Positions 1 through 45,585 of a DNA stretch of 45,585 bases are shown in pieces. The stretch's first letter is position 1. Each line of letters begins with the position of its first letter. The DNA comes from Bryobacteraceae bacterium (GTDB taxonomy: Bacteria > Acidobacteriota > Terriglobia > Bryobacterales > Bryobacteraceae): positions 1 through 45,585 of the forward strand of contig JANWVY010000016.1 in the NCBI GenBank assembly GCA_025056455.1, read 5' to 3'. Position numbers and translations under genes: made by a program. The notes under the pieces were generated by a model, which saw only the letters and a list, made by a program, of their open reading frames with translations, had not been told where the DNA came from and searched no databases.

Positions 1-126
1 CTCCGATCTTGCGCGCTCCTCCGATCTTGCGCGCTCCTCCGATCTTGGGCCCTCCCCCGATCTTGGGCCCTCCCCCGATCTTGGGCCCTCCCCCGATCTT
101 GGGCCCTGCTCCGAGCCTGGGCGCTG
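1..126. repeat. 18-bp tandem repeat, seven copies
   Basis: Seven contiguous units of 18 bp start at 1, 19, 37, 55, 73, 91 and 109. The shared core is CCGATCTTG. The first two units carry GCGCGCTC in the second half, the next four carry GGGCCCTC or GGGCCCTG, and the seventh is degenerate (CTCCGAGCCTGGGCGCTG). The array probably continues left of the window. Eighteen is a multiple of three, so each frame encodes a six-residue repeat: on the minus strand GPRSGE/ARSEER in one frame and GPKIGG in another. Units are contiguous, with no spacers. Confidence 0.93.
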
Positions 127-372
127 CCCCAAGGCTTGAAGCTCCGGCTGGGCGCTGGCGGCTGTCCGCCCTTTGGCCGGCGGTTGGAAGGCGAGGGAGT
201 GTTGAATCGTCTTGTCTTGAATTCCACCCAGTGAATCCGGCGCTTGGTTTGCTGCCGTGGACAACGGCGGAGCGAGAATCGAGGGCTCCGCTGGCTGCGA
301 GCGCCAGCCGGTTCCAAGCCACTCCCACAGCAAACGAATCTCCAATCGCTGCCTCCGCCCTCGCCAATCCAC
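1..372 (-). CDS. Partial unidentified protein with hexapeptide repeats (start inside the window, end outside)
   Basis: On the minus strand a GTG at 372 is preceded by GGAGGAGG at 389-382 with 9 nt spacing, 19 nt after the stop of the SDR gene. The frame stays open for 124 codons to the window edge. The predicted protein begins VDWRGRRQRLE, has a Pro/Gln/Ala-rich middle and ends in repeats of GPRSGE then ARSEER, encoded by the 18-bp array. No family is recognised. The frame is uncertain: the neighbouring minus frame (TTG at 367, repeat GPKIGG) and a plus-strand frame are also open, as is common in GC-rich DNA. I prefer this frame because of the ribosome-binding site and because the second codon position has the lowest GC. 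It could be a disordered, charged tail protein co-transcribed with the SDR gene. Confidence 0.35.
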   Translation of the reverse strand, partial: MDWRGRRQRLEIRLLWEWLGTGWRSQPAEPSILAPPLSTAANQAPDSLGGIQDKTIQHSLAFQPPAKGRTAASAQPELQALGQRPGSEQGPRSGEGPRSGEGPRSGEGPRSEERARSEERARSE

Positions 373-391
373 CTAGCGTTTCCTCCTCCAG

Positions 392-1111
392 TTACTTAGC
401 GGGCCTTGAAGGCCTCATTTCCACAAGGGACACCATAGTCCGTTCTGGCATGGTCAGCACCATCCGTACCACTTCGGCCACATCTTGCGGTTGAATCTTC
501 CAACTGGCCAAGCCGGCTGCGCCACTGAACTCCGTCGAGACCGAACCGGGCATCACCACGCAGACGCGGATTCCTTCGTGGCGATGGTCGAGCATCAGCG
601 CTTCGCTGAATCCGTTTAGGCCGAATTTTGACGCGTTGTAGGCGGCGCCCCCGGCAAAAGCGTTGCGGGCCGCCAGGCTGCTGATGTTCACCACGAACCC
701 ACCTCCGCGAGCGCGGAATCGAGGGATGGCCAGATGGCAGAAGTGAAACACACTGTTGAGGTTGGTGTCCAAGGTCCTGTGCCACTCGCCAGCCTCCAGA
801 TCAGCGACGCTGCCAAACCGACCCACCCCGGCATTGTTCACCAAAATGTCTAGGCTCCCTAATTTATCGTCAACAAAGGCGAAAAACTTTTGAATGGCCT
901 CAGGGCAAGAGACATCACAGGCCGCCCCGTAGATACAACCGCCGGTTTCGCCTCGCAGCTCGGAGACGGCCCGAGTGGTCCCCGCCTCGCTGCGCCCGCA
1001 AATGGCCACTTCGGCCCCTTCTTCGAGTAGCATTCTGGCGATCGCCCGGCCAATGCCCCGCGTGCCACCCGTAACGATTGCTTTTTTGCCAACAAGCTTC
1101 TGAATCGACAT
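392..1111 (-). CDS. Short-chain dehydrogenase/reductase (SDR), 3-oxoacyl-ACP reductase-like
   Basis: This is a 239-residue cytosolic NAD(P)-dependent oxidoreductase of the classical SDR family. The N-terminal Rossmann glycine motif TGGTRGIG is at residues 14-21, followed by the NNAG motif (VNNAGVGRFG), the catalytic Ser in NISSLAA and the catalytic YNASK pair. Length is typical. An Arg after the second beta strand (ICGRS) suggests NADP(H) preference. The ATG at 1111 places the Rossmann motif at the usual distance; the much longer upstream extension in the same frame is not needed. The substrate cannot be told from sequence; FabG-like, sugar or steroid reductases share this layout. It is divergent from the CcsA/HemX-like gene and probably co-transcribed with the partial gene at the window edge. 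Confidence 0.9.
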   Translation of the reverse strand: MSIQKLVGKKAIVTGGTRGIGRAIARMLLEEGAEVAICGRSEAGTTRAVSELRGETGGCIYGAACDVSCPEAIQKFFAFVDDKLGSLDILVNNAGVGRFGSVADLEAGEWHRTLDTNLNSVFHFCHLAIPRFRARGGGFVVNISSLAARNAFAGGAAYNASKFGLNGFSEALMLDHRHEGIRVCVVMPGSVSTEFSGAAGLASWKIQPQDVAEVVRMVLTMPERTMVSLVEMRPSRPAK

Positions 1112-1226
1112 GCTTTTAGCATGCCAGCAAGAAGGTTTTGGGCAACAGGATGGGCGGCGAGAAGGGCGGATGAAAAATGGCCCATCCGCTCGGCTTGAAA
1201 GCGCGTATGACAGAATGAAGGAAAGA

Positions 1227-2063
1227 ATGTCTTGCGCTCCCATGCAGGAATCCGGCGTGTTTTGGTTGCGGGTGGCCGCCGGGCTGTATGCGCTCGGATT
1301 GGGGCACGCTATCCTCACCCTGCTCAAGCGGCGTACCGTGTGGTTCCGACCGGCTCTGGCGGCGTTTGTTGTTGGCGTCATTCTTCATTTGGTTTCCTTG
1401 GTTGAGCTGGCGCGGGCTGGGGGCGAGCTCCCGCTGGCCAACTTTTATCAATCGATGTCGCTGTGCGCGTTTCTCATCGCCCTCGTTTTCCTCTTCGTCT
1501 GGTGGCGCTATCAGTTTGCGCCGTTGAGCATTTTTGTCTTTCCCCTTGTGTTTTTAATGACTTTGGTTGGCGCCACACAATTGCCAGTGGCCGGTTGGAC
1601 CTCTCCGCGCGTGCGCGAGGGCTGGTTGATGGTGCACGTCATCAGCGCGCTGTCCGGCTATACGGCTTTGCTTCTGACGGCCATGGCGAGCATCTTCTAT
1701 CTGGTGCGGGAGCGGCAGTTGAAGCGCAAACAGCCCGGCTCGTGGTTTGAACGCTTGCCTCCGCTTGGCACGCTTGATCAGATTGTCACCAAATCCCTCA
1801 CACTCGGTTTTGTTTTTATCACGGCGGGTGTTGTGGCCGGTTTGACTTGGGCCTTCGTGGAATCGGGAACACGCTGGGTTCGGGACGTCCGCATCCATGT
1901 GGCGCTGATCACTTGGGCGCTGTGTTTGGTCACCGTGTTCTTGCGCAATGCGGCAGGCTGGCGGGGCCGCAGAGCAGCTCTGCTTTCCATTGGCTTGGTG
2001 GGCTGTGCAGCGTTGACTTGGGTCACTCACATCGGCTTGCGCGGTCTTTTGCTGGAGCGATGA
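1227..2063 (+). CDS. CcsA/HemX-type cytochrome c assembly membrane protein
   Basis: A polytopic inner-membrane protein of about 278 residues with roughly eight hydrophobic segments. It belongs to the cytochrome C assembly (CcsA/ResC/HemX) family: the stretch WLMVHVISALSGYTALLL carries the His in the usual membrane position, and a second conserved-type His is in RDVRIHVALITW and another in WVTHIGLRG. Proteins of this type act in haem handling or, when next to hemA, as HemX, which influences glutamyl-tRNA reductase abundance in Bacillus. The start is uncertain: ATG codons at 1215, 1227 and 1242 are possible. I chose 1227 because GAAGGAA precedes it by about 5 nt. Its stop overlaps the hemA start (ATGA, 2060-2063), so translational coupling is likely. 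This linkage supports the HemX reading over a dedicated cytochrome maturation role. Confidence 0.82.
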   Translation: MSCAPMQESGVFWLRVAAGLYALGLGHAILTLLKRRTVWFRPALAAFVVGVILHLVSLVELARAGGELPLANFYQSMSLCAFLIALVFLFVWWRYQFAPLSIFVFPLVFLMTLVGATQLPVAGWTSPRVREGWLMVHVISALSGYTALLLTAMASIFYLVRERQLKRKQPGSWFERLPPLGTLDQIVTKSLTLGFVFITAGVVAGLTWAFVESGTRWVRDVRIHVALITWALCLVTVFLRNAAGWRGRRAALLSIGLVGCAALTWVTHIGLRGLLLER

Positions 2064-3343
2064 CGCTGCACATCACAGGCCTTAACCACCGCACGGCCCC
2101 GGTTGAGGTCAGGGAACGGCTGGCTTTCCCTGCACCAAGCCTGAGCGAAGCCCTGCGGCAGCTGATTTCCCTCGAAGGCGTTCAGGAGGGAATCATTCTC
2201 AGCACTTGCAACCGCGTTGAAGTGGCCGCCGTCTTGCAGCGTAACGACGGAGCACAACTGATGGCGTCCTTCTTGGAATCTAACCGCCAGGTTGCTGGCT
2301 CGCAGTTCCGTGCGCATCTCTACCACTACGAGGGAACAGAAGCCATCCGCCACCTCTTCCGCGTCGCTTCCAGCCTGGATTCCATGGTGGTGGGTGAACC
2401 GCAGATTCTTGGGCAGTTGAAGGAGGCCTATGCACAGGCGAAGGCGGCAGGAACGCTGGGCGGATTCCTAGAACCCTTGCTAAGCCGCGCCTTCAATGTC
2501 GCGAAGCGGGTGCGCACGGAAACAGGCATCGGCCAGAGCGCGGTTTCCGTCAGTTATGCCGCCGTTGAACTGGCGCGTGAAATCTTCGGCTCGCTTCGCG
2601 GGCACGCCGTTTTGTTGATTGGCGCTGGGAAAATGTCGGAGCTTGCGGCGCGCCACCTCCAGCGCGCCGGGGCTAGCAAAATTCTTGTTGCCAACCGCAC
2701 GCTGGCGCGGGCCCAAGAGATGGCGGCGCTTTTTTCTGGCAGCGTCGTTCCCTATGACAAGGTCCAGAGCGCCATGCACACTGCCGACATTGTGATTACC
2801 TCAAGCGGCGCTCCGCATTACATTCTGACCCGCGATTCCGTCCAGCGCGTCATGGCCCAACGCCGGGGCAAGCCCATTTTTCTGATCGACATCGCCGTGC
2901 CGCGCAATATCGAGCCGGCCGTGAATGAGTTGGATAACGTCTTTCTATATGACATGGATGATTTGGGCCGCTTGGTGGAACGAAACCGGCTGGCCCGCAG
3001 CGAGGAGGCAGCGCAGGCCGAAAAGATCATCGAAGAAGAAGTGGCCCGGACGGTGGCGCGACTACGCGAGCGCGAGGTGACACCGGTCATCGTCCGCTTG
3101 CAGGAGCAGCTTGAGCAAATGCGGTGCGCCGAGCTTGAGCGGGTGCGCTCGAAGCTGGGAGACATGACGCCTCAGCAGCAAGAAGCCATCGAGGCTCTCA
3201 CCAAATCTTTGCTGGCGAAGATCGCCCACGGGCCGATCACCGAGCTTCGCCGCCAGGCCTCCCAGGGCGAGCTGCACTCAACGGCAGAACTCATCCGCCG
3301 CATGTTCCGTTTGCCAGCCCAAGACCTCGAGACTCACGGCTAG
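2060..3343 (+). CDS. hemA: Glutamyl-tRNA reductase
   Basis: HemA reduces glutamyl-tRNA(Glu) to glutamate-1-semialdehyde with NADPH, the first committed step of C5 tetrapyrrole synthesis. The 427-residue length is normal for the family. The N-terminal catalytic domain has the motif STCNRVEV with the nucleophile Cys at residue 50, and VVGEPQILGQLKEAY follows. The NADPH-binding domain shows LIGAGKMSELAARHL, and the C-terminal part (residues about 310-420) is a charged helical dimerisation domain. The start is the ATG inside the ATGA overlap with the upstream membrane protein. The next gene on this strand is not hemC: hemA ends head-on with holB, the two stop codons overlapping at 3340-3343. The hem genes are therefore not clustered here beyond this pair. 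Confidence 0.96.
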   Translation: MTLHITGLNHRTAPVEVRERLAFPAPSLSEALRQLISLEGVQEGIILSTCNRVEVAAVLQRNDGAQLMASFLESNRQVAGSQFRAHLYHYEGTEAIRHLFRVASSLDSMVVGEPQILGQLKEAYAQAKAAGTLGGFLEPLLSRAFNVAKRVRTETGIGQSAVSVSYAAVELAREIFGSLRGHAVLLIGAGKMSELAARHLQRAGASKILVANRTLARAQEMAALFSGSVVPYDKVQSAMHTADIVITSSGAPHYILTRDSVQRVMAQRRGKPIFLIDIAVPRNIEPAVNELDNVFLYDMDDLGRLVERNRLARSEEAAQAEKIIEEEVARTVARLREREVTPVIVRLQEQLEQMRCAELERVRSKLGDMTPQQQEAIEALTKSLLAKIAHGPITELRRQASQGELHSTAELIRRMFRLPAQDLETHG

Positions 3344-4380
3344 GCTTCCCCTGCTTGCGCGCGCAATTCCACTGCAAAGGAATCAAGCGCTGCTCCCTTT
3401 TGAATATTCCGCCGGGCGAACTCCGCCATCTCATCCACTCTCCGGACGGCCGCCAGCAGCCATTCTCGAGAAACGGCAGCCGCCAGGCGCTCAAGTTCGG
3501 CTTGCAGATCCGGGTTGCGCACTGCCCGCCGTCCTTCTTTGACCAGGAGCACATCCTCGAGCAGAGCATAAAGGATTTTCAAGTAGGGTTCGAGTTTTTC
3601 GCTCTTGGACTCGGCAACCGCCTCCGCATGTTTCACCCAAGAAGCGAAACGGGCCTGCCCGCTTGCGACTTTCAACAGAGAGAGCATGCGCTTGCGCTGC
3701 AACTCCCATTGCTCCACATCCAGCGTAACGGCAAGGCCCGGGGAGCCACCGGCAAAGGCGAGGCGGCGGTCCGTTTCGCTCCATCCGCGAGAGCGAGCAA
3801 AGGCGAGCATCTGTTCGGGGGAAAGCGGCGAAAGCAAAAAAATCACCGCGCGGGAACGGATGGTGGGCAAAAGATCGTAAGCGTTTTGTGCGGTTGCTAG
3901 AAGGACCAGATGAGATGGAGGCTCTTCGAGGATTTTGAGCAAGGAGTTGGCGGCCTGGTCATTGGCACGGTCTAGCTGGTCGATGAGAAAGACGCGGTAT
4001 GAGCCTTTCCGCGGAGCAAACTGCGCGCGCTCTCGGAGCAGCCGCATCTGCTGGATGGAGATCTGCCGCAGCGGACCATCGGGACAGAAGGTAACAAAAT
4101 CGGGGTGGGTGGCGAAAAACAAAGGCTCATCCGCTCGCCGTTCCGAAGACCACTTTTCGCGTTCGGCTAAAATCTCCAAATTGGGGCGGAGACTCAAGTC
4201 GTCGGTCTCGATCTTTTCCGCATCGCCGAGCAAAGCAGCCGCAAAACGGCGCGCCAGAGTCGCTTTGCCAACGCCCTCCGGACCCGCAAGCAGCATGGTC
4301 TGCGGGATGCGATCCTGCTCGACCATCCGCGCAAGGGCCCGCGCCACGGCCGCATTTCCGAAAAAGTTGGGGAAACTCAC
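3340..4380 (-). CDS. holB: DNA polymerase III delta' subunit
   Basis: A 346-residue clamp-loader subunit of the DnaX/HolB AAA+ family, acting in the cytosol in the replicative polymerase. The N-terminal FGNAAVARAL and IPQTMLLAGPEGVGKATLARRF carry the P-loop, in which the residue after Lys is Ala (GKAT) rather than Thr/Ser. This agrees with delta' being a non-hydrolysing member. Further motifs are FLIDQLDRAN, ANSLLKILEEPP and the arginine-finger region TIRSRAVIF. The four zinc-binding Cys of E. coli delta' are absent: the segment after the P-loop contains no Cys. The start ATG at 4380 overlaps the stop of the upstream histidine kinase gene by 4 nt, so the two are probably one transcript. Confidence 0.9.
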   Translation of the reverse strand: MSFPNFFGNAAVARALARMVEQDRIPQTMLLAGPEGVGKATLARRFAAALLGDAEKIETDDLSLRPNLEILAEREKWSSERRADEPLFFATHPDFVTFCPDGPLRQISIQQMRLLRERAQFAPRKGSYRVFLIDQLDRANDQAANSLLKILEEPPSHLVLLATAQNAYDLLPTIRSRAVIFLLSPLSPEQMLAFARSRGWSETDRRLAFAGGSPGLAVTLDVEQWELQRKRMLSLLKVASGQARFASWVKHAEAVAESKSEKLEPYLKILYALLEDVLLVKEGRRAVRNPDLQAELERLAAAVSREWLLAAVRRVDEMAEFARRNIQKGAALDSFAVELRAQAGEA

Positions 4381-5507
4381 GGCGCAAGGACCTTGGAAAG
4401 GATTTCTGAGAGCTGCTGTACGCGATAGGGCTTTTGCAGGAAGGCCTTGGCCCCCTGTCCGATGAGCGTCTCCACCGAGGAATCGAGCGAGTAGCCACTG
4501 GTGAGAATCACGCGCGCCTGGGGATCAATCTCGCGCAAGGCTTCAAAACAAGCCTTCCCGCCCAGGCCCGGCATGACTAAGTCCAGAATGATGGCATCGA
4601 TGTCCTGGCGGCGCCGCCGGAAATACTCAACGGCCTCGCTCGGGTTTTCCAAACAAATGGCATGGTAGCCCAAGCCTTTTAGCATCCGAGCCGCCACTTG
4701 CCGGACTACCTCCTCATCGTCAATCACTAGGACTGCGCCCTTTCCCCGGGATGCTGGTTTGGACTCTCCCGCCCGGGGGGCTGAGTCTGCGGGATGGGCC
4801 AGGGGGAGGAAAATGTGAAAGCGCGTGCCGGGCGGATGGTCACAGTCAAACTCGAGCTGCCCTCCGTGCGATTTCACAATGCGCTGGACGACGGTGAGCC
4901 CCATGCCAGTACCCTGCTGGGCTCCCTTGGTGGTGAAAAACGGTTCGAAGATGCGATCCCGGATAGCCTTCGGAATGCCGACCCCAGTATCAATCACCGA
5001 AGCTTGAACACGGGAGTCCATGAGCGCAGTTTGCAAAGTCAGAATTCCCCCCTCAGGCATGGCGTCGCGCGCGTTCAGCGCGAGGTTCAGGAAAACTTGA
5101 AACAGTTGACCGGGATCGCCCATCACCCAAGCGTCAGAGGCGTCAAAAACGGTCTCAATGCGAATGCTTTTATCGATGGTGTGGCGTAACAGTTCCACCA
5201 CTTCGAGCAGCACCTGGTGAAGGTCAACACGCACGCGCTTGGGTTCCCCTTTGCGGGCGAATCCCAGCAGCTGACCGGTGAGTTGCGAGGCGCGTTCGGC
5301 GGCTTTTTCGATGACATCAACGGCCTCAAGCACATGCGGTGGTGTCGCCGGGTCCTCTTTGAGCAGACTCGCGTAGCCAAGAATCGCCGTAAGGAGGTTG
5401 TTGAAATCGTGGGCCACGCCGCCGGCCAGCGAGCCAATGGCAAGCAGGCGTTGCTGCTGGGCGAGCTGGGCTTCGAGCTCTTCGACGCGCCGGCGCAGAT
5501 CCGACAT
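4377..5507 (-). CDS. Cytosolic hybrid histidine kinase with C-terminal receiver domain
   Basis: A soluble two-component protein of 376 residues with no membrane segment and no recognisable sensor domain. A short coiled coil (residues 3-25, VEELEAQLAQQQ) leads into the phosphoacceptor helix GGVAHDFNNLLTAILGY with His33, then the ATPase domain with N box (LNLALNARDAM), G1 (IDTGVGIP) and G2 (GTGMGLTVV). A Pro/Ala linker leads to a receiver domain (VLVIDDEEVVRQVAARML, phosphoacceptor Asp in IILDLVMPG, conserved Lys in AFLQKPY). The ATG at 5507 is preceded by GAGG; a TTG at 5546, just after the clpC stop, would add 13 residues. It lies between clpC and holB in a dense block, so expression with clpC is likely. 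Its signal and any output partner are unknown. Confidence 0.88.
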   Translation of the reverse strand: MSDLRRRVEELEAQLAQQQRLLAIGSLAGGVAHDFNNLLTAILGYASLLKEDPATPPHVLEAVDVIEKAAERASQLTGQLLGFARKGEPKRVRVDLHQVLLEVVELLRHTIDKSIRIETVFDASDAWVMGDPGQLFQVFLNLALNARDAMPEGGILTLQTALMDSRVQASVIDTGVGIPKAIRDRIFEPFFTTKGAQQGTGMGLTVVQRIVKSHGGQLEFDCDHPPGTRFHIFLPLAHPADSAPRAGESKPASRGKGAVLVIDDEEVVRQVAARMLKGLGYHAICLENPSEAVEYFRRRRQDIDAIILDLVMPGLGGKACFEALREIDPQARVILTSGYSLDSSVETLIGQGAKAFLQKPYRVQQLSEILSKVLAP

Positions 5508-5553
5508 GAGCTTGGCCTCGGCTAGGGCGATCTCGCCCCCCGGCAAGGCGCGC

Positions 5554-8019
5554 CTAGAAGAGATACAGAGGCATCCCGGGCTCCGGCGCCGATTCTGGAA
5601 CTGTCACCGCAGCTTCCTTGATCTGGCGCATAAACAACCCGGTGTCGGTGAGGTAAACCTCCAGGTCGGCCGGGCGCGGCAGCGACCCCTGGATCAAAGC
5701 CTCCGACAGAGGATCCTCGATGTACTTCTGCAAGGCGCGGCGCAGCGGCCGGGCGCCATAGCTGCGGTCGGCACATGTCTTTTCGAGAATGTACTTGGAG
5801 GCATCTGGCGCCAGGCGGATGGAAAGCTGTTTGGGCGCGAGGTTGGCGTTGAGCTGGCGCACCAAAAGGTCGATGATCTGCAAGAGATCGTCATCCGTCA
5901 ACGAGGTGAACAAAATCACCTCGTCCAAGCGGTTGAGAAATTCAGGATTGAACGCGCGTTTGACCTCACCAAGCACCTGATCTTCGATCTTCGGGGCAAT
6001 GCCAGAGGTTTGCGGGGCGGCAAATCCCATCTGCGCTTTCTTGTCGAGGAAGCGCGCCCCGAGATTCGAGGTCATGATGATGATCGTGTTCTTGAAGTCC
6101 ACGGTGTTGCCGAGGCCGTCGGTGAGCTGTCCGTCCTCGAAGACCTGCAACAAGATGTTGTAAATGTCCGGATGAGCCTTCTCGATCTCATCGAGCAAGA
6201 TCACCGAGTAGGGGGAGCGTTTCACGCGCTCGGTCAGCTGGCCGCCCTCCTCATAGCCCACATAGCCAGGAGGCGAACCAATCAACTTAGAGACCGAGTG
6301 CTTCTCCATGTACTCGGACATGTCGAAGCGAATCAGGGATTTTTCGCTGCCGAAGAGAAACTCCGCCAAGGCTCGCGCCACTTCTGTCTTGCCCACTCCG
6401 GTTGGGCCGAGGAAGAGGAAACAGCCGGCAGGGCGCTTGGGAGACTTCAGCCCGGCCCGGGAGCGGCGGATGGCTCGAGCAAGCGCGCTAATGGCTTTGT
6501 CCTGGCTCACTACGCGACGGTGAAGCTCCTGTTCGATGCGCAGCAGCTTGGTTACTTCCTCCTCGCGGATGGCGGTCATCGGAACGCCAGTCCAGCGCGC
6601 GACCACGTCTTCAATGTCATCTTTGGTGACAATGCCCGTGGAGGTATCGTCGAGGTTGTACTTCTCGCGCAACTGCCGCAGATTCTCCCGCTCGCGCCGC
6701 TCCTCGTCGGAGTAGAAACGGGCTTTCTCAAACTCGTGGTTGGCGATTGCGGTCTCCATGCGGTGCACGATGAACTTAATGCGTTTCTGCACTTCGCTCA
6801 CTTCGGGCGGCACGGTAGTTTGCCGCAGTTTGATGCGGGCGCCCGCTTCGTCAATCAAGTCAATCGCTTTGTCGGGCAAGAAACGGTCGGGGATGAAACG
6901 GCTCGAAGTGTAGACAGCAGCCTCGATGGCTTCGTCGGTGTAGGCCACGGCGTGGAACTTCTCGTAGCGTTCCTTAATGCCGAAGAGAATCTTGATCGCG
7001 TCGGCCTCGTTGGGAGGAGGCACCTTCACCGCTTGAAAGCGCCGCTCGAGAGAACGGTCCTTTTCAATCGATTTGCGAAACTCCGCCGGCGTGGTCGCCC
7101 CAATGCACTGGATTTCCCCGCGCGAAAGCGCTGGCTTCAGGATATTGGCCGCATCCAGGGATCCTTCCGCAGAACCTGCGCCAACAAGCGTGTGCAACTC
7201 GTCGATGAAGATGATGGCGTTCTGATTTTCCATCAACTCCTTCATGATCGTTTTCAGACGCTCTTCAAACTGGCCGCGATATTTCGTGCCGGCCACAATC
7301 AGCGACAGATCGAGGGCGAGGATGCGCTTGTCAGCGAGGAAGCTAGGCACATCCCCATCGGCGATCCGCTGGGCAAGCCCCTCCACGATTGCTGTTTTGC
7401 CCACGCCGGGCTCGCCAATTAACACAGGGTTGTTCTTGGTGCGGCGGCAGAGAATTTGCACCACACGCTCGACTTCATAGTCGCGTCCAATGAGCGGATC
7501 GAGAGCGCCATCCAGAGCCGCCTGCGTGAGGTCGCGGCTGAACTCCGAGAGCAAGGAACTTTCCTTGGGCCGGTTGGAAGACATCTTCTCCGATGAGGAG
7601 CGCGCAATTTCCTCCCGGACTTGGGCCAGCCTCAAGCCTCGCTCATGCAGAATTTCCGCAGCCAGACACTTTTCTTCGCGCAGCAGACCAAGCAGCAGAT
7701 GTTCGGTGCCAATGTGCTTGTGGTTGAGACGCTCGGCCTCCTCAGCGCCGAAGGCGAGGACGCGCTTGCACTCATGGCTCAGCGGAAGGTCGACCGAGGT
7801 GGACACCTTTTCGCGGATGGTGGTGTGGGCCTCGATCTGCTTCCGAATGGACTCAATGGCGGCATGCGACCGCAGAAAGCGGTTCGCCAAAGCCTTATCC
7901 TCCCGCAACAGGCCAAGCAGCAAGTGTTCCGTTTCAATGTACGGACTACCAAACTGGCTGGCTTCGTAGCGCGCGAAGAAGATTACTCTGCGGGCCTTTT
8001 CTGTATAACGCTCAAACAT
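5554..8019 (-). CDS. clpC: ATP-dependent Clp protease ATPase subunit ClpC
   Basis: An 821-residue Hsp100 unfoldase that feeds substrates to ClpP. It has a two-repeat N domain ([19 protein letters not shown]; the second repeat contains [14 protein letters not shown]), a first AAA+ module with Walker A GEPGVGKT at about 202-209 and Walker [15 protein letters not shown], and a middle coiled-coil/UVR-like segment ([18 protein letters not shown]) that marks ClpC rather than ClpA or ClpB. The second AAA+ module has [16 protein letters not shown] and [15 protein letters not shown] ClpP-docking type tripeptide is seen as MGF in [10 protein letters not shown]. The ATG at 8019 lies inside the end of the ABC ATPase gene (8-nt overlap), implying coupled translation. 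No mcsA, mcsB, ctsR or clpP is nearby. Confidence 0.96.
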
Positions 8020-8758
8020 AATTCGAACCGTCTGTCCCTTGTCGAGGAGTCCACTCCGGGAGCGGCGGAGAGCTAGTCCCCAGTCGCCCCTTATCCAATA
8101 TCAGAACACGATCGCACCGCCTGGCGAAAGCCGGGTTGTGCGTCACGATGATCGAGGTAAACCGGTGCTCGCCATGCAACCGTTCGAGCAGGCCCAGGAT
8201 CGCCTCGCCGGTCTTGTAATCGAGATTGCCAGTGGGCTCGTCAGCCAGCAAGAGCCGGGGGCGGGTCACCAGGGCGCGGGCAAGCGCCACCCGCTGCTGC
8301 TCGCCTCCGGAAAGCTCTCCCGTGCGGTGTCGCCACCGAGCCTCGAGACCGACCTCCGCCAACTTTACAAACGCCCGTTGCGCTGCCTGGCGGCTATCCA
8401 CGCCACGAATCAGCAAAGGCATCATCACATTCTCTAAGGCTGAGAATTCAGGTAGCAGCGCATGGCTCTGCCAGACAAAGCCGATGTCGCGATTGCGGAG
8501 GGCGCTCAACTCCCCGTCGCTTAACTTGGAGTATCTTTTGTCCCCAAAGATGACGTCGCCTTCACTGGGACGGTCGAGCCCGCCAAGTAAATGCAGCAAA
8601 GAAGACTTCCCTGCCCCCGACTCGCCCAGAATGGCCAGCCGTTCGCCCTCCGCCACGGAAAGATTTAAGCCCTCGAACACAGTAATGCGAGTCTGGCCGG
8701 ATTGGTACGTCTTGGCCAGATTTTCCGTACGGATTGCGATCGCCTCCGTGGCGTCCAT
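8012..8758 (-). CDS. ABC transporter ATP-binding protein, LolD/MacB type
   Basis: A 248-residue ATPase of the family that pairs with FtsX-type permeases (LolD, MacB, FtsE). It has Walker A GESGAGKSS, Q-loop FVWQSHALLPEFSALENV, signature LSGGEQQRVALARAL, Walker B LLLADEPTGNLD and H-loop VTHNPAFA. The start at 8758 (MDATEAIAIR) puts the first beta strand in the normal place; the frame stays open about 120 codons upstream but that part is not conserved-looking. No FtsX-type permease is adjacent: downstream is clpC, upstream a DinB-like gene. The cognate permease (LolC/E-like) must therefore be elsewhere, or this ATPase serves one of the permeases in the 18-27 kb cluster. Specificity for lipoprotein release is likely but not proven. 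Confidence 0.88.
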   Translation of the reverse strand: MDATEAIAIRTENLAKTYQSGQTRITVFEGLNLSVAEGERLAILGESGAGKSSLLHLLGGLDRPSEGDVIFGDKRYSKLSDGELSALRNRDIGFVWQSHALLPEFSALENVMMPLLIRGVDSRQAAQRAFVKLAEVGLEARWRHRTGELSGGEQQRVALARALVTRPRLLLADEPTGNLDYKTGEAILGLLERLHGEHRFTSIIVTHNPAFARRCDRVLILDKGRLGTSSPPLPEWTPRQGTDGSNYV

Positions 8759-8975
8759 TTCTTTTTCTTTCAGGCTAGCACGGTGGCAGCGCCCGAACCG
8801 GGGCGGCGCGAGGACTGGCTGTGGCGTTCCGGTCAACCGTTCCAACCAAACCAGGAATCGATTTGGCCGGAGCTTCAAGCCCAGGCCCTGCTGGCCGGCA
8901 AGCCTCAGCCGTGGCACAAGACCCGTTGCACGCAAGCGGCGGCGCTGTTTTCGGGCTCGACACGAAGGCTCAAAT

Positions 8976-9494
8976 TCACGGTGTCTTTTCTTGGTGCGAG
9001 GGCTGGTTGAGATGTTTGTAAAATCCCAGGTCGGCGTGGGTAAGCATTTTCGTGGCGAAGATGATCTGCCCTGTATGCAGGGCGAAATGCTCGACCACGT
9101 GCAGCACGGCTTCAAGCGCCGTCACCTGATAGGACTGAATCTTCACCGTCCGGGCGAGTGCCTCCCCATCGAGCTTGCGGATCACCACCAGCGCATCGTC
9201 CACCGTTGTTTGAAGCCGCTCGAGCAAATCCGCTTTGGCGATGTCTCCCCGGGCTGAAAATTCGCGCTCGCGTACTCGGACATCGGGCTTGCCGCCGAGC
9301 CCGGCCAGAATCCACTGGCGGACGTTACCAGCGAGATGTAACAGCAGATTGCCGATAGCGTTCTCATTCTCCGAACCGCGCACCCACACCTGTTCCTCGT
9401 TCAGAAGTTCCAGGCAGTGTGCAATCCGGGAACAAGATTGCGCCAGCCGCCGAGCGCAGGAATCTGTAAAAACAAACGCAAGATCGGGGTTCAT
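8976..9494 (-). CDS. DinB/DUF1572-like four-helix-bundle protein
   Basis: A 172-residue protein with the DinB/YfiT-like fold. The putative metal-binding histidines are His53 (LLLHLAGNVRQW) and His136/His140 (HVVEHFALHTGQI), the usual HxxxH spacing near the C-terminal helix. The family includes damage-inducible proteins of unclear function and thiol-transferases (for example bacillithiol or mycothiol S-transferases); no substrate can be assigned. Start is the ATG at 9494. A TATACT hexamer ends 7 nt upstream and there is no Shine-Dalgarno sequence, so the mRNA may be leaderless. The 217 nt between its stop and the downstream ABC ATPase contain no convincing gene. Confidence 0.85.
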   Translation of the reverse strand: MNPDLAFVFTDSCARRLAQSCSRIAHCLELLNEEQVWVRGSENENAIGNLLLHLAGNVRQWILAGLGGKPDVRVREREFSARGDIAKADLLERLQTTVDDALVVIRKLDGEALARTVKIQSYQVTALEAVLHVVEHFALHTGQIIFATKMLTHADLGFYKHLNQPSHQEKTP

Positions 9495-9501
9495 AGCATG
9501 C

Positions 9502-9507
9502 AGTATA
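9502..9507 (-). promoter_or_regulatory. -10 box TATACT of the DinB-like gene
   Basis: TATACT on the minus strand is followed by GCATGCT and then the ATG at 9494. With the usual 6-8 nt from -10 to the start of transcription, the transcript would begin at or next to the A of ATG. No good -35 hexamer is visible. Confidence 0.45.
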
Positions 9508-9535
9508 GAGTCGCCAGTGTCATGTTACCTTGAAA

Positions 9536-10081
9536 ATGATGTTTCGGATTCTCCCGCATGTTTTGTGGGTGGTTCTTCTGTCGTGTCCGCTCTTTGCAGG
9601 CGGATCGCTGGCCAACCGGCGGGCGCCTGGGTTTTCTTTGCCCGACACCACTGGCAAACAGCACGACCCCCAGGACTACCGCGGCAAGGTGATTTTACTG
9701 GACTTTATGCAGACCGGCTGTCCCAGCTGCAAGGCCCTCACCGCCACCCTCGAGCAGTTAAAGGCGAAGTTTGGTTCTCAAATTCAGGTGCTCAGCGTTG
9801 TGGTTCCACCGGACACGCTGGACACCGTTCAGCGATATATCAAGGAACAGGGTGTCTCCTCGCCTGTGCTCTTTGATTGCGGCCAGATGACGGCCTCTTA
9901 TCTTCGCATTACGCCGCAGAATCCGAAAGTTCATTTTCCTCATTTGTTCTTAATCGACAGCGAGGGTTTCATTCGCAACGATTACGGGCACAGCGACTTG
10001 CAAGGCGCAGCTGTAAACGCGCGTACGCTGGCTGCCGAAATCGAACGGATACTCGCCGGAGGAACAACGAAAAAGCGATAG
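9536..10081 (+). CDS. Secreted thioredoxin-fold protein (redoxin/TlpA type)
   Basis: A 181-residue exported thiol-disulfide protein. The N-terminus (MMFRILPHVLWVVLLSCPLFAGG) is a signal peptide. The core begins APGFSLPDTTGKQHDPQDYRGKV, typical of AhpC/TSA-Redoxin proteins, with the active-site motif GCPSC (Cys62 and Cys65 by this start) after the strand VILLDFMQT. The cis-Pro region is PHLFLIDSEG. It is likely periplasmic, either reducing cytochrome-maturation thiols or acting as a general reductase or peroxidase; sequence alone does not decide. ATG 9536 and ATG 9539 are both possible; TACCTT ends 7 nt before 9539. It is divergent from the DinB-like gene and sits 19 nt before citrate synthase. 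Confidence 0.85.
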   Translation: MMFRILPHVLWVVLLSCPLFAGGSLANRRAPGFSLPDTTGKQHDPQDYRGKVILLDFMQTGCPSCKALTATLEQLKAKFGSQIQVLSVVVPPDTLDTVQRYIKEQGVSSPVLFDCGQMTASYLRITPQNPKVHFPHLFLIDSEGFIRNDYGHSDLQGAAVNARTLAAEIERILAGGTTKKR

Positions 10082-10100
10082 AATTGGGACCGGCAAAGCC

Positions 10101-11390
10101 ATGTCGAATCAATCACTCACCATTACCGACAACCGCACCGGAAAGACCTACACCATCCCCATCGAACACGGCGCCATTCGTGCTACGGACTTGCGCCAGA
10201 TCAAGCTCAGCGACGACGACCCGGGGCTGTGCACCTATGATCCAGGCTTCATGAATACGGCCGCCTGCAAAAGCCGCATTACGTTCATCGACGGGGATAA
10301 AGGCATCTTAGAATACCGCGGCTATCCGATCGAACAGCTCGCCGAGCATTGCACGTTTCTCGAAGTGGCGTACCTGCTCTATCACGGCGAGTTGCCCAAC
10401 CGCACTCAGCTCAAAGAGTGGACCGATCAAATCACGCGTCACACGATCCTTCACGAAAACGTGAAGCAGTTCATCGCTGGTTTTCGCTATGACGCCCATC
10501 CCATGGGCATGTTTGTGGGCACGGTAGCCGCACTGTCCACTTTCTACCCCGAGGCCAAAAACATTCATGACCCGGCTGTGCGGCGCAAACAGTATTTTCG
10601 CCTGGTTGCCAAAGTGCCGACCATCGCCGCCTTTATCTATCGCCACAACATCGGGATGCCCTACGCCTATCCCGATAATGATCTCTCTTATACGGGGAAC
10701 TTCTTGAACATGATGTTCAAGAAGACTGAGCTCAAGTACAAGCCCGACCCGGCGCTTGAGCGCGCGCTCGAAATTCTGTTTATTTTGCACGCCGACCACG
10801 AACAGAACTGCTCGACCACAGCCATGCGCAGCGTGGGTAGCGCCAACACCGATCCCTACAGCGCTCTGGCGGCGGCCGCAGCTGCTCTCTACGGACCGCT
10901 ACATGGTGGCGCCAACGAAGCCGTGTTGCGCATGCTGCGCGAAATTGGCAGCAAGGACCGCATTCCGGAGTACATCAAGCGCTGTAAAGCGGGTGAGGTT
11001 CGCTTAATGGGTTTTGGGCACCGGGTTTACAAAAATTACGATCCCCGCGCCAAGATCATCAAGCAAGCCGCCGATGCTGTCTTTGAGGTCACGGGAAAGA
11101 ACCCGCTCATCGACATTGCCGTCGAGCTCGAGCGCATCGCTCTCGAGGATGAGTATTTCGTCAAGCGCCGGCTCTATCCGAATGTCGATTTCTATTCGGG
11201 AATCATTTACGAAGCCATGGGCCTGCCAACGGATTTGTTTACGGTGATGTTCGCCATTCCACGCACGGCGGGATGGCTCACTCACTGGGAGGAATTGTTG
11301 CAGGATCCAGATACGAAAATCGCGCGGCCTAAACAACTTTACTTGGGCTCGCCGCGGCGCGAATTCGTGCCGATGGACCAGCGCCCCTGA
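10101..11390 (+). CDS. gltA: Citrate synthase
   Basis: Condenses oxaloacetate and acetyl-CoA to citrate, entry of the TCA cycle. The 429 residues match the hexameric Gram-negative type, with the N-terminal beta-rich segment (YTIPIEHGAIRATDLRQIK), then DPGFMNTAACKSRITFIDGDKGILEYRGYPIE. Catalytic residues are visible: the His in GPLHGGANEAVLRM, the His in GFGHRVYKNYDPRA, and the Asp in NVDFYSGI. ATG 10101 follows an AAAGCC segment with only a weak ribosome site; TAGAAT at 10079-10084 could be its -10, giving a leader of about 10 nt, or it could be read through from the redoxin gene. The M20 peptidase gene follows after 6 nt, suggesting co-transcription. Confidence 0.97.
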   Translation: MSNQSLTITDNRTGKTYTIPIEHGAIRATDLRQIKLSDDDPGLCTYDPGFMNTAACKSRITFIDGDKGILEYRGYPIEQLAEHCTFLEVAYLLYHGELPNRTQLKEWTDQITRHTILHENVKQFIAGFRYDAHPMGMFVGTVAALSTFYPEAKNIHDPAVRRKQYFRLVAKVPTIAAFIYRHNIGMPYAYPDNDLSYTGNFLNMMFKKTELKYKPDPALERALEILFILHADHEQNCSTTAMRSVGSANTDPYSALAAAAAALYGPLHGGANEAVLRMLREIGSKDRIPEYIKRCKAGEVRLMGFGHRVYKNYDPRAKIIKQAADAVFEVTGKNPLIDIAVELERIALEDEYFVKRRLYPNVDFYSGIIYEAMGLPTDLFTVMFAIPRTAGWLTHWEELLQDPDTKIARPKQLYLGSPRREFVPMDQRP

Positions 11391-11396
11391 CACGGC

Positions 11397-12662
11397 ATGA
11401 ACCACACGCTCGATTCCGCCAACAAACAAGCTTACGCCAAGCCAGAAGCCCGCTTTGAACAGCGGGCAGCGGAGCTCGCTGAATCGAGCGCCTTGCGCGA
11501 GTGCCAGCGCTGGTTCTACCGCAATAAACTTTGGGTCAACGAGCAGCATCTCCAGTTGTGCCGAATTCCATCGCCGACCTTTCTCGAACATGAGCGCGCT
11601 GAATGGATGGCCGAACAGTTTGACTCGCTCGGCTGGGAGGCCAAGCCGGACCGTGCGGGCAACATCATCGCCTACGCCAACGGTCGGCGGGAGGGCCCGT
11701 TTGTGGCCGTGACGGCGCACCTGGACACTGTGCTTGCGCCGCGCAACCCCCACGAGATTCGCGTCGCGCCTGACGGACGCTTTTATGGGCCGGGCGTCTC
11801 GGACAACGGAGCTGGACTGGCCGCCCTACTAGCCCTCGCTGCAGTTTGGAAAACTGCACAGCCGGTGAAGGAGCGCTGTGGCCCCTCGCTTGTACTGGTC
11901 GCCAATGTGGGCGAAGAAGGCGAGGGCAATCTCAATGGCATGCGCTATCTCTGCAAGTCATCCCCGCTTGGCGGGCGGATCCGGAGCTATGTCGTACTGG
12001 ACGGACCAAGCACGGATCACATCACTTGCCGGGCTCTGGCCAGCCGGCGCTTCGAACTAGTGGTCAGTGGTCCGGGAGGCCACAGCTGGAGCGATCATGG
12101 CAACGGCAACGCGGTCCACGCCTTGAGCCGCGTGATTCACTATTTCACAGAATCCTTGCAGAGCGAGCCACAAGCCTCCACCAAAAGCTCCTTCAATTTC
12201 GGCGTCATCGAGGGAGGGCTGAGCGTCAACTCCATTCCGGCTTCCGCCCGAACCAAGCTCGACATCCGCGCCGAAGATCCGCAAAAACTCGACGAACTTG
12301 CTCGTTGCTTTGGCCTAGCCGTCGAGCGGGCGATTGAAGTTGAGAACGCGCGATCCACTGGAGGTAAAGTGCAGGCCCGAATTCGAGAAATTGGGTTCCG
12401 GCCGGGCGGCTCGCTTTCTGAAACTTCGGAATTGCTACCGTCGCTCCGCGCCGTGGACTCGTATCTAGGCATCCGGGCTCATTTGGATTGCGCCTCGACG
12501 GATGCAAACATTCCCCTTTCCATGGGTCTCGAAGCCGTGTCGATTGGCGCTGGAGGCCAAGGGGGAGGGGCGCACACTGAAGCGGAGTGGTTTGACCCAG
12601 ATGGTCGTGAATTGGGTCTGCAACGCATCTTGCTGGCTGTCTGTATGCTGTTGACCGCATGA
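11397..12662 (+). CDS. M20 family metallopeptidase (peptidase T/aminoacylase-like)
   Basis: A 421-residue di-zinc exopeptidase or amidohydrolase of clan MH with no signal peptide. Zinc ligands and catalytic residues are in order: TAHLDTV (His108, Asp110), GVSDNGAG (Asp136, bridging), NVGEEGEGN (catalytic Glu and zinc Glu), CASTDANIP (Asp) and GGGAHTEAEW (His). The dimerisation domain between them contains GPGGHSWSDHGNGNAVHAL, the conserved His/Gly-rich segment of peptidase T and related carboxypeptidases. The N-terminal 50 residues are longer than usual. It is probably a cytosolic di- or tripeptidase. It starts 6 nt after gltA and its stop overlaps the transporter gene start (ATGA at 12659-12662), which suggests peptide or amino acid breakdown coupled to export of a product. 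Confidence 0.9.
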   Translation: MNHTLDSANKQAYAKPEARFEQRAAELAESSALRECQRWFYRNKLWVNEQHLQLCRIPSPTFLEHERAEWMAEQFDSLGWEAKPDRAGNIIAYANGRREGPFVAVTAHLDTVLAPRNPHEIRVAPDGRFYGPGVSDNGAGLAALLALAAVWKTAQPVKERCGPSLVLVANVGEEGEGNLNGMRYLCKSSPLGGRIRSYVVLDGPSTDHITCRALASRRFELVVSGPGGHSWSDHGNGNAVHALSRVIHYFTESLQSEPQASTKSSFNFGVIEGGLSVNSIPASARTKLDIRAEDPQKLDELARCFGLAVERAIEVENARSTGGKVQARIREIGFRPGGSLSETSELLPSLRAVDSYLGIRAHLDCASTDANIPLSMGLEAVSIGAGGQGGGAHTEAEWFDPDGRELGLQRILLAVCMLLTA

Positions 12663-13549
12663 ACAGCGCCCGGTTGCGCGCGGAGCTGGCTCTGGCAGCG
12701 GTGACCGTAATCTGGGGCTGGTCGTTTGTCATCGTCAAAAAAGCCTTAGAAGATCTCCCTACGTTTCTCTTCCTGGCGCTGCGATTTGGCGTCGCTTCCT
12801 TCACGCTTGTTCTGCTGTTCCGAGGACGGCTTGGCCAGCATTCCCACCGTTGGAAAGAGACGTTGCGGGCTGGCCTTGTCACCGGCCTCTGCTTGGCGAG
12901 CGGCTACTTTTTTCAAACCGCAGGACTCCGCTACACCACCGCCTCAAAATCGGCTTTCCTCACGGGACTGACCATGGCCGTGGTGCCTTTTCTCGCCGCG
13001 GCCGTCTCGCGGAAGCCTCCGCAGCTCTCGGAACTGTTCGGCGTGGCGGTAGCCGTAACTGGAATGGCCTTGCTTACTCTACCTCCCGGGACATTTTCAA
13101 TGGCTTGGGGCGATACGCTCACACTGGGCTGCACTGTGGCGTTCGCTGCTCATGTGGTGGCGGTGGGCTACTGGAGTTCCCGAACGGCCTGGGAACTGCT
13201 GACCTTGACACAGATTTTTCTCACAGGCCTGCTGTCGTTTGTCTTGGCCTGGGGCCTTGAGCCCATGGAGGCCCCCTGGAATTTAAGGATTGCCGGCGCC
13301 GTGCTGTTCACTGGCGTGTTAGCTACCGCAATTCCCTTCTCCGTACAATGCTGGGCGCAAAGCTTCACCACGCCGACTCGCACCGCGCTCATCTTTGCTC
13401 TTGAGCCCGTCACGGCGGCAGTGGCCGCTTATTTCTGGGCCGGCGAAAGACTGAGCGTGCGGGGCTGGCTGGGCGCCACCTTGATTCTCTGTGGAGTCTT
13501 GCTGGTCGAATTGAAACCCTGGCGTGGCCGGTCGCATCCACTTGCTTAG
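12659..13549 (+). CDS. DMT superfamily (EamA) transporter
   Basis: A 296-residue inner-membrane protein with about ten hydrophobic segments in two EamA repeats. The first repeat starts ELALAAVTVIWGWSFVIVK, the classical opening with conserved WG and F. The second repeat is seen around WGDTLTLGCTVAFAAHVVAVGYW and ends with a typical ALIFALEPVTAAVAAYFWAGERLS segment. Family members export amino acids, nucleosides or drugs; the substrate is unknown. The start is fixed by the 4-nt overlap with the M20 peptidase gene, so an amino acid or dipeptide-derived compound is a reasonable guess. Confidence 0.92.
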   Translation: MNSARLRAELALAAVTVIWGWSFVIVKKALEDLPTFLFLALRFGVASFTLVLLFRGRLGQHSHRWKETLRAGLVTGLCLASGYFFQTAGLRYTTASKSAFLTGLTMAVVPFLAAAVSRKPPQLSELFGVAVAVTGMALLTLPPGTFSMAWGDTLTLGCTVAFAAHVVAVGYWSSRTAWELLTLTQIFLTGLLSFVLAWGLEPMEAPWNLRIAGAVLFTGVLATAIPFSVQCWAQSFTTPTRTALIFALEPVTAAVAAYFWAGERLSVRGWLGATLILCGVLLVELKPWRGRSHPLA

Positions 13550-13592
13550 ATCTGGGGCTAGTTACTCTTCTCGTGGCTCCTCGCCAAGCGAA

Positions 13593-13598
13593 TATAAT
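13593..13598 (+). promoter_or_regulatory. -10 box TATAAT of the HtrA gene
   Basis: A perfect TATAAT lies 38 nt before the ATG at 13637. Transcription would start near 13605, downstream of which GGGGAGG (13618-13624) serves as ribosome-binding site. This argues against a TTG at 13610 as start. The -35 region is not recognisable, which is a common feature of the other candidate promoters here. Confidence 0.6.
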
Positions 13599-13636
13599 GG
13601 GGAGGAAGCTTGGCCCTGGGGAGGTTATCGAATCCC

Positions 13637-15223
13637 ATGAATTTTCTTGAAAAAGCGCGTCAACAAAAATTTTTAGGAGCGAGCCTACTGTTATTCACCC
13701 TTTCTGTTGGCATTTTGATTGGCACCCTGATCAACACGGGCGTGCGGGCCGAAAAAGGCCAGCTTGCCGCGCCCGACGCCACGCCGCTCACCATTCCCAG
13801 CCCAAAGAAGCTTCAAAGTGAATTTGCAGCGCTAGCCAAGAAGGTGGAGCCTTGCGTTGTCTACATCACCACCGACTACAGCTCCCGGCCCACCCAGACC
13901 CGGAACCGGCGCCCGCAAATGGAAGAGGAAGACGAAGAGTTTGATCTGTTCCGCCGCTTCGGCATCCCAGGACCTTTCGAAAGGCTCCCGCGCTTCCGGA
14001 GAGAAGCATCGGGCTCGGGCGTGATTGTGGACAAAAACGGCTATATCATCACCAATCACCACGTGGTGGAAGGTGCAGACCATATCCGGGTGAAACTTCT
14101 CAACGATCCGAAGGAGTATAAGGCCAAATTGATTGGCTCGGACGTGGAGACGGATCTCGCAGTAATTCGCATCGAAGCTGGGCGTCCTCTGCCGACCGTG
14201 CCCATTGGCAACTCTGACGCCGTGCAAGTGGGCGATTGGGCGGTCGCCATTGGTTCCCCATTTGGCTTTGAAGCCACGGTAACGGCCGGCATCATCTCCG
14301 CTTTAGGCCGCAAGGATGTTGGCGGCGCGCAGCAATTCCAGCGTTTTATTCAAACGGACGCTGCCATTAACCCAGGCAACAGCGGAGGGCCGCTCTTAAA
14401 CATCAATGGTGAGCTCATCGGCATCAACACCGCCATTGCAACCCAGTCGGGGGGCTATCAGGGGATTGGATTCGCTTTACCCGTCAACCAGATGGTGAAA
14501 GTCTACAACGCCATCATCCGCGACGGAAAGGTGACCCGCGGCTCGATCGGAGTAGGCTGGCAGCGCAATGACAAGCAAGCGGAAATCTTAAAGGCCATGG
14601 GTCTCACCCACGGCGTTGTAGTCGACAGCGTCACCAAGAATGGCCCGGCGGAGAAAGCCGGCATCAAGCCTGACGACGTGATCATCGCCCTCAACGGCAA
14701 GGAAATTAAAGATGGCGACGAACTGGTGGACCGGGTTTCTGAGTTGCCGGTGGGCTCAGAAGCCACCATCACCGTGGACCGGTCGGGTAAGAAGATGGAT
14801 TTCAAGGTCAAGATTGGAGACCGGGAAGTCGTCTTCCAGGATGACCCGCGTTTTAGCCGCAACCGCCGTCCCGATGTGGAGCGAGGCGCTCCGGGCGAGG
14901 CGCAGCAAGCGAAGTTCGGCATCTCGATCCGCGCCCTGTCGGAAGCTGAGCGAGAAGCGTTGCCCACCGAATCGAAGACAGGCGTGATGGTGACTCGTGT
15001 CGAGCCGGATTCTTTTGCCGAGGAGATTGGCATGCTTGAGCGCGACATCATCGTTTCGATCAACCGCCAGCCGGTTGCCTCGGTGGAGGACATCCGGCGC
15101 ATCCAAAGCACCCTAAAGCCTGGAGATGCGGTGGCCTTCCGCGTCTTCCGTTCCGTTGGCGTGGGCCGCACGCGGGCGCAATATCAAGGCTTGTTCCTGG
15201 CCGGCACCTTACCCAACGAGTGA
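13637..15223 (+). CDS. HtrA/DegP-family serine protease (Do-like), membrane-anchored
   Basis: A 528-residue envelope quality-control protease. A cytosolic MNFLEKARQQK and one hydrophobic segment (residues 12-32) form a signal anchor. The trypsin-like domain has the triad His142 (ITNHHVVEG), Asp173 (ETDLAVIRIE) and Ser249 (NPGNSGGPLLN). An acidic loop (residues 96-103) with a cluster of Arg follows the first strand. Two PDZ domains follow: one around GVVVDSVTKNGPAEKAGIKPDDVIIALNG, the other around GVMVTRVEPDSFAEEIGMLERDIIVSINR. The start at 13637 is chosen from the promoter and GGGGAGG position. It stands alone, flanked by its own promoter and terminator. degP, degQ or mucD would be equally fitting names, so none is given. 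Confidence 0.95.
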   Translation: MNFLEKARQQKFLGASLLLFTLSVGILIGTLINTGVRAEKGQLAAPDATPLTIPSPKKLQSEFAALAKKVEPCVVYITTDYSSRPTQTRNRRPQMEEEDEEFDLFRRFGIPGPFERLPRFRREASGSGVIVDKNGYIITNHHVVEGADHIRVKLLNDPKEYKAKLIGSDVETDLAVIRIEAGRPLPTVPIGNSDAVQVGDWAVAIGSPFGFEATVTAGIISALGRKDVGGAQQFQRFIQTDAAINPGNSGGPLLNINGELIGINTAIATQSGGYQGIGFALPVNQMVKVYNAIIRDGKVTRGSIGVGWQRNDKQAEILKAMGLTHGVVVDSVTKNGPAEKAGIKPDDVIIALNGKEIKDGDELVDRVSELPVGSEATITVDRSGKKMDFKVKIGDREVVFQDDPRFSRNRRPDVERGAPGEAQQAKFGISIRALSEAEREALPTESKTGVMVTRVEPDSFAEEIGMLERDIIVSINRQPVASVEDIRRIQSTLKPGDAVAFRVFRSVGVGRTRAQYQGLFLAGTLPNE

Positions 15224-15253
15224 CTTCTTAGACAATAAGCTTCATTCTTAGGG

Positions 15254-15290
15254 ATGGGGCCGCTTCCCAACTAGCGGCCCCATTCTTTTC
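15254..15290 (+). terminator. Rho-independent terminator after the HtrA gene
   Basis: A perfect 10-bp stem, ATGGGGCCGC at 15254-15263 and GCGGCCCCAT at 15274-15283, with a 10-nt loop, is followed by TCTTTTC. It lies 30 nt after the HtrA stop. Confidence 0.85.
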
Positions 15291-15367
15291 GCGACCAGTG
15301 AACGAAAGATCTGGCATACTCGAAGATGCAGAAGGAGGTGGGCGACTTCGCCCTGGAGGAGGGACAC

Positions 15368-16480
15368 ATGATTCGAAAACTTGTTGTGGTAGGCGCGCTA
15401 GCGGTCGCTCCGGCCACTCTACGAGCGGATTTCTCGTATGTTGAAACGACTCGTCTGACCGGCGGCATGATTGCCCAGATTAGCCGCTCGCTGGGCGGTT
15501 TGTCGAAGTCCCTGCGGAAAATCACGGAACCGCAGACAACGCAGGTCTATGTCAAGGGGGACCGCATGGCCCAGGTAGGCCCGACGGAGGCGCAGATCTG
15601 GGATCTATCGAAGGAAACAGTGACCCTCGTCAACTATGAAGAAAAAACCTATGCGACGATTACGCTCGCTGAAATGAAAGAGGCCTCAGAAAAATTGCTC
15701 CAGCGAATAAACAAGTCGAAGAACCGCAACAGTAACGATCCCGAACTGAACGTGAAGTTCGATGTCAAGCAAACCGGTAAGGTCAGAACCATTGCTGGGA
15801 TGGAGGCCCGGGAAGCGCTGCTGACCATGATCCTAGAAGGCAAAGACAAGAAGTCGGGTCAAACGGCGGCGACGGAAATGATGAGCTCCATTTGGTTAGT
15901 GAATTCCGTTCCCGGCCACGAAGAGCTTCAAGAGTTTTACCGCAAAATGGGCGCAAAAATGGCAGGTAGGTGGGGCATGAGCGCCTTGGACCGACAAGCA
16001 GAGATTCTCGCAGGCAGCGATCCGAAAATGGTGGAATGGGCGCAAAAGATGGCCAAGGAGGCGGAAAAGCTCAACGGCTTGCACGTTCTTCAGATCATGA
16101 AATATGGCTCGGGGCTCGACCCCGCCAAGGCGAGCGAGATCACGGATCCTTCCACCATGCCGGAAGGACCTACCGCTGGGCAAGTTGCAGGCAAAGCCGC
16201 AGAGGAATCGGTTGTGGGAGCACTGGGTCGCGCCTTGCCGGGGGGCTTAGGAAGGCTCGGCGGGTTCGGCCGCCGCAACCGTGACAAGGAAAAGGAGCAA
16301 CCGGCTCCTCCCCCTAACCCACAAACCCAGCCCCAAGGAGCTGCCGTGCTCATGGAAATGGTCACGGAACTCAGCAACTTCTCCACCGCCGCAGTTGATC
16401 CCAGTAAGTTTGATATTCCTGCCGGTTTTAAAAAGGTGGAGCACCCGATGGCGAAACTGGCTCGTGAAGACCGGCGCTAA
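15368..16480 (+). CDS. Secreted protein of unknown function (DUF4412-like features)
   Basis: A 370-residue exported protein that I do not recognise with certainty. MIRKLVVVGALAVAPATLRA is a signal peptide. The next 200 residues look like a beta-rich domain with YVKGDRMAQVG, TVTLVNYEEKTYATITLAEM and KVRTIAGMEAREALLTM, a pattern seen in DUF4412-type periplasmic proteins that bind or report on lipophilic material; this is a weak assignment. Then come a helical part, a Gly-rich stretch (GALGRALPGGLGRLGGFGRR), a charged and Pro-rich linker and a final helix ending KKVEHPMAKLAREDRR. The start ATG 15368 has a strong GGAGGAGGG site; an upstream ATG at 15326 would remove the signal peptide from the N-terminus. 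A possible CATACT -10 is at 15315-15320. Confidence 0.75.
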   Translation: MIRKLVVVGALAVAPATLRADFSYVETTRLTGGMIAQISRSLGGLSKSLRKITEPQTTQVYVKGDRMAQVGPTEAQIWDLSKETVTLVNYEEKTYATITLAEMKEASEKLLQRINKSKNRNSNDPELNVKFDVKQTGKVRTIAGMEAREALLTMILEGKDKKSGQTAATEMMSSIWLVNSVPGHEELQEFYRKMGAKMAGRWGMSALDRQAEILAGSDPKMVEWAQKMAKEAEKLNGLHVLQIMKYGSGLDPAKASEITDPSTMPEGPTAGQVAGKAAEESVVGALGRALPGGLGRLGGFGRRNRDKEKEQPAPPPNPQTQPQGAAVLMEMVTELSNFSTAAVDPSKFDIPAGFKKVEHPMAKLAREDRR

Positions 16481-16542
16481 AGGCAGCACCGTGAATTCCT
16501 GGCCGCCGCGATCCGGCTACCAACCCTTCGCCTCGAAAAGGC

Positions 16543-18195
16543 CTAGGGAAGAATGACACCGCGCTCTTGAAGCAGTTCTCCGGTCCGTTGCAGCAGGTTG
16601 AGCAGATTTCGGCGGTAGCCGACGGTTTGGGTCACGAGCGCAGCTTCTGCTGCGGTCAGATCACTTTGCGCGGCCAGCACGAAGAAGATCACCGTCGTGC
16701 CCAGTTCGTATTTCTTTTGCTCGGCCTCGACTCGCTTCTGCGCTAAGTCACGGGCGATTTGAGCCAGCTTCACGCTGGCTTTGCTGAGCTCAACCTGGTT
16801 GATTGCGTTCAACACTTCGAGTCGGATCTGTTGCTCCGTGGTGCGGAGCTGCAAGAGGTCTCGCTTGCGCTGGATGTTGGCGTCGGCAAAGTCGGCGGCG
16901 GCGCGGCGGTCTCGCAGCGGCAGGTTCAACGTTAAGCTAAAGTTGTAGATCGGAAAACCAAAATTAAAAACTTGGCTAAAAGCGTCTCCCAAACCTCCAG
17001 GAATGGGCGCAAGCACTTGTTGGACTCCCCCAAAATTCGTGCGCGGGAAGAAAACCCCTCCGCGGCCCGTGGCCGTGTAGCCCCCGCCGAGCGTCAACTG
17101 CGGTAGCAAGTTGTTGCGAGCCGCTCGCAGGTTGAGCTCATCAATGTCCAGCGCTTGCATAGCGGCTTTGAGGTCAGGCCGTAAGGTGAGCGCCTTTTGA
17201 ACCAGAGCTTCTTTGTCAAGCTCCTCTCCATTAATCGGCACGGTGACTGGTTCCGTCAGTACGATTGGCAGTTTCCGGATCTCCGGATCAAGGTCAGCTC
17301 CAATCTGCCTTCGCAGCGCATCTTCCACCTGCGCCAAACGGTAACGAGCTTGGGTCACAAAGATCTCCGCGTTGGCGTACTGGGCTTGAGGCTGAAAAAT
17401 CTCGAGCGGCGACGTGGCGCCTAATTCGAGCTCGCGTTGCGCGCGCTTGAGCGCGGCGTCGTTCAGCGCAAGCGCCTGTTCTTGTACCCGCAAATTTTCG
17501 CGAGCTTCGATGACGTTCCAGTAGATGGTTTCCGCCTGTACGAGCAATCGAATGATTTGGTCTTGCACGTTATACTGGGTCTGCTTCAAGCGGCTGCGCG
17601 CGATGCTCAGGGGAAGTTTGGTGATGTAGCTGCCTCGACCACGCAGCAAGGGTTGCGTAAAACCAAACGCCATGTTGGCGGTATAGGAGGGATTGAAGGT
17701 CTGGAACTGGTTATTGGTGGAGAGTTTGGCCCCGTTAAAACCGAATTGCACCTGCGTCCCCGTGCTGAGGGTCTGGATATAGTTGAAGCTCCAAGGCTGG
17801 TTGAGCTGGCTCAAGGTCGCCGCTCCCGCCAGCACATCAATGGTGGGCGAATTCGAGCGCGTGGCGGCGAACCGCCCCTGAAAAAGCGGATCGAAAATCG
17901 CTCCCGCCCGCAGGATCTGATTTTTGGGGATCTCCACCGCAATTCGCTGAATTTCAATGTCGGTGTTGTTGGCCAGAACCAACTCAATGTAGTTTCGAAG
18001 CGACAGCTCGAGTTTCCCGTTAACAACAAAATCTTGAAGTCTCACCGGGTCACGCAGCTCAACACGGGGGATGCGGGGATTTAACACCTGCTCAAAGTAA
18101 CGGCTTTGGGGAAAGCGAGGCGCCTCCAAGAAAGCTTGCTGACCGAATAACGGAAGCGCCAAGATCATTAGCGCGCACACCACCATAGAATGCAT
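16543..18195 (-). CDS. TolC-family outer-membrane efflux protein
   Basis: A 550-residue outer-membrane channel protein. A signal peptide (MHSMVVCALMILALPLFGQQ) precedes two OEP repeats rich in heptad-like coiled coil: one around LSLRNYIELVLANNTDIEIQR and LVQAETIYWNVIEARENLRVQEQALALN, the other around KALTLRPDLKAAMQALDIDELNLRAARNNLLPQLTLGGGYT and ELSKASVKLAQIARDLAQKRVEAEQKKYELG. The internal beta segments include PLLRGRGS, common in TolC-like proteins of tripartite pumps. ATG 18195 (or 18186) is chosen because the longer frame would run into the upstream permease gene and lacks a signal at its start. It is the last gene of the minus-strand export cluster, 40 nt after the permease stop, and should be the exit duct. 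Confidence 0.9.
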   Translation of the reverse strand: MHSMVVCALMILALPLFGQQAFLEAPRFPQSRYFEQVLNPRIPRVELRDPVRLQDFVVNGKLELSLRNYIELVLANNTDIEIQRIAVEIPKNQILRAGAIFDPLFQGRFAATRSNSPTIDVLAGAATLSQLNQPWSFNYIQTLSTGTQVQFGFNGAKLSTNNQFQTFNPSYTANMAFGFTQPLLRGRGSYITKLPLSIARSRLKQTQYNVQDQIIRLLVQAETIYWNVIEARENLRVQEQALALNDAALKRAQRELELGATSPLEIFQPQAQYANAEIFVTQARYRLAQVEDALRRQIGADLDPEIRKLPIVLTEPVTVPINGEELDKEALVQKALTLRPDLKAAMQALDIDELNLRAARNNLLPQLTLGGGYTATGRGGVFFPRTNFGGVQQVLAPIPGGLGDAFSQVFNFGFPIYNFSLTLNLPLRDRRAAADFADANIQRKRDLLQLRTTEQQIRLEVLNAINQVELSKASVKLAQIARDLAQKRVEAEQKKYELGTTVIFFVLAAQSDLTAAEAALVTQTVGYRRNLLNLLQRTGELLQERGVILP

Positions 18196-18235
18196 TCCAA
18201 TTTGTCCTCGAATAATCTGGATTCGGCGCTCAGGC

Positions 18236-19486
18236 CTACTCGTAACGAATTGCCTCGATTGGATCCAACTTAGCCGCCTGGACGGCGGGATAAATCCCAA
18301 ACAACAGCCCAATTCCGACAGAAACTCCGAAGGCGACAGCAATTGAAGCTGTCGTAACCACAGTTGACCAGCCGGCAGCGGAAGCAATCACTCGCGAGAG
18401 CGTGAAGCCAAACGCAATGCCGATCAAGCCGCCGAGGATCGAAATCATCACCGCCTCGGTGAGGAACTGGCGCACAATGTCTGCCTGGCGAGCCCCAATG
18501 GCGCGGCGGATGCCGATTTCCCGCGTCCGCTCAAGCACCGTGGCGAGCATGATATTCATGATGCCAATGCCACCCACCAGCAGCGAAATACCGGCAATAC
18601 AGATCATGACAATGCTGAAGATTTGCTGGGTGCGGCGCCGTTGTTCGAGCAGCCCCGCGGGCACGGTGATGGTGAAGTCGCCCGCATCCTTGTGCGTAGC
18701 AGAAAGGATGGCACTCACCACATTGGCGGTCTCGACCGAATCGGTGTCACTCTTGACCTTGATGTAGATTCCGTCGATCTCGTCTTTTAAATAGCTATTG
18801 TTGTCCTCAAAGCGGCGCATCACGGTGTTGAGCGGGGCAATCACTAAGTTGTTCCGGTTGACGACCTCCAAGCCCTCTACATCGGTGTCCGCTGTGGCTT
18901 GCTGAGCCAAAACACCGATCACCTGTAACCAGACCTCATTGATCTTGATGTACTTTCCAACGGCCTGGTCATAGCCCAAAAGATTCACTTTTGCGCTTTC
19001 CCCCAACACACAGACGGGCGCCGACTTGGCGTTATCTTCGTCGTTAAAGAAACGTCCTTCCACAACTTTCAGACTGTTGATGTGGAGGTAGTTGGGTTCG
19101 ACGCCAATTAACAGAGGAGGCTCTTGCGCGGTCTTGGGCAAAACTTTGGATGGCTTGAAGCGTTTGCGCGGGGTGAGTGCCTCAAGACCTTGGACGTTCT
19201 CTGCAATGGCGCGGAAGTCGCGGAAAGTAAGACCAGGTGAGATCAGCCGGCGTGCTTGAAGTTCGTTCCGGTCTACGGCTTCCTTCGCCTCAATAATGAT
19301 GTTGTTGACCCCCAGCAAGTCGATGTAGCTAATCATTTCCTTTTCGACGCCCGCGGTAATCGCCAGCATCGCCACCACAGCGCCAACTCCAAAGATCATG
19401 CCGAGCATGGTGAGCAAACTGCGAAGTTTGTGCACCAGAAGGCTTGAAAGCCCCATGTAAATTTCGGGAAGCATTCCAGCGAACAT
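18236..19486 (-). CDS. MacB-type ABC permease (FtsX family)
   Basis: A 416-residue inner-membrane mechanotransmission permease without a fused ATPase domain. TM1 (LRSLLTMLGMIFGVGAVVAMLAITAG) is followed by a periplasmic MacB core domain of about 220 residues (IIIEAKEAVDRNELQ to about SATHKDAGDF) and three C-terminal helices, with the conserved GGIGIMNIMLATVLERTREIGIRRAIGAR loop and a final KLDPIEAIRYE that contacts the ATPase. In MacB the ATPase precedes this domain; here it is absent and would have to come from the separate ATP-binding gene at 25.2 kb or the one at 8.0 kb. It lies between the TolC gene and a long adaptor gene in one operon. Confidence 0.92.
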   Translation of the reverse strand: MFAGMLPEIYMGLSSLLVHKLRSLLTMLGMIFGVGAVVAMLAITAGVEKEMISYIDLLGVNNIIIEAKEAVDRNELQARRLISPGLTFRDFRAIAENVQGLEALTPRKRFKPSKVLPKTAQEPPLLIGVEPNYLHINSLKVVEGRFFNDEDNAKSAPVCVLGESAKVNLLGYDQAVGKYIKINEVWLQVIGVLAQQATADTDVEGLEVVNRNNLVIAPLNTVMRRFEDNNSYLKDEIDGIYIKVKSDTDSVETANVVSAILSATHKDAGDFTITVPAGLLEQRRRTQQIFSIVMICIAGISLLVGGIGIMNIMLATVLERTREIGIRRAIGARQADIVRQFLTEAVMISILGGLIGIAFGFTLSRVIASAAGWSTVVTTASIAVAFGVSVGIGLLFGIYPAVQAAKLDPIEAIRYE

Positions 19487-19507
19487 CGATCTTGCACCTC
19501 TGACCGT

Positions 19508-21580
19508 CTATTTTGCGCCGCCGCCCACGGGCATGGCGCCCATGGCACCACCCTTGGACTCAGCCTTCTTTTTCTTGTCTCCGGGTTTGGCAAACGGATC
19601 GGCGAGAGCCACGACATCGCCCGGATTCAAACCGTCTTCCAAGACGACCGTGGACTCGGTGCGTTTCCGGATCTTCACCGGGCGTTCCACCCACTGGTCC
19701 CGCTGGCGGAGATAAACCAGCGGGCGGTTGTCTTTCTCAAAAATGGCCTGCATCGGGACATGGATGGCGTTGGGAATTTTTTCCACGATGATCTCCACGT
19801 CAGCGAGCATGCCTGGGCGGAGCAGCACATCCAGCTGGGAGTCTTCTTCTGGGGGTGGAGGAAGTTTGGCGTTCTCGAGTTCTTGCTGTGTGAATTGCGA
19901 TCCACTGAAGCCGCCAAAACCACCGAAGCCGCCAGGGCCACCTGGGCCATCGGCACCTCCTCGCCGTCGCCGGCCAGCTTCGCCTCCGGCGGCCGGGGAG
20001 GCCCCTTCTGCGGTAGAATCTGCGCGGCGGCCTTCGCCACGGCTCCCGCCTTCGCCGCGCCCGCCGCCTTCTCCCCTCCCGGCTCCATCGCCGGAGCGGC
20101 GCCCGCCGAAGCCAGCTCCCATGCCGGCTGGAATTTGAATACCCGCTTTGGCAAATTCAGCCTGCATCTTTTTCTGAAACTCGGCTCGTTCTTCTTCACT
20201 CATCTCGGCAGGACTTTTTCCGCCAGACACCTTGCGGAATATCTCTCGTAACTTGGTGCGCATTTCATCGGACATACCGCCCGCACCAAAGCTTCCACCC
20301 ATGCCCCCAGGTCCCATGCCTCCGGGTCCCATGGTGAAGCCCATACGAGGAGCGCCACCAGCTCCCATCACAGCCAGAGAACCGCTGCCGGCTGTGGCCT
20401 GATTGCTGCCTTGGCCAATTCCACCTGCAAACGGGCCGCCGCCCGTCATCATCATCATTCCGCCGCCCGGTCCGCCCCCGCCGAAAGTGTACGGGGTGGT
20501 TGCGACCGGCTTTTTGCGATTTGCCTCCGCTGTGGCGAGAACCTTGGCGATTTGAGCAGGCGACGCACCGAGCGCGCTCAACAGCTCTTTCATGTCAAGC
20601 GAAAAGATGACGTCGAACTTCTTGGCCGGATCGTTGGAAAACACGCTGGCGCTGGCCGTGCCGCTCATGGCTTTAATCTTGCCGTGCAGAGGTTTATCAG
20701 AAATGGCGTCCAGGCGAATGATCACATCCTGCCCCTCTTGCAGATTGGCGCGATCGAGTTCGCCCACGCGGCTGATCACTTCCAGCTCAGACAGATCCAG
20801 CACATCGGCCACAGGCATGCCGGGCTGTACTTGATCCCCCTCGCGAATGTCCGGAATCTGCATGCCGGGCACGAAGAAACCGGAAGAGCGGTTTTGTCGA
20901 ATCGCCACTAGCCCCGAAATTGGGGAAAGCAGCTTCACTTGCATCAAGCGCTGGCGCTCACGTTGCAGTTCGAGCAAAGCCTTGTTCTTGCGTTCCTGGA
21001 GGACGGCCAGCTCCGCTTCGGCTTGCTCCAGGCGCGACTTGATATCACTTTCAAGCTGCTTCAAGCGCCGGCGTGCTTCCTCCAGGTTCAGGAGGTTTTT
21101 CTTGGCGTCGATTTCGGATAACAGCTCGTTTCGTTTGACTTCTAATTCCGCACGCCGCACGGAATACCGCGCGGTTAGCAGCTGCACTTGATCCTGGTTG
21201 TTGCGGATGTTGAGATCGGCGCGCGCCTTCTTGATTTGCTCCTCCACCTGATCCAGCTCCAGTTGCTTTTCCTCTAAGCGAGACAGCAACTCGGAATCGT
21301 CAAACTCCACCACCAGATCTTTTTCCCGGGCCAGGGAGCCGAGCGCCGCCAGCCGGGTCACTTGCACCGTACCGAAAAGATTAGGCGCGTTGAGCGTGAC
21401 CGAGCGCACGGCGCGCAACTCACCGCGTGCGAACGTGCGGACAACGACATCACCTTTTCGCACCCGGGTCACAGGGATCTGTTGCTGGCGCTGTGGAAGT
21501 AACTGGAAGTACCGGTAAAGATACCACGCTCCCGCGCCAACAACGGCGAGAAACGATAACCGGAGGAGAAACTTTTTCAT
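19508..21580 (-). CDS. HlyD/MacA-family membrane-fusion adaptor with a large Gly/Met-rich insertion
   Basis: A 690-residue adaptor, nearly twice the usual MacA length. A signal anchor (MKKFLLRLSFLAVVGAGAWYLY) is followed by the first barrel/lipoyl strands (RTFARGELRAVRS, LVVEFDDSELLSRLEEKQ), a helical hairpin (residues about 100-205) and the second lipoyl half (LLSPISGLVA). In the beta-barrel domain, after KFDVIFSLDMKELL, the fold is interrupted by about 240 residues and resumes at QLDVLLRPGMLADVEIIVEK. The insert has Gly/Met-rich blocks (GGMMMMTGGG), a short charged helical pair (MRTKLREIFRKVSG and SEEERAEFQKKMQAEFAK) and Arg/Gly repeats (GRGEGGGRGEGG). The membrane-proximal domain (IPNAIHVPMQAIFEK) and a Lys-rich tail complete it. 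ATG 21580 is chosen because the signal anchor starts there; the frame opens at 21628. Confidence 0.88.
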   Translation of the reverse strand: MKKFLLRLSFLAVVGAGAWYLYRYFQLLPQRQQQIPVTRVRKGDVVVRTFARGELRAVRSVTLNAPNLFGTVQVTRLAALGSLAREKDLVVEFDDSELLSRLEEKQLELDQVEEQIKKARADLNIRNNQDQVQLLTARYSVRRAELEVKRNELLSEIDAKKNLLNLEEARRRLKQLESDIKSRLEQAEAELAVLQERKNKALLELQRERQRLMQVKLLSPISGLVAIRQNRSSGFFVPGMQIPDIREGDQVQPGMPVADVLDLSELEVISRVGELDRANLQEGQDVIIRLDAISDKPLHGKIKAMSGTASASVFSNDPAKKFDVIFSLDMKELLSALGASPAQIAKVLATAEANRKKPVATTPYTFGGGGPGGGMMMMTGGGPFAGGIGQGSNQATAGSGSLAVMGAGGAPRMGFTMGPGGMGPGGMGGSFGAGGMSDEMRTKLREIFRKVSGGKSPAEMSEEERAEFQKKMQAEFAKAGIQIPAGMGAGFGGRRSGDGAGRGEGGGRGEGGSRGEGRRADSTAEGASPAAGGEAGRRRRGGADGPGGPGGFGGFGGFSGSQFTQQELENAKLPPPPEEDSQLDVLLRPGMLADVEIIVEKIPNAIHVPMQAIFEKDNRPLVYLRQRDQWVERPVKIRKRTESTVVLEDGLNPGDVVALADPFAKPGDKKKKAESKGGAMGAMPVGGGAK

Positions 21581-21633
21581 GGATTCCGTCCCCAAAACAT
21601 CACTGCTGGCCTTTTGCCTAGCAATCACCTCAC

Positions 21634-22941
21634 CTACAGCTTGCGGGCACGCTTGGCTGCTTCGGCCGGATTCTCAAGCGCCACCAGCTCGCCTTCTTTC
21701 AGACCACCCACCACCACAATGTCGGTGTCATTGCGCTTGCCCACCTGAATGTGGCGAATTTCAAACGTCTGGCCCCGTTGCACATAGACAGCCGGCTTGC
21801 CCTGATGCATAAAACTGGCGCGAATCGGAATCAGAAGGGCGTCAGGCTGGCTCTCAATCACCACCTCGGCGGAGGCGCTCATGCCGGGTCGCAAACGGGG
21901 ATCGAGATTCTTGAGCGTAGCGCGCGCGGGAAAACTCTTCTCGGTCAAACCCATTCCGCGATAAACAACAGAGGCGATGGGACTGATCCAGTCGAGCTCA
22001 GCAAAAAACTCCTTATCGGGAATGGCATCCACGTTCACACGAAGCTTCTGACCTAATCGGAGCTTACCCCGGTCCACCTCGTCGAGCTTTAATTCAATGC
22101 GCATTTGTGACAGGTCGGGAATCTCAGCAATAGCCGCACCCGTCCAGGCGCGGTCACCTTCTTTGAAAGCGGGGGGAGACGTGCCAAACGCTCCCTGACT
22201 TCGGAAGTTGGGCAGGATGTTCACCAGCCCGTCGTTGGGAGCCCGCAGCACCATCTTGGAAAGATAACTCCGGGCGCGCTCCATATCGCGCACGGTTTTA
22301 TCCTTCTTCTGTTGGAGCCGCTCAAGATCCGCGTTTTGGGCCACTTCGTGGGCCTTGATCGTGGTCTTGACTTGGTTCAATTCTCCTTCTGAAATCCCTA
22401 CGTCGATGCGGTTTTTCGCACCTTCGATTTCGCTCACTACCTCCGCCTTGCTTGCTTCCAACTTGGCGCGCTGGACGTTATACTCCGCCGTCATCAGATT
22501 CATGCTGTCCATTTCATCGGTGATGCGGTGCGAGGCTTTGGTTTGTACAATCTCGCTTTCCACCGTCCGGACGCTTGTCGTCCGCTCCAGCAGCTGTTGC
22601 TCTTGCGAGGCAGCATCGAATTCGACTATGATGTCGCCCTTCTTCACCAGCTTTCCTGATTCGGCGAGTTTCACAATGCGCACTTCGGGCACTTGAGGAG
22701 CAGTGAGGATTTCCGAGCGCACGCTGCGGATCTCCCCTCGCGTTTTTACGCTAATTACAAATTCCGCCTTGCGGACCTTCACCACCGGTACTTCGACCTT
22801 GGCGATGCTTTGCTGGTAGCGGTGATAGGCAGCATATCCGGCGCCGCCTCCGCCAGCCAGCAGCAGAATCCAGGTAATGGCTTTACGGCGGGTGGATTTC
22901 ACCTGCCCCAATCTCTGTTTTGGCTTCAGGTCTTTGGACAT
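21634..22941 (-). CDS. HlyD/MacA-family membrane-fusion adaptor, compact form
   Basis: A 435-residue adaptor of standard size. The N-terminal charged segment (KPKQRLGQVKSTRRK) precedes one membrane helix (AITWILLLAGGGGAGYAAY). The core has FVISVKTRGEIRSVRSEILTAPQ, lipoyl half KLVKKGDIIVEFD, a long helical hairpin (residues about 110-225) and LRAPNDGLVNILPNFR as the second lipoyl half. The barrel and membrane-proximal domains follow without insertion (LDPRLRPGMSASAEVVIESQ, LLIPIRASFMHQG). It shares the sequence RTRGE/ARGELRxVRS with the neighbouring adaptor, so the two look like diverged duplicates. It starts 53 nt upstream of the next adaptor and is followed by no separate promoter that I can see. 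Confidence 0.9.
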   Translation of the reverse strand: MSKDLKPKQRLGQVKSTRRKAITWILLLAGGGGAGYAAYHRYQQSIAKVEVPVVKVRKAEFVISVKTRGEIRSVRSEILTAPQVPEVRIVKLAESGKLVKKGDIIVEFDAASQEQQLLERTTSVRTVESEIVQTKASHRITDEMDSMNLMTAEYNVQRAKLEASKAEVVSEIEGAKNRIDVGISEGELNQVKTTIKAHEVAQNADLERLQQKKDKTVRDMERARSYLSKMVLRAPNDGLVNILPNFRSQGAFGTSPPAFKEGDRAWTGAAIAEIPDLSQMRIELKLDEVDRGKLRLGQKLRVNVDAIPDKEFFAELDWISPIASVVYRGMGLTEKSFPARATLKNLDPRLRPGMSASAEVVIESQPDALLIPIRASFMHQGKPAVYVQRGQTFEIRHIQVGKRNDTDIVVVGGLKEGELVALENPAEAAKRARKL

Positions 22942-23085
22942 GGCTTGTAGCCCAACCTAAACGTATGCTCTTGGGACTCTAAACTCCTTGCGGTGGTTTG
23001 GAAATATTTTCTGACCGGGCTTCCCTACGGGTCGGCGGACGCTCGGAACACTCACCTCAGCAGCCGGACCTGACCCGTGGCGCCA

Positions 23086-24915
23086 TCAGCCAGATTTCGC
23101 TAGCGTCGCCACTGGGGGACGCTCTTCAGCAACGACTTCACCCGGTTTGAGACCCTTTCGAATCACAACCTGGGTGTAACTGGCCAGACCCAATTCCACC
23201 TCCCGGCGTTGCCAGCGATCTCCCGACCGGACAAACACGTAAGGCGCGCTGTTGGCGTCGCCGTCGCGAAACACCGAGCCGAGCGGTGCAATCGCCGCTG
23301 CCTCCTCCTCAGCGATCACCACGTCCACACTGACCGAAAGGTCGGGGATCACTCGTGGGTCCATCCGCTCCAAGCGGATTCGGACAGGGATCTCTTTCAG
23401 GTAGTTGGCCCGAGCGCTGTTACCGCTTCGCGGCATCGCTGCGATCGAGAAAACGCGTCCTGGCAGCTCGAGGTCCGGAAAGGCGTCAAAGCGAACGCGC
23501 GCACGCGCTCCGACGCGGACTTTTTCCACATCCACTTGATTCACCACCGCGTTCACAATCATCGAGCTAGGATCCACAATCTGCATGTAAGGCATTCCCG
23601 GCGGAATCGGGTCTCCCGCTTGCACCTGGCCAAACTCCGAGCCGCGGAAGATTTGCAGCATCACCACCATTCCGTCAATGGGAGCCCGCACCACCATCCG
23701 TTCGGCGTTTGCCTCGGCCCGGCGGAGCTCCAGTTTGGATTGTTGTAGGTCCATTTCAGCCAGCTTCATTTGCGCTTCGTGGCCGATCCGGACGTAAGGA
23801 ACTTCTTGTAGGAGCTGCTTGTATCGGGCCTCGGCCTCTTCGAGAGCGAGCTTGAAGCGCTCGGTCTCAATCGCCGAGCGAACCGGGACGGTTTTCAGAT
23901 CCAGCCTGGCCTTCTCCACATCCCCTTTGGCGACTAGAATCGACTGCTCGTGAGCCTTCCGGCTAACTTCTAATTCGGCCTCCAGACGCTTGATGTTGAG
24001 CTCTTGCTGGATTACCCCGGCCTTAAAATCGTCGAGGCGTTGGAGCATATACTGGCGGTCGAATTCCGCTACCTGATCCCCTTTGCGAACCATCGAGCCG
24101 GGCTTGATCAAACTTTGGAGGATCGCGCCAAAATCGCTCATGCTGGAGCCGCCGCCGCCGCCTCCACCCCCACCTCCTCCACCAAAGAGAGACCCGGAGG
24201 TGGATCCCAGTCCATCCGCGCCTAAGGTTGCTGTAGCGGAAGCACTCGCGGCCGAGCGGTTTGCGCTGGCTAAACCGGCGCGGCCAGAACCCCGCTCGCG
24301 GCTAACCGAGGAGCGAAATGCACTCGAGGCGTTGCGCACCCCGCCCACCGAGGCACCGCCTGTGAGAGAACCACCACCCGTGCCCGAAGTAGACAAACCG
24401 CCCGTTGAGGACGGTCCGGATGAGGACAGAGCGCCCAACGAACCGGAGATGCTCGCTCCTTGCGAAGAGCCAGACCCCGAACCACCACTCGCACCGCTCG
24501 ACCCACCTCCCGAGCTCGACACCGTGGATTGGCCGCCGCCACCACCCCGGCTCCCGCCGCCACGGCCCATGGGAATGCCGCCTCCGCCTGAAAAGCTGCG
24601 ACTGCCCCTTAGTTGCGGCCCTAAAATGGTGCTGAAACGTTCTGGCCCGGTTGTGCCCGTCAGCCGGATCGTTTGAATCACCTTCCCGGAGCTGACGGCC
24701 ACGCTGCGAATACCTCCAGCCGCAGCCTTCTGCCGTGCGTCCTCATCGGCCAGACGGCGCTGCCAGACCCACATACTCGCACCCAGTCCGACGAATGCCA
24801 CCAGGAGCCAAATCCATGGAAACCGTCGTTTTGGGCGCTCCACGGGAGCAACAGGCGTCAGCTTGCGTTGCGGAGGCGCTGGCGCCGAGGGCGCCGGAGT
24901 GCTGTACGGTTGCAT
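23086..24915 (-). CDS. HlyD/MacA-family membrane-fusion adaptor with a Gly/Ser-rich insertion
   Basis: A 609-residue adaptor. The cytosolic Pro-rich N-terminus (MQPYSTPAPSAPAPPQ) precedes one membrane helix (FPWIWLLVAFVGLGASMWVW). The first strand (SGKVIQTIRLTGTTGPERFSTILGPQ without break) is interrupted by about 155 Gly/Ser/Ala-rich residues (about 104-259, ending in a run of 12 Gly), then the fold resumes at LIKPGSMVRKGDQVAEFDRQ. A helical hairpin, the second lipoyl half (VVRAPIDGMVVMLQ), barrel and membrane-proximal domains are complete. A strong AGGAGGGG site lies about 10 nt before the ATG at 24915, which decides the start. It is the first gene after a 297-nt gap in the minus-strand cluster and may begin its own transcript. 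Confidence 0.88.
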   Translation of the reverse strand: MQPYSTPAPSAPAPPQRKLTPVAPVERPKRRFPWIWLLVAFVGLGASMWVWQRRLADEDARQKAAAGGIRSVAVSSGKVIQTIRLTGTTGPERFSTILGPQLRGSRSFSGGGGIPMGRGGGSRGGGGGQSTVSSSGGGSSGASGGSGSGSSQGASISGSLGALSSSGPSSTGGLSTSGTGGGSLTGGASVGGVRNASSAFRSSVSRERGSGRAGLASANRSAASASATATLGADGLGSTSGSLFGGGGGGGGGGGGSSMSDFGAILQSLIKPGSMVRKGDQVAEFDRQYMLQRLDDFKAGVIQQELNIKRLEAELEVSRKAHEQSILVAKGDVEKARLDLKTVPVRSAIETERFKLALEEAEARYKQLLQEVPYVRIGHEAQMKLAEMDLQQSKLELRRAEANAERMVVRAPIDGMVVMLQIFRGSEFGQVQAGDPIPPGMPYMQIVDPSSMIVNAVVNQVDVEKVRVGARARVRFDAFPDLELPGRVFSIAAMPRSGNSARANYLKEIPVRIRLERMDPRVIPDLSVSVDVVIAEEEAAAIAPLGSVFRDGDANSAPYVFVRSGDRWQRREVELGLASYTQVVIRKGLKPGEVVAEERPPVATLAKSG

Positions 24916-25212
24916 AAAATCGACCCCTCCTAGCGGCTGAGAGTCCGGGAGCCGGTGTCTTGCGAAACCTGCGCCAGCTCGCACACCATCCCTTGGCTTC
25001 TTATTATCTCAATATCTTATGACGGCAACAGATCCAGAAAGGTTATGCCACCACCGGCATTTGTACACGGAGAGGGAAACGGGGGCAACCGCAAAGGTCC
25101 AGCCAGAAGCCACCCCAAATCGAATCAACGGGTCGGAAATTCGGGAAAGCCTGTATATCTAGTAGAAGGAAAGGCAGATCCGCGCCCCGCACACAGCCGT
25201 GGACCTAGCCCT
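24916..25212. other. 297-nt intergenic region upstream of the adaptor genes
   Basis: No open frame here looks coding. On the minus strand an AT-rich stretch around 25000-25028 reads TTGCCG, 16 nt, then TAATAA and could be a promoter for the adaptor-permease-tolC genes. A second AT-rich point is TATATAC near 25155. The ribosome-binding site of the adaptor gene is at its left end. No hairpin terminator for the ABC ATPase gene is evident. Confidence 0.4.
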
Positions 25213-25896
25213 CTACACAATCCGCCCGTCCCGCATGTTGACAATCCGGTGCGCATAGGCGGCGGCCTCAGGGTTGTGCGTGATCATCAGAATGGTCTGT
25301 CCTAAGCGCTCATTCAGGTCAACCAGCAACTTCAACACGGTTTCTGAGTTCTCAGTATCGAGATTTCCCGTGGGCTCATCGGCCAGCAACAATACCGGAT
25401 GATTTACAATCGCCCGGGCGATCGCCACGCGCTGTTGCTCGCCGCCTGACAGCGAGCGGGGCTTATGATGCAAGCGGTGCGCTACGCCCAGCAGTTCTAA
25501 GGTCTGGCGAAACCATTCGGTGTCTTGCTTGGACCTGAATTTGGACGATCCAGCGATGTAGCGGGCCATGGCAATGTTGTCCGCAGCAGAAAGCGTCGGC
25601 AACAAGTTATAGCGCTGAAATACGAAGCCAACGAGCTCGCGCCGGATGGCGGTTCGCTGAGAATCGTTCATGCGCGTCAGATCACGGCCGTCAATCAGCA
25701 CCTGACCGCCCGTGGCCTGCGTTAGCCCTCCCAAAATATAAAACAGCGTCGATTTGCCAGAACCGGAAGGCCCACAAACGGCAATGAATTCACCCCGTTC
25801 TACCGTCAGATCCACTCCCCTCAGAGCGTGCACGTCGATGTCGCCCATCCGGTAGGTTTTCTTCAATCCCCGGATTTCAATTAGTGCATCACTCAT
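25213..25896 (-). CDS. ABC transporter ATP-binding protein, MacB/LolD type
   Basis: A 227-residue ATPase. It has Walker A GPSGSGKST, Q-loop FVFQRYNLLPTLSAADNI, signature LSGGEQQRVAIARAI, Walker B LLLADEPTGNLD, D-loop and H-loop (ITHNPEAAAY), all intact. It has about half-maximal length for the family, with no extra domain. Start ATG 25896 lies inside the end of the upstream permease gene (8-nt overlap), so the two are translationally coupled and very likely form one transporter. As the only ATPase inside the cluster it may also drive the second permease at 18.2-19.5 kb. Confidence 0.94.
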   Translation of the reverse strand: MSDALIEIRGLKKTYRMGDIDVHALRGVDLTVERGEFIAVCGPSGSGKSTLFYILGGLTQATGGQVLIDGRDLTRMNDSQRTAIRRELVGFVFQRYNLLPTLSAADNIAMARYIAGSSKFRSKQDTEWFRQTLELLGVAHRLHHKPRSLSGGEQQRVAIARAIVNHPVLLLADEPTGNLDTENSETVLKLLVDLNERLGQTILMITHNPEAAAYAHRIVNMRDGRIV

Positions 25897-26983
25897 AGCT
25901 GAGGGCCTCAATGGGGTCCTGCTTGGCGGCAATCCAACCGGGGTAAAGCGCCCCGAGCAGTGACCCGACCAAGGCCACCAGCGAAGCAACCGGCCACCAT
26001 TCCGGGACGATGATCTGGTTCAGCGAGCCGGGCACGAAACGCATAATCGCCCAGCGAGTTCCATAGGTAAAAAGGATTCCAAAGACAGAGCCAATCAAAG
26101 ACAGCACAATCGTTTCACGGATTAAAATCCCCAGGATCAGAGCTGGTGTCGCGCCGAGCGACTTCAAGATTCCGATCTCGCGCGTGCGCTCGAGGACAGC
26201 TGTATACATGGACAAAAACACCACCAAGAAGCCCACCACCACCGCCACCCCAATGACCACGTAAATAAAAGTTTTTAGCTGCGGAAGATTGTTCACCGAA
26301 ATCTGCGAAACGAACTCCTCAATGGAATAGATTTGGTAGGTGGGCAATTGATTTTTCAGCGCCGCCATGGCGTCCGCCAAATGGCGCGGATCGTCCAGTT
26401 TCACGTACACCATGGTCAGCTTTCCTGTGTTAGCCGAGAGCTCTTGCACGAGCTTGAGTGGGAGAAAAATTCGCGCCAGCTTCCCCGGTTCGACGATTCC
26501 CGAAACCCGCCATGTCCGGTCCATGAAATGCATGGGGGAACCTACGCTGAGCCGAAACTGCCGTGCCCAGTACTCATCGATGATGACGTCCTCGGGATTC
26601 CGGAACGGTCCGCCAGAAAGAAAGCGAAATCCCCCGCTCATCTTCTCGAAGCTTTCCAAATCAATCCCGGTGACCGAGTTTGTTCCTCCAATGGGCTGTA
26701 CGATGGTTCCCGTCGCCACCGCCACATGCGGCATGGATCGCACAAAGTCTAAGATTTTTTCGGGCATCGGCGCGGTACTCAAGCTGATGATCGAGCTTCC
26801 AGGCGGGCGGATCAGGATGTCCGCGCCAGCTCCCCGCGATCTGCGGCTTAGATCGTCCAAGGTTCCATAACTCACCCCCACAAGAGTCAAAATCATGGTT
26901 ACCTGGACGCCCACCGCCGTCGCACTCAAGACGGTCCGCACCCAGCGATGCTTCAGGTTTTCGATGACTAGCTTATTGATCAA
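25889..26983 (-). CDS. FtsX-family ABC permease
   Basis: A 364-residue inner-membrane permease, second of two in the cluster. TM1 is VRTVLSATAVGVQVTMILTLVGVSYG; a periplasmic domain of about 190 residues follows, then three helices with the coupling segment AVLERTREIGILKSLGATPALILGILIRET and a C-terminal DPIEALSYE like that of the other permease. The periplasmic domain differs clearly from that of the 18.2-kb permease. The start is TTG 26983 (INKLVIENLKHRW), preceded at about 10 nt by AGCAGGA; no ATG fits. A TACAAT at 27021-27026 could be the -10 of this gene. Confidence 0.9.
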   Translation of the reverse strand: MINKLVIENLKHRWVRTVLSATAVGVQVTMILTLVGVSYGTLDDLSRRSRGAGADILIRPPGSSIISLSTAPMPEKILDFVRSMPHVAVATGTIVQPIGGTNSVTGIDLESFEKMSGGFRFLSGGPFRNPEDVIIDEYWARQFRLSVGSPMHFMDRTWRVSGIVEPGKLARIFLPLKLVQELSANTGKLTMVYVKLDDPRHLADAMAALKNQLPTYQIYSIEEFVSQISVNNLPQLKTFIYVVIGVAVVVGFLVVFLSMYTAVLERTREIGILKSLGATPALILGILIRETIVLSLIGSVFGILFTYGTRWAIMRFVPGSLNQIIVPEWWPVASLVALVGSLLGALYPGWIAAKQDPIEALSYE

Positions 26984-27020
26984 CGCGGGTTATCCTGCTC
27001 GTTTCGAGGGACAAGCCTTT

Positions 27021-27026
27021 ATTGTA
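27021..27026 (-). promoter_or_regulatory. Possible -10 box TACAAT before the permease-ATPase pair
   Basis: TACAAT on the minus strand lies 37 nt before the TTG start at 26983, giving a leader of about 30 nt that contains AGCAGGA. The -35 region is not recognisable. Confidence 0.35.
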
Positions 27027-27069
27027 CAGTAGGGCGTTTTTAAAAAGCTGCGGTGAACCCCTCCAACCT

Positions 27070-28287
27070 CTAGTAGGGGCTGATGGAATAAAACTGAATC
27101 GGTTCCACTTCGCGGCCCAGAATCTTCTCGACCTCCTTTTTGAGGGGACCAACGGATTTTCGAAAGATCATCTTATAGGCCTGGCAGAAGTGGTCAAGGT
27201 CAGCGAAATTCCGGTGCATGGCGTGGCGCGATTTGGGACAACCGCCGTGGCAAATCGCCTGGTATTCGCACACCTGACATTCCGGGTGAGGAATGGTCTT
27301 GTTCTTGGCAAAGGCGTAGCGCCGCTGTTTCCGCGCAATCTCAGTCCAGGAATCTACGTGGAGATTGCCCAGCCGCCACTCGCTCGAAACGAAGAAGTCG
27401 CAAGGGTAAATATCGCCGTTGTATTCCACCACCACATAGCTGTCACAAGTTTCGTGCATGGTGCAACTGCCCGGCTTCTGGCCTGCCAGGGCCTCGGCGA
27501 TATTGTCAAAGAAACGGATCCGAATTTTGCGGCGATCCGGCCACCAAAGGTCAAACGTTTCTACCATGAAGCGGCCGTACTCTTCCGCGCTGACGGTGAA
27601 GGGCAACGGGTTGCCTTGCTCGTCAAACTCGGACAGCGGAATGTACTGAATGTTGTCCACGCCAAGCCCTTTGAAGAACTGATAGATTTCTCGCGGACGG
27701 TGCACATTGGCTTGGCTCAACACACACAAAATATTGAAATCTACCTTGTGCTTCTGCAACGTCGATAGACTTTGCATCACCCGTTTCCAGCTTCCGCGAC
27801 CCGCTTTGTTAAAACGGTAGGCGTCGTGGATGTCTTCCGGTCCATCGAGCGACAAGCCAATCAACCAGTTGTACTCCTTAAAGAGCTGGCACCAGGAATC
27901 GTCTAACAACATGCCGTTGGTCTGTAGGGCGTTGCTGACGTTTTGTCCGTCTCGACCATACTGTTTTTGAAACTTCACAAGCTTCTCAAAGAACGGCAAA
28001 CCGGCCAGCGTCGGCTCGCCCCCTTGAAAAGCGAACACACTGTTGGGATACGAGTAAAACAAGAAAGTGTCCACGAGCCGCTCCAGAGTCTCCTCTGACA
28101 TACGGCGGCCGGGGAGGGATTTGTAAGGATCGGCCTCTCGATCCAGATAGAAGCAGTAAGCGCAATCGAGATTGCAGACAGCGGAGGCGGGCTTTATCAG
28201 TAGGCTCGTGATGCGAGGCGTTGTTCCTAAAGAGGCCGGGATGAGCCCTTCCCCGTAGATTGGAAACAAACTCGACCCGTTCGCCAT
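27070..28287 (-). CDS. Radical SAM/SPASM protein, anaerobic sulfatase-maturase type
   Basis: A 405-residue radical-SAM enzyme. The SAM cluster motif CNLDCAYCFY gives Cys38, Cys42 and Cys45, and FAFQGGEPTLAG is the typical SAM-binding GGEP segment of anSME enzymes. The C-terminal SPASM domain carries the auxiliary cluster Cys set, including CDSYVVVEYNGDIYPCDFF and ECQVCEYQAICHGGCPKSRH. anSME enzymes oxidise a Cys or Ser of sulfatases to formylglycine. A sulfatase with the Cys-type signature lies at 44.0 kb. Start ATG 28287 (MANGSSLFPI) is chosen because the longer frame is not conserved-looking; TAAACT ends 7 nt before it. A role on another peptide substrate cannot be excluded. Confidence 0.85.
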   Translation of the reverse strand: MANGSSLFPIYGEGLIPASLGTTPRITSLLIKPASAVCNLDCAYCFYLDREADPYKSLPGRRMSEETLERLVDTFLFYSYPNSVFAFQGGEPTLAGLPFFEKLVKFQKQYGRDGQNVSNALQTNGMLLDDSWCQLFKEYNWLIGLSLDGPEDIHDAYRFNKAGRGSWKRVMQSLSTLQKHKVDFNILCVLSQANVHRPREIYQFFKGLGVDNIQYIPLSEFDEQGNPLPFTVSAEEYGRFMVETFDLWWPDRRKIRIRFFDNIAEALAGQKPGSCTMHETCDSYVVVEYNGDIYPCDFFVSSEWRLGNLHVDSWTEIARKQRRYAFAKNKTIPHPECQVCEYQAICHGGCPKSRHAMHRNFADLDHFCQAYKMIFRKSVGPLKKEVEKILGREVEPIQFYSISPY

Positions 28288-28294
28288 GCCCCTG

Positions 28295-28300
28295 AGTTTA
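28295..28300 (-). promoter_or_regulatory. -10 box TAAACT of the radical-SAM gene
   Basis: TAAACT on the minus strand is followed by CAGGGGC and then ATG at 28287, the same 7-nt spacing as the DinB-like gene. Transcription would begin at or near the start codon. Confidence 0.4.
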
Positions 28301-28395
28301 TCACTGCAAAGCGTCGCAAGACGCAGCAGAAAGCCCAGTGCAAACCAGCCTCGATCTCTCAAAGCGCCTTGCGGCTTGATCCCGCTGACCGGCAG

Positions 28396-28423
28396 TTGCA
28401 GCAAGAGCGAGGTGTGTCAAAAT
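28396..28423 (+). promoter_or_regulatory. Promoter of the class A beta-lactamase-like gene
   Basis: TTGCAG (28396-28401), a 16-nt spacer and CAAAAT (28418-28423) form a reasonable sigma70-type pair. The ATG at 28431 follows after 7 nt (CAAGGCC), so the message may be leaderless. Confidence 0.4.
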
Positions 28424-28430
28424 CAAGGCC

Positions 28431-29303
28431 ATGAGTTGGCTTCTGGTCTTGCTGCTTGCTGTCTGCGCCCACGCCCAGCCTTCGCTCGTCGAGTTGTGGG
28501 AAGCGCGTACCATCAGCCAGCTGGAGCGCCTTGAACAAAGCATGGAAGGCCTTCTCGGGGTGGCCGCTATCGATCTCGTCTCCCTGCGCCTGCTGGCTTA
28601 TCACGGCGACACTCAATTCCCGCAAGCGAGCTCCATCAAAATTCCGATTCTGGTTGAGATGTATCGAGCCCAGGCCGAGGGCAAGTTTCGCTGGACGGAC
28701 GAAGTGACGCTATCCGCCCAGGATGTGGTGGGCGGAAGCGGCCATCTCAAAGAGAAACTGGCTGCCGGACCTCTTAAACTCACCTGGAGAGAGCTAGCGA
28801 CGGCGATGATCGAAACCAGCGACAATACGGCCACCAACCGCTGCATCCAGCTTGTGGGGCTGGCCAACGTAAACCGGACCTTAGATGAGTACGGATTGCG
28901 GCAGACCCGCCTCCAACGCATCATGATGGACACTGCCGCAGCCAGGCGTGATGAAGAGAACATTTCCACGCCAATTGAAATGGCCCGGCTCGTAGAGCGC
29001 ATCTATCAGGGTCGTGCTGTTAGCGAGCAAGCAAGCAAACAGATGCTCGATACGATGCGACTGGTGAAAGCACATTTCAAAAAAGCGATTCCCCAGGTCG
29101 ATATTGCCTCCAAGCCCGGCGGTATTCCTGGCGTGAAATGTGAAACTGGCGTCGTTTTTTTAAAGAACCGCCCCTATGTTCTCAGTGTCATGACGGCGAT
29201 GGTCCCTGAAAGCTCAGACATGGTGGAAAAAGCTGCCGCCATTGTGCACGCTCACTTTGAGAAACTGGCCGCCTCGAACCGCTACGGCCACAAGGTAGAA
29301 TGA
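28431..29303 (+). CDS. Class A beta-lactamase-like secreted serine hydrolase
   Basis: A 290-residue protein with signal peptide MSWLLVLLLAVCAHAQ. It has the penicillin-recognising fold motifs: Ser67-x-x-Lys70 (ASSIKIPIL), Ser130-Asp131-Asn132 (ETSDNTATN), a Glu-Asn segment at 176-177 (DEENISTPIEMA) in the place of the omega loop and KPG (SKPGGIPG) in place of KTG. Family members include true beta-lactamases and housekeeping D,D-peptidase relatives; the omega loop lacks the standard ExxLN form, so hydrolysis of beta-lactams is uncertain. It begins a plus-strand group with a PfpI-like gene and an ABC exporter and is divergent from the radical-SAM gene. Confidence 0.88.
   Translation: MSWLLVLLLAVCAHAQPSLVELWEARTISQLERLEQSMEGLLGVAAIDLVSLRLLAYHGDTQFPQASSIKIPILVEMYRAQAEGKFRWTDEVTLSAQDVVGGSGHLKEKLAAGPLKLTWRELATAMIETSDNTATNRCIQLVGLANVNRTLDEYGLRQTRLQRIMMDTAAARRDEENISTPIEMARLVERIYQGRAVSEQASKQMLDTMRLVKAHFKKAIPQVDIASKPGGIPGVKCETGVVFLKNRPYVLSVMTAMVPESSDMVEKAAAIVHAHFEKLAASNRYGHKVE
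29296..29301 (+). promoter_or_regulatory. -10 box TAGAAT of the PfpI-like gene
   Basis: TAGAAT is followed by GACGGGC (7 nt) and ATG 29309. It overlaps the end of the beta-lactamase-like gene. An in-frame ATG at 29300 lies inside the hexamer. No -35 is visible. Confidence 0.4.
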
Positions 29304-29308
29304 CGGGC

Positions 29309-29848
29309 ATGGAGCTGAAAGGAAGGCGAGTTGCGATTTTCGTCGACAATTTGTATCAGGAGATGGAGCTGTGGTATCCGCTCTACCGGTTTCAAGAAGG
29401 CGGTGCGGAGGTGGTTCTCGTAGGGGCCCTCGCGAATCACACCTACACCAGCAAGTTGGGATATCCGGCTACTTCGCAAAAATCTTATGAGGAAGTGGCA
29501 GCCAGGGACTTCGATGGCGTGATCATTCCCGGAGGCTATGCCCCGGACCATATGCGCCGGCACGCCAAGGCAAACCAGCTCGTGAAAGATCTCAACGATC
29601 AAGGTAAGCTGGTGGCGGCGATCTGTCATGGCCCCTGGGTGCTTTGCTCGGCGGGAGGCATGTTGAAGGGCCGCCGCGCCACAAGCTTTTTCGCAATCAA
29701 AGACGATTTGGTGAACGCAGGAGCCATCTGGGAAGATGCGGAGGTGGTGGTGGACGGCAATCTCGTCACTTCGCGCAAACCCGACGACCTGCCAGCATTT
29801 TGCCGGGCCTGCCTGGATGTTCTCCAACGGGTCGCGGTGGCCGTCTAG
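29309..29848 (+). CDS. DJ-1/PfpI family protein
   Basis: A 179-residue class-I glutamine amidotransferase-like protein. It begins MELKGRRVAIFVDN, the usual family start, which favours ATG 29309 over ATG 29300. The conserved acid is Glu18 (LYQEMELWYP), the nucleophile elbow is Cys106-His107 (AAICHGPWVL), and the loop IIPGGYAPDHMRR is typical of PfpI/YhbO. Such proteins act as stress-related glyoxalase, chaperone or deglycase candidates; I do not assign a reaction. It lies directly before the ABC ATPase, whose GTG follows its TAG without a gap. Confidence 0.9.
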   Translation: MELKGRRVAIFVDNLYQEMELWYPLYRFQEGGAEVVLVGALANHTYTSKLGYPATSQKSYEEVAARDFDGVIIPGGYAPDHMRRHAKANQLVKDLNDQGKLVAAICHGPWVLCSAGGMLKGRRATSFFAIKDDLVNAGAIWEDAEVVVDGNLVTSRKPDDLPAFCRACLDVLQRVAVAV

Positions 29849-30787
29849 GTGAGTGCTAACTCTCCCACTGCCGTCATTACTGTTCGCGGGCTCCGCAAGA
29901 GCTACGCAAACGTAGAGGCCGTTTGCGGCCTCGACTTCGACGTGTTTGAAGGCGAAGTGTTTGGTCTTCTCGGCCCAAACGGAGCAGGCAAAACCACCAC
30001 GATTGAAATCCTCGAAGGACTGCGTCAGCCTACGGCAGGCTACGTGCGCGTGCTGGGCTACGACCCCACACGGCAGTCTATGGCCATTAAGGATCGCATC
30101 GGAGTCAGCTTACAGGCGACCAACCTTCCAGAAAAGATCAAAGTGGTGGAAGCCGTGGAGCTGTTCCAGGCCTTCTACTCGCGCAGCGTCGACACCTTGC
30201 AGTTGCTCAAGCGGCTGCAACTCGAAGACAAGCGCGATGCTTATTATTCGACGCTTTCAGGAGGTCAAAAACAGCGGCTGGCCCTCGCTCTCGCCATGGT
30301 GAACGATCCGCAACTTCTGTTTCTGGACGAGCCGACGACGGGCCTGGATCCGCAAGTGCGGCTGGAAATTCACGGTCTAATCCAGGAATTGCGCGATGCG
30401 AAGCGCACAATCCTGCTCACCACACACTACATTGAGGAAGCGGAAAAGCTCTGCGACCGCGTGGCAATTGTCGATTCAGGGAGGATCATCGAACTCGGCG
30501 CCCCAGCAGAAATTCAGCGGCGTACGCTTGGAAATTCTCTTTTGGAGCTGCATACCGCTCAGCCTTTGCCTGAGGAAACTATACCGAGCTTCTGCGGCGC
30601 TGAGAAACTTCATTTCTCCGCAGATCGAAAGCAAATGATGGCGCACACCACCAAGCCCGCACGCACTTTGGTTGAGATTGTGAAGTGGGTCGATCAACTG
30701 GGCATTGAACTTACCGATATCCACCTCAAGCGCCCCACTTTAGAAGATGTGTTTTTAGAGCTGACGGGGCGGCGGCTCCGCGATTGA
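29849..30787 (+). CDS. ABC transporter ATP-binding protein (DrrA/CcmA type)
   Basis: A 312-residue ATPase for an ABC-2 type exporter. Motifs are Walker A GPNGAGKTTT, Q-loop GVSLQATNLPEKIKV, signature LSGGQKQRLALALAM, Walker B LLFLDEPTTGLDPQ and H-loop LLTTHYIEEAEKL. A C-terminal extension of about 80 residues follows the core, as in DrrA/NatA-like proteins. The start is GTG 29849, immediately after the stop of the PfpI-like gene. The permease-amidohydrolase gene follows after 4 nt, so the two proteins should assemble. Confidence 0.94.
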   Translation: MSANSPTAVITVRGLRKSYANVEAVCGLDFDVFEGEVFGLLGPNGAGKTTTIEILEGLRQPTAGYVRVLGYDPTRQSMAIKDRIGVSLQATNLPEKIKVVEAVELFQAFYSRSVDTLQLLKRLQLEDKRDAYYSTLSGGQKQRLALALAMVNDPQLLFLDEPTTGLDPQVRLEIHGLIQELRDAKRTILLTTHYIEEAEKLCDRVAIVDSGRIIELGAPAEIQRRTLGNSLLELHTAQPLPEETIPSFCGAEKLHFSADRKQMMAHTTKPARTLVEIVKWVDQLGIELTDIHLKRPTLEDVFLELTGRRLRD

Positions 30788-30791
30788 CGCC

Positions 30792-32987
30792 ATGCGCAGC
30801 TACTTGGCTTTCATTAAGGCCACGCTGAAGCTGGTGATGCGCGACCGCCTGGTCTTGTTCTTCAACTACATCCTTCCCCTGATCTTCTTTGTCGTCTTTG
30901 CGCAAAGCTTTCACGCCGAACGGGGCGGCGCCATACACCAGATCCTCACCATGGTGCTGATCCTGGGCGTTTTGGGCAGTGGTTTTTTTGGGGCTGGCAT
31001 GCGGGCCGTTCAGGAGCGCGAAACCAACATCTTGCGGCGCTTCAAAGTCGCGCCCATCACGCCCTTGCCGATCTTAGTGGCAAGCCTCGTCACCGGATGG
31101 CTGAGCTATTTGCCTTCAGTACTGATTGTGCTAGGGATTGCGCATTTTTACTACCGGATGCCCTGGCCGGAAAACTGGCTTTCTTTGCTCGCGCTGCAAT
31201 CTTTGGGACTCGTCGCCTTCCGCAGCGTAGGTCTCATCATCGCAAGCGTCGTCAACTCCATGCAGGAAAGCCAAATCGTCATCCAGCTGCTCTACCTGCC
31301 GATGTTATTTCTAAGCGGAGCCACGTTTCCAGTCGACGCTTTTCCGGGTTGGCTGCAAATCGTCGCTCAGTATTTACCAACCTCCTATCTCTACACGGGG
31401 CTTCAAGGGATCCTCTTGCAGAAGGATACCTTGCGTGAGCACACGGCGCCGGTTCTCGCCTTATTGACAACCTTAGCGGTGTCCCTCTTCATTAGCGTCA
31501 AGCTATTTCGCTGGGAGAAGGATGAGACGGTCGCACCCTCGGCCAAGCTTTGGATCGGGGCGGTACTGCTTCCCTTTTTGCTGCTTGGCAGCTACCAGGC
31601 TTATACGAAAGAGAACGTCAGCAAAGCCAAGGCCGTGTTGCGCGAGATGCGGCGCAATTCTGCCGTACTCATTCGCGGTCCTCGCATTTTTGTCGGGGAC
31701 GGCCGGGTGATTCCCGCTGGCGGCGTTCTCGTGCAAAATGGCAAAATCGTGGAGGTCTTTGATTCCGTTCCCTCGGAAAAAGACTTTCGCGCAGAAACGC
31801 TCGAGGCGCAGGGCAAGACCCTGCTTCCTGGCTTGATTGACTTTCACGTACACTTGCTGGGACCGGGCGGCGTTGCAGATTCAGACAAGAACTTCCAGCC
31901 CGAGGACGCCGTTCAGCGGGCGCTTGCCGCCTACCTATTCTGCGGCGTGACGGCAGTACGCAGCGCCGGTGACACGCCGGCCATCCTCTCCCGACCTCAG
32001 GCTCGAATTGCCCGGGGAGAACTGCTGGGAGCGGAGCTTTTCCACTCTGGCAAGATGTTCACCGTGGCGGGAGGCCACGGCACTCAATTCTTTGAGCAGC
32101 TGCCCCCGGGCGTGCGCCAGCTGGCCGAGAGAGAAACGCTCTTTTTGCCCGCAAACGCGGCTCAGGCCCGCCAACAGGTCAGAGAGAACAAAGCTGCGGG
32201 TGCATCCGCGACGAAGGCGGTTCTCGAGGCCGGATTTGCTGGCATGCTGTTTCCCCGCCTGGAGGTAACGATCCTGCGCGCCATCGCTGAGGAATCACGC
32301 GCCCAGGGATTGCCACTCACCGTCCATACAGGTGATAAGCGGGACGTGAGCGACGCACTTGGCGTACAAGCCGCCTCAATCGAGCATGGCTCAGCCAGAG
32401 AACTTCTCCCGTCCGAAACGCTGCAAGCCCTTGCCAAGCAGCGCATCTACTACGATCCGACGCTCGCCGTCATTGAGGCTCTCGAACAGCTCGCCTCAGG
32501 CAAGCCGGATTTGCTCGACAGTTCGCTCGTGCAGCAAGTGGCGCCCGAAGGGCTCATCGATCGAACCCGCAAGGCTCTGACCAGTCCTGCGATCGAAGAG
32601 CGCCGCCAGCGCCTGCTGGCCAGCCCCACGAAGCTCAAAATCGCCATGGAGAATCTTCGCCGAGCCTGGGAAGCTGGAGTACCGCTGGTGGCAGGTAGCG
32701 ATGCGGGCAATCTCTTGCTGGTGCACGGACCTGGGATTCACCGGGAGCTTCAACTGTGGGTCAAAGCGGGCATTCCTGCAACGGTCGCCCTTCAGGCGGC
32801 CACGCTCAACGCCGCAAGACTGCTGGGCGTTGACCACCGCATCGGGGCCATTCGCAAGGGGAACGACGCCACGATGTTGCTAGTCGACGGCAATCCCCTC
32901 GAGGAGATTGCCGCCACGGAACGCATCTCAGCCATATTCTTTCGCGGCGAGCGCGTCACCCGGGCCGGACTTTTCAAACAGGAATGA
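30792..32987 (+). CDS. Fusion of ABC-2 type permease and amidohydrolase
   Basis: One unbroken frame of 731 residues joins two complete families. Residues 1-245 are an ABC-2 permease with six hydrophobic segments and ERETNILRRFKVAPITPLP, the conserved cytosolic loop. Residues 252-272 (KLWIGAVLLPFLLLGSYQAY) form a seventh hydrophobic segment. Residues 295-728 are an imidazolonepropionase/prolidase-like amidohydrolase with the full metal set: His352/His354 (DFHVHLLG), Lys475 as the carboxylated-lysine candidate, His512 (VHTGD), His532 (IEHGS) and Asp637 (GSDAGN). The ABC-2 fold ends in the cytosol after six helices, so the extra helix predicts a periplasmic hydrolase. The preceding ATPase gene is 4 nt away. 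Substrates such as cyclic amides, hydantoins or Xaa-Pro dipeptides are possible, none proven. Confidence 0.9.
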   Translation: MRSYLAFIKATLKLVMRDRLVLFFNYILPLIFFVVFAQSFHAERGGAIHQILTMVLILGVLGSGFFGAGMRAVQERETNILRRFKVAPITPLPILVASLVTGWLSYLPSVLIVLGIAHFYYRMPWPENWLSLLALQSLGLVAFRSVGLIIASVVNSMQESQIVIQLLYLPMLFLSGATFPVDAFPGWLQIVAQYLPTSYLYTGLQGILLQKDTLREHTAPVLALLTTLAVSLFISVKLFRWEKDETVAPSAKLWIGAVLLPFLLLGSYQAYTKENVSKAKAVLREMRRNSAVLIRGPRIFVGDGRVIPAGGVLVQNGKIVEVFDSVPSEKDFRAETLEAQGKTLLPGLIDFHVHLLGPGGVADSDKNFQPEDAVQRALAAYLFCGVTAVRSAGDTPAILSRPQARIARGELLGAELFHSGKMFTVAGGHGTQFFEQLPPGVRQLAERETLFLPANAAQARQQVRENKAAGASATKAVLEAGFAGMLFPRLEVTILRAIAEESRAQGLPLTVHTGDKRDVSDALGVQAASIEHGSARELLPSETLQALAKQRIYYDPTLAVIEALEQLASGKPDLLDSSLVQQVAPEGLIDRTRKALTSPAIEERRQRLLASPTKLKIAMENLRRAWEAGVPLVAGSDAGNLLLVHGPGIHRELQLWVKAGIPATVALQAATLNAARLLGVDHRIGAIRKGNDATMLLVDGNPLEEIAATERISAIFFRGERVTRAGLFKQE

Positions 32988-33076
32988 CGCCATCCTTAGG
33001 GGCAGGCCTCGCTATACTGAAGCGGTGTCGCGAGCGGGCGAAATTCGCCTGAACGAGCGACGTTTGCGAGTTTCCG

Positions 33077-34768
33077 TTGCGCTTTTTCTTCAGTTTCGTT
33101 TTCTTGACCGTGTTCATGAGCGGCCGCGCTCAACAGCCAGAGGCCGCGGCCAGCGTCACGCTTTCCCCCAGTACGGTCCGCCGCATCGAAGCGATCTTCG
33201 CCCCGTGGAACTCCTCAGAATCCGGTGGCTGCGCCGTGAGCGTGCGCACAGCAAGCGGTCCAGCCTGGCAGCGCGGTTTTGGAATGGCGAACCTGGAGCA
33301 TGGCATACCAATCACCCCGCAGACGATGTTCTATTTGGGCTCAACTTCGAAACTATTCACCGCCATGACGGTCTTGCGGCTGGTGGAGCAGGGACAGCTC
33401 CGCTTGGAAGACTCCGTCCGTCGGTGGTTACCCCAACTTCCGGCCTATCTGCAGCCGGTCACCATTCGCCACCTCTTGGAGCACACCAGCGGCATCCGGG
33501 ACTATCTCACGCTGTGGAACCTCACCGCACCCGAAGATGACGCTGCCTTAAGCGACGCCGCTGTCTCTGCACTTCTGAGCCGGCAAAAGGCGTTAAATTT
33601 CGCCCCCGGGTCGGAATTCCTCTACAGCAACTCCGGCTATTTTCTGCTCAGCCAGATCGTGCGACCTGTAGCCTTTCGTCACCTGGCGGACCTCGCCGAG
33701 CAAACCGTTTTCAAGCCGCTTGGGATGCAAATGGCCCGTTATTATCCAGATCGCTTCGCGCTGCTCCCCAAACGCGCTACGGGCTACGCCCGGGTTACTG
33801 GCGCCTCGGACTGGATTGCTGGGCCGGTCCGAATTCAAACAGCGACGCTTGACGTCACCGGTGATGGCGGCGTGTTCACGAATCTGGAGGACTTTGACAA
33901 GTGGGACCAAGCGCTGCGGAGTCCTCCGCTCGCATTTGCAAAAGTCTTCTCTGAGATGACGACCCCTGTCCAGTTGCCCTCCGGCCACCAGGCGGAGTAC
34001 GGCAAAGGCTTGATGCTGCGGCGGGTCAACGGCTGGAATACAATCAGCCACGCCGGCGGATTGCGAGGCTATCGCAGCGAGATTCTTCATGTGCCCTCCG
34101 AGAAGGTGACCGTGATCTGCCTATGCAACACAGCGGAGGCGGATGCGGGAGCGCTAGCCCGCCGAGTTATGGAACAGATCCTTCCGCCACGAAAGCCCGC
34201 CCAACCCACAAGGCTTTCCCTGGCGGAGTTGAAACGTAAGGTAGGGGTCTTCCAAGACAAACTGACTGGAGATCTGCTCCAAGTGATGATCCAAAACGAT
34301 ACCCTACTTGCCGACTTCAACGGTTATCGCATGGCGCTGGTCGCGGAAACGCCCATGCGATTTCAAGCCGCTAGTGGACCCCTTCGCTTCGAAGTCGAGT
34401 TCAAGCAGAACGGTGACCACGATCTGCCTTACTTTGTGCGCAATGAGTCGGAATCGCACCGGGTCGCAGCCTTTGAACCGGTGCAACTGCTCAGCGCTCC
34501 TCCGGAAAATTTAAGTTCGTACGAGGGCCGTTTCTTTAGCCACGAGGCCGAGGCTGAGCTCGAGGTCAGAATGCGGGAGGGGAGCCTCGAGCTCTTCCAG
34601 CGCCAGCGCCGGTTGGGCCGCATGCAGCCGACCACCAAAGACCGGTTTCATCTCGGAGCGCTGAATGTGGAATATGAGCGCGATGCGTCCCAATCCATCG
34701 TGGGCCTGCGATTAAACACAGGGCGGGTGCGACGGCTATTTTTCGCCAAGCTGCAACCGGATCACTAA
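33077..34768 (+). CDS. Class C beta-lactamase/D,D-peptidase-like secreted serine hydrolase
   Basis: A 563-residue exported enzyme. [19 protein letters not shown] is the signal peptide. The serine hydrolase domain (residues about 25-370) has STSK ([13 protein letters not shown]), the YxN motif (YSNSGYFLL) and HAG ([13 protein letters not shown]), all three active-site elements of the AmpC/EstB/Pab87 family. The last 170 residues are a separate beta-rich, lipocalin-like domain as in many esterase-type members. Start is TTG 33077, the only start that preserves the signal peptide; MSG at residue 14 would cut it in half. TATACT at 33013-33018 might be a -10. Its stop overlaps that of the convergent quinoprotein gene by 4 nt. 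Confidence 0.88.
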
Positions 34769-36867
34769 GGCAGCGAGAAGGCGACGTAGGAACCTCCACT
34801 GGGCGCGCCCGACTTGCCTCCGCCAGCTGCGATCACCACATACTGCTTACCCCGGATTTCGTACATCGCTGGCGTGGCATTTCCGGAAGCCGGCAAGGTC
34901 GTCTCCCAGAGCAGTTTGCCAGTAAGTTTGTCAAAGGCGCGGAATTTTTTATCGTGGTTTGTTGCGCCAATGAAAAACAGGCCGCCTGCTGTCACAATTC
35001 CTCCACCATAGTTTTCGGTGCCCGTATTGGTCATCCCTTTGGCGGCGAGCTCTGGGAATTCGCCGAACGGCCGGCGCCAGACAAACTCGCCAGTATTCAA
35101 GTTAATCGCCGTGAGCATTCCCCAAGGCGGCTGGACAGCGGGATACCCATCAGGATCGAGGAACTTGTTATAGCCATCGAAGGAGTACTTGAGCGGTTGC
35201 GACGGATCAGAAGACTGCAGCCGGGCCCCTACGTCTTCACCCGTCAACACATATTTGCTAACCGCCTCCACGGCAGATTCGCCGAGCGAGGAAAAACCCG
35301 GCATCCGGCCTACGCCTTGCGAGACGATCTCCTTGACCTGCGCCAGCGTATAGCGCTCTTTTAAGCCGGTCAGCGCCGGGAAATTTGGGGGACTGCCCTT
35401 AAAATCCTCGAGATGGCAAGAAGCACAGCGCTGGTTATAGAGCCTCCGGCCGCTCACCCCGCCGCGCGAAAAGATAGCCGGAACCAGTCGTAAAATCCAG
35501 GGCATTTCATTCGAGTTCACATACAAAAAGCCGGTTTCCGGATCGAAGGCTGCGCCACCCCACTCGGCCCCGCCGTCGAAACCAGGGAAGATGATCGTTC
35601 CCTCTAAACTCGGGGGTTCGAACTGATCCCCACTGCGTAGTTTTTGGAATCGTTCCATCACGATGCGATGAGCCTCAGGCGTGCGCCGGGTCACCATGTC
35701 GGCGGTGAAACGCTGTCTTGAAAACGGGGGAGGCGCCAAGGGAAGCACTTGGGTAGGCGCCAGTCGCTCCCCATCCACCGGCGAGGGTGGAACTTGGCGC
35801 GTTTCGAGCGGGAATAGGGATTCCCCAGTTTCGCGATTGAAGACAAACACATGCCCTGATTTGGTAATCTGCGCGACTGCGTCCACCCATTTTCCGCGGT
35901 GACGGACGGTAACCAAAGCGGGCGCAGCTGGGAAGTCCCGGTCCCAAACATCGTGTTTCACAGCTTGAAAGTGCCAGACCCGTTGCCCAGTCTCGGCCTT
36001 GAGACAGAGCAAAGTGTTCGCAAAGAGATTGTCTCCGTGGCGGTCCGCACCGTAGAAATCAAAGGCGGCCGAACCCGTGGGAGCATACAGCAGGCCGCGT
36101 TTCCGGTCCACCACCATGCCGGCCCAGTTGTTGGCGCCTCCCGTATGCTTCCAAGCATCTCGGGGCCAAGTTTCGTAGCCGAACTCCCCCGGGCGCGGGA
36201 TGGTATGAAAAGTCCAGCGAATTTTTCCCGTGCGCACGTCGTAGGCGCGGATATCCCCTGGAGCCGCAGGGAGAGTTTCACTGACGAGGGTAGGCATGAT
36301 CAGTAAATCCTTGTAGACCACGCCGGGCGTAGTTGAACCGACCGTCAGCGACTCTGGCGGACGCCCAAGCCCTTCCCGCAGATCTACGATGCCCCCCTGG
36401 CCGAAATTGGGGTCGAGACGTCCGGTTTTGGCGTCGATGGAGTACAGCTGATAGCCTGCGGCGGAGAAGATCCTCGCCACTTTCCCGTCAGTCCAATAGG
36501 CAACTCCCCGGTTGCGCCGGCCTCGACGGTTGACAGGCAGCGGAGGTTCAAACGCCCACTTCAGCTCCCCAGTGGATGCATCGAGCGCAATGACGCGCAG
36601 TTTGGGAGTGGTTGCGTACAGTAACCCACCCACAACAATCGGATTGCATTGCATCTCCGAGCCGGGGAAGGCATCTCCCGTGTCAAAGGTCCAGGCGACC
36701 TTTAGTTGCGAGACATTGCCGCGATGAATCTGCTTGAGGCTTGAATAATGAATGTTTTCCGGCCCACCACCAAACATTTCCCAACCTCGATAGGAGGACG
36801 GCGCAATTGACCTGTGCTGTGCCACAACTGGCGCACACAGCAAAAAAACCGCTGCCCAAACGCGCAT
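34765..36867 (-). CDS. PQQ-dependent dehydrogenase-like quinoprotein with internal cytochrome c domain
   Basis: A 700-residue periplasmic protein with signal peptide [17 protein letters not shown]. The eight-bladed quinoprotein propeller is visible in repeated blade ends ([50 protein letters not shown]) and [19 protein letters not shown], the typical PQQ-glucose/alcohol dehydrogenase segment. A c-type domain is inserted between blades: haem motif CASCH at 481-485 and a likely axial Met522 (GRMPGFSS). The propeller then resumes at about 565. The C-terminus ([12 protein letters not shown]) is standard. It should oxidise a sugar or alcohol and pass electrons through its own haem, possibly to the divergent small cytochrome c. 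PQQ biosynthesis genes are not in the window. Confidence 0.9.
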
Positions 36868-36876
36868 GCCGCTTTC

Positions 36877-36882
36877 ATTTTA
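36877..36882 (-). promoter_or_regulatory. -10 box TAAAAT of the quinoprotein gene
   Basis: TAAAAT on the minus strand ends 9 nt before the ATG at 36867, giving a leader of only a few nucleotides. It nearly abuts the sigma54-like promoter facing the other way. Confidence 0.4.
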
Positions 36883-36884
36883 GC

Positions 36885-36900
36885 TGGCAGTGTGATTGCT
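36885..36900 (+). promoter_or_regulatory. Sigma54-type (-24/-12) promoter of the small cytochrome c gene
   Basis: TGGCAG, five bases, then TTGCT: the invariant GG (36886-36887) and GC (36898-36899) are separated by exactly 10 nt. The expected transcription start near 36911 leaves room for GGGAG (36914-36918) before ATG 36925. The only deviation in the -24 element is G for C at its last position. Confidence 0.5.
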
Positions 36901-36924
36901 CAGTGTTTTGGCAGGGAGATGGCT

Positions 36925-37329
36925 ATGATGCGTGCTTTTGCTCTCATGATCGTGCTCGCTCTCCTGGCGCTCGCTCAAAAACCAGAAATCAAACAAGTTG
37001 CGCCAAAACCCACAAACCCCGCTGCGGGCGCGGAAATGTTCCGCGAATATTGCGCCGCCTGTCACGGAGTAGACGGCAAAGGCGGCGGCCCGGCAGCCCC
37101 TGCCATGAAGAAGCCAGTGCCTGATCTCACGCTTCTGTCTAAGAATAACGGTGGTAAATTCCCCGAAACCCGGGTGTACAACTCGATCCAAGGCGACATG
37201 GTCGCCTCGCATGGCTCGAAGGATATGCCGATCTGGGGTAATGTCTTGCGTGGCGTTAGCCGAGACGAAGCCACGGTAAAAATGCGCTTGACCAATCTCA
37301 CCAACTACATCAAATCCATCCAACGGTAG
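36925..37329 (+). CDS. Small secreted cytochrome c
   Basis: A 134-residue class I cytochrome c. MMRAFALMIVLALLALAQ is a signal peptide. Haem attachment is CAACH (Cys43, Cys46, His47) in MFREYCAACHGVDGKGGGPAAPAM, and the axial Met is probably that in SKDMPIWGNVL. The fold end (LTNYIKSIQR) is typical. GGGAG at 36914-36918 favours ATG 36925 or 36928 over the ATG at 36919; the frame opens further upstream but that part would hide the signal peptide. It is divergent from the quinoprotein dehydrogenase over a 57-nt region and is a likely electron acceptor for it. The promoter looks sigma54-dependent. Confidence 0.88.
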   Translation: MMRAFALMIVLALLALAQKPEIKQVAPKPTNPAAGAEMFREYCAACHGVDGKGGGPAAPAMKKPVPDLTLLSKNNGGKFPETRVYNSIQGDMVASHGSKDMPIWGNVLRGVSRDEATVKMRLTNLTNYIKSIQR

Positions 37330-37446
37330 GCAACGAACGGCTTGGCGATGTTTCGCGCCGCCGAGCCGCGTAGCCCTGTTGCGAGCCTAGCCAGCCGCCG
37401 GCAAACCGGGCCCGCGGCTGTGCCTTCATCCGCTGGCCAGTTGAGA

Positions 37447-37452
37447 CATAAT
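37447..37452 (+). promoter_or_regulatory. -10 box CATAAT of the cyclase-family gene
   Basis: CATAAT is followed by CATGGGC (7 nt) and ATG 37460. An alternative in-frame ATG lies at 37454. The same hexamer-to-ATG distance is seen at four other genes in the window. Confidence 0.4.
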
Positions 37453-37459
37453 CATGGGC

Positions 37460-38470
37460 ATGCGCAAACTCACCCTCATGCTTTTGGCAGTTCCGCTTGC
37501 CACGGTAATGAACCTTGCAGCGCAAACACCTCAAGGATGGCAAAAAGGCAAGGGCTACGGCTGGGTCTATGGCAGCAAAGATGAAGTGGGAGCGCTCAAT
37601 GCGATCGCCAAACCCGAATGGGTCCTCAAGGCCTTGCAATTGGTGAAAACTGGGCGCGTTTATGACCTGGGTGTCCCAGTCGATAAGCGTTCTTACCGCT
37701 GGCCGGGACACGCCCCCACGGAAATTATGTCCTACCGCAGTCCGGATGGGGTCAAACGCCAGAAGGACATCCCAGCGTTTGCCAGCAACGCCAAAAAGAT
37801 GGCGTTTCACAGCTGCGCGTTGTACACTTCCGACAACATTGGAACTCAAATCGATGGCCTCGGACACATCACCTCCGGTGACGACAACCATTGGTATAAC
37901 GGCTATAAAGAAGCGGATTACGGCGGCGACTTTGGCCTGTTGAAAATGGATGCCGATCGAATCCCGCCGGTGATTGCAAGAGCGGTGCTCATTGACGTAG
38001 CCGGGTTTAAAAAGCTCGATGCGCTCCCCGCCAACTATGCGATTAGCGTCCGAGATCTCGAGGGCGCGCTCAAAGCTCAGGGCGTCGATGTGGAGCCGGG
38101 CGACGTCGTTTTGATCCGCACAGGCACCCTGCGCTACTGGGGGGAAGCCGGGGCTGATCACGCCAAGATCGCCCAACACGACTCGGCCGGGATCTCTCTG
38201 GCGGCAGCCCGCTGGCTGGTGGAGCAAAAGGGAGCTGTGATGATCGGCTCCGACACCAGCGGTCTTGAGGTTGGCGTAGACCCCGAAGTGCGAATTCCGA
38301 ACGCAGTGCACGAATACCTGCTTGTCCAGCAGGGGGTGCACATTGGCGAATTCCATAACCTTGAGGCTCTCGCCCGAGATCGCGTCTACCGCTTCGTCTA
38401 CGTCGCCCTTACCAACCGCTTTAAGGGAACAACGGCGGGCTTCGCACTTCGCCCCATCGCTATCCAATGA
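37460..38470 (+). CDS. Secreted cyclase-family protein (kynurenine formamidase-like fold)
   Basis: A 336-residue member of the metal-dependent cyclase family (PF04199-type). MRKLTLMLLAVPLATVMNLAAQ is a signal peptide. The core has RVYDLGVPVDKRSYRWPGH and a motif region TSDNIGTQIDGLGHITSGDDNHWYNG. Classical members carry HxGTHxDxxxH; here the first His is Asn and the second is Gln, while the Asp and the last His remain. This variant occurs in a branch of the family, so activity is not excluded, but the metal site must differ. GDVVLIRTGTLRYW and IGSDTSGLEVG are further family segments. Start 37460 rather than 37454 is favoured by the -10 spacing. Substrate unknown. Confidence 0.85.
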   Translation: MRKLTLMLLAVPLATVMNLAAQTPQGWQKGKGYGWVYGSKDEVGALNAIAKPEWVLKALQLVKTGRVYDLGVPVDKRSYRWPGHAPTEIMSYRSPDGVKRQKDIPAFASNAKKMAFHSCALYTSDNIGTQIDGLGHITSGDDNHWYNGYKEADYGGDFGLLKMDADRIPPVIARAVLIDVAGFKKLDALPANYAISVRDLEGALKAQGVDVEPGDVVLIRTGTLRYWGEAGADHAKIAQHDSAGISLAAARWLVEQKGAVMIGSDTSGLEVGVDPEVRIPNAVHEYLLVQQGVHIGEFHNLEALARDRVYRFVYVALTNRFKGTTAGFALRPIAIQ

Positions 38471-38537
38471 AGCGGGCTCAAATCCCGCGTGGATGGGTCT
38501 TGCTGGGTCTTGGGGTGAGCAAACGCAAGTGCTCAAT

Positions 38538-39671
38538 CTACGGGCTTGCGAACGGCTGGGGCAACCATTCGTCGCTGAAGGTCTCGGCTTCGTCGATGGT
38601 TGCCTGGCCTACCTTGTCAAGCAAGAGGCTGAGCAACTGGCGTACCCGGGCCGGGCCGTCTCGGGGCATGCGCCCAGACGGTTCAAACATGGGCAAAGCA
38701 GAGCGAACCGTTTCGATGTAGAGAGTCAAGTCCTCCCCGCGAAAAGTCTCTGGCATAGCCCGGGCGATTTCTTCTGGGGAATGGTTTTGCATCCACTGGA
38801 GAGTGCGGAGCAGAGCGCGCGCAACCGCCCGCGCGATCGGGCCGTTCTCTTTAAGCCAGTTCTGGTGGGAGTAAAGGACGGCCGCGGGATAGTAGCTAGA
38901 GCCGTAGACGGCCCTCGCTCCTTGCTCCGTTCGCGTGTCGGCGAGGATGCGGAGGGGGCCCTTGCGGCGGGCCAAAATCGAAATGGCAGGCTCCGCCAGA
39001 ACGGCCGCATCAACCTTGCCGAATTGCATGGCGGCGATTGCCGACGCCCCCATTCCAATTCCAGTCTCGGCGAGCTGGGCCGCATCCATCCCCACCTGGT
39101 GGAGCAGGTAACGCAGAAAGAAACTGGTTGAGGACCCAGGGGCAGAAACTCCCACCACTGCCCCGGATAAATCTTCCACACGGTGAATTTGTCGCGCGGT
39201 GGCCGGCGAGACCACCAAGGCCAACCCAGGAAACCGCTGCATCAGCAGAAACGCCGTCAGCTTCTTGCCTTCCGCACGCATCTGGATCACGTGGTCGAAG
39301 TAGCCGCAAACCACGTCAACGCTTCCGCTCAGGAGCGCTTCGAGCGCCTTCGCGCCTCCCGCCAAATCGGTGATCTGGACGTCGAGGCCCTCTTGTTGGT
39401 AATAGCCAAGCTGCTGCGCTAGGGTGAGGGGCAAATACACGAGTTGCGTCTGCCCGCCAACGGCGATACGCAGGGAAGTATGGCGCGGCTGGCTAGAGTT
39501 GTGCCGGCAACCACCAACCAACACGAGTCCGAGAAGAAGCGGCAAAAAACCAGTGCGACGACAGCCCAGGCAAAAGCGCTTGGATCGACTTCCGCAGGTT
39601 GTTTCTTGGTAGACGGAGTTTACCGTGGGTCGCAGCCTCCTCTCACCCCTTTCACTTGGCCGGCTTCGCAT
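38538..39671 (-). CDS. Substrate-binding lipoprotein, NitT/TauT (SsuA/ThiY-like) family
   Basis: A periplasmic binding protein of an ABC importer. The lipobox is VGGC after FLPLLLGLVLV; mature domain begins LRIAVGGQTQLVYLPLTLAQQLGYYQQEGLDVQITDLAGGAKALEALLSG (read in pieces), the hallmark of NMT1/SsuA-type proteins, with AVVGVSAPGSSTSFFLRYLL and QFGKVDAAVLAEPAIS further on. Ligands in this family include sulfonates, taurine and thiamine precursors. The start is uncertain: ATG 39671 gives an unusually long, Arg-rich 46-residue stretch before the hydrophobic core; TTG 39698 would be longer, and no closer start codon is visible. No ATPase or permease gene is adjacent, so it is an orphan here. Confidence 0.82.
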   Translation of the reverse strand: MRSRPSERGERRLRPTVNSVYQETTCGSRSKRFCLGCRRTGFLPLLLGLVLVGGCRHNSSQPRHTSLRIAVGGQTQLVYLPLTLAQQLGYYQQEGLDVQITDLAGGAKALEALLSGSVDVVCGYFDHVIQMRAEGKKLTAFLLMQRFPGLALVVSPATARQIHRVEDLSGAVVGVSAPGSSTSFFLRYLLHQVGMDAAQLAETGIGMGASAIAAMQFGKVDAAVLAEPAISILARRKGPLRILADTRTEQGARAVYGSSYYPAAVLYSHQNWLKENGPIARAVARALLRTLQWMQNHSPEEIARAMPETFRGEDLTLYIETVRSALPMFEPSGRMPRDGPARVRQLLSLLLDKVGQATIDEAETFSDEWLPQPFASP

Positions 39672-39778
39672 CCCGGGAAACCAGATGCAGGCCGCCAACC
39701 AGCGCTCGATCGGATCGAATCATGGATCCAGATCGGCCGAACCCTCCAGCTTACAACCACTCCGTGGGCGGGCCGTAC

Positions 39779-40906
39779 TCAAGCCGGTTTTAAACCTGAA
39801 ATCGGCGCCTGGGGCTCGTAGGGACAGAACGGATCCGAGGCGAGGGGGTTCCCCGTGGCCGCGTAGGCTCGCGCCCGGGAGCCCCCGCACAGAATGTGAT
39901 ATTCACAAACGCCGCACCGGCCCTCAAAATTGCGGGGATCGTGCAACTGACGGAACAACGGAGAGTCACGGTATACGCGAACCAAATGATCGGTGCGAAT
40001 GTTTCCTGCCGAGAGGGGCAGAAAGCCTGCCGGGCAAATCTCACCCGTGTTGGAGACAAACACAATGCCGTGACCATCGCGAATCCCAAACCCGCGCGTC
40101 GCGCCACTACGCTTCATTTCCTCGGCATCCGCTCCAGAGGCGCGTTTCATCTCCAGCGCGACGCGACGGTAGGACGGCGCTTCGGTCGTGGCCACAACAA
40201 AAGGCGCTTGGAGGGCTGTCTGATAGATCCAGCGCATCAGCCTCTCGCCTTGTTCCGGGGTAAGTGGTTGTAACACTTTCCCCCGGCCTACCGAAATCAA
40301 AAAGAATAAGCTCCAGCGTCCTACACCGAGAGGCTTGAGGAGTTCGTAGATTGCCGGCACGTCGCCGGCCGTTTCCGCTGCGACGAGCGTATTCACCTGG
40401 ACCGGGAGGTCCAACTCTTGAGCCCAACGCAAAGCCTGAAGGGTTCGGTCAAATGTGCCAGCCACTCCACGAATCGCGTCGTGACGTTCTGCGGTCGAAC
40501 CATCCAAGCTGAGTCCCAACCCTTCAATGCCATGTTCCTTGAGACGCCGCAGCACGTCACGGGTCAGAGCGGGAGTGGCGGCCGGGGTGATCGAAACGCC
40601 AATGCCAAGACAACGGGCTTCCTCGAGAAGTTCCCACAAATCCTTTCGCGCTAAGGGATCTCCCCCGGTGAGAACCAGATGGGGCATGGGATCGCCAAAC
40701 TGCGGAATCTGACGCAGTAACGCCCTTCCCTCTTCCGTGGTCAATTCCAGGGGATGAGGTTCAGGCATCGCCTCTGCACGGCAGTGACGGCAAGCTAAGG
40801 CGCATGCCTGGGTCATCTCCCAATAGATGTTCAGAGGAGTTTGCGAATAGTCCCGCGCCGCATGGCGCCGAAAATCTCCCCGGCTCTTTTCCTGCATTTC
40901 CTGCAT
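39779..40906 (-). CDS. Radical SAM/SPASM protein (TIGR04053-like)
   Basis: A 375-residue radical-SAM enzyme. The cluster motif is CALACRHC (Cys35, Cys39, Cys42), followed by LVLTGGDPLARKDL. The C-terminal part has CPAGFLPLSAGN and the set CGVCEYHILCGGSRARAYAATGNPLASDPFC (in short: Cys-x2-Cys-x5-Cys and a final Cys), a SPASM-type auxiliary cluster. The overall pattern resembles TIGR04053, related to PqqE and the haem-synthesis enzymes AhbC/AhbD, but the reaction is not known. The ATG at 40906 is followed by a second ATG after 9 nt; GAGGGAAA lies about 10 nt upstream. The binding-protein gene follows on the same strand 107 nt downstream. Confidence 0.85.
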   Translation of the reverse strand: MQEMQEKSRGDFRRHAARDYSQTPLNIYWEMTQACALACRHCRAEAMPEPHPLELTTEEGRALLRQIPQFGDPMPHLVLTGGDPLARKDLWELLEEARCLGIGVSITPAATPALTRDVLRRLKEHGIEGLGLSLDGSTAERHDAIRGVAGTFDRTLQALRWAQELDLPVQVNTLVAAETAGDVPAIYELLKPLGVGRWSLFFLISVGRGKVLQPLTPEQGERLMRWIYQTALQAPFVVATTEAPSYRRVALEMKRASGADAEEMKRSGATRGFGIRDGHGIVFVSNTGEICPAGFLPLSAGNIRTDHLVRVYRDSPLFRQLHDPRNFEGRCGVCEYHILCGGSRARAYAATGNPLASDPFCPYEPQAPISGLKPA

Positions 40907-41070
40907 GGTCCTGGATTTCCCTCTAGGCGTTTCAACCCGGACGCCTGATTGATTCTCAGCATACGAGGTACCAAATTTTAAGACCAGATGACAAAACTTC
41001 AGTTGAGGGCTTGGACATGGGAAGCTCCCTCCGGACTAGGATTGTCCGAAGCTCCCTGGCCAGAGGCCCA

Positions 41071-41478
41071 TTAAATCGCATAGGCTCGGAGAGCGGCGGC
41101 CAGGTGTTCAGGCACGGGCGAGGAACGCTGGGTGTCTTTGTCCACACAAACAATGGTCACTTTGCCCTTCGCCGCAGGACGATCCATGACAGACGCAACG
41201 AAAGCCAGCGTGAAGGAAGAGGCTCCAACCCGAGCCACACTGACTTCGATTTCCACTTCGTCGTCGAATCGCACGGGAGCGGAAAAATCGCACTCCACAT
41301 GCACGCGCGGGAAGCCGAGATCGCGATAAGGATCCGCCGAAAAAGACACGCCAAGAGCGCGCAGAAATTCCTGCTCAGCAGCCTCAAAATAGCGAAACAT
41401 CGCCGTATAGTGGATTCGCCCTGAGGCGTCTGTATCAACAAAGCGCACCCGCGTGCGCCAGCGATAGGTCTTTTGCAC
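41071..41478 (-). CDS. Acyl-CoA thioesterase, YbgC/4HBT hot-dog fold
   Basis: A 135-residue cytosolic thioesterase. The start RVRFVDTDASGRIHYTAMFRYFEAAEQEFL carries the conserved Asp (DTDASG) and Tyr/Phe pattern of 4-hydroxybenzoyl-CoA thioesterase-like proteins. The remainder has the expected beta strands (VEIEVSVARVGASSFTLAFV). The start is GTG 41478 with weak GAGAAA upstream. It lies 58 nt after the stop of the sigma54 activator gene on the same strand and may be its co-transcribed neighbour. Substrate chain length is not predictable. Confidence 0.88.
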   Translation of the reverse strand: MQKTYRWRTRVRFVDTDASGRIHYTAMFRYFEAAEQEFLRALGVSFSADPYRDLGFPRVHVECDFSAPVRFDDEVEIEVSVARVGASSFTLAFVASVMDRPAAKGKVTIVCVDKDTQRSSPVPEHLAAALRAYAI

Positions 41479-41536
41479 TCGAATTTCTCGTCAACTCGCC
41501 TGGCGCAAGAAAAAACCTCGAAGACTCGCGACAGGC

Positions 41537-42934
41537 TTAGCGCAGATTGAATTTCTTCATCTTATAACGGAGCGTATCTCGAGTGATGCGCAGAAGACGG
41601 GCCGCTTGCGTCTGGTTACCATTGGTCTTTTCAAGGGCCCGGATCAGCAATTGCTTTTCGGTTTCCTGCAAGGAAACTCCGCCTTCTGGAAAAGGCTCAC
41701 TCGGGGCAAGGGCCGGCTGAGGGGCACGTTCAGCAAGCGAGAGGGGAAGGCTAGCCGGCGTAATATAAGAGGAATCTTCAAGGATCATCGCCCGCTCGAC
41801 AGCATTCCGCACCTCGCGAACGTTGCCGGGCCAGTCGTGCTGCCGCAGCAGAGCCTCCGCTTCCGGAGTAAACCCGAGAATCTGGCGCTTGAATTTCTGA
41901 TTGTAATGTTCGACGAAATAACGGGCTAGGGGCAAAATGTCTTCCCGCCGCTCGCGTAAAGGCGGAATCTGAATATGAATCACATTCAGCCGGAAATAAA
42001 GATCCTGGCGGAAGGCGCCCTCTTTGACCGCCTCGCGCAAATTGCGATTGGTCGCCGCGATCACACGGACATCCAAGTGAATGTCCTTCAAGCCTCCGAG
42101 CCGGCGGAAGGTCTGCTCTTCTAAAACTCGCAGCAGCTTGGCCTGGAGCATGAGCGGGATTTCGCCAACTTCATCCAAAAAAAGAGTGCCCTTGTCTGCG
42201 AGCTCAAACAAGCCGCGTTTTTGGGTCTTGGCGTCGGTAAAGGCGCCCTTTTCATAGCCAAACAGCTCACTTTCCAACAACGTTTCCGGGATCGCCGCGC
42301 AGTTAATGGCGATAAAAGGCTCGGCCTGTCTCATGCTCGAGTAGTGGATCGTCTTTGCAATGAGATCCTTTCCTGTTCCATTTTCCCCTTCGATCAGAAT
42401 GGTGGAAGCTTCGCTTGCCGCGACCCGGCGAATGAAGGCCTCGATCTCCCGCATTTGCTTGGATTCGGCCACCAGGTCCCGTCGCTGGGGCAAAAATTCC
42501 TCGGTGATGTCCTTGACCGTCGCGATCGCCCCTTCGAGCCGGCCGTCGTCACTATACAGACGGGTCGTGCGGATCACCGCCATCCGCTCCATATTGGTAG
42601 CGGTGCGAAGGCGGATCGTTCCGTTGGCCACTTGGGGTTGGTTGACGCCCAATAAAATACCGCAGTCATGCTCACACCCCGCGCAGCGGAACACCTCGGC
42701 GCACTTCATGCCGACCATCTGGTCCGCTCCGAGTCCGAACATCAACTCCGCTGCCCGGTTGACGCCAGTGATTCTCATGTCCGCATCGTAGAGAATCAAG
42801 GCATCGGACAGGTGGTCGAAGACTGCCTCGAGGACTTTCGTCTGGTGCCACCGATCGAGCAGTTTGGACACTGTGGGATTTCGCTCCACGTTTAGTGTAA
42901 CAGACCGTGTCCGCCGCTGGGAGATTTCCCCCAT
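41537..42934 (-). CDS. PAS-domain sigma54-dependent transcriptional activator
   Basis: A 465-residue enhancer-binding protein. The PAS domain (residues about 33-145) contains four Cys, at 78, 84, 87 and 91 (KCAEVFRCAGCEHDCG), a possible metal, Fe-S or redox site. The AAA+ domain has Walker A GENGTGKD (182-189), the sigma54-contact loop as GAFTDA (229-234; usual GAFTGA), Walker B TLFLDEVGEI and RLNVIHIQIPPLRERREDI. A Fis-type helix-turn-helix (NQTQAARLLRITRDTLRYKMKKF) ends it. No receiver domain is present, so the PAS domain is the likely sensor. Start ATG 42934; GTG 42889, after TACACT at 42894-42899, is an alternative that keeps all domains. It is divergent from the universal stress gene with a sigma54 promoter. 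Confidence 0.92.
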   Translation of the reverse strand: MGEISQRRTRSVTLNVERNPTVSKLLDRWHQTKVLEAVFDHLSDALILYDADMRITGVNRAAELMFGLGADQMVGMKCAEVFRCAGCEHDCGILLGVNQPQVANGTIRLRTATNMERMAVIRTTRLYSDDGRLEGAIATVKDITEEFLPQRRDLVAESKQMREIEAFIRRVAASEASTILIEGENGTGKDLIAKTIHYSSMRQAEPFIAINCAAIPETLLESELFGYEKGAFTDAKTQKRGLFELADKGTLFLDEVGEIPLMLQAKLLRVLEEQTFRRLGGLKDIHLDVRVIAATNRNLREAVKEGAFRQDLYFRLNVIHIQIPPLRERREDILPLARYFVEHYNQKFKRQILGFTPEAEALLRQHDWPGNVREVRNAVERAMILEDSSYITPASLPLSLAERAPQPALAPSEPFPEGGVSLQETEKQLLIRALEKTNGNQTQAARLLRITRDTLRYKMKKFNLR

Positions 42935-42950
42935 CGCAGGGTCTCAAATC

Positions 42951-42968
42951 TGGGTGAAGGACCACCCA
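42951..42968. promoter_or_regulatory. Possible activator-binding dyad
   Basis: TGGGTG (42951-42956), six bases, CACCCA (42963-42968) form a perfect inverted repeat 59 nt upstream of the sigma54 promoter at 43027. Position and symmetry suit an enhancer site for the adjacent Fis-type regulator. Only one copy is seen. Confidence 0.35.
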
Positions 42969-43026
42969 AAAGATGGAATCAAACGAGTAACCACTTGAAA
43001 AGGTCAAACAAATAAAAGACTTAGTA

Positions 43027-43042
43027 TGGTAACCTGCTTGCA
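43027..43042 (+). promoter_or_regulatory. Sigma54-type (-24/-12) promoter of the universal stress gene
   Basis: TGGTAACCTGCTTGCA matches the TGGCAC-N5-TTGCA pattern: GG (43028-43029) and GC (43040-43041) are 10 nt apart. The predicted start near 43053 gives a 20-nt leader with GAGGAG (43060-43065) before ATG 43073. Confidence 0.65.
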
Positions 43043-43072
43043 TCCTAAATTGTTTGCGCGAGGAGAAAACAA

Positions 43073-43945
43073 ATGTTCTCCCTGAACAAGGTCATCTTCC
43101 CAGTGGACTTTTCGAACCGCTGCCGGGGAGCGGCGCGACTTCTAGATTCGCTGCACGAGAACTTCCGCCCCGTCGTCACTTTAATTCATGTGCTTCCGCC
43201 TCCCCATTTCGAGTACAGCATGGCGGATCTGGGGGGAGGTCTTGTGCAAGAGTACACAGCCGCTCGCACCGAGCAAGCCCGCAAGGATTTAGAATACTTC
43301 CTCGATGAAGAGCTAAAGCATTACCAGCTCAAACGCGTCTTGCTCGAGGGGGACCCGGCCAGAAAAATTGTTGAGTTCGCCCACAATGAGGGCGCGGATT
43401 TGATTGTCATGCCAACTCACGGATACGGCGGCTTCCGCCGGTTTATGCTCGGCTCGGTAACCGCCAAAGTGCTCCATGACGCCGATTGTCCAGTGCTAAC
43501 CGGCGTGCACATGGAGGAAGTGGCGGAGGCCGACAATCTAAAGGTGCGCAACGTGGCGGCGTGCTTAGATCTGGGTCCGGCCAGTGAAAAGGTGCTGCGC
43601 TGGGCTTCGGAGTTTGCCGCAGCCTGTAAGGCCCGCCTGACGATTTTCCATGCGACGCCTTCGGTGGAAGGTCTCGCTGGAGAATACTTCGAACCCAACT
43701 GGCGGGAGAGGTTCGCCAGTGAGGCTTCGGCGCGCATTGCAGATCTTCAGAAGCTAGTTGGTACGGACGGCAAGGTCGTGGTGGACGCAGGAGACGTCTC
43801 TCGGGTGACCTGCCAGCTGGCTAAGCAAAATCACACCGATGTCATGGTGATTGGCCGGGGATCCACGTCGGGAGTTTTCGGACGGATTCGGGCCCATGCT
43901 TATTCCATCATCCGCCAATCTCCCTGCCCGGTGATCAGCGTCTAG
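43073..43945 (+). CDS. Tandem-domain universal stress protein
   Basis: A 290-residue cytosolic protein of two UspA domains. Domain 1 (1-145) starts NKVIFPVDFSNRC and ends with the nucleotide-binding type motif MPTHGYGGFRRFMLGSVTAKVLHDADCPVL. Domain 2 (about 155-290) has NVAACLDLGPASEKVLRWASEFAAA and ends VMVIGRGSTSGVFGRIRAHAYSIIRQSPCPVISV, where the G-rich motif is degenerate. Domain 1 probably binds ATP, domain 2 may not. GAGGAG lies 7 nt before the ATG. It is expressed from a sigma54-type promoter shared in position with the divergent activator gene, which suggests induction by that activator under a redox or starvation signal. Confidence 0.92.
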   Translation: MFSLNKVIFPVDFSNRCRGAARLLDSLHENFRPVVTLIHVLPPPHFEYSMADLGGGLVQEYTAARTEQARKDLEYFLDEELKHYQLKRVLLEGDPARKIVEFAHNEGADLIVMPTHGYGGFRRFMLGSVTAKVLHDADCPVLTGVHMEEVAEADNLKVRNVAACLDLGPASEKVLRWASEFAAACKARLTIFHATPSVEGLAGEYFEPNWRERFASEASARIADLQKLVGTDGKVVVDAGDVSRVTCQLAKQNHTDVMVIGRGSTSGVFGRIRAHAYSIIRQSPCPVISV

Positions 43946-44005
43946 CGCTCGGAACCCTGTTTGTGAACTCGTTCATTCCCTGGCGCCGGCCAGCGAATCC
44001 AGTGT

Positions 44006-44011
44006 TACAAT
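44006..44011 (+). promoter_or_regulatory. Possible -10 box TACAAT of the sulfatase gene
   Basis: TACAAT ends 12 nt before ATG 44024, giving a leader of about 6 nt. There is no Shine-Dalgarno sequence of usual form. No -35 is visible. Confidence 0.35.
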
Positions 44012-44023
44012 GGGCGGCTGGGC

Positions 44024-45451
44024 ATGGGCACTCCCACGCGAACTCGCAGGCAGTGCCTGATGGGTCTTTCTGCTGCGTGGTGGCAGCGGCGGCGTCTCCC
44101 AAACATCCTTTTTTTTCTCAGTGATCAGCACCGTTATGATTGGATTGGAGCAACGCCCGCTCTCGGTGTGAAAACACCCGCCCTCGATAGCCTTGCCAAG
44201 ATGGGCGTTCGCATCCGGAAGTGCATCGTTGCATCCCCGTTATGTGGACCCTCAAGAGCCTGCTTAGCCTCAGGCCGTGAGTATGCTCGCTGCGGCGTTC
44301 GCGATAACAATCAGGACTATCCGCTTCACCTGCCCACTTTCTATCAAGCTTTGCGCGCTTCGGGTTATCACGTCGTCGGGGTGGGCAAATTCGACCTGCA
44401 TAAAGCAACCTTCGACTGGGGTGTCGACGGCCGCCGGTTTTTACCGGAATGGGGGTTTTCAGACGGTATCGACAATGCGGGTAAGACCGAAGCAATCTTG
44501 AGCGGCGAGCGGGAGCCTCGAGACCCCTACATGGCTTTTCTCCATCGTCGCGGCTTAGCCCAAACGCACGTCGAAGACTACCGCCGCCGCCAGTACCAAA
44601 ATGCCTATTTGAATACCGAACCTACGCCACTTCCTGAGGACGCTTATTGCGACAACTGGATCGCTGTGAAGGGCCTTGAGTTTCTCCGGGCCTTTCCCAC
44701 CTCCAAGCCATGGATGCTCCAAGTGAATTTCGTGGGGCCGCAACTTCCGCTTGATATCACTCGCCGGATGGAGCGCACTTGCCGTGGCCGGAAGTTTCCC
44801 CCACCTATTGACGCCGAGAGCTACACCCAGGAAACCCACTTAGCGATCCGGCAGAACTACACTGCCATGATCGAAAACATCGACCGCTGGGTAGGCGCCT
44901 TTTTGGACGAGCTGAAACGCCGCGGCCAACTCGAAAACACGCTTGTTGTCTACTCGAGCGATCACGGCGAAATGCTAGGCGACCATGACCGGTGGGGCCA
45001 AGGGTTGCCCTATCAGCCAGCTGTGAATGTCCCACTCTATGTCTTCGGTCCTGGCGTAGAGAGAAATGTGGTCTCGAATGCGCTGGTGAGCCATATCGAC
45101 CTCGCAGCAACTTTCCTGGACTATGCCGGTGTCCCGCGGCTCGCATCGATGGAGGGCCAGTCGCTGCGTCCGCTCTTAGAAGGACGGACTTCGAACCATC
45201 GGGAGTTTGTGCGCTCCGCACTCGGATCCTGGTCTATGGTATTCGACGGTCGTTACAAGCTCATTCGGGGCTTTAACCCCTCCGTTCGGAGCAGGCTTCC
45301 AAGGAAAGGACAGAAGACCAGCTCGGAGTTTTCTACCGCTTTTGAGAGGCCTGTGTTGTTTGACTTAAAGCTAGACGCAAATGAGACGGACAACCTAGCT
45401 CGGAAAGCCCCTAGTCAGGTTCATCGCTTAAGCAAGCTGCTCGGTTCGTGA
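44024..45451 (+). CDS. Sulfatase, alkaline phosphatase superfamily
   Basis: A 475-residue type I sulfatase. LPNILFFLSDQHRYDWIG carries the metal-binding Asp-Gln pair, and SPLCGPSRACLASGR is the Cys-type signature (C-x-P-S-R) whose Cys becomes formylglycine. Further metal and sulfate ligands are in VVGVGKFDLH (Lys and His) and YSSDHGEMLGDHDRWGQG. The N-terminus TRRQCLMGLSAAW has two Arg before a short hydrophobic patch, perhaps a weak Tat-like signal; export is uncertain. Its maturase could be the radical-SAM protein at 27.1-28.3 kb, as no FGE-type gene is present. Substrate (sulfated polysaccharide, glycan or other ester) is unknown. Confidence 0.92.
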   Translation: MGTPTRTRRQCLMGLSAAWWQRRRLPNILFFLSDQHRYDWIGATPALGVKTPALDSLAKMGVRIRKCIVASPLCGPSRACLASGREYARCGVRDNNQDYPLHLPTFYQALRASGYHVVGVGKFDLHKATFDWGVDGRRFLPEWGFSDGIDNAGKTEAILSGEREPRDPYMAFLHRRGLAQTHVEDYRRRQYQNAYLNTEPTPLPEDAYCDNWIAVKGLEFLRAFPTSKPWMLQVNFVGPQLPLDITRRMERTCRGRKFPPPIDAESYTQETHLAIRQNYTAMIENIDRWVGAFLDELKRRGQLENTLVVYSSDHGEMLGDHDRWGQGLPYQPAVNVPLYVFGPGVERNVVSNALVSHIDLAATFLDYAGVPRLASMEGQSLRPLLEGRTSNHREFVRSALGSWSMVFDGRYKLIRGFNPSVRSRLPRKGQKTSSEFSTAFERPVLFDLKLDANETDNLARKAPSQVHRLSKLLGS

Positions 45452-45463
45452 CGCGTTCTCGTT

Positions 45464-45504
45464 GCTAAAAACACAGGAGCCCGGCGGTTGAGGCCGGGCT
45501 CCTG
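45464..45504 (-). terminator. Rho-independent terminator for the minus-strand gene at the right edge
   Basis: An 11-bp perfect stem, CAGGAGCCCGG at 45474-45484 and CCGGGCTCCTG at 45494-45504, has a 9-nt loop. On the minus strand it is followed by TGTTTTTAGC, the U-run expected of a terminator. It sits between two convergent genes and could also slow transcription of the sulfatase gene, though that side has no T-run. Confidence 0.85.
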
Positions 45505-45530
45505 CAAATTTGCCGATATTGTTTGCGAGA

Positions 45531-45585
45531 TTACGGGAAGAAGGCGCGAACCAGGAAGGTCATCAGTTCGCCCCGGGTCAGCGTC
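45531..45585 (-). CDS. C-terminal end of a probable S-layer-homology (SLH) domain protein
   Basis: The last 17 codons of a gene entering from the right read TLTRGELMTFLVRAFFP and stop with TAA at 45533-45531. TRGEL-x-TFLVRAFF matches the end of an SLH repeat (TRAEFA-x-LVRAF pattern). SLH domains bind cell-wall polymers and anchor surface proteins. The frame is supported by the terminator right after its stop. Too little is present to name the protein; a chance match is possible. Confidence 0.55.
   Translation of the reverse strand, partial: TLTRGELMTFLVRAFFP

Follow-up and report, generated by a model that had tools for sequence, protein, structure and literature searches.

An ABC-2 permease fused to an amidohydrolase domain in the Bryobacterales and the repeated loss of its metal site

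Organization of the fusion gene and its partner ATPase

The window (i.e. the whole stretch of DNA that was analysed, 45,585 nucleotides in length) corresponds to one entire contig of a 4.98-Mb genome in 29 contigs from a Bryobacteraceae bacterium. An open reading frame of its forward strand (30792..32987, +) encodes a protein of 731 aa, in which an ABC-2 permease, a seventh hydrophobic helix (TM7) and an amidohydrolase domain follow one another in one frame; the open reading frame, the Pfam matches and the AlphaFold2 model agree on this arrangement, which had been proposed in an earlier note on this DNA. Upstream of it lies the first gene of what is a conserved two-gene unit, encoding a DrrA/NodI-like ABC ATPase of 312 aa (29849..30787, +; PF00005, 106 bits), and between the stop of the ATPase at 30787 and the start of the fusion gene at 30792 there is a gap of 4 nt, the same as was reported earlier.

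The six-helix permease part, seen both in the PF01061/PF12698 matches and in the helices of the AlphaFold2 model, comprises residues 1-244 (30792..31523, +) and is followed by the seventh hydrophobic helix, residues 249-272 (31536..31607, +), delimited by the model and by hydrophobicity, by a basic linker helix, residues 274-288 (31611..31655, +), recognized from the model, conservation and charge, and by the amidohydrolase domain, residues 290-731 (31659..32984, +), identified by PF01979 and by Foldseek. The Pfam matches of this protein, viz. ABC2_membrane (residues 5-208; PF01061, 79.1 bits, cut-off 26.9), ABC2_membrane_3 (residues 44-236; PF12698, 81.6 bits, cut-off 31.6) and Amidohydro_1 (residues 343-721; PF01979, 91.8 bits, cut-off 25), all exceed the curated cut-offs. 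The permease matches and the adjoining ATPase give the pair the domain content of an ABC-2 (type V) exporter, and the PF01979 score together with all six ligands places the C-terminal domain in the amidohydrolase superfamily. At the level of named subfamilies the scores are lower: the best NCBIfam match of the ATPase is drrA (TIGR01188) with 275.2 bits against a cut-off of 312, the permease obtains 53.1 bits against 223 for drrB (TIGR01247), scores by which the pair is not assigned to the DrrAB subfamily, both proteins remain under the curated cut-offs of DrrA, DrrB, NodI and NodJ, and the Xaa-Pro dipeptidase equivalog NF051886, at 149.2 bits against 500, does not include the hydrolase domain.

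The six metal ligands claimed in the earlier note are all found in the window protein by alignment. They are His352 and His354 of the HxH motif (31845..31853, +), Lys475, the expected carboxylated metal bridge, which was placed by alignment with relatives (32214..32216, +), His512 (32325..32327, +), His532 (32385..32387, +) and Asp637, a catalytic as well as metal-binding residue (32700..32702, +), and they align with the ligands of both fused and stand-alone enzymes. In the phmmer alignment with 2qs8 five of them are in register, and Lys475 comes into register only after a gap is shifted by eye. Three further features of the domain are referred to below: His429 of the GGH motif (32076..32078, +), which was not used in defining the intact and lost classes; a block of approximately residues 422-552 (32055..32447, +), which bears Lys475, His512 and His532 and is recurrently deleted in frame in relatives; and an extra segment of ~30 residues between His532 and Asp637 (residues ~570-612; 32499..32627, +), evident from motif spacing and conservation.

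The AlphaFold2 model of the window protein (mean pLDDT 89.8, pTM 0.87) was obtained with 47 family sequences as input, of which 5 are point-loss members. Across the junction, for which a structure prediction had been suggested earlier, the model shows a seventh long helix (249-272) between permease and hydrolase, with the basic helix 274-288 leading from it into the hydrolase. The top Foldseek matches are the Xaa-Pro dipeptidase 2qs8 (2qs8_A: E 1.6e-24, TM-score by target 0.85), a Thermonema amidohydrolase (9kov), Cc2672 (3mtw) and the ochratoxin amidase ADH3.

Occurrence of the fusion in related genomes

Of 237 genomes belonging to the window's family (Acidobacteriota, Bryobacterales), 158 contain the permease when a match of E 1e-40 or better is required. 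From these, 149 proteins were fetched, one per genome, and in 140 of them the gene is whole with the domain in the same single frame; the other nine, removed before counting, are five genes cut by contig ends, two broken genes (L149 with an in-frame stop and L124 with a frame break) and two unfused ones (L178 and L187). The search of related genomes called for earlier thus recovers the same architecture. Many of these genomes are draft bins; 5 of the 20 point-loss entries described below miss just one ligand, and one entry of that class (L025) is without its 5' end. Carriers also include the named isolate KBS 96 (L263), and two single-contig genomes (G569 and G570) carry the shrunken form. A joint created by sequencing or assembly is ruled out by the 140 one-frame genes together with the isolate and single-contig genomes. 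The presence of two separate genes at this place in relatives, which the earlier note had named as evidence against the fusion, was likewise not what was found: a tblastn search of the flanks fetched with the unfused permeases (3.8 kb for L178, 3.8 kb for L187 and 10.5 kb for L195) detected no hydrolase, and a separate hydrolase gene beside these permeases is ruled out within those flanks.

Among the best 80 of 195 GTDB loci, the named relatives are Acidobacteriota, many of them Bryobacterales/Bryobacteraceae, and one Chthoniobacterales bin; these are largely the same organisms as the family set and do not constitute an independent count. Outside the family, a permease match of E 1e-30 or better was obtained for nine genomes besides the window's in a 396-genome sample of the phylum; in one of these nine (L040/L078) the permease is fused, as a protein of 905 aa with a CIA30 domain appended at its end. 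Within the order to which that genome belongs, matches occur in 3 of 10 genomes, all of them fusions (L078, L079 and L080, of which L079 is cut by a contig end).

Wherever 700 nt or more of upstream sequence could be inspected, as was the case for 156 loci (13 from the outside-family or unfused sets), an ATPase gene on the same strand precedes the permease gene. A scan of 141 loci from the family or close to it found the three ATPase motif patterns (Walker and signature) in 130, the strictness of the patterns being a possible cause of the misses; by class, the matches are 35/35 for deleted, 69/78 for intact, 17/18 for point-loss and 9/10 for broken or unfused loci. When a larger conserved operon was sought in 81 loci, the ATPase was the one common neighbour, and no adaptor or outer-membrane partner gene was conserved alongside. 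DJ-1/PfpI genes occur near at least 15, and beta-lactamase-like genes near at least 6, of the 81 loci, these counts being lower bounds as the naive ORF caller recovered the ATPase itself in 55 of the 81 only. A larger conserved operon is thus rejected, and the conserved unit is taken to be the two-gene pair of ATPase and permease-domain fusion.

The spacing between the His532 and Asp637 motifs is 95-101 residues in all five family fusions measured and 101 in L078, and in seven measurable stand-alone relatives it is 68, 68, 68, 68, 69, 108 and 121. In the hydrolase tree, the fused lineages f1, f66 and f89 group apart from 24 stand-alone enzymes (support 82, with a long branch for f89). The fused lineages may go back to a single ancient fusion followed by losses, to transfer or to repeated fusion events. 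In the permease tree, unfused permeases sit between the fused groups f1 and f66, which counts against a single fusion.

Repeated loss of the active site within the family

The 140 whole proteins fall into three classes. Eighty-two of them, including the window protein, retain all six ligands (724-741 aa); 20 are point-loss proteins, in which between one and six ligands are gone while the barrel is still there; and the last 38, of 567-690 aa, are internally deleted. Taken together, 58 of 140 proteins are without one or more of the metal ligands, five of them lacking exactly one; the deleted state occurs in 16 genus groups and the point-loss state in 10. His429 is a His in 82/82 intact, 3/20 point-loss and 0/38 deleted proteins; because this residue lies outside the class definition and nonetheless tracks the classes, the active sites appear to be either whole or collapsed. 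The stand-alone relatives served as a control, and in these the six ligands are kept in 27 of 31 proteins (23 genomes); of the four misses, at least one, in a protein of 420 aa, probably reflects a sequence too divergent to be aligned well.

On family trees (FastTree, SH-like supports), and with the intact state assumed to be ancestral, 21 loss events are counted on the permease tree and also 21 on the tree of permease plus ATPase, and the number becomes 11-20 once weakly supported branches (thresholds of 0.8 to 0.99) are collapsed and neighbours are joined. Deletion events alone number 14 and 13 on the two trees, or 7-12 when collapsed. The deletions are alike in position. Thirty-three of the 38 deleted proteins have lost the greater part of residues 434-524, always in frame; the gap begins at 417-433 and ends, in most cases, at 524-533 or 551-557. 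In the intact model, the deleted block lies between the strands 415-418 and 553-555 and contains three strands carrying Lys475, His512 and His532. The remaining five deleted proteins (L061, L067, L073, L075 and L091) show patchy losses. Four of these five belong to a clade (L061, L063, L064, L073, L075 and L091) whose members are 567, 597, 644, 644, 658 and 676 aa long and from which the metal ligands are largely gone throughout; this clade and two pairs, L020/L026 and L131/L177, suggest that ligand loss came first and trimming later. In another clade, 18 shrunken genes distributed over four genera have kept the same remnant.

A close stand-in enzyme compensating for the shrunken form was found in none of 10 genomes with that form: no near-full-query match exceeded 32% identity, and there was one local match of 43% identity over ~110 residues. 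The whole domain is missing in L178, L187 and L039 (the last from another family); in view of these three and of the broken genes L124 and L149, the domain is not strictly required.

Retention of the dead domains

The median dN/dS values (Nei-Gojobori, close pairs with permease identity of 82-99.5%) for the retained fused parts are 0.18-0.19 for deleted (15 pairs), 0.10-0.14 for point-loss (11 pairs) and 0.11-0.17 for intact proteins (24 pairs), the permease medians in the same comparison being 0.08-0.10. Judged from these sequence comparisons, the dead domains are under purifying selection and not drifting. Specific features are retained as well: Arg288 of the helix 274-288 is kept in 38/38 shrunken and 79/82 intact proteins, and the pattern L-x(3)-L-x(2)-Q (L575, L579 and Q582) of the extra segment is kept in the shrunken proteins. 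Fourteen deletion events are in frame, against five events by which the C-terminal part was lost or disrupted; a rough binomial calculation gives P 4e-4 if one deletion in three is expected in frame, and 0.002 and 0.017 on smaller event counts. These results point to catalysis being dispensable and the domain mostly not. With their ligands lost and the domain kept under selection, the shrunken and point-loss relatives, among which the window protein is not included, would qualify as pseudoenzymes.

For a shrunken member of 586 aa (L231), AlphaFold2 returned a model with pLDDT 91.2 and pTM 0.88, which is a predicted fold and no proof of folding; 11 of its 30 input sequences were intact. The best Foldseek matches of this model are still amidohydrolases, although partial ones (TM-score by target 0.41-0.53, rmsd 9-15 Angstrom).

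Location of the hydrolase domain

In 146 family proteins, the best 17-aa Kyte-Doolittle mean in TM7 is 1.91, and the best window inside the hydrolase is 1.31 (maximum 1.98). A hydrophobic seventh helix is present in all 13 unfused homologues examined, from which it follows that TM7 predates the fusion or is independent of it; the hydrolase either joined a permease whose chain stopped behind TM7, or was lost from these homologues with the helix left in place. Further, a hydrophobic, signal-like stretch precedes the domain in 26 of 29 stand-alone hydrolase relatives, due to which the hydrolase ancestor was probably exported. However, the net charge of the segment following TM7 (residues 271-291) averages +3.3 over 146 proteins, and the loops assigned to the cytosol have net charges of +3.3, +2.0 and +2.0, with one at -1.0. 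As this segment is as basic as the cytosolic loops, charge gives a periplasmic hydrolase no support. The proposal of the earlier note that TM7 places the hydrolase outside is accordingly favoured by the occurrence of this helix in the unfused homologues and by the signals of the stand-alone relatives, but not by the charge after TM7, and it is our judgement that the domain is very probably exoplasmic.

Interpretation of the retained domain

The membrane side, the scaffold or gate role and the cargo are parts of a proposed mechanism, which may be put as follows. The two genes would form a type V (ABC-2) exporter, with TM7 presumably putting the C-terminal domain outside the inner membrane. This domain would have its origin in the Xaa-Pro dipeptidase/aminoacylase (M38-like) group, as an exported amidohydrolase that was joined to the permease long ago, and TM7, the basic helix 274-288 and a split beta-sandwich would be the parts by which it packs against the permease. 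Its conserved duty would most likely be non-catalytic, viz. that of an exit gate, an adaptor or a cargo-binding scaffold. The intact members (82/140, inclusive of the window protein) would probably hydrolyse an amide or peptide bond in addition, with the exported compound as a plausible substrate, and in the remaining members catalysis would have been dropped while the scaffold stayed. A structural role at the exit is the simplest account of a domain that is kept while its catalysis is optional, and we regard it as fairly probable that the domain is a non-catalytic structural part of the exporter on the exoplasmic side, hydrolysis being an optional ancestral activity. A more specific form of this reading, for which the chances appear to be slightly short of even, is that of a required exoplasmic pseudo-amidohydrolase gate or adaptor, i.e. 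an exported metalloenzyme captured by a seven-helix permease, repeatedly and independently stripped of its metal site (the 21 inferred events) and recurrently trimmed by the same three-strand excision, which would make it a bacterial counterpart of 4F2hc/rBAT in which living and dead versions coexist within one family.

The earlier note had read the fusion as a transporter that processes its cargo on release or as a hydrolase tethered to the exit of a pump. The tethering of a hydrolase domain to an exporter stands. Cargo processing, in which a working exoplasmic amidase or dipeptidase trims the departing molecules and the fusion is kept for this reason, is consistent with the six ligands and His429 in the window protein and in 82/140 members. 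It also agrees with the nearest structures being dipeptidases, aminoacylase-like prolidases and amide hydrolases, related enzymes of which act on Xaa-Pro dipeptides and N-acyl prolines according to PMC11511702. However, since 58 of 140 proteins miss at least one ligand, and 33 the whole stretch containing Lys475 and His512, while their domain is under purifying selection, and as the genomes with the shrunken form hold no close replacement enzyme (10/10), cargo processing is no general rule and is unlikely to explain why the fusion is kept; cargo processing on release can apply to the intact lineages only.

The ABC transporter MacB and the LolCDE complex provide the comparison for a mechanotransmission model, in which the ATPase would move the exoplasmic domain so that it acts on a periplasmic or lipid substrate or on a partner, with no cargo pumped through the permease. 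Retention of the domain without catalysis would suit such a model, as would the whole-chain pTM values of 0.87 and 0.88, which suggest a fixed arrangement of domain and membrane part in the predicted structures. It is nonetheless rather improbable, as the permease is of the ordinary ABC-2 fold and the neighbourhood conserves no adaptor or outer-membrane partner gene. Still less probable is that TM7 is a re-entrant or surface helix and that a cytosolic hydrolase feeds the pump or inspects the cargo before export: the net charge of +3.3 after TM7, as in cytosolic loops, agrees with this, but TM7 is 24 residues long and hydrophobic in the model and occurs in all 13 unfused homologues, and 26 of 29 stand-alone relatives have export signals. 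Slow neutral decay of a once-useful enzyme, with the remnants as transitional stages, is hardly credible, for although erosion is graded in one clade (567-676 aa) and loss is complete in L178, L187 and L039, omega in the dead domains is 0.10-0.19, the same remnant persists in 18 genes of four genera and the 14 in-frame deletion events outnumber the five in which the C-terminal part was lost or broken.

Relationship to known systems and significance

DrrAB/NodIJ-type ABC-2 (type V) exporters have the same pair of ATPase and permease (PF01061/PF12698; drrA, 275 bits), whereas the fusion adds a seventh helix and a C-terminal domain of 440 residues and lies below their curated cut-offs. Similarly, the group of Xaa-Pro dipeptidases, prolidases, aminoacylases and ochratoxin amidases (2qs8, Cc2672 3mtw, Sgx9260c 3feq/3n2c and ADH3) shares the fold, the six ligands and the GGH motif with the fused domain, but the latter is tethered at the membrane to an exporter, has ~30 extra residues before Asp637 and has lost its site in 58 of 140 proteins. 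Bacterial proteins annotated as fusions of an ABC-2 permease with an M1 aminopeptidase would also combine permease and metallohydrolase in one chain, although with a different hydrolase family, and a literature search on them returned nothing relevant. For the permease-amidohydrolase fusion or its decay, no description was found in the literature covered (mostly open-access), in line with the statement of the earlier note that no system of this architecture was known to it.

The best published parallel that was found is provided by 4F2hc and rBAT, the heavy chains of heteromeric amino acid transporters: according to PMC8537225, their large ectodomain is a homologue of alpha-glucosidases and works for a transporter, its catalysis being unclear or absent. 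This likeness should be taken as an analogy only, the heavy chains having another enzyme fold and another transporter and being separate subunits of vertebrates; homology to these SLC3 proteins is unlikely because the Foldseek match of the fused domain is to the amidohydrolase fold.

Each half of the fusion is thus of a known kind, yet falls below the cut-offs of the named subfamilies, and it is the evolutionary pattern that would surprise a specialist. The family provides a natural experiment in the conversion of an enzyme domain into a structural part of a transporter, since intact, point-dead and trimmed versions occur within it, in frame and under selection, and in finished genomes as well. 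Whether the pump needs the domain, and whether the domain needs its metal site, can be directly tested in this family. If the gate or adaptor reading is true, ABC-2 exporters can bear a built-in exoplasmic module, and the annotation "amidohydrolase" would be wrong for about four in ten members of the family (58/140).

Genes upstream of the ATPase in the window

The fusion gene is the last of a series of closely packed genes, all on one strand, which extends over positions 28431-32987. This series includes a class A beta-lactamase-like gene (28431-29303; PF13354), whose end overlaps the start of a DJ-1/PfpI gene (29300-29848), and the ATPase gene, which starts with GTG, follows directly on the stop codon of the latter. 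In the neighbour survey, a DJ-1 gene was found upstream in at least 15 of the 81 loci and a beta-lactamase-like gene in at least 6.

Unfused, interrupted and extended relatives

A permease lacking the hydrolase, sharing 51% identity with the window permease, is found in a different family (L039/L195; genome G316), and in the tree it is nested within the clade of the window's family. It looks like a gene that was transferred and then lost its hydrolase part. In three other loci, a long protein that has multiple helices and an EETIYR motif comes after the unfused permease homologue (L042, 2454-3797; L044, 2448-3743; L046, from 1770), and this protein is reminiscent of the CPBP intramembrane proteases; a Pfam search with a cut piece of the L042 protein assigned no family.

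Genome G006 contains, besides a full fusion, a second permease copy (C101:10154-10963; 45% identity) matching query residues 1-271 and carrying one in-frame stop. In L149 (G633), an in-frame stop occurs 267 codons in, with the downstream hydrolase otherwise complete, and this could be either a real break or an error. A fusion from a different family of the same phylum (L078/L192; G435) has a CIA30 domain added at its C-terminus (PF08547, 78.8 bits).

Loss of metal ligands in a stand-alone relative

A signal-bearing, stand-alone amidohydrolase relative of 590 aa (L289; G058) is also lacking three of the metal ligands (SHAFHD), and due to this, the decay of the active site may not be confined to the fusion.
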